A DNA stretch of 64,000 nucleotides from Gavia stellata (taxonomy: Eukaryota; Chordata; Aves; Gaviiformes; Gaviidae): positions 9,211,034-9,275,033 of the forward strand of contig NC_082618.1 of the NCBI RefSeq assembly GCF_030936135.1. The letters run 5' to 3'. Below, piece after piece: positions 1 through 64,000 of this stretch (its first letter is position 1; each line of letters opens with the position of its first letter). The notes beneath the pieces were generated by a model. The model worked only from the letters and a program-made list of their open reading frames with translations. It was not told the origin of the DNA and ran no database searches. The position numbers were made by a program, and so were the translations under genes.

Positions 1-22885
<22,885 letters not shown>

Positions 22886-23122
22886 GCGCCACGGGGCTGC
22901 TCCCCGGGCGGGCACAGCTCTGCCAGCCACAGCCTTTGGACTTCTCTCGTTTACAGCTTTGGATATGGGGGATCGTGGTACCGGGGCAGCCGGGGGAGCG
23001 GGACACCCCATGCCACGGCCTGGCTGCAGGGAAGCCCTTCCCAGAGAACAAGGCAGCGGCGGTTTGCTCTGCTCAGCAGGTCCCGTCCCCTAAGGCTTTT
23101 CCAAAATGCCTCTTTGCACCCT

Positions 23123-23145
23123 GACACACGCACACACACACACAA
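23123..23145 (+). repeat. CA microsatellite in DOC2B 3'UTR
   Basis: A CA repeat with one CG interruption, followed by further CA/TG-rich sequence to about 23200. Confidence 0.85.
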
Positions 23146-24960
23146 GCATGCACATGCATGCAGACACGTGTGCGCACGCACACGGACACCACACGCCTGC
23201 ATGCACTGCAGCTCTGACTCCTCTCCTAACTCTTTGCTCTACTGAATTACCTTCTCGCTGCCTTGCAATTCAGTGGCAAAAATGAATGCATCAGTCTCCG
23301 TTCGTGTATCTAATATGAGCAAAAGGCATCACTAAAACCTGGAACTATTTTCTCGAGGCAATTGTGCCATCTTTCTGGTGGTTTGTCAGTCTCTGTGGTT
23401 TGGGCCTAAACAGTCTTTTATGCATTTAAAGCTCCTCCCTTGGAATGATTGTGTCCCCTGATAACCTAGGAAGACTGTTTGCTTTTCTTCCAGGAATGTT
23501 GTGCTCGTCCTCTCCAATGATCTGTGTGAAGTTAGCCAGCAAGCTGAAAGCGCTGTGCAGACCACGGCGTCCCTCTCGCCGTCCCCGGCATTGGGCGGCT
23601 TCACATTTGCAGAAGAGGGGGAGCAAAACAAAAAGCTCAGTGAAGCCGCCGGCCGTTCCTGCTTCCTGGGAGCGGCAGCGAAGTCGTCGCCCTCGCAGCA
23701 GCCACTCTCCTAATGAAACCATGCCTTCCCGCCCGGAGCTGCGCAGCCAGGCTTCAGCACGGCTCTGTTCCCAGCAAAGGCAGCTTTCAGGCTAAATTTT
23801 TCTATCACTTTTCCCTTATTCATCCTTTTCCAATTCATGCCATTACCTAAAACCCAACCAAGGCGCTTTACGCTGCGAGCTGGCGGCGTGCAGCGAGCTG
23901 AGCCGCAGGGCCGAGCTGGCATCGTGTTTGCAGAGATGCTCAGCTCTGGCACGGCTGTCGGGTTGGTCCGTTTTCTGCCTCAAACAGCGTCCGAACCAAA
24001 TTTCTGTGTACGACACAGTAATAATATAATAATAATAATCCCAGCTCTTGTCCTCCGTGACCCACCCTGAACGGTCTCTGCATCCTCATCCCACCGGGCG
24101 CGCGACGCTGAAGTCGTACTTGCACAAGAGCCGGCGCCCGGTGGGATGAGCTAAAACTTTCTGCGAAATGCTGCACCTTGCCAGAAATATTTGAAGCCTT
24201 TAAACCATGATTTCTTAGGAAGAGCTGCTGTTTCCCCATCGGTCTCAATTACCTACAGCTTCTGAGCCCTGTAGCCATGTGTGCGTGCGCGCGTGTGTGT
24301 TGCCAACTTCTTTTTTTTTTTTGAAAGCAATCGGATCTCCGGAAACCTGTTTACTTTTCAAAGTGACGATCATGTTACACCTTGTTTGATATTGGGGGGG
24401 GGAACAACCCAATGTTCATAGGGGCTTTTTTAATAACTTAATATTTGTAATGCATTCTACAGATATGCATGGATTTTATTTGAATGCCGGCAGCGTGTCA
24501 ACTAGGATGTTCCCGGTCATCCTCTCTGTCACTGGTCCAGCACCTTAAAACCTGGTTTGGGTCTGAGCTTCCAGGAGAGCTACGGGAGCACCGGGTCGGC
24601 TGTGCCTCCCTGTTCTTGCAAAGTTACTTTCACTCCATCATTTGTTTCAGCACATCTTGCCATAAAACTGGTTTATGCCTGAGGTGGAGTAGGACATGAT
24701 GTGGGTGGGTGGGTGGGGGTGGGTTCCTTGACTTTGTATCCCAATCTTTTCTAAGCGGACAGTCCGTCCGTCCGTCCCAGCTGCATGCAGAGTGGTGGTC
24801 GTCATGCCAGGCCTCGTGAAATGTTTGATACCGATGTTTTGCTACCATGTGAAGGCTGCAGAAACTGTCCTTACCTGCATCCTAAAACAATTTTGTATTT
24901 CAGTATTATCTATCCGTGTACTTTTTGTCAGATTTGTTAATATTTATAACAAGAACCCAA

Positions 24961-24966
24961 AATAAA
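24961..24966 (+). terminator. DOC2B: DOC2B poly(A) signal
   Basis: AATAAA in AT-rich sequence, the first convincing signal before intergenic DNA. A genomic A-run follows at 24972-24983, which could cause internal priming and blur the mapped 3' end. Confidence 0.7.
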
Positions 24967-24989
24967 AAGGGAAAAAAAAAAAAGGTTGA

Positions 24990-25979
24990 TGCCACCAGTG
25001 CAGCTTTTGAGTCTCCCCAGGTTGGTACCACAGTCCCCGGGTGCGCGAGCTCGGCGCGTCACAGCGTGTCTCCCATGGAGCACCGAGCAACCCAGGGACG
25101 CGAGATGAAGAACTGGGGCCCGGTGAGGGCTGTGGGAGCAGAAGATGGTTTTAAACCAGAGCATCGGGTGGTGCTGGGCTTTATTCTCCACTCTCCAACC
25201 TCTCCCTGCTGCTGAAAAAAAAATAAATACTGGCACTGGGCAGGCTCCACGTCCCCCGCTTTCACCGGGGACCCCGCGCTGCTGCAGCAGAGTGCTGTGA
25301 CGTTCGCACAGGGACTGCAAGCGCCAGCGGTGGAGGGTGGGAGGGAGATTACTCAAGGGAGGATGAAAAAAAACAAAACCCCAAAAACACCTCTGCCTTT
25401 CTGAAGTTTCCATTAACTTCGCATCACTTAAGGCACTATCCAGTGGCATTAGCAGAAGGGCCCTAGAGACGCCCCGTGCAGTGCCCGTGGCTGATCCAGG
25501 GCCCTCTCTGCACGGATTTGGCCATCTCGGACGCTGTGACTGTCCTCCCCAGGGTGAAGGTGCAGAGACCCCTCCCTGGCCTGGGAGGGAGCTGAGGTGC
25601 TGCCCGTCCCCGCTCCCCGCGGCTGCTCCAGCTGTGCCGTTTAATGCGTATTTTCCTCGCTGCCGTTTTGGATTGATTGAACGTATACAGCCAGAGGTTA
25701 ATGTTCATGTTAATGCTCACGGGGGCTGAAGGCAATCCCCTCCTTGGAGGCTGCCATTTCCCGTGGGATGCCCTGATGGTGTTGGCACCCACCTCGCCCT
25801 TCGTCATCACTGCGCCGCAGCCTGCACTGGTGCATTGAAATTAAAAACCTGCCGGCGGTCCCTGCGCCTGTCACACCGGCCGTTTGGGGCTACAGCAGCG
25901 TGTGAAGATCCCGTGCTTCCCTGCCGCTCAGCCCAAAAATGCCCAAGTACGGCCTAAACTGAGCTTCTGTCATAGACAG
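24990..25979. other. intergenic, no gene seen
   Basis: Mixed-composition sequence between the DOC2B 3' end and the low-complexity tract. Open frames are short and without family resemblance. Confidence 0.6.
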
Positions 25980-26102
25980 ATACATAGCCAGCCAGCCAGC
26001 CACAAATACTTTACAGAGAGATATCTATATATCTATATCTAATCTATCTCCCCCGACACTGATACATGCCTATATGTGCATATATGGACATAGACATACA
26101 CA

Positions 26103-26138
<36 letters not shown>

Positions 26139-27960
26139 CACGCATATATGTGCATATATGCATATATAGGTGTGTATATGTGAATGAGATAATCAGTTAT
26201 ATGCTTGTGTCTGTTCATATATTTTTTTAAAAAAATAAAGGCTTGTCGTTTCTCCATACCATTTTTACGCCCTGACAAGGTGCAGGAGCTGCAGCAGAGG
26301 CAGGCGACGGACCGGGCGAGCATCCCCGGACACATGCGTCAGGGCAGGGAGCAGCGGCACCAAGGGCCAACGGTCCCGTTCTGTGACGGGGGTGGCTGGT
26401 GCCACACGGGCTGTGTTGGCCCCGGCGGTGCGGCAGCCGCCCACCCGGCACGGGGTGATAATCCAGCACCCCCCTTTAACCAGCTCAGGGGACCAGAGCC
26501 CTGCGCACGGCGGGGCTGCGGATGCCCCTGGGATGCACAGCTTAGAGACACACGTATGTGTGCACGTGCACACGTGTGTGCCTGTCTGTTTTTTGTGTGT
26601 GTGTCTCGGGGGGGGTATGGGTGGGGGGGAGTATGGGGGTGGGGGTGTGTGTCTCTCGCTGTGTGTGTGTCCGTGTCTGTGTGTACATGTGCAGTTGTTA
26701 TATATCTCTGTGTGTCTAAATATCTACCTATATCTACATAGCTTTATAAATAGATACATATATGCATGTCTAGGTATATAAATGCACTAGCTATTACAAT
26801 TTTTATATATAAATATTATATGCATATAAATATTTTATATGCTTAATATGTATGTGTGTATAAATTATTTATCTAAAGCATATTATATAATTTATTGATA
26901 TAAATGTTAAATATATACTGTATTATATACTATATGTATATATAAGTAACTTGCTACACACATACATTCACTTTTCTATATTATAGTAGTACAATAAATG
27001 TTCTATTTATCCCTATATAAATATATAATTTTAAATCTCTCCACTATATAATATGTATGCATGTATATATAAATACATACATTCTTATATGAATTATATT
27101 ATAAAAATATAACTATAAATAAATTATATATGTATATTTTATTTCTATTTTACAAATTTATAAAAATTTATACTTTATATAAGGTTTATGTAATAACTTT
27201 TGTATAAATGTAATATATAAAAATATAAGTAATATATTAATAAAATATATTTATGCATGTGTATATAAAATACATAGCTTTATATAGACAGCTATATACA
27301 TATATATGTATGCATGTCTAAGTATTTGTATACATACAGGCACTCTGTATGTATTATGACATTATGATCTAGTTAAAAGATACAATTACATGTATAAAAT
27401 ATTTTATATTCTATATATACACTATAAAATTTATTGTGTGTGTGTATATATAGCAAATATTATATAGAAAAATATATATGTGAATGTATATTATATATAG
27501 GTACAGATATAGATAGCTATATTTAAAGGCACACATGTGAAAGCATGTGTATATATATATGCATTCTTTATAGAATGTTATAAAATATGTATTACATAGT
27601 GTATATTATATACACTTTGTATATGTTTATATGTAGTACTTTAATTTAATATGCATATATATGTGTATGAAATATTTTTATTTGATACATTACGTAAGTA
27701 TATACTGCATATTAGGTATGTAGTATATATTGTGTTATATATTTGTATTATGTATTGTTTTAGGTAGCATGCTCTCGCACACTTCCTTGCGTGCTCTCTC
27801 CTCATACATCCATGTATGAATGCTTATGTATATATACAGTGTAATTCTGCTATATAATATTATAAATACATATAATATATTTCATACAGTTTATTGTATA
27901 TGTATTCCTAAAAGATGTTAATTACATATACTAATACTATGAATATATTTGATACCTGTT
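25980..27960. repeat. TG then TA-rich low-complexity tract (about 2 kb)
   Basis: Begins with GATA/TATC-like and TG repeats, including a perfect (GT)14 at 26106-26133. A 450-bp GC-rich interruption at about 26265-26700 carries TG and GGGGTG runs. From about 26700 to 27960 it becomes an almost pure A/T segment of degenerate TATA, TATG and ATATAA words. The purine-pyrimidine alternation can form hairpins or cruciforms. No coding frame of any length exists in the A/T part. Confidence 0.85.
26106..26133 (+). repeat. (GT)14 microsatellite
   Basis: A perfect GT dinucleotide run inside the low-complexity tract. Confidence 0.95.
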
Positions 27961-28595
27961 TATCGAGTGTATTTATAACCCGTGCAGCTGAACCGGGCGG
28001 GGGCCAGCACGTGGCTGTTGGCAGTGGCCCACGTGGCCTCCCCGGCAGCTCAGCGTGGCCGGCGGGGATTGTCCTTCGCCCCTTTCCGTGCGCTGCCCCC
28101 ACCCCAGCACCCTGCACCCCCGGGCCAGGCACCCCGGGCTCGCGCCGCTCCCGGAGGGGTCGGCTCCTGCACTCCCAGCACAGGTCAAGGCCACGGGCGC
28201 GCCCGCAGCCCGGAAAACCCACGGCACGGGGAATAACGGGCCAGTCCCGGGCGCCGAGGCCGGGCAGGGGTCACGCTTATGGGGGAAGGCAGGTGGGCAG
28301 CACAAGAAAAAAAAACCCTCTATTTACTCAATTAAATGATGCACTGTTCAGTCAGCAGCTTTTTTTTTAAGTCAGTCTTTATCCCCTCTGGAATAAAGAG
28401 CTGATTATAAAACCCCTCAGATTAAAAAAAAGCTTAAGGTATTTTAATGCAAAGCTCCTCTGGGGCACATCAGACCCTCCTGCTTTATCAAGAAGCTTTG
28501 GTTTTGGGAAGGGTCACCTGCATCAGCTCCACCGACGCTGGTGCTCCAGAAGACGACCAAAGTACTCCTCCAACAGCTCACAGGAGCCCCCAAAT
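27961..28595. other. GC-rich intergenic segment
   Basis: Composition jumps from nearly all A/T to strongly GC with many CpGs at about 27975-28270. No exon is recognised. The open frame from 28447 that runs into the pinopsin remnant starts in noncoding sequence. Confidence 0.5.
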
Positions 28596-28599
28596 AATG

Positions 28600-29159
28600 G
28601 GACACCCCCCCCCGTTATTTCGATGGCCCCCAGGGGCCCCACCAGGCCCACGGGGAATGTACCTGTCGGTGGCTGTGCTGATGGGCATCGTGGTCTCTGC
28701 CTTGGTTGTGAAAGGCTTGGGCATCGCGGTTGCCATCAGGTGCAAGAAGCTCCGGTCGCCTCTGAACTACACCCTGGTGAGCCTGGCGCTGGCCGACCTG
28801 CTGTGACGCTCTGCGGCAGCTCCATCAGCCCCTCCAACAACATCAACCGCGTCTGCGTGTTCGGCAAACAGCTGTGCGAGCTGGAGGGCTTCATGGTCTC
28901 CCTGACAGGTAAGGACACGAACCTCGAGACCTGGCTAGGTCTTTGGTGAGTGCCATTGCATTTAGCAAAGAAGCAGCTTTGGGGACCGTTTCATCAACTT
29001 GCTGCTTCTCCTAAAGGCAACGCTTTCATGCAGGATGTACAACTCACGTCCACCAATGAAGCCATCGCCAGCCAGCCAGCTCTCGCATCCCTGCCCTCCT
29101 ACTTCTCCAGGACCACCACGGTTTACAGTCCAGTCATCTACATCTTCATGAACAAACAG
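28600..29159 (+). pseudogene. pinopsin pseudogene (two exon remnants)
   Basis: Pinopsin is a Gt-coupled blue-sensitive pineal opsin. The first remnant (about 28600-28908) matches the N-terminal region through TM1 and TM2 (VAVLMG, KKLRSPLNY, LALADLL), then after a frameshift VTLCGSS, SNNIN and CELEGFMVSLTG, ending at an intact GTAAGG donor. A single missing G near 28800-28804 puts TGA in frame at 28804-28806. The second remnant (about 29053-29159) matches the TM7 exon: LASLPSYFS, TVY, MNKQ, ending at an intact GTGAGA donor. Only about 144 bp separates the two pieces, so the middle exons are gone, and no C-terminal exon is seen. Key residues are lost: the TM7 retinal lysine is Arg (AGG, 29109-29111), NPxxY reads SPxxY, and the TM1 Asn 1.50 is Lys. 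The order matches chicken pinopsin as I remember it better than rod or cone opsins or VA opsin. Confidence 0.88.
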
Positions 29160-32100
29160 GTGAGAGAGAAAGTCATCAGCTAACGAAACCACTTCACTGG
29201 GGCTTCTGGAGAGCAACTTAACGGCCTCATAAAATGTGGAGGAACCATCTATCCTATCTGGAAGCGTAGACGCAGGCTTGATCCAGGAGTTACTGTATAA
29301 ACAGCAACATTTTGGGGAATAAAATGGAAAGGGAGGAGGCAGCCTCTGAGCCCGAACAAGAGCGCATTACCTGCTTCCATGATTTTATGGGGTCAGGCAA
29401 CTTAATTTTAGATCACAAACGCAACACGCAACGCAAACAGAATGAAACTTTTATTGTCAATGAACTGCCAGGGTCTGCAAAGAGTTGGGCTGGGAATTGA
29501 TACAGATCTCCCCCAAAACACAAGGGGCTGAGGAGCGCCCACCCCGCAGCCTCTGCCTCCAGGTCTCACGGCAGACACAGGTTTTCTTCCACGACACGTA
29601 ACCTGTGTTTTCCCTGCCCGGTTTCAGAGCTGCCGGCTGAAAACGGTGTGCTGCAGTTACCGCCCCGGGGGGACAGGAAAAACTGCTCCGGCTGCAGCCG
29701 GCCCCTGCGCAGGCATCGCTGCAGAGGGGTCGTGGAATAAGGCGACACCGTCTCACCCCGTCTAACTGCTGCCAGATTCTGCCTGCAGCGTCGGCTTGGG
29801 GTTGGGCCTGTCCCACCCAGCCGTATTCAAGACGAGCAGGGAGAAGGGCCCGGTGCTGTAGCTGCTCCCCACGCCCCGGAGATGGGCGGCTCTTGGAGGT
29901 TAGAGGGGCCCCCAGCAGCCCTCAAGGTGCTCCCCAGAAAGACACGACATTGTCTTCTTGTGGCAGAGGAGCCGCCCCGTTATGGGATAAACTGCAAACT
30001 TCTATTTCACTCTCCTAAGGAAACACTGCTCCCTTTCAGCTCCTCACCTTGGGGAATCAAGAAAAAAAACAACAGCAATTTTTCCTCGACGCAAAACATC
30101 CCAAGTTGCTGTTCAGCCCCGGAGTCAGGCTGAACGCTGTCCGGCTCCGGGGCCACCTCCAACGCGGTCCGTAGGACAGAGCTGCGCGTTCGCCATCCCT
30201 AGATAGACCGAATCCTATTTGCATTGCCCAAACTCGCTGTGCAGTTTGAGGTCAGGCTGTGAAACTGGCAAAAAACCAGCAGGTATGTTAAAGTGCAGAC
30301 GGCGTTAATAAACGTTAATAAACATGGACAAGTTCACATGCATCTGTTTTAGCGGCTGATAAGAGGGTTCGACAGAAAACACTTCACCTCCCACTGCTCC
30401 AGCTGGCACTTCTTCTCTCTCGGCAAGTGCCACATATCCCATCATAACAGAGAGCAAGAAAAAACCAAAAACAGTTCAAAGACATAAAATTATGTATTTT
30501 ATTTATATTTAAGGCAATAAGGGAAGGTCTTAAATCCACTGATTTGCCAGCAAGGGTGAAAACACAGGTTGTAACAGGCCCTGAGGACAAGGCACAGCAA
30601 AGCCACCGCTGCCCGAAGGGCCGGGACCTTAACAGAAAGCAAAAGACGCCAAAACCTGTAAGAAAAAACCCCAAAAGGCAAAAAACCTCCATGGGGTTCC
30701 ACAGCTACACACCTGATCTCGAATCTCAAGACGCAGTGTTTATCTACACCAGCTGCAACTGTGCTCTGGACAGCGATGCAGCTTATGGGATTTAGGAGCC
30801 TATGGATAAGGCTTCCAAGCGCAAGGTTTAGACAACGCTGCAGACAGCAATCCCCTGAAAGTCTGTTTCATTAAATTCCTCTATCTTAAAAAAAATGCTA
30901 TCAGCAGCTTGTCTGCCTTCATAGCTAATTGTCTTTCAAAATTCGATTCTGAACATTTCCACTGCTTTCAAAAGGAGACTGATCCACAGTCACAAGATGT
31001 AAAGGTTCACTCTCCCCTCCGCAGTTCTGTTTGTATCAATCGCACATCATCCCCAGGGACGATCCCAAAACACGCCTCGCTCCTCTCCTCCTCCCGCCAT
31101 CTCCCACAGCTTTTGCTGTTGCAGGAAACCCGTGACAGGGTTGGAGGGAAGCACTGCTAAAAGTTGTTCACCACCTCGCTGAATTGCCTCTCCAGCATGC
31201 AGCCCCCAACCTGCTAACAGGCAGTCAGGAAGGCAATTTGCACCGGCACAGATTACAGTGAGATTTGGGGAACAAGGTTTTTTCTTTCTATCTGAGATTC
31301 TCTGCTCCGAAACAAGAACAAAACAAAAAACCCAAACCCAAGATGAGTACGATGACAGGTACAAGGGAGCTGAAACACGGCTCCTTAGAGAACAAACATT
31401 TGCTTTTCTTCTTGTCTTCACCCAAACTTACCGCAGGGTCCTGCAAGCACCTCCAGAGAAATACAGTGTCTACAGGCAGCGCCGCATCCCCGGTGCAGGG
31501 GGACAGGGCGCCCGTCCTCACCCCCATCCCCGTGTCCCGACCCCCCTCGCTCTGCTGGCTTCCCTACGTGCAAAATGGCTCGCAGGCTGGCGGCTCAGAG
31601 AGGAATTAGAACAGCTCAGTATCGCTGTTCTAATTTAATTAACTGGCTTTTCATTCTCTGGGAAGCTGAAAAGCCCCCTCTGATCTTCTCTGCTGTCTTT
31701 GGCTGGTCCTTGTTTAATTGTTCCTGTTAATTACAGCTTTTGTGTCCATGCTTTATGTTATTAGGATGATTTACATTTGTGCTAAACTTAAATCTGGAAA
31801 AGCACAAGCTGCTGAAAAACTGAAATCTCCAACTGCTGCGTTCTGGCCTCAATAAGGAGAGCAGACAGGCTATGGGACTACTTGAAAGGCTCTCTACCAA
31901 CAGAAATAAAAATTCTCCACATTAAGATTAAAAAAAGATAGGGAGATGGTTCACAGTCTGCTCACCATTTGGTCTTACAGATAAAATAGAAAAAGAAATC
32001 CAAGAAGCTAAGGAGATTTCACATGATGCAAACCAAAGTGGTATGTAATTATGTGCATGGAAAAATGCATGTGTGCTTGCTCCACTCCACCACACTGCTG

Positions 32101-33800
32101 CAGCCCCACAAGTTTTAATTACTTTTTATTTAATTGAGCAAGTCTATGAAACATACAAAACATTGCCCAAAGTGAGAGGGAATGACCCCTGTCAGTTATG
32201 GGTCACAAGCCACTAAGGACAGAATAAATGTGCTTTCGTCATTGCCCCGTTCCTTGCAACAGGCTGCAACGCAACACGATGCTTCACACGGCCCCAGGCT
32301 GACGGAAAGCAGGATCTTGTTCCAGCAGATTATATCAAGAATGTAAGGTGGTTATGCCTGCAGCAAGGACACAGAATTCACAGAGAAAACCAGATACCTG
32401 CAGCTGATATGAGCCCTGGTTAGAAAATACTAAACTTTTGCCTGGACAGGACCGTGCGATGCACAGAGGTGAGCCCCGTGTCCCAGGCACTGGCACCGCT
32501 GGCAGCTCAGGTGCAGAACTCAAACTGCGGCCTCCTTGCTGCTGGTGCTTCTGCTCTAGCCCTATCCCTACCACCACACGACTAATGGATTAAAGATTTT
32601 TATGTTTTTCTTGATCTCTTCTGAAGAAAGCTCCCCCAAGTCTGCCAGTCTGCAGCATTTTCCCTGGAGTAGCTCTATCGGTATCTGGTTATATACATAG
32701 TCCAATGATGGGAAACATAGTTAGTAACAAGTGAAAAAAAACGCCACAAACCAAAAACAAAACCAAAAAAGAACCCCAAAAAAGCACCTCCAAAACCAGA
32801 AAAAGAACCACATGGCAGCACAATAACTTTGGAAACGTTTATTAGTATTGTTAAACCAAATTAACTAACCATTACAGATAGGCAGCATTTCCCTACATGA
32901 ACAGGAATGAAAAAGCAACGTGGCACACCCAGCTGTACAAAGGCAGCCAAAATCCCAGTGCCTGTTAAAAGGGGGCAAGGACAATCTTCACACCTCCTGT
33001 ACCTGAACAGTATTTATCACAAGAAAAGTTAAATAGGAAGTTGCTGTGCCCATCAAAATCCTGATCCAAAGCTCAGTTATATCCAGGGACATTTATTTTT
33101 GGATGAGGCCTACCAAGAGTGTAGTTTAATTAAACAACAGGTATCTTTGGAATACTAACCAGATTTTCTCATACTCTCGTCTAATGTTGGCAGGGAATGT
33201 ATTGCTGCACTTGCAGTCTCTGGAGAACACTGCCTTTTTCTCATTAGCTTTTTGCACAGCAATTAATCCCCTTAATCAGTCAAATCAGTTCAACACGAGA
33301 TCACAAAAGCACTAAGAAAAGAGAAAACAAGAAATTACCTTGTTACATTTAATGAGCAAGGAAAAACATCCACTACATGGGCTGTAACAGTGCTCCACAC
33401 TCCAGCATGGAAAAATTTAAGTGCCTGAGCAGTAACAGCAGTCCACAGAATTACAATCATTCTGTCTGTAACGCTGAAAACTGCATAATGCAACAGAGCA
33501 AGAAATGCTTTTGCTTATGAAAGCGTGCATGCGCAGGAAAACCCCACCACCACGTAGCCAGCTTCATAAGGATGTTATATTCAGAAAACAGTTCAGTTCT
33601 GGGATGTTACTGATACTGCCTTTACATGCAATGATGGTGTAAAACCAGTAAAAATTGTATTACAAAGTAGAGCATTAGATTTTCTTCTGTATTTGCTGCT
33701 GCAGTCAAACGAAGTCTGAGCTTTAGAATTGTTTATGTGGCCAAAAAGGGTTGCAATTCACAGGCTGTATACTGTACAAGCAGCAGTAAGCAGGTGATAC
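29160..33800. other. intergenic, no gene supported
   Basis: No exon can be assigned. AATAAA occurs on the plus strand near 29319 and on the minus strand near 29450, 30485 and 32838, so transcript ends are possible. An AT-rich, non-repetitive block at about 31610-31800 (runs such as TTAATTAA and TTAATTACAG) is a weak candidate conserved element. Open frames such as 29457..29816 on the minus strand lack family resemblance. Confidence 0.5.
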
Positions 33801-33828
33801 ATTAGAATTTATTCACTATCCATTTTAA

Positions 33829-36401
33829 TCATGTAGGAGAGCTCTGATGCGAAACAATTATCCTGTAGGGAAAAAAAAGAAAGAAGTTACACAGTTGTTG
33901 TTTTATTTTCTTATATCAAACTACAAGCTGAAAGTAATGGGATTTCATATTGCCCCTTTTTCGCCTCCTTGGCACGGAAAACAAAAATGTATCTCATGCA
34001 GCCAGAGAATACATGAATTTCTACCAAAAGCCCAATTTAATTCACAGAGAGGCTCACCTGAACGGTGAAGGTGACGACAGCTGTTCCTGTAAGTGGGACT
34101 TCTGATCTTCAGGATGCGTGTCTAAAAAACATATAAATTCAGCTCAGAACCAAGAAGAACATATACAGCCACACAACACTTCAAAGAGAAAGCTCCCGTT
34201 TAGTTGGCACATAGCAGCATGCTGAATCAAGCGCAACAGATCTCCTTGGTAGATCCATTAATTTGCACTTGTAATCAGAAACCAGCCTCAGCTCAGTTGC
34301 TGTTGGGTGCATTACACAGGACCCTCTGTGATCAGAAATCGTTCTCTTTTCAAAACCTGAAGACCAATCCCAGCTCAGTTTTTCTAGAAGTCTGACAGAA
34401 AATAGGGTCATATATGATAATGCTATGCAAATAACAAGCACAATGATGCTACCTTAAGATCTCTAGGTTTAAAAATTACCATCGACATTTCCAAAAGTAA
34501 CTAGGGATTTGGGACATTTCAAACTTTTGAGTGCCTAACTGGAGAGCAAAACGTGTTGCAGAGCTGACTGCTGTAGAATTGTTAAATGCCCACAAGACTG
34601 AAGATCAGCCTCCTTTAAGTCATCTTGTGCTACACACTGAAAAATCAAAAGTCCTCTCTGAAAATGAAAAGCTACTGCCTTTTTCTTTCCAGACAAAATG
34701 CCAGTTCTTTCATGTTTTTTACATAGCACTAAATGCACATTAACTTAATGCAAGTATGTCAGCCCCCTTCCTGTAACAGGAAACATCTTTAACTGAGAAA
34801 TGCTGAAAATGGCAACCTTTTACTTTAGCTGTAGAATTACCAGTCAGCTTTGACAGCTCCTAATGGAGATTTGGACTTACAGAACAGAGGAAACGCTTTT
34901 ATTTTATCTTGTGTCTTCCTCCTTACTTCTAGTTTCTATTATAGCAAAGCCAGGGGAGATGAGACCGAAACAGATGTATAAGGGATTTAATGGCGTTAGC
35001 ATATACATCACAGGTACCTACCAAACCATACTGATAGTAACCAAAGTCCTTACAGTGTGAAGCATTTAGGTGCTTAAGCCAGAGAGGTGGAGTGCTAAGA
35101 CAGGACACAGACACGGGATTATCAGCTATCTTTCAGTGCTTTCGAGTCAGTAGAGGAAACAGCACTCTCACTATGAGACACACTCTGCAACTCCAGCAAA
35201 CAGTCCATAATACTGTCAGTCTCAACTGCCCAAAAAAATCAGAAAATTTTCAAGTGTTTCTGGAGCGTTTAAGTCTAGAGCAGCTTCCTCTCCTTTAAAA
35301 GCACAGGACAGAAACAGAACCCAGATGGGGGAAATCAAGAAAAGCAAAAAAACTAGACTGTGCAAGCTCAACAAATTCAGTGCTAACAATAGAATAAATG
35401 CAATACTGCCCAGCACAGCATCCAGTAGCTTTACAGACGAAGAGGACCTTCTGAACTCCCTGCACAGTTTTCTGGCACTCTGCCTCCAGCCCCGGCTCCT
35501 CCTTCCTCCTCTCCCTTCTTCCTTCTGGCATCTTCTGGATCTTGCAGGCCTGCAGCCCTTGAATGACAGAGCTTTGTGTATCATCCCAATTTTTTGTATT
35601 TTCTTTTAGACAGGATGAATACATAGCACTAGAACAGAAGCCTCTGGAGATATTAGATGCCTTTTTATTTCTACCCTGACCTATAATGGGCATCTGCCCC
35701 CTCCAACCCACAAACTGCCTCTCCCCTCCAAGACTACAGATGTGCTTTAGCTTTACATCCATACGCAGACTCCAGTAATTCCTTACATAACAGCATTAAG
35801 TAAATGTAGTCTGACTGTAAGTGTGAATGGGCTTTGGATCAAGACATTTATGAACACGGCAGTATATATACCGCAGGAATCGGTCTGCCCTGTTGGCAAG
35901 ATCCTCCTGGTTATGGAATGCGGTTATAACCATCTTCCCAAACTCTTCTTTGAAGTCTTTTCTAAACAGCTTTCATGATTACGTTCTCTTAATACACACA
36001 TTCTTCTCTATCTCAAAAAATCCACCATCCTGTCAAATTATCTCTGATTTCTGTGAAGAATATGCACGGCCTTCCAAGCCTATTGAAGTATTTGCTTTCC
36101 ACCTACAGGAAATTATATTAACAAAACATTCTTTTTCCCCCCTCTCAATTTAGTATGAAGAGTTCAGATTGACGTCTCCAGGCAAGTTCCCTGACACACT
36201 GTTCTCTAAGGAGTGACAGCCCCTTTTCTGAAAAGTCCTGCATAAGTCTATACATGGAACATAAACAAAATAAACTTATGAACAAAGTATCAATTATGAG
36301 CTAACCCAAGCGTGTGTCCCTGGGGGTGTTCTTGGATCTCCTCATCTCCAGGAACCGCATGGAGCATTCTTTCTAAAATATCATCAAGAGTAGAGTGAGC
36401 C
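33829..36401 (-). CDS. TEX14: possible TEX14 3'-terminal exons (unresolved)
   Basis: Four exon-like segments with usable splice sites on the minus strand: 36306..36401 (DDILERMLHAVPGDEE), 35435..35549 or 35557 (E/K/R-rich), 34058..34121 (HPEDQKSHLQEQLSS in one frame) and 33829..33862, whose acceptor has a strong pyrimidine tract. Skipping 36306..36401, the others chain in phase from the exon 38240..38317 to a TGA at 33829-33831, with AATAAA (minus) at 33808-33813. Including 36306..36401 breaks the phase unless a small exon was missed. This is an inferred model, and alternative splicing or a different C-terminus is equally possible. Confidence 0.35.
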
Positions 36402-38239
36402 CTGTTGAATAAAATATTTTAAATGGATGCTGGCAAGTTTAATACTACACATTTTAAAAGAAAACAGTCATCATTATCAGGGGTCTTAAAAAAGTTGGCT
36501 TATTGTAAGCACTGAATCTTGTTAAAATATACTGGAACCATTATTCTAAATCTCTGTATCTCAAAGCCAAACATGCCTTATTGTCCTTTTTTCATACCTT
36601 TCTGTTTCCTCCGCTAGATTAAATGACTCCTTAGTCCACAGACTATGATTTGTCTTCTCATTTCTCTCAGATTCTTTTTTTGACTCTCTGTCTTCTATTT
36701 TAATTTGATCGGGAACTATTCACATAAACAGAAAGATTTTAATATCAAAGGCATGAAGGAAGATAATAAAGAAATTAAAATGTGTGTTTATTTACTGCAC
36801 TTGGGAAGCTTCCAGCTGTCCACTTCTCAATTACTCTTTCCTCAGTCATCTGATTTTCTGCCAGTTAAGCAAATTCACATTATCTACAGTCAAAGGTGGC
36901 CAGTAGCAAGACCTAGATAAATATTTTACTGTAACACATTTTTAGATTCACAGGACCGAACAATTTGCTTCATACTGAAATGAAAAATGCATGTGGAAAT
37001 TAATCTTTAATCTTTCCCCTTACAATCCTAGATATGGAAGACAAATCAAAAGAAAACCTGTGGATGTTAGCTTTGTTACCCTACTTAGCAAAATCCAATG
37101 ATATCACCCCCCCCAAGACTTATCTCAGCGAGTTCTGTTCCCTACAGCATGTGAATATATTCAGCCACCTTCTGCTAAGCTATGATAAGCAGGAAGCAGT
37201 AGGCTGTCACAAAAATGGAGTCTGAAATAGCTGTACTTTATGCAAATACAACAAAACCACAGTGATTGAACAGCAAGCAATACAGGGTGCTGCATTCCTT
37301 ACCACCTAAAGCCAAGATACTCCTATGAATAAAGTCTCAGCAGTTTCTATCCTTTGGGAAGAGATCTAACAAAGCTGTAGGATAACACAAACAAGTGCCA
37401 GTATCATTCTCAAGTGACTATGCTATTTAGCTTTTTTACAGACTAACTCATGTTCTGCCTTTTTTTTTTTTCTTTTCTTTTTTTTGTCCTTTTTTTTTTA
37501 ACTACTCCTCACTTTCTGACTCACTGGAAACAAACGCAGAGCCTACGAAGATTTAGGTTTTCTGCTCCTCTGACATTACTTGCTGTACATCTAAAAATTA
37601 TTCCCACTTATTACTATTCGCAGTTTCAGAAGCACAAAGATTCACTACTGCTATCTTTGGTATCTTTGTAACAGAACAGGAAATACAATATTGATTACCC
37701 CAGTGGATGCTATTTTCTTACACTATGAGATCAGAGGCATTATTTCATTATGGTGAGTAAGAAACATAAGCAGTTTGTGTGCACTGGCCACTTTCTCAAC
37801 TGAACCACCCTCCCAGAATGGAAACTTCAGCTCCATTTTACATCAGCTGCCTACCGTCTATACTTCTGTGGGTTTTGTCACTTGTGTTTGAACACAGCAT
37901 ACATTACAGCGGCATAATAAAAGTAGAAGATTAATTCTGATAGTTCAGACCTGCAAGCCTTCCACACCAGATCCCCACAGACTTTAGAGAGTGAACACAC
38001 GGGAGAAAATCAGCAAACACTAGTGCAGGGAGTACTATTTGTGAAATCACTGCATATAGCCTTACTAAGAAAGGGAAAATCCTCTCAAATTCCTTCTGAA
38101 CCACAAATACCAAAAAAGCTAAGAATTCAAGTTTATTGTACAGCTGAACATACAGTGACAAGTATTCAGAGTAATTTTGCAGCAATGCAGAAGTAATTTT
38201 CTATTTGTAATCTCTATGTTAGGACTATTATCAACTAAC

Positions 38240-39722
38240 CATTTATTTGCACTCCACAGTCACACACTCCCTTCTCTTTAAAGTCTTGAGCAATGGAATC
38301 TTGCTGCTTCAAATATTCTGTTAAAAATAACATATATCCTTATTGATTAAGATACTTCCCAAATTAACTGTATACAATCTAAAATACTATATTACTTTAT
38401 CCATCCAAACCTAGATGAGAACCTTCACATAATCTATCATTAGTTCATATATTAATCCTACAAATTATCTGATTTATTCACTGGATGCCAGTATCCACAT
38501 GTTCTTGTTTTGGTGAATGAGGAAATAAAAAGATTAGAACTTGTCTGAGTGCCTCATTTCTAGAACAGCACAGGACCTATACACATTTAATTATCCCAAT
38601 GTCTGGTGTTAGTTTAGGAAGAGTTTATAGCTGAATAACCAAAGCAAATTCCTCTGTAATACACACGAGTAAAAACAATGCTGAATTTTTACACTGTGTT
38701 CTGTCTGAAGATGTATGTGATTACAGAAAGAAGTGTAAATCACTGAGACTAAGCTCTGCAAAACTACCTGAGGGATACAGCTGCCCAGCTTGCTTTCGTT
38801 TTAATGGAGAACACGCATTGCTCCGGGACACCTTTGAAAAATTCAGTCTACACAAAATTCATCTCAGTGTTAAATTACATCTGCACTCAGTAGGCTAGCT
38901 GCTATCAGCAGCAGCAACTAACCCTTACACGAAATGCAGAAACTTCAAGGACGAACTTAAATAACTGGCAGTTACTGAAGCTGTTGGTGCCTGACTTCCT
39001 AATCATTGACCTGACTGCAACTAATTTGGAAGCTCTTGTGTATTTAGTAGTGAATGATTTGGGAGAAATCCTGATGGAACACAGCTGGCAAGCGTCATAC
39101 CATTTTGGGTGAAGTGCCTCTTACCAATTTCATCCAGCAGCTCTTGGGCTGGTGGAGGCAGCTCATCAATGAAGTGGTTAGATGCCTGTGAGAGTGCTGA
39201 GATAGGAAAAAAAAATTCTAGTTAATTAGCAGTGATTAATCCTTAATAACTGTGATATAGGCTTACATTATGACAGCATCTTGCTGACATACTTCATTTA
39301 TCAACCTGCACGAGCCTGGCTTATTCACAGTTTATCAAATAGCCTTAAATAATTTCATCATGGAAAAATCATTTAGAGCTAGACTTGCACGTTCAGTTCT
39401 CAATCCTGTACTGCAAATTTTAGGCCAGTAATATTTACATTTCAAACGTAGGCTGATTAGAGGTCAGAGTTCTTAGTCTACAGGTGCAAACACAAAATCC
39501 ATAACCTAATTACCACTAGCAATACACAGCTGTGTGCAAAGATATTTATCCCTCTAAAAAGAGATGCCCAGGAGAAAAAAAAAAAAAGAGAAGTAAACCC
39601 ACAAAATTTCTTTTCAAATCTGTTTCTCCATTTATTGATCATTCTATTTGGGCTGAGTTAAGAGTCTTACCAGCTGCCTTCCTGGTGCTTCTCAAGGATG
39701 AAGTAACTACTGGCAACCCATC
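38240..39722 (-). CDS. TEX14: TEX14 distal exons ([13 protein letters not shown] region)
   Basis: Exons 39671..39722 ([17 protein letters not shown]), 39125..39196 ([17 protein letters not shown]) and 38240..38317 ([18 protein letters not shown]). The last is a short helical segment continuing from DEI. All have good GT-AG sites and consistent phase; the following exon is uncertain. Confidence 0.85.
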
Positions 39723-42700
39723 CTGTGTAAGATCATACAGAATGAAACACAAGACAAGAAGGTAAACTGAAGAACTGCTGGTCTTCAATCCTCCCCTTCA
39801 ACATATTTAATCCAAAATGAGGTAAGGCCTTAATTAAAGCCTTAACTGACCATTAAATTTTAAAATAAGCTCTTCAATCAGTTCAAAATACGAGAACAGA
39901 GGTAGCATCCAGGTAAGCCAGATGTGTCAAAAAATTTGCTTGGGCTGCTGTGCACTCATCTTTTAGCTGGCCGTAAGATACTGTCAACTACATAATCTTT
40001 ATCCATTTCAACACTCTGCATGGACAATTGGATGGGATTTCTCTGAAAGGACAGTTCCAACATCTCTTAAGTTCCCATTCTCTGTTTTGAATCTTTAATT
40101 ATTAAAGCCAGGCACACCTATTCACCAAAAGAGCCCCCCAAAATCAAGAATTTGTAATCATAGGCAAGTCCTCACTGTCCTCAAAATGGAAAGAGGTGCT
40201 TCATGCACTTAATCCTAGAATAAGATTTTAGACAAGAAAGTGACACAATCAAGTATCCCTGCAGAGGCAGTCACGGCAGCACTGCACTGTTAATGGGCTT
40301 AATGAATTCCCACTGTCTGCTACACAAGCAGAAAGACACAGGCCTAACCTGATGACAACAAATGCAGTCACTACTGTTCTGGCTGAACAAACTCTAATTT
40401 AATCTTTAAATGACAACCCCATCAATGAGTAACAATAAGAAAGGCATAAAGGCAACTATTTCATATTTAACTGTCTGGAAAGACAGTTAAGATAATGCTG
40501 TGGCTCCAGAACACCTTCAGTTCCAAAAAGATTACTGGAAATCACTATAGTGACCTTGGAAATTGTCAACTCCAAAGAGAGAGGATTTTTTGATACAACA
40601 AAGTTGATAACATTATGCCACGTCTGTGCATAAAAAGGACAAAATTATTGCCCTAATACAAGGGCTTTCGGAACATTTACTTGCTTCCAAACTACTAGAT
40701 GGAGGCTTCCACCTTAGTTTTCATCCTCAAGGAATCACTCATTTACATACTCATTTACGCCCCCCACTAAGTTTTGAGAATTCTTCAGTTTCACATGAAA
40801 ACTTACATACTTGAACACACATGCACATGTATTTATTTCCACTCAGGTTTCTTCCCCACTTTCACATAGTCAAAATCCTATAGTTCACAAATCACTTGTA
40901 AATTCAGAGTGGTTCAGATAAGCAGCCTGCTGTTGCCTCGCCAGAAGACCAAGTGATCAATCCCCCCTTTCCCAACAAAACCATAACCTTTTTACCAATG
41001 ATTTTGCAGATATTTACCACTTTGGTATTCCAAGATGACTGGATCCAATGCTAGGAAATGGTAATTCTTTACAGCCAGCGAAGGGATGGAGGGCAGACAA
41101 GGCCACTTTGATGGCAGTCAACATTTACATACAATTAGGTGCAAGGGGAAGCCAGCTCTTTGTATAAATCAGGGGCACACACTGACTGCTTTGAAATCAC
41201 TCAGAACTTCTGTCATTATGTCAGCAGATCCAGGATTCAAAAATACTCACAAAGACCTAGAAGTATTTCTGTGCTTCTCATCTTGCATTTATTTTAAGAA
41301 AAAGTATTTAAAAAAAAAAATATTTTAAAGAATGGCTGGCGTAAGGTAAATTTTCTAGACTTACAGGCTTATTCAATTCAGATGAGCAAACTCCTGAAGC
41401 AACTGAGGGAATTTCAGTGCTCCTTCCTTCTTCATAGGCTGTAGTGAATGTCCTGGACACTGCAGAGGAGATGTCTTGAGAATCGCAGAAAGATGAATCT
41501 GAAGCTACTGCATGGCAGTGTTTGCATTTCTCAAAGGCTACTGGAATTTTTTCGTCTAGAATTAAAAAAAAAAAAAAAGGGAAAGATAATAGCAAAGCTA
41601 GAAAATTATTTTTGGATTTTTTGTATCTTGGTCACATTTCAACGGAAGCAGAAAAAGCCTGTTCGTATACTTGAACAGGCACCTGCACAGGAAACTCTAA
41701 GAGATCATTGTCCCTAAATGATCTCAAAACAGAAGTCCAAACTGACTACCTAGGAGTTCCACCTCAGACATTATTTATGCAGAACTCTGCCAACTGAGAA
41801 ATTTCGAATACTATATTACATCAAATTAATGAAAGTACAAAGCAAATGATAAGTGTTGTTTAAGAGCAATGAATTAAGTTCAACAAACACTGAGATCACT
41901 TTATCAACACTCAAAATATACTAAGTCCTTACTACTTTGTCTGTCTTTAAAATGCTAAAATCTACACGTATCACTCCAAATCAGTTTTAAATGTCTAAAC
42001 CAACTTCTGATTTATGAAGGCTGCCATTAACTAACAAGTCATCTTTCAGATAGTGGCTTTTTCAGCTGTGTCCCCATAAAGTCTCCTTTAGTTCTATGCT
42101 AGAGATTTCTTTTGACCAAACAGGCTCTAACTACAAAGTTGTAACTATCCAGACCAAAACAATGAGATTTCAAACAACAGCTCCAGCATTTCTTGCAGTT
42201 ACTTATTCCAAGCCTGACACTTCTGCATTGGTACTACATGAATGGAGTTTCCGTGATTCACATCAGTAATTTTTACATTAGTAAGTCTTGGCAGAAAGGT
42301 CTGACTCCCAGCACAGAAAGGTTAAGTAATTCACTGGTCCTTCCTTCTTCCTCTCTGCAGTTACCTGAGCTGAGTGGAGTGCTGACGCTGGTTGGTGCAT
42401 GATTCACTCTGGGCGTTTTACAATCTATATCGCTGTAGTAGTTCTCTTGCTCATAGGGGATACTTGACAAATCCTGAATATCTGTCACTGATCTGAAGTA
42501 TCAAAAGATGTTCTGACAGTTAGAATCGCCACTTCTTACACTTGTGAATCACTAAATTCTGCTACTTTCAGGTTCTTTAAGTTTTAATTTTGTTCAGTTT
42601 TATCTAGTTTTCCAGAAGGAAGAGAGACATTCCCTTTGAAAACTTCCCACAGAATTCTTGGAAAGCTAAAGGTCACCATCTTCAATAATCTTGCAGAGAC

Positions 42701-45700
42701 AGAAAAGGTTAATTATTTGCTTTCCCTTCCTTTACAGGATTTCGTAATTTTAACAATTCTCCTATAAAAGCAAGCTCAGGAAATCGCCTCCAGAAAGGGC
42801 ATGAACCTCAAATGTGAACCACTAGGTAGAAAACTCTCCAAAGCCAAGGGAAGACCTCAAGGTTTAATTAGTGGATTGTTAATTTTTGTTAAGACTAAAC
42901 GTAGGTCCTGGGAGCCTTTAAAAGAATGACTTAGATAAACTGAAACTGTTCAAAGATCTGCACAGGCAGTGATGCCCACTCAAATTACACAAATTCTTAA
43001 GTGGCTGCAGGACTGGGATTATATTAAGCAAACCAACAGCTTCTGCAGATACAGCCTGGATTACACTGTCCTCAGAAGACCATGAAACGAAGAGACGCCT
43101 ACTGTTACCAAATCAGTAATTTCTATGCAAATCTCCATTATCTGTAGAAAGAAACTAACTTTACTAGTTAAGTCACAAACCTATTCCGCAACTTTTTCCT
43201 GAGAATCTCAATCACAAGACTATTTTTGTAATAAAATTTATTTAGCTACATACTAATGATTTGCCCTTTAAAGTAATTTTACTTCTTTTGTGTAGTAAGG
43301 ACAGAAGAAACAAAGAATCCTAACATTTTAATGTGAAGAAGCACATGCAGATTAACAGTTAATTACTTACTAATATGAAAATTTTTCAAACTAAGGACAA
43401 CTGTATGCGATAGCTCTTTTATACCAAACTCCCAACTTATCATGAGAAAATATTCTTTCAATACTTCAAATAGTATTCTCTCTCAGCTTTGGTCTGTCTC
43501 GTCTTCCTGTTTTGCATCAACAGAAACTTTTACAATGATAATGACCAACTTGCTGAAGTTTTGATATAAAGTGATCTGTGGCTCTTACACATCTTTTTCT
43601 TTGCATTCTTCCTGTGGCTCCAACAGTATAACTTCTTGTGCTACTTCAACACTGGAATGAGAGAAGAAAGGTCATGTCCATTGATCCTCTCAGAGAATTA
43701 TGAAAACAAATGTATTTAGTTTCCTCTCTCTCCAGAAGTTTAAAGGACTACCTTTCTCTGAGGTAGACTGCAGCTCATAAAAGCTTTTTACTTAAAACCT
43801 TAGAAGATGGAGAGTGCTAGGAGAAAAATGCTATTTTAAGCGCATTATGGATTTGTATCCGGTAAGGAGAAAACTTCTAATTGACATATGCAGTTTCAAA
43901 ACAAAACTGGAAGCTAAATAAAAATCTAGGAATGTACATCACTACATTGTTCTATCATCCTTTGATTGCTCTGCATTGCAAGCTATTCTCTCAAACTGTA
44001 ACAACCCCATTCAAGGTCAAAGAGGCATTCAAAGGGGATTAGTCAGATGGTCAGACAGCAACAGTCCTCTGTCCTGCTGGCAAAAGCTTAGTTCCTAAGT
44101 GAAGGGAGCCACCAGAACCATTACCTTTTATCTTAAGGCCAAGGATTTTCACACTTGCTGCCTACCTTTGACACTGGTCATTCATCCTCCAGTGGAGGGG
44201 AGAAAGTGCAACACTGACGGACTTGAGAAAGTGAGCAGCTGCTAATCTGGAGGAACACAAGGAAACCAGAGCTACAGGGAGGCTAGGGGCTTTCAAGAAG
44301 CCTGAAAGCTACTGCTGAAAGATCTTCAGGGAAAGGACTGTTTCTCTTTAAGCAAAAGTGCCCCTTGCAGCATGAGGTGGTGATTCTGGCCAACGTCTCT
44401 GCATACTAGTACAATATAAAATTTACAAAAATACTGGATATAAACACTTCATGTTTGACAGATGAGACTGCAAGTCTCCAAGCATGGGCTAATGTTATCT
44501 GCAGGCAAGATACAGTGAGCATACTCGCACTGGGTTGTGCCCACAGGGGGGGAAAGGCATGATCTTTATGCCACTTGAGCTCCAAAACCAAAGCACAACA
44601 GAATTAAAACAGATGACTGAAGCCTTAATTTGAATTATCTTTGCTCTGTTTACAACCGTAGTTTATCGGTGTAAAAGGACTTGTAATATATACATGACTT
44701 ATTTTTCCTATTTTAGCTCCCTCATTAAGCAAAAAAAAAAAAAAAACCAAACAAACCACCACTGAGCACTGTAAAAGACAAAACCTCATGAGACTTGTGC
44801 AAGTTCTTTTAGTATTTTCTTGGCAAGGAACTATGATATGTAGATAGTCATTAAAAATCACCACTGGCATCTTATTTGAATATTAGATATATAATCAGAA
44901 TTAATAAAGACAGCACACTTTATAACCTAATTTATGCTTGAAGTAATGATGAAAATAAGTCTATCTACCTGGCTACAGGCATACGGCTAAGTTGATTCAC
45001 TCCTAGCGTGTTACTGCCAGAGTTCTGTGCCACTGTGCTGCAGAATAGTATTTTTCCTCCTGAATACAAGTAACAAATGTTCCCTGTTATTGGGTTTTGC
45101 AAGTACAAAAGAAAGCGACACAACTCATTGAACAGGAAATTGCAACTTTATTAAATTTTTTTAGTTCTTGTGACCTTTGTTGTTGTCAAGAGACAAATGT
45201 GTTTTAAAGATGCATTTTCATAAACATACCACAGCTGCCAGACAGTCAACCACTGAAGCACTGGGGAATATTGCAACATTTACAAATTTGAACTAAGAGA
45301 GGCAACAGACTAGAGAAACACTGATGATCCTTCCATTATTCTGCACACACACAATGTCAGCTCTTACACTTTTTAAGCTCAAGATCCTTCTAGCAATAAG
45401 AATATTGATGTGTAAATACAACTCTAATTCAGTTTCCAGCACCACAGCAAGTTGCATAAAAAGATTAAACTTAGCCCTAGGGTAAAAACAAAAAGGCTGC
45501 AAACAAGTTTTGGTTTTGTGGGGGTTTTGTTGTTTTTGTTTTGTTTTTTAACTGAAACACAGCAAGTACATAATTATTGCACTCAAACAGTATTTCAGTA
45601 ACTGCAGTGCCCAAACCTCATCTTCCAAAATCCTGAGTGTCCTGAACTCTCACTAAAATAATGAGAAATTAAAGACCATATGACCCTGAAGAATCAAGCT

Positions 45701-48700
45701 CCAGCCTTCTGATGGGAGCACTGCTGGGAAAAACGTAACTGCAACAACACTCCATCTTCCTGACTCAAAAGTACCTTCAATAGAGCAAGCACATTTACCT
45801 GAAACCTGAATACCTGATCCTGCATCTTCCGGTAACTGTTTCTGTAAAAATCCTTCACAAGCATCTTCTAATTTGCCCTCAGCATCTGAGGTCTGAAGGG
45901 GAAGAAAAAGGAAGTGAATTCAATTTCTCATAGGCAAGCTATGAAGGGTAGGACAACTCGCACGGGATGATGTTCACAATAATTAGGATGGAGAGACAAA
46001 CTTTAAGAGCTTATCAGCAAACAGCATGGACTGAATAGTCCATACAATAGTTTTGAATCTTCAAGAAATGAATGAAGATTGTTTTAAGACTATTGAGTAC
46101 TATAATTGATAGAGCTGTGAAGGAAAGGCTGAGATTATCAACTGCCTAAAACTTCTCTCAACCACAGATTATGCGATTTCCTAGTAAAGAAATTAAGAAA
46201 ACATGCCCCTGCTGTTTTGGGAGGCTGGGTGTTTCTGGGGTTTTGGGTTTTTTCTACACCCCCACCCCCCCCCCCCCACTTTGGGCAGGGGTGTGTGTTT
46301 TAAAGGAACAGGGTTAGAATTTTCTTTCTTTTAGATAAATATTTGTAGACATTATTTCAAAAGAAGAGAATAAAAAAACTGTCATTCTCACACTTTCTAC
46401 AGCTCTTCTTCAAATCAAATGGGAGCATAATAAAGTCATGTTGTGTAACTTACGTCCAAAGTTCCTGACACAGACTCCATTCCTGTCTTTTCTGTTATTT
46501 TTACCTCTAGTTCTGAACTTCCCTGAGTAGTAGCATGAAGGAAATAATCAGGAGTCAAGAATTCTTCTGACACATCAGGAGATGAATTAAGGGAATAATG
46601 TAATTCTCTTGAATGTCCCTGTGAAAGACATCATCATTTGAGATGCTTTCTCCACTATTAAAGAACATAGATTTTAGTGAATAATGTTAAACAATACTGC
46701 ATCAAATTGAAATTATATTTAACTTGATCACTCCTGAGTTTCAGCCTACCTCCTGCTCCTTACATTACCTTGATGGTTTATAGAACCAAACAAAAAAAAA
46801 ACCCAGGGGGAGGAAGGGGGATTGTTAGTCAGATCACAACTGAAAAAGATCAGCTGTCTTGGTAGTTCAGTGTGCAACACGGAGAGACCAGGCTAAACTG
46901 TTTTACAGATAACTAGCTGCAACTAGATTTCCTGGATTACTATACATACTCTAGAGAGATTCTCAACTTGTTGAGGAAGGACTGAATTCTTATGAACGGT
47001 TATTCCAGACTCTGCTTGTTCGTCTTGTGATGGCGACTGGCAACTTCTCCCTAGGATGTCAGAATGGAACAAAACTATTAGACAAAAAAATAATATGAAC
47101 CACTGATGGAATATCAATGAGAGCAGACAGTAAAACCACATTGTCTGTCAGGAATATGGAGAAGTAATGACATTTAAATGCTCACATCATTAATCTAGGC
47201 ATGTGAAGCTTTCCTTGTTCCTTTACCCATAACTTACAAAAGCACTACCCGCTATGCTGCTACAGAAAAAGCATCTCTGTAGTCCAACTGAAAGAAATAA
47301 AGTGTGAAAGGATGCTCATGGATTTGAAAGCTTTGGGTCTCCCATGCTGGTACATGGTAATCAATGATGATGAAGGGTCTTCCAAGCTCACTGGACATTA
47401 CCTCCACCTATTAACATGTAATACTCATCTTAGTCTATTATTTATGTTCACCAATGACTGAGTGATTGACCTTCACCAATGACTGAGTGATTGACCTTCA
47501 CCAATGACTGAGTGATTGACCTGCTTTGGGGGCAAGACTCTGGAAGATAAAATTGACAATTCTGGTAATAAAATCACAGAAGCTGAAACCTGCTGGAGGA
47601 TAGAGAGACAAAAAGAGAAGAAATTATTTTTTGTTTTTTCAACCTTACCTCCAGAACTTCTGAATGCAGACTCCAGATCACTCTCCTCAGATTCAGATCT
47701 ATCCTCACTGCCCAGATCCCAAGGCTCAACATTATCACCTGTCTGCCACCTATATCTTTGTTGGTCTTGGCTTTTTTGCACTCTAACAGTGACATGTTGA
47801 AAGGCTTCCTTTATACTCTCTGCTTCACTTTCAGATGTACATTCACTGGCTGGATATAGAGAGCGGAGTTCTAGTTGTCCTGAGGCCACTCTTCTGGCCA
47901 TTTGCTTTACTTCAGCTACACAAAAAGAACAAAATTACCAGTTCACACAACAGAATCTGGACCTTCAAAGCACTCCCTATGTTTCATTATGTCTGCAGAG
48001 TTGGAAATGCTGAAGTTACAGCCTGTTAAAGCCTGACTCCTTTATCATCAAAAGAGCTAAACACTTCCTTCCATTTTAAGGAAAGCTTAAAACCTGCATA
48101 AATTGCTATGGATAAGTCTTTACATGAACAATTTTTCTGAGTTTGCATTCTCTATTATTCGTGCCTGTACTGCCATCCACTGGTCATTGCTATACTACCC
48201 TTTCTAAATTTAACTGCTGTCCCTCCCTTACATCCTCCAAAACAGGGCTAGAAATTCCTTGAACTTTATAATCATCTTAATGTGTCTGATTATTTTATGC
48301 CCTAAATGTGCAAGACACAGGATCCTACTCATTTGGTTTTCATCCAAGAACAGCCTAACAGAGCTTCAGCAATTAAGGCGCACAGACCTGTTTCAAGTAA
48401 CAAAATGTGTTAAGTTTTAACACATCGCAGTAAGACTTGCTAACATTAATGCAGAGTTAACACCAATTTACTTACTCCTCCATTCTGATTGCATCATCCT
48501 ACTCTCCTCACTTATTTTTGTACCGTAAATTTCAGATCTTGATTTTGGATAGCACCTATAATAAATCATTATGAAATGCATCAAACTGTTAATGCACAAG
48601 CCTATTGTTAAGTATTCCCCAGTCAGTAAAAGACTAGAAGTTGTTTTAATGTTCATTAAAATGCTGAGAGCACACATGTTCTAAGAACCCAACAGAACTA

Positions 48701-51700
48701 GCAGACTGAGCTGTCAGAAGCTTAGAAAGCACAGACAATTATTTAGGTCTACTACAGATTAACCAGACAAGCTGTACATTAAAATCTACATTTCAAAAAG
48801 CTGTCAACTGCCTTCAGATAATATATCTATGTAAACACTAACAGACAATGAATGCTATGTAGATGTGTTTTATTCAGATCAGTAAGCTGATCAGTAGATA
48901 ACTGAAGATATTCAGAACTTCAGACTTGGGTAACAACAATCCTACCACCAACCGATTCCAATCTAGAGTTTGTTCACTTGACCATCTAACCACACGTCAG
49001 CATCTGGCATATTTATGTTCTAACCAAGTATGTCCTTTACCAACAGGTCTTACTGATCCAGCTGGGTCATGAATCAAAAACTGCAACAGTTTTCCCGACT
49101 GATTTGACCCAAACATTGAAGGACGTGCCTGCCTGTCCCCATCTTTCCAATTAATAAGATACATTAATTTGCACAAGTTTTGCCAGGTATTTCTAATATG
49201 TACTTTCCACCCATACTTAGAAATATAAAGGGGCAACATAAAAAAGCACAGCAAACGTAAGAAAGTAACATACGCTCTGTTGACTGCTCTACTCCCACAG
49301 CCCCTAACATAGGTCCTAGTCCTACACCTACGAAAGCCAAAGCATTTCTACTGAGAATTGAATGAGGCTGTGCAGAGAGGAGAACCACCCTTACTAGTAA
49401 CCTATTAGGTTGCTCTCCTTAGGCACTGTTACAGTTTTGGACCACTGACCTCCATTAGAGAGGCATGTGGAATCTGTCTGAACATCACTCTTTAAAAGTA
49501 ACTGCCTGGTCGCAGCAGTTACCCTGTCAGCTCTGCAGCTGACAATGCCTCACAGTAGGGTCCTCCTTGGACAGATGGCTTTTGGCTTACTGAAGAAACA
49601 TTTAATGCCATCCTTGATCCTGGATGCGACTACTTTTGACAGTGGCTGTATCAAGATGAATCGGCTAGAATTAACTCTTCTGTGAATACGATCAAAAACT
49701 CACCACCTCTCTTCTTCACTTCCACTTGCTGCAGAATGTGAATCACCTCCTCTCTGACATTGCAAGTTGAACTTTTTTTTGCATCTTACAGATACACGTG
49801 GGAGTAAATGCTGAAATGAGTCCAACAAGCCATGATTCAGCACACATCGGGCGTTCTGGTAATTACTAGTTGAGCTGTCTATGAGATATACTAAGAATTG
49901 GACTGTGCAAACTTTATTCCCCGGGTTTTATTTTAGTAGCACTGCTCATGAGAAAGGATGACAGCTCCAGGCCTTAGCCTAGTAAAAACTCTGCCCTGGA
50001 TTTACAGTAGGTTTCATATGTATGCAGGCAGACTATCGTAACATGTAGTTCCCAGGGGAATGAGTGGACCTAGATGACTCAAGATTATTCCTACAGCAGA
50101 TATGTACATGAATTTCTCTTTTCCTCTTTGGGCTAAGCATGTCAACTACTTATATTTAATAATGAAAATGATCTAGAAGCCCTTACTAATGACAGCTTAG
50201 ACCTCCGTAACTAAGTATACAAACAAAAGCCTTTCTCCGCTTGACCTTTTCCTTGACAGTCCCACTTCTATTTTAGTACAGGATTTTATTCCCTCCCAAC
50301 CCACTGGACTAGTATTTTGCTCGGGCGGTGGGTGGGGAGAAAGAAGAAATACTACTATTGCACTGCTGAGCTGACTATTTTCATTCCTATATATAATGCA
50401 CATGGTATGCACAAGTATTTTAAAAGATAGATTCATCCCTCCTCTTGGACACCATCTGTAACTACATCCCTTTACCTGCTAAGGAATACAGAAGTGATAA
50501 ACACAGTCACGCTGCTCAACACTTTACCTCATGGTCTAGGCTCGTTTGATCATCCAGGCTTTTCACCACACCAAAGCTGAGATCATGACAGTTGTTTTCA
50601 TTTTTAGTCTTACTCATTTCATGAAAGCACTTCCACTTTTCATTTTGAATTGCCTCCATTTCCTTTACTGTCTTTGAAACAGCTTGGAAACTCTCTCCAC
50701 CGAATGCTCCTTGTGCCTGACATGTCATCAGTGGTGGAATATAGTCACTTGATGGTGGACCTACAGCCTTCCATAAAAAAGTATTAACTCCAGAAAAAGG
50801 GTTACTGGTATTTTGGGAAGTATCATCAGATCTGTTCCAGTGTCTGTCTTGAAAAAATCGCTTAGAAAGCTGATTCATTCTAATTTCCTGGAGCAGCTTC
50901 TTTTGCTTTTCAATGGCCTCTAATTTGTCCAGTTTCTCCTCTGTTCTGCACAGGGAATCTGCTGCCTGCTGCAACATGCTTTGAACAATCTTTAAATTAA
51001 GGACACATTTGCTGATGTGCTGCTCATTCTGGGTCAGACTACTCATTCTTCTCCCAGGATCTCCTCTCACCTGTGCCAGCATGCATAGGTCAGAGGCCTC
51101 ACTTATCCTCTCCTCCTCTTCTGTAGCATACTCTGTACCCGATTCTGAAAAGCCACCTTCCTCATAAACTGGCCTTTCCTCACAGTGCACTCCAGGGGAT
51201 GCATATAGGTCTCTGAGGGTAGCCTCATCATCTTCCTTTTGCTGCCTTTTTTCATCCTTTAGAGTTTGACCTAATCCAGCGCCTTCTTCCGGGAAGTCTT
51301 CGTGAAGTTCTGGATAACTGGCAAAGATTTCATTGATTTCAAAGCTACAGAGGCTGTCATCCACATCACTGACACTGAGGGTCAGCTGGAGTTCAGAAGC
51401 TACATCACGATTTTGGTCCTGTGCAACTGGCTGTAGACTGGTTGATGCCTCTTGGTCCACTAAAGCACTACTCTTCTCAGGGAAATGAGAGTATTTTGGG
51501 GCAGTAGAGCTCTCTGAAAAATTTAAGTGTTAAACCGTTTCTCCAGATGTCCATCAAACACGCTGCTTTCGTACATTTAGGAGTTAACATCTTCTAGAGA
51601 TTACATGAGCAGCATTTAACACCTCTGCTGAAAACAGTATGCCTGAACTTCAAATATTAACCAGACTTATAGTCTTGAGTTTTCATTAGCAATTAGGGTG

Positions 51701-54700
51701 GTAGATAGAAAGCAGTTAGATTTGGATTCTATTTTCAAACTATGTCATAAAATCTGTAAGCACTCACATTTTAATTATTTATATTAGACCTTTATGGACG
51801 GAGCAACATACTAAGTGAAGGACACATGGCATCTTGCTAGAAGAAACTCACCAGCCTCTGTTATCTCTTTTCCCTGCAATTCCTGTGTTCTCTTCTGGTA
51901 GCTAAAAGCTGGTGCCAAACAGATGTTCACATCTGCAAAAACAGTGGGTCTTTGTGCTTTTGACATTTCATCGGCATGACCAGTTTGAGACTTAACTAAG
52001 TCCTGTAATATAAAAAACGGAATAAAAGACAACTATATTTGACAGTTCAATGTCTCTACTTATTCTTTTAAGGTGGTTTGCCTCCATGATCAGAAAAGGA
52101 TACTCAATGTTTAGATTGCCTCCCACCTAGACTTAAGCAGAACAACTTGAATCTGAAAGGACACGAAACTGCCCTTTCAAACACATGAAAGGACACAATC
52201 CTGGAAGTCACCTTTAAGTCATTTTTCAGTATATATTGAATATCCTGAAGTTTCATGGAGCGGTTCTTCTGTTTAGGTTCTAGCCCTGACTTTATGATAT
52301 TGTAATAGGGCATAGGAAGTCTGACATCTGCTTCTAACTGTTGTCCTGAAATTATAAGCTGTTTAATAACTGAGTCTTCAAGACCTTTCCAGGGAGGGGT
52401 CTCTGCAAGACATAAATATAGACTTTACATCACAAGCTGTGTATCAATGTTAATGAAAAAGAAGAAAAAAGAAAAAAGATAAAAGATTCAGAGATACGGA
52501 AGCATTATTGTCTGCATGCTCCCTGATTTACAGCCACTGTCACAAACCAAACGAGCACTGAGTCCAGTCTGGCATCTCCTCCCTATCATATTTCAACAGT
52601 GGATGCTTTAAAGGGAGCTGACAGCAATCTCTAGAGGATAGTTACACTGTAAACCATGCTCTGGATTCTTCATTACCAACCAGCTAATAGAGGGTTTAAT
52701 TTTTAGGGTAATTGTTTATCCCATTTCACTGTCAAAATAGTCAAAGTCAATACATAAAATACATTACATTAGCTGTAATAAAAATAACAATACATTATCT
52801 CTTAAGTTATCTTAGTGATCAAAAAGATGAAAGCTGCACAGGCTCACTTTGTGCATTGCAAAGAGTTAACTGAATGTTTTGCTGTCCTCGTATGAAGAAG
52901 AAAGGTAAACAGCAGAAAAACACCATTACACAAAACTGTATCTCTCTAATACCAGCCATTAATCTCATCCTTTAGTTACGCAATTTTAAGTTTTCTGATT
53001 ACATTTTACAAAAAGTTTACAGTAGTCTTTGCTATTGTCATTAAGGTTTGCTTTTTTTGCCTGGAGGGTTCCTTCTCCAAGTTAATTCTGAATGAGCCAT
53101 CACAGCAAGGTTTTATCCAGTCACGTAGGGGAATTAAACAGACATCGGGGGCTGACAGTCTGCACTGAAAACATTCTCTATATCTATAAACCTATAGATA
53201 TACCTGTCAAGGCCTCCTGCACTACTGTACAGAAGCTATAAATATCCGATTTGACCGTGACAACTTTTTCAAGGATTACTTCAGGAGAGCACCACCTATA
53301 CAGCTGGGCTGGGACAGGAATACGTGTCAGATCACTGTGTTCTCCACCATCTTTGCTGTATAAAGGAAAAAAAAGTTGTAAATTGGGACATACAGCACAC
53401 TCAACTAGAAAGTATATCTTTTAGAATTAAACATCCGAGTTTGTTATATCTGCTTTTAGTTTAAATACCTAAAAGGTCCAAAGTATACCTGCAAATAAAA
53501 GTGCGTAGTATTTCCACAGCAATGTTTTTTGGCACATTACAGCAAAGACTTTCTGGCAAAAGTAACACCTCCTTTAACAAATTTACACTCAAAAAGAAAA
53601 CAGAGAAAGTTGAAAATTTCCCAATAGAAATTTTACAAACAACTCTTTCGCTCTGGCCAGTGTTCTCTGACCATGGACAAAATACAAGAAGGTGCCATCT
53701 AGCCTGTCAACATTTATTTTGCAATGTATGCTTATATCTAGAAGATAACATCCTCCTCACATTTAACTATAGGGTTTTTTTGTTATTCATTTCACAGTAA
53801 GCTGTACCTGAAATAGCCAAGAAATCGCAAGATTTATTAACAAATTGAGTTTGCAAGGAGATGAGGAAGTATCTTTGCTCCTTTCAGGATGTTACCATTG
53901 GCAAATTTTTGTTTATTATCAATTTTACTCTTTCTTTACAGTCTAACCAGCCATTTACTTCCCTTCTAACCAGACTGCACTATAGGAAAGAAAGAAAGAA
54001 ATACATATAAGTAATAATTTACCTAGATGAAATTAATGGTGTCCCTCATAAAAGAGATACTCTTTTTGTCACTGGTGGCACTTAATTACTACCAGTTCAA
54101 TGAGGTGTGGAATCTTCAACCACTTTGGGTAAGCCTCCATAAGCACAAGTTCGGTAATACAAGAGGAGACTTAAATTATTTCCAGCCCAGCACAGAATTA
54201 GTGACTCAAAGAGGAATTTCATCTCTGTTCTGTAAGATTATGTTCTGTTTCTCTATGATGGTATTTTTATACTCCAGTGAAGAGCTGCTTCTCTTACTAG
54301 TTTCTATTTTCAGATACTTACAGAAACTAAGTCCACCTGAAACTTGCCATACTGCTTGTAGCAAAGTTAATGTACCTGAGCAGTAATAATTTGGAGTTCT
54401 TTACTCCTATAACTCTTGTTAACTGACTCAGAGGCAGGAGTCCCTAGTCATCTAAAGAGGGGCACTTCAGCAGAATTCAGCACTAAATTTGACTTTACTT
54501 GTGTTTGTCCCTTTCACAGAAACAGTGAGGAAGTTCTTTACCTCTCTATCATGTATTCCAAGTTGCATAGCTTTGCCTCACCAGAAGAAACAATTTGAAT
54601 AGCATAGGAAGTAACTGAACGGTGAATAAATCCACGGGAGTGCAGAAAACGCAAAGCGTCATTAATTTGAAGCAGCACATGCAAGATCGTCTCCATGTGC

Positions 54701-57700
54701 AGTACTGGGAATTCCGTACGCTGAAAAAAACCAAACAAACCAGAATTACCAAATTTGCACGGCAGATCTTTAAAGCATGATGCAGGGGAAATCTCTTATT
54801 GTACAGAAGGCAGCAAAGAAAGCAAACATAAAACATACCGTAGTAAAAGTCAGACAAATTGCACTTGCTAAATAATGTTCGTTCTCAATACCAAACCAAC
54901 TAATAATACCTTAAAAAGTAATTAAGAAAAAAAGATATTGACTATGCCAAAATTCACTCTGAAGCAGCATGAACTCTTAGAATTTCTTGCCTTCGACTGC
55001 AATTTCTCCAGTAACTTAGATGTCTGCGATCAAACAGCTAAAGAAATAAAATAATAACTCAATTAACTGCAAAAAAGGAAGAGAAAAATATTGAATGACA
55101 AAACCAAAACACAGATCAGTTGATTAAAACAAAACAAAAAAAAAAACAACACAAAACCAACCCACAACTGAGTTCCAGCCTTCACTTTTATACACAGGCA
55201 GTTTGCAATGTACTACTACAGGCAAATATGCAAGGGCAGAAGCTGGTCTTGCTACATTTGCAGTACACAACCACATGCAGAAGATTAAAAGTTTAATTTA
55301 ATTTAACAGCAGCCATTTTAAGACTGTCACCAACCAAGAAAATCAATGCAATTGCACCCGAACATGAACTGAAGTATTTGCCAATTATAAATGTTACCAG
55401 CTTACACAGAGTATCTGATACTGTGCAATGAAGTAGAAACCCTGATACGCAGACTGATGATTTTGTTGTCTTGTTCTTTGAGTAAAGATGGCAGACGTAT
55501 TTACTAAAACTTCTTACTCTCAACTAATTACTATTTAAAAATCAAGTATTCCAATTACCCTTTCATGAAGGATGCTGTACAAAGAACCAAAGTTAACCCT
55601 TTCATATACTAAACGGGTTGTCTCCAAGTCACTAGACAGACAAACAGACATCAACTGTAGCAAATGAGGATGACGGAGTTTACTGCAAAGGGAGAGGAAA
55701 AAAAAAATTGTAAGGCAAATTTGAAACTGAAAGAGTCCTGGCCTTCTCAGTGTTTTTATCAATACAATGTGAATGCTTCTAACTTTTCATTAAAATACCC
55801 CAAATTTTAAAAGAACCATAGATTAGGAGGCATTCAGGAAACAGTGCTTACTGTCACAACTAGGAGAATCTATAAATAAGTCATCCAAGATGTGTGGAAT
55901 GAAGCATTCATCCAGAGATACAAGAAGAGAGTATCATCTTCTCCTGTATTATCCACTGAGGAGCAAACAGAGTGGGAAGAGACAGGAGAAGAAAGAGACC
56001 TGTATTTCTCATTTGGAGAGAAAGTGCAACCACAGCCTAACAGTCCTCCCAAGGTTAATCACATTTCCTCACATCACTGGAGACACCCAAACCCCAGGAG
56101 CACTTGTGGCTACTGCACATTCTTTCTTACCTACTATGTTCCTGCTCTGCAATGAGAAGATCAGCTAAGCGTAGTTTACTACAGTTCTGATGGGGCTCAA
56201 AGCTGAGTTCCTTCACTGTAACTCTGCTGCCTCCCCATAGTAAGCTACAAGGAGAAGAGGAGGAATTTCTACGAGATGCTTTCTGCAGTATTTTTTTCCA
56301 GTTACAGGATTAGTTACAAATAATTTTGTAATTCTGAAATGCTCTGGTGCTGTCTCCTACTGTTAGTAACATTACTTTGATGATCCCGGCAATAGCATAT
56401 ACTCTTTCAAATTGACAATAAATTCTCATCCTGTTAAAGCCTGGATGTGGCAGGACAGGTTTGCTGTCCAAAGACGCTACCTTTCCATGACCCAAGGTAA
56501 AGAACAAGGACACTCAAAAACTCCTTTCACTAAAGGCCATCAGCCCATTGTGATACAAGCCAGAGCTCTGGGAAGATTAAATCACCAATTTGTCAACTCT
56601 CTGGATGCCTCTGAGGCACAACAACTTGCTGCACAATACAAAAGATTAAAGAAAAGGTGCAGTCTACACTTGCAACTCTCATTTCACCATAGGTTTGAGC
56701 AAGTGGACTGCAGACATGCATATCCAGAGGCCTGAAGTCTGACCCAACAATTACAAGCATTAAACACTGAACAACGGGATCTGTGCAACCCCAGCAATGT
56801 ATTTCCCACCACAAAATCAATCACTACTGAAACACTGCTATCAATGAATAACCATAGTTGGGTTAATATTGCTGGAAAGGACAAGAGCGACCTACAGATA
56901 CCAAGGGAGTCTAAAGAAGATACTGATCAGTGAACTGCAGAAAACAAGTAGCAAGCAGAAAGCAGTGGATGAATACAGAACAGAAAGAAAAACTATCCAA
57001 ACAAAGCATCTGGCACAACAACTTGCTGCTTAATAGTAACAGACACACACTAAGAGGGGCTAAAATCTCTTTGATTCCACTTACTTTGTCATGATCATGT
57101 ATGGTCCAACATGGTAAGAAAATGTTGGTTCATCACCTGCCTGAACCACCTCTTTTTCCCCAATAATAGGGAGAGATGCCAAGTACCCTAGATGTCCACT
57201 GCCTGCAAGATAAAACTGAAACAACACCAGGGCATAACCAAAAGGAATATGCAACAGCTCCCAAGATTCGTCACATCTGCCGCAAGCTCACTACAAACTT
57301 GAGTGCAATCACTGCAATGGGAGCATCAGCCAAAGCATCAAAATGAAATGTTAAGATATCTATGTCAAAAGCTTAACTTTCTAGTGAAGCTGAAACAGGG
57401 AAAGCAGAAACAGTCATTAACAAGAACTCCCACAGGGGACATTTAACAAGAGAGTTTCTATTGCCTGTTCCAAAACAGCTTCCTCTGATAGGGCATACTA
57501 ACAACTAAAGGCCTGAATATTTGTGCTCTCCAAAGGTTTTTTTCTTCACCACTTCAGAAGAAACAAGAATGCACTTAAAATTAAAAATAACACAGGTGGG
57601 GTAATTACTGTGAAGAATATATGACTCTGAAAAACTGTACTATTATCATTAGAAAACCATTATCCATAGCATCTTACCTTCCCAAAACCAAAGCTGTAAA

Positions 57701-59913
57701 TGTTCTTGGCTGCATTAGCTCCACCTTTTAGAAATCTACTCAGAGGACTGTCAACATTTCTAAATATCAAAAACATAAGCAATAAGACTAAGTAATATGC
57801 CAAGGCTTTGAGTAAAATACAAAAAAAAAAAAAGAGAGCGAGAAAAATGCAGAAGTTCCACAACAGCCATGTATTTCAGATGTTGCATTTGACTGGTCCC
57901 ACACAAAACGTGTAATGCGGATGCTGAAATTCCAGATTATTGTGCAACTCATTAAAACTTTTTAGGTACACCGTTATGCCATGTATTTGTGTAAAGCAAA
58001 ATAGACAAAAAAATATACACACACACACAGAGGCATCCTGCATCCCTTTTTGTTCACAAGTATGTATTTTTCCTAACATGTATCTGACACAAAAGCTCTT
58101 GAAACAGTTGGAAACACACCCCCAGAAGATTTGCAGTGACCTTAAAAGGTCAAGAAACAAACTACTTCATGTTACCACCATTTTAATACTATTAAAATTC
58201 AGTACTTCATATTGCTGGTTTCAAGAGTATCTCTTAATATACAGGTATTTACAACTATCAAGTTTCTGTTTGGAACTCTCACAAGAGAAATAAAAAGTAT
58301 CATCATTCCTAACACTCGTTTTCAATTCCTAATGGTTTTAAATCTGATAGTATCAAAAAGAAACATGTTAATTTTAAGATAAGAGAATATGGAAGTAAAA
58401 GTCCTTGTAGCTCAATTCCTCACTACTTGAGAATATATTCTTACCCTTGAACAAGGCCACCAAACCTAGACGGATTGCAGACCAGCACTTTCGATGAGCC
58501 AACCTTCCTGAGTAGATCAGAGGGAAAATTTTGAATGGCAGCCTGCATGTGGAATGTACAACGCTGTATAAACTCCAGCATCTAGAGAGGAGGGGGGAAT
58601 GAAAAAAAACACCAACAAAAATTACTTCTGAACTGCAAGATAAACCATTTTAAATTAACAGATCATGACTACTGAAAAAATAACTAGTTACTTGCAATAT
58701 TTAAATAGACATTTCAAGAAACGGATACACAGAAAACCTTGAAGAAAATCAATTACAGGCAAGTATAAGAGAAAGCTTACGTCAAACACTAGATGACTAA
58801 CTTTGAAGACATTCACCCACTGAAAATTGTAATATCAGGTTTTATTTTAAGAGAAGCATTGTAATAACAAGAAACAGGAGTATTACGAGTTTTAAATCAA
58901 TATCGCAGTAATGAATAAGCCTTCTTGATACCGCATTTTGCTACCATGCTAGCAAAAATGACACATTTGCTGACACTTCATGCACAGACTGAGATACACT
59001 GGAAAACTACTTCAGGTTTACTCCCAAATTGCACATACATGCAAACAAACCACATACATCAGGGATCGAAGACAAGGGCCCTTCATTCTCCTCACTGCAC
59101 ACTTAGACATAAAGGTCCCAACAAGTTACAGACACGCCCCTGCACCTGAACAAAACCTTAGTTAAATAATCTGAATCATGAGGTCTTCAAAAGACCATTA
59201 CTGATGTTGACAAACAATGTTAAATAATTTTTCTAACATGTGAAAGCCAAGAATTTCTCCCTGGAATGTTGGACTGTCTTCACTTTAAGATGAAGATGTG
59301 AGCACGTACCTAGCACGTATTCAACATGTATGACACACACATACCTGAGCACTGCTTTCTTTTCCAGCTGACATAGCCCAGTACTGAGGATTTTTGCCAT
59401 CTTTATCATGAAGTCTCAGATCACCTCCTTCATCCAGTAACTTGCTAAGAATCCACTGATTTCCTGAGAATGCAGCTGCGTGGACTGGGGTGCTTCCATC
59501 GTAACAGCGACTGAGGAACATTAAAGCAGAATTGTTTCAACCTACCCCTACCACACTCAACCAGCTGTGCCTCTGGGGAAAAAAGTTTATGTACTCCCAA
59601 ACAACAACAACATATACCACGAAATAAGGAAAATTAGGCACCTGCCTCCCTCTGAGGATCTTTGGCTAAAATACCAACATGTATCTTAAGCACCTCTTCA
59701 GTTATATACAGTGAATATTGTGTATTACATTGACTAAAACCATTAAAAGATTAAACATTAATTTCCATTTAAGAAAAAAAATTATTTTTATACTTAACTG
59801 ATTAGCATCTGAGCCATAATCCAACAGCACATCCACTATTTTACCAAGACCTAGCAGTGCAGCAGTGAAGAGAGAAGTTTGGCCCATGGAATTTACAGCA
59901 TCAACAAAAATAC
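38240..59913 (-). CDS. TEX14: TEX14, germ-cell intercellular bridge factor (both ends incomplete)
   Basis: TEX14 keeps intercellular bridges between dividing male germ cells open by binding CEP55 and blocking abscission. Twenty-five exons join in phase without a stop (3990 nt, 1330 residues), in transcription order: 59799..59913, 59345..59510, 58445..58581, 57678..57759, 57085..57215, 56131..56244, 55559..55682, 54542..54720, 53204..53355, 52212..52402, 51852..52002, 50528..51513, 49704..49810, 48476..48555, 47649..47915, 46950..47050, 46454..46618, 45799..45892, 44969..45032, 43589..43651, 42365..42492, 41365..41555, 39671..39722, 39125..39196, 38240..38317. Domain order is ankyrin repeats, kinase-like domain, coiled coil with the CEP55 motif, and a long Ser/Glu-rich tail. 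Human TEX14 is about 1,500 residues, so perhaps 45 N-terminal and 50-100 C-terminal residues are missing. The initiator exon was not found up to the window end. Confidence 0.92.
41365..43651 (-). CDS. TEX14: TEX14 C-terminal exons (TDIQDLSSI region)
   Basis: Exons 43589..43651 ([20 protein letters not shown]), 42365..42492 ([37 protein letters not shown]) and 41365..41555 ([34 protein letters not shown]). The DIQDLSSI and [11 protein letters not shown] blocks are strongly conserved with mammals. Confidence 0.92.
44969..45032 (-). CDS. TEX14: TEX14 small exon
   Basis: 64-bp exon encoding [20 protein letters not shown]. The acceptor chosen (CACAG at 45033-45037) is the only one of three nearby AG sites that keeps the reading frame. 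Conservation is weak, so this exon is less certain than its neighbours. Confidence 0.65.
45799..47050 (-). CDS. TEX14: TEX14 C-terminal exons (EEFLTPD region)
   Basis: Exons 46950..47050 ([14 protein letters not shown]), 46454..46618 ([18 protein letters not shown]) and 45799..45892 ([16 protein letters not shown]). The EEFLTPD core corresponds to DEFLTPD of mammalian TEX14. Phases are 1-0, 0-0 and 0-1. Confidence 0.85.
46265..46277 (+). repeat. poly-C run in TEX14 intron
   Basis: Thirteen consecutive C residues in a C-rich context; a likely site of length variation or sequencing error. Confidence 0.9.
47447..47521 (+). repeat. 25-bp perfect tandem triplication
   Basis: Three identical adjacent 25-bp copies (each begins TTCACCAATGACTGAG) in a TEX14 intron, about 130 bp downstream of the donor of exon 47649..47915. 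There is no spacer, so this is not CRISPR-like. Confidence 0.97.
47649..47915 (-). CDS. TEX14: TEX14 C-terminal exon (EVKxMA region)
   Basis: 267-bp exon encoding [18 protein letters not shown] and [17 protein letters not shown], then an acidic Ser/Glu run ([16 protein letters not shown]). It matches the EVKEMA...GQL block of mammalian TEX14. Confidence 0.88.
48476..49810 (-). CDS. TEX14: TEX14 exons downstream of the central exon
   Basis: Exons 49704..49810 ([25 protein letters not shown]) and 48476..48555 ([24 protein letters not shown]). The second aligns with the SSEIY region of mammalian TEX14. These two exons are required to carry the phase from 0 to 1 before the exon 47649..47915. Confidence 0.8.
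50528..51513 (-). CDS. TEX14: TEX14 large central exon with coiled coil and CEP55 motif
   Basis: The 986-bp exon encodes about 329 residues. It opens with [15 protein letters not shown] and an acidic region with [16 protein letters not shown], then a coiled-coil helix ([17 protein letters not shown] and [18 protein letters not shown]), then [13 protein letters not shown]. The last matches the AxGPPx3Y element through which TEX14 binds CEP55 (minus strand, 50741..50767). The exon acceptor follows a TTTTTCAG and the donor is CATGAG/GTAAAG. Confidence 0.93.
50741..50767 (-). other. TEX14: CEP55-binding motif AxGPPx3Y (within TEX14)
   Basis: Codons for A-V-G-P-P-S-S-D-Y, an exact match to the AxGPPx3Y pattern reported for mammalian TEX14. 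In mammals it competes with ALIX and TSG101 for CEP55 and so prevents ESCRT recruitment. Confidence 0.9.
51852..52002 (-). CDS. TEX14: TEX14 exon after the kinase-like domain
   Basis: 151-bp exon in phase 0, out phase 1. It encodes [33 protein letters not shown] and [11 protein letters not shown]. It corresponds to the poorly conserved segment after NDLK in mammalian TEX14. Confidence 0.85.
52212..56244 (-). CDS. TEX14: TEX14 kinase-like (pseudokinase) exons
   Basis: Exons 56131..56244 ([27 protein letters not shown]), 55559..55682 ([20 protein letters not shown]), 54542..54720 ([39 protein letters not shown]), 53204..53355 ([18 protein letters not shown]) and 52212..52402 ([23 protein letters not shown]). 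The fold is a protein-kinase one, but the catalytic-loop HRD reads His-Arg-Ser and the DFG position reads Asn-Leu-Glu. Phosphotransfer is therefore not expected, as in mammalian TEX14, which is classed as an inactive kinase. Confidence 0.93.
57085..58581 (-). CDS. TEX14: TEX14 linker exons before the kinase-like domain
   Basis: Exons 58445..58581 ([17 protein letters not shown] to GGLVQG), 57678..57759 ([23 protein letters not shown]) and 57085..57215 ([35 protein letters not shown]). For the last exon the acceptor at 57215/57216 was preferred over a TTGCAG 12 bp further in, because only it keeps the frame and restores FYLAG after GFGK. Confidence 0.9.
59345..59913 (-). CDS. TEX14: TEX14 ankyrin-repeat exons
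   Basis: Exons 59799..59913 and 59345..59510. The first encodes [20 protein letters not shown] and [15 protein letters not shown]. The second encodes [38 protein letters not shown] and SAGKESSAQ. Together they give two to three ankyrin repeats with the usual TxLHxAA-type helices, nearly identical in pattern to mammalian TEX14. Confidence 0.95.
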
Positions 59914-60355
59914 CTACAAGAAAACAAGAGGTTATGAGGCCAGTGCTTGTTCCCCCCACCCCAAATAAAAGGCAATGGTTCATTAACACTGAAACTGACT
60001 GCCATATTCCCTCCGAGACACTGAAAATATGAAAACATAATGATATTAACAGAAAATTTAAAAAGACCAAACGACCTTCCTTGTAACTTTCTATACATAC
60101 CACACACTGCTGGTCCACGACTTTTTCAAACCAAGGATGGATAAACATCAGAGGCACAGGTAACACCAGAGGACTGCATTAATAAAAACCTAAATTCTTC
60201 TAAATCAATAATTAAGAGATTAATATTTTGTTAGTTTAGCCCATTTTTGCCAAAATAATTAACTCCACTCTGTATTACAAACAAAAAAGGCAGCCTAGAG
60301 GGACATGGATCTGAAACCGCAACTGTGCGGTGAGTTCAATGACAAGAAAGCTCAA
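59914..60355. other. sequence between the first recognised TEX14 exon and the U3 array
   Basis: AT-rich. I found neither a TEX14 initiator exon nor a promoter here. The stretch near 60100-60170 is open on the minus strand, but its translation does not resemble the TEX14 N-terminus. Confidence 0.5.
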
Positions 60356-60369
60356 CTGCTTTTGGAACC
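60356..60369 (-). terminator. 3' box of U3 copy 1
   Basis: Minus strand reads GGTTCCAAAAGCAG, close to the vertebrate snRNA 3'-end box (GTTTN0-3AAARNNAGA), about 19 nt downstream of the predicted RNA 3' end. The same position is conserved in all three copies. Confidence 0.7.
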
Positions 60370-60387
60370 ATACAAAAAGGGCCACAA

Positions 60388-60600
60388 ACCACTCAGCCCG
60401 TGTTCTCTCCCTCCCAGACCCCCAAAAGAGGCCGGGAACGGTCATCAATGGCGGGCGGCTCCTGCACAAGCAGCACCACCCGCCCGCTTCGCGCTCAGGA
60501 GAGAACACCTCGCTCCTCCTCGTGGCTTGTGACGCCGTTCAGGTGCGATCACTCTCCTCTAGTGACCAACTACAGAAATGATCCCTGAAAGTATAGTCTT
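60388..60600 (-). ncRNA. SNORD3: U3 small nucleolar RNA gene, copy 1
   Basis: Box C/D snoRNA that guides early 18S pre-rRNA cleavage in the SSU processome. The minus strand begins AAGACTATACTTTCAGGG, the universal U3 5' end, followed by box A (GATCATTTCT), box B (GAGCGCGAAG), box C (TTGATGACCG) and terminal box D in GGCTGAGTGGT. The 213-nt length compares with about 217 nt in human. It is expected to be an independent RNA polymerase II unit of snRNA type. The full ends are inferred from the human U3 ends. Confidence 0.93.
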
Positions 60601-60812
60601 AAACTCCTACCGCCGCCGCGCACAGCCACACCCGCACGCACTGCCCTCCACCACACGGCCACCACACCCCGACGACCCACGGGAACGCACCACCACCCGC
60701 CCCGCGCTCCCGCAGAGTCCCCGCCGCCGCGGAACCGCGACACCCGACCCACGGTCCCGCTCCGCGACCCACGGGACCGCCGCGCTGGGCCGCAAGCGGA
60801 ACACGCCCCCTC

Positions 60813-60820
60813 ATTTGCAT
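60813..60820 (-). promoter_or_regulatory. octamer distal enhancer element of U3 copy 1
   Basis: ATTTGCAT (ATGCAAAT on the transcribed sense) 213 bp upstream of the RNA start, the usual place of the Oct-1 site of snRNA-type distal sequence elements. A CCAAT box follows about 15 bp further out. No confident proximal element could be picked, although the -50 to -70 region is nearly identical in all copies. Confidence 0.8.
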
Positions 60821-61065
60821 CCTCTGCCTCAGACGCCCAATCACACCCGCCGCACTCAGCCAGGCAGGGGCGCGGCTCCTCCCCCACGACACGTGACGCC
60901 GCAGCCGCGCTCTGCCGGCCCGGGGCCGCTCGCTGCCCCCCACCCCGCACTGCGCCCGGCTACCGGCTGCCCGTCCTCCGGCCACACAAGCACAGGTCCG
61001 CAGAGCTAGCGCTCCGCAAGCAAAACGCCCCGCACCGGGGCTACACCCACCCGGGCCTGGGCTGC

Positions 61066-61447
61066 TGCTGTTTTCAGGACACAACAGAAGAGGCGACCGT
61101 CTCAGTCCGTGCTCCCTCTGCCCCAACTCCACCAGAGAAGGGGCCCAGGCACCAGTGCCAGGCAGCACTGCATGTCCATGGCCTGGCGCTCTGAAGGGGA
61201 TGCACTGGCTTCATCACCTTGCCCTACACAACAGATGGCTCGAGAACACCGTCGCCTAACCTGCAAACCCAGGTACTAACAAGCTTGCCCCGTCCGTGGA
61301 AAGCCCACGCTGTCACTGCTACCGAAAATCCACTCAGGGCACTCAGGGGCTCGGGACAGGAAGCAGCCAACAGTCTGTGCGTTCCGCCGGGACACGTTTG
61401 CTCGCAGGGAACTGCCCCTGGCCAGAAACAATCCTTCGCCCCACAAC
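61066..61447. other. spacer between U3 copies 1 and 2
   Basis: Unique sequence not shared with the other spacer. No gene is seen. Confidence 0.55.
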
Positions 61448-61449
61448 AA

Positions 61450-61463
61450 CTGCTTTTCCAACC
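61450..61463 (-). terminator. 3' box of U3 copy 2
   Basis: Minus strand reads GGTTGGAAAAGCAG, at the same distance downstream as in copy 1 give or take two bases. Confidence 0.7.
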
Positions 61464-61483
61464 GTACAAAAAAAGGGCCACAA

Positions 61484-61696
61484 ACCACTCAGCCCGTGTT
61501 CTCTCCCTCCCAGACCCCCAAAAGAGGCCGGGAACGGTCATCAATGGCGGGCGGCTCCTGCACAAGCAGCACCACCCGCCCGCTTCGCGCTCAGGAGAGA
61601 ACACCTCGCTCCTCCTCGTGGCTTGTGACGCCGTTCAGGTGCGATCACTCTCCTCTAGTGACCAACTACAGAAATGATCCCTGAAAGTATAGTCTT
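61484..61696 (-). ncRNA. SNORD3: U3 small nucleolar RNA gene, copy 2
   Basis: 213 nt, identical to copy 1 over the RNA by eye, with the same 5' end and boxes A, B, C and D. Its promoter differs from the other two copies between about -180 and the octamer and beyond -250, but keeps the octamer at the same distance. Confidence 0.93.
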
Positions 61697-61908
61697 AAAT
61701 TCCTACCACCGCCGCGCACAGCCACACCCGCACGCACTGCCCTCTACCACACGGCCACCACACCTCGACGACCCACGGGAACCCACCACCACCCGCCCCG
61801 CGCTCCCGCAGAGCCCCCGCCGCCGCGGAACCGCGACACCCGACCCACGGTCCCGCTCCGCGACCTGCGGGACCCCCGCGCGGGGCGGTACATCGACACG
61901 TGCCCCTC

Positions 61909-61916
61909 ATTTGCAT
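61909..61916 (-). promoter_or_regulatory. octamer distal enhancer element of U3 copy 2
   Basis: ATTTGCAT 213 bp upstream of the copy 2 RNA start, retained although neighbouring bases have diverged. Confidence 0.8.
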
Positions 61917-61975
61917 CCTCTGCCTCAGACGCCCAATCAGACGCACCGCTCTCAGCCAGGCAGGGGCGCGGATGC

Positions 61976-62556
61976 GGCCCGCACACCCTCTCGCAGTGGA
62001 CCCCAGCCCTCCGCAACAGGCGCGGTGCCACCCGACGGGAGCTTCGGGAAACGATTTGGTGGCGCTCCCCGGGACACCCATGAAGCCACGCCAGAAACCA
62101 CTCTCAGCGCACCGCTCCCTCAACCATCGGGCGCAACCAGGGTCCAGGGCGCCGTGGGCACAAGTGGCGCAACATCAACGGCGAGCACGCGCGGCTCTGA
62201 GCGGGGCTAGGGCAGCCCCCAAAGCGCGTCTCACCCACGGTGCTCAGCGGCTCTGCGCTAAGAGCAAGCAGCTTCTGCTTAACCCCCTCCAACGCCAACG
62301 AGCGACAGCCTCGGCTCCAAAGCCACCCGTCCTTCCACGTACACCGCGACGTGAGGGGGAAGACAGCAGGGTCTCCTTGGCCCCAACACGCTCTCCACCC
62401 CGCTCCAACAGCACTAAAACAACTTGGCAGCACCCGCACAATTCCGCAGCTCTCCTCGACCCAGTCTCTGCTGTAGCAGTAAGTCTGCACCACCCTCAGT
62501 GGGTACGAGGCTTCTCACAGATCGATAGAAACTCCTGCTTCCCAGTTACGAAGCGG
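61976..62556. other. spacer between U3 copies 2 and 3
   Basis: GC-rich unique sequence. A long plus-strand open frame crosses it but shows no family resemblance and continues into the U3 unit, so it is not accepted as a gene. Confidence 0.55.
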
Positions 62557-62558
62557 AT

Positions 62559-62572
62559 CTGTCTTTCGAACC
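62559..62572 (-). terminator. 3' box of U3 copy 3
   Basis: Minus strand reads GGTTCGAAAGACAG, the best match of the three to the snRNA 3'-box consensus. Confidence 0.72.
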
Positions 62573-62590
62573 ACAATAAAAGGGCCACAA

Positions 62591-62803
62591 ACCACTCAGC
62601 CCGTGTTCTCTCCCTCCCAAACCCCCAAAAGAGGCCGGGAACGGTCATCAATGGCGGGCGGCTCCTGCACAAGCAGCACCACCCGCCCGCTTCGCGCTCA
62701 GGAGAGAACACCTCGCTCCTCCTCGTGGCTTGTGACGCCGTTCAGGTGCGATCACTCTCCTCTAGTGACCAACTACAGAAATGATCCCTGAAAGTATAGT
62801 CTT
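62591..62803 (-). ncRNA. SNORD3: U3 small nucleolar RNA gene, copy 3
   Basis: 213 nt, differing from copies 1 and 2 by one base that I can see (GGGTTTGGGAGG instead of GGGTCTGGGAGG in the 3' stem). All boxes are intact. Confidence 0.93.
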
Positions 62804-63015
62804 AAACTTCCACCGCCGCCGCGCACAGCCACACCCGCACGCACTGCCCTCTACCACACGGCCACCACACCCCGACGACCCACGGGAACCCGCCACCACC
62901 CGCCCCGCGCTCCCGCAGAGTCCCCGCCGCCGCGGAACCGCGACACCCGACCCACGGTCCCGCTCCGCGACCCACGGGACCGCCGCGCTGGGCCGCAAGC
63001 GGAACACGCCCCCTC

Positions 63016-63023
63016 ATTTGCAT
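63016..63023 (-). promoter_or_regulatory. octamer distal enhancer element of U3 copy 3
   Basis: ATTTGCAT exactly 213 bp upstream of the copy 3 RNA start. Confidence 0.8.
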
Positions 63024-63290
63024 CCTCTGCCTCAGACGCCCAATCACACCCGCTGCTCTCACGGAGGCAGCCACGCCGCTCCGTCTCCGCTCCCAGCGAC
63101 ACGTGACGCCGCAGCCGCGCTCTGCCCGCTCGCCCCGGACCGGGGCCGCTCGCTGCCCCCCGCCCCGCACTGCGCCCGGCTACCGGCTCCCCGTCCTCCG
63201 GCCACACAAGCACAGGTCCGCAGAGTCAGCGCTCCGCAAGCAAAACGCCCCGCACTGGGGCTACACCCACCCGGGCCTGGGCTGGCTAAC

Positions 63291-64000
63291 TGCGATGCCA
63301 ACAACTGGCTCCTCTCCGGGAGCAGAAATGAAACCCTGGCGGTAGCACCGCACGGCACATCCAGTCTCGGATGGCTGCAGCTCTGTTGGCTACTGACAAA
63401 CATCATCTCTCAAATGGTAATTTCTAAAGTGTCCAAGGCGACTCCAGGTCCCAGGTACTGCAGAACGATGGACAAGTTACAGCTAATACAAAAGCCTACG
63501 CTTTCTTCAAAGTCACCTGGAGGCTATGAAAAACCTCCTCTTGTCAACTGTTAGGAAAGTCTCATTTCCTAACCAGTGTACCAATTATTCTTTATCGTAT
63601 GAACTTATTAAGAACTTTCTTAAGATATGTAATGGCATTCCACATAGTCATGGCTGAGTGAGCATGACTAAAGGGCCCCAGCTCACAACAAGGAGAAGGA
63701 CAGCCCCCACACTGCAGATAATGACCTTTGTTTCTTGGAATCTTAAAATGTGTCCAGGAAGAATAAAAGATATCCCTGGACTACCAAGATAAGGCCAGGA
63801 CCCTAGCCCCTCTAACACTTCTGTGAACCCCTCCCGTTATTTGGCATCATAGATAAGGAACTGCCACAAGGCTGACTCTACGGACACCTAGATCCAGAAG
63901 GAAGCGAATGGATAACGATGCCATAGAATTATAGTTGCTTTGTGAAACAGCAGTGTTTGTGTGTGTGTGTGTTAAGTAGTGCCAAGTCAAATCATCCTGT
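63291..64000. other. unassigned right end, possibly repeat-derived
   Basis: AT-richer sequence with AATAAA near 63764 and a GT run near 63960-63972. From about 63548 it begins TGTTAGGAAAG and has the unstructured, signal-containing look of an LTR, but no matching partner, polypurine tract or primer-binding site is visible. No TEX14 first exon and no RAD51C exon (the human neighbour) was recognised. Confidence 0.3.

Follow-up and report, generated by a model that had tools for sequence, protein, structure and literature searches.

A decayed pinopsin gene next to DOC2B in Gavia stellata, very likely a unitary pseudogene in a bird whose visual opsins look complete

In Gavia stellata, the gene of pinopsin, an opsin that acts as light sensor in the pineal gland of birds, has decayed into a remnant, and it is very likely (probability about 0.88) that this remnant is a unitary pseudogene at the ancestral pinopsin locus adjoining DOC2B. 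It lies in a stretch of 64,000 bases (the window; contig 25:9211034-9275033 of a 1.32-Gb assembly with 1185 contigs), for which a first-pass annotation had already described a decayed pinopsin. That observation is confirmed as real, and it was understated: seven disabling lesions and three further changes were found in total. The remnant has neither a retinal lysine in TM7 nor an open seven-helix frame and, judged by its sequence, the gene as read could not yield a retinal-binding seven-helix receptor.

A working version of the chicken pinopsin sequence was used as query, and residues are numbered by the chicken protein (351 residues). In a sequence search of the window, the query matched three pieces of the forward strand (28566-28946, 29043-29177 and 29619-29762), and a frameshift-tolerant alignment, from which the residue identities per exon in Table 1 are taken, scored exon 1 at 343, exon 4 at 141 and exon 5 at 136. 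Controls elsewhere in the window (60 places for each exon) reached at most 37, 41 and 41, mononucleotide shuffles (40 for each exon) at most 45, 36 and 33, and as the scores of the remnant are far above both, a chance match is excluded for all three exons. Among six working opsin references, pinopsin is the best for the remnant, with 172 summed bits versus 126 for the runner-up, and together with the position downstream of DOC2B this agrees with the identity proposed in the first-pass annotation; also the alignment to chicken pinopsin suggested there bore it out, with three exon pieces far above chance and an inactivated gene. Within this set of six, to which VA opsin, parapinopsin and parietopsin do not belong, an origin from another opsin is rejected. 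Long stretches of the frame remain readable, and the remnant has in common with the functional chicken pinopsin the exon order, the N-terminal SSNSSQ, the C-terminal end and the retained counterion region CELEGF, whereas all lesions belong to the remnant of Gavia stellata.

Table 1. Features of the window (positions counted from its first base)
Feature	Position	Strand	Remarks
Further C2-like frame	6978-7259	+	Upstream
DOC2B exons (C2B part), open frames	19223..22440	+	Upstream of remnant
Pinopsin remnant, whole	28563-29765	+	Downstream of DOC2B gene
Pinopsin exon 1 remnant (N-terminus to TM3)	28563..28908	+	81/110 aligned residues identical
Gap piece replacing exons 2, 3, most of exon 4 and introns	28909..29039	+	About 131 bases
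Pinopsin exon 4 end (TM7)	29040..29159	+	25/39 aligned residues identical
Broken exon-5 splice acceptor, CGG	29619..29621	+	Paralogues: AG in 5/5
Pinopsin exon 5 remnant	29622..29765	+	24/48 aligned residues identical, from acceptor codon on
Probable TEX14	50519..59536	-	Ankyrin-like frame 59324-59536, long frame 50519-51529

The lesions begin at the place of the chicken start codon, where the remnant has TAC (28563-28565). Exon 1 contains three frameshifts, near 28617, 28646 and 28801, and has lost one codon in TM1; this set of lesions was the same at four of five frameshift penalties, and at the weakest penalty the change in TM1 became two extra shifts. The TGA at 28804-28806, on which the first-pass annotation had relied, comes after the third frameshift and indeed terminates the TM1-TM2 frame. 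About 43% of the protein is gone, from TM3 to the TM6-TM7 loop: residues 116-265 (150 of the 351) remained unmatched in the window at E values up to 1, a laxer run gave chance-level matches only, and outside the window only opsin paralogues and other receptors were found for them among the assembly matches listed. About 131 bases separate the end of exon 1 (28908) from the first recognisable codons of exon 4 (29040-29043); the loss of the middle exons stands as it had been claimed, and the size of 144 bp given for what remains of them does not. In TM7, the position of the retinal lysine is occupied by AGG (Arg, 29109-29111), and this lysine is kept in all six other opsins read in the genome (RH1, RH2, SWS1, the VA-like opsin, SWS2 and LWS). 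Furthermore, Asn1.50 in TM1 is replaced by Lys (VVKG versus VVNG in the chicken reference) and NPxxY has become SPxxY (YSPVIY versus YNPIIY). These three substitutions had been read correctly in the first pass, and so had the survival of both donors, GTAAGG after 28908 (from 28909, exon 1) and GTGAGA after 29159 (from 29160, exon 4). Of the three splice sites left, it is the exon-5 acceptor that is lost, with CGG where RH1, RH2, SWS1, SWS2 and LWS all carry AG, and the frame of exon 5 is open as far as the natural stop TAA (29763-29765). Exon 5, the TAC at the start, two of the frameshifts, the missing TM1 codon and the acceptor CGG are additions to the earlier description, and the many lesions accumulated, with the loss of this acceptor, give no support to its view that the decay is fairly recent.

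It could be argued that transcription and splicing still go on at the remnant and yield a regulatory RNA or a short membrane peptide, as the two donors are intact, exon 5 has an open frame with an in-frame substitute AG six bases inside the exon that could act as acceptor, and an ATG in the TM1-TM2 frame (28608-28618 region) opens a stretch up to the TGA. However, the start codon at the chicken position is lost, exon 1 is frameshifted and the original acceptor of exon 5 is no longer present, and such a residual function is very unlikely. The lesions were read from the assembly, in which some sequence may be lacking (an unplaced contig of 204 kb carries LWS and SWS2), and one frameshift is at an error-prone C run near 28605-28617, which could mean that pinopsin is in fact intact and was misassembled or miscalled. 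But the seven disabling lesions differ in kind (substitutions have changed the retinal Lys to Arg, the acceptor from AG to GG and the start codon, and about 150 codons are deleted together with the introns), the window contains no N, and no other pinopsin copy was recognised among the matches listed, which makes such an error extremely improbable.

The neighbourhood of the remnant supports a unitary pseudogene. When the three frame pieces of DOC2B were joined by hand, the best solved chain was 4ldc (DOC2B, E 2e-64). On the other side, the ankyrin-like frame has a weak Ank_2 match (E 7.4e-6) slightly below the curated cut-off, which fits TEX14 without proving it, and the long frame of this probable gene has no Pfam match. 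According to PMC5629816, pinopsin is flanked by DOC2B and TEX14 in chicken and by DOC2B in flycatcher, and in the spotted owl both neighbours are kept and pinopsin is absent. As DOC2B is upstream just like in chicken and flycatcher, the remnant is most likely the original gene and hence a unitary pseudogene. The window also holds a perfect 25-base tandem repeat with three copies (47447-47522) and, on the reverse strand, three full-length matches to U3 snoRNA in tandem units of about 1.1 kb (60388-60600, 61484-61696 and 62591-62803).

Alternatively, the remnant could be a dead duplicate of a pinopsin that is still working elsewhere in the genome. In a genome search with pinopsin, 116 of 757 candidates were scored and 119 matches listed, the strongest multi-exon loci of which were classified by comparison to the six references. 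Among the matches listed, neither a second pinopsin nor, as the first-pass annotation had wanted to see checked, an intact copy was recognised in the 1.32-Gb assembly. The pieces in the window had identities of 57%, 74% and 58% in this search, and as exons of paralogues reach up to 65% (contig 1167), identity alone is not decisive; exon 5 does not appear among the listed matches and rests on the search of the window. The strongest multi-exon loci were RH1 (contig 12), RH2 (contig 30), SWS1 (contig 4) and SWS2 and LWS (contig 1167), and of two more, the one on contig 9 is a VA-like opsin and the one on contig 11 an opsin that is more distant. Pinopsin was the clear best match only at the window locus among the loci compared. 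On contigs 9 and 11 it was ahead narrowly at 37-52% identity, as is expected for opsins lacking their own reference, and the rest of the listed matches were mostly receptors with 18-35% identity. The place of LWS and SWS2 on an unplaced contig indicates that the assembly may be incomplete and could in principle hide a working copy, but the exon order of the remnant is kept, it lies downstream of DOC2B where chicken and flycatcher have their single gene, as described in PMC5629816, and a second pinopsin was not recognised among the matches listed. A dead duplicate is therefore very improbable.

The visual opsins of the genome appear to be in good order. RH1, RH2, SWS1, SWS2 and LWS each give a match for one exon after the other, and within the exons these matches are free of stops (two of those for RH1 extend into introns, where stops occur). 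The exons of RH2 are 89-100% identical to the chicken RH2 used as reference, and all five opsins look exon-complete. AANAT, the enzyme of the melatonin rhythm, is open in all three exons, with 77-91% identity to the chicken reference, and looks kept. With no other pinopsin recognised among the matches listed, visual opsins that look exon-complete and an open AANAT, a unitary pseudogene and not an assembly error is the most likely explanation of the lesions. SWS2 and LWS are arranged in tandem on their unplaced contig (203807 bases), apart from the chromosome-sized contigs. Position 83 of RH1 is Asn (AAC), in contrast to the Asp of bovine rhodopsin, and Asn83 in the rod opsin is a change linked to dim light in other vertebrates; no bird survey of this residue as a marker of lineage or dim light was found in the literature as far as the search covered it.

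The complete look of the five visual opsins and the open AANAT speak against light sensing having been lost in general, and as the visual opsin set looks complete, pinopsin does not seem to have gone in the course of a wider loss of eye pigments. Direct light sensing by pinopsin in the pineal may no longer have been needed, or other opsins and the eyes may have assumed this task, and under such a relaxed need pinopsin would have drifted and gathered lesions, with the exchange of the retinal lysine for Arg being one of many. A reduced pineal or an altered light ecology may lie behind the loss, as proposed with the first annotation. Xenopus tadpoles with pinopsin knocked out have a paler skin during the light phase and move less by day, which in PMC12836464 is read as raised daytime melatonin, and the same effect would be expected in the bird if nothing compensates. 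The species probably represents a further bird lineage with dead pinopsin while the five visual opsins look complete. This would make it harder to tie the loss of pinopsin in a simple way to light sensing being lost in general, and it would offer a natural test of the role of pinopsin in the bird pineal.

By its opsins the genome is that of a bird, and two genes place the lineage within the neognaths. Residues 84-94 of SWS1 are FICCIFSVFTV, a string that Table 1 of PMC3637589 lists for great crested grebe, hoatzin and Mississippi kite and that may be shared by other birds; for palaeognaths, F86, C90 and M93 are given in the same paper, and for two ptarmigans FISCILSVFVV. STK33 has been described as intact in three palaeognaths and as decayed in all 28 neognaths studied (PMC4509753). 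In the present genome, STK33 (contig 17:13611700-13628600) is in pieces: the frame changes within one exon, HRDL has become HREL, and the N-lobe had no match at the locus (7.0 kb read, with a human sequence as reference). This SWS1 motif and the decayed STK33 indicate a neognath. An owl is unlikely since SWS1 is present, provided that owls lack SWS1 as stated in PMC5629816, and likewise a penguin since RH2 is complete, provided that penguin RH2 is dead (PMC4322438). The motif also differs from that of the two ptarmigans (PMC3637589), so the bird is probably not a grouse. Judged from these sequences, the loss of pinopsin is probably independent of the losses described from birds in the papers cited here, as the lineage is a neognath outside the groups for which these papers give pinopsin pseudogenes. 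That it is an unreported as well as independent loss, in a neognath lineage with complete visual opsins and an open AANAT, is slightly favoured. If this is true, the bird is a knockout of pinopsin made by nature, its pineal has to manage the timing of melatonin without this opsin, and a wider loss of opsins, like in owls and penguins, would be no explanation.

The loss is probably a further case of a known kind that has been seen before in several bird groups. Published pseudogenes or losses of pinopsin concern penguins (PMC4322438), owls (PMC5629816), and palaeognaths and two grouse (PMC11893379), and outside birds the gene has been lost in mammals, crocodiles, snakes, most teleosts and some caecilians, according to the latter source, which also cites Borges 2015 for a loss in 6 of 48 birds. 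The pseudogene of the emperor penguin is disputed (PMC4595237). The owls are close to the present case, as pinopsin was likewise lost, in their case between DOC2B and TEX14, by pseudogenization in the barn owl and by loss of the gene in the spotted owl; also in the barn owl, the start codon is mutated and exon 1 has several indels, but the start codon place reads ACA instead of TAC, exons 2-5 are still recognisable whereas exons 2 and 3 are gone here, and owls are without SWS1, which is present in Gavia stellata (PMC5629816). In Adelie and emperor penguins, pinopsin has frameshifts like the remnant described here, in the Adelie penguin also a stop, but according to PMC4322438 their RH2 is a pseudogene and LWS, SWS1 and SWS2 could not be found; in Gavia stellata, RH2 is complete and these three genes are present as well. 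Ostrich, emu, kiwi and two grouse have pinopsin pseudogenes, which in the palaeognaths are fragmented as is the one described here (PMC11893379), and it is the SWS1 motif that sets Gavia stellata apart from the palaeognaths and two ptarmigans given in PMC3637589.
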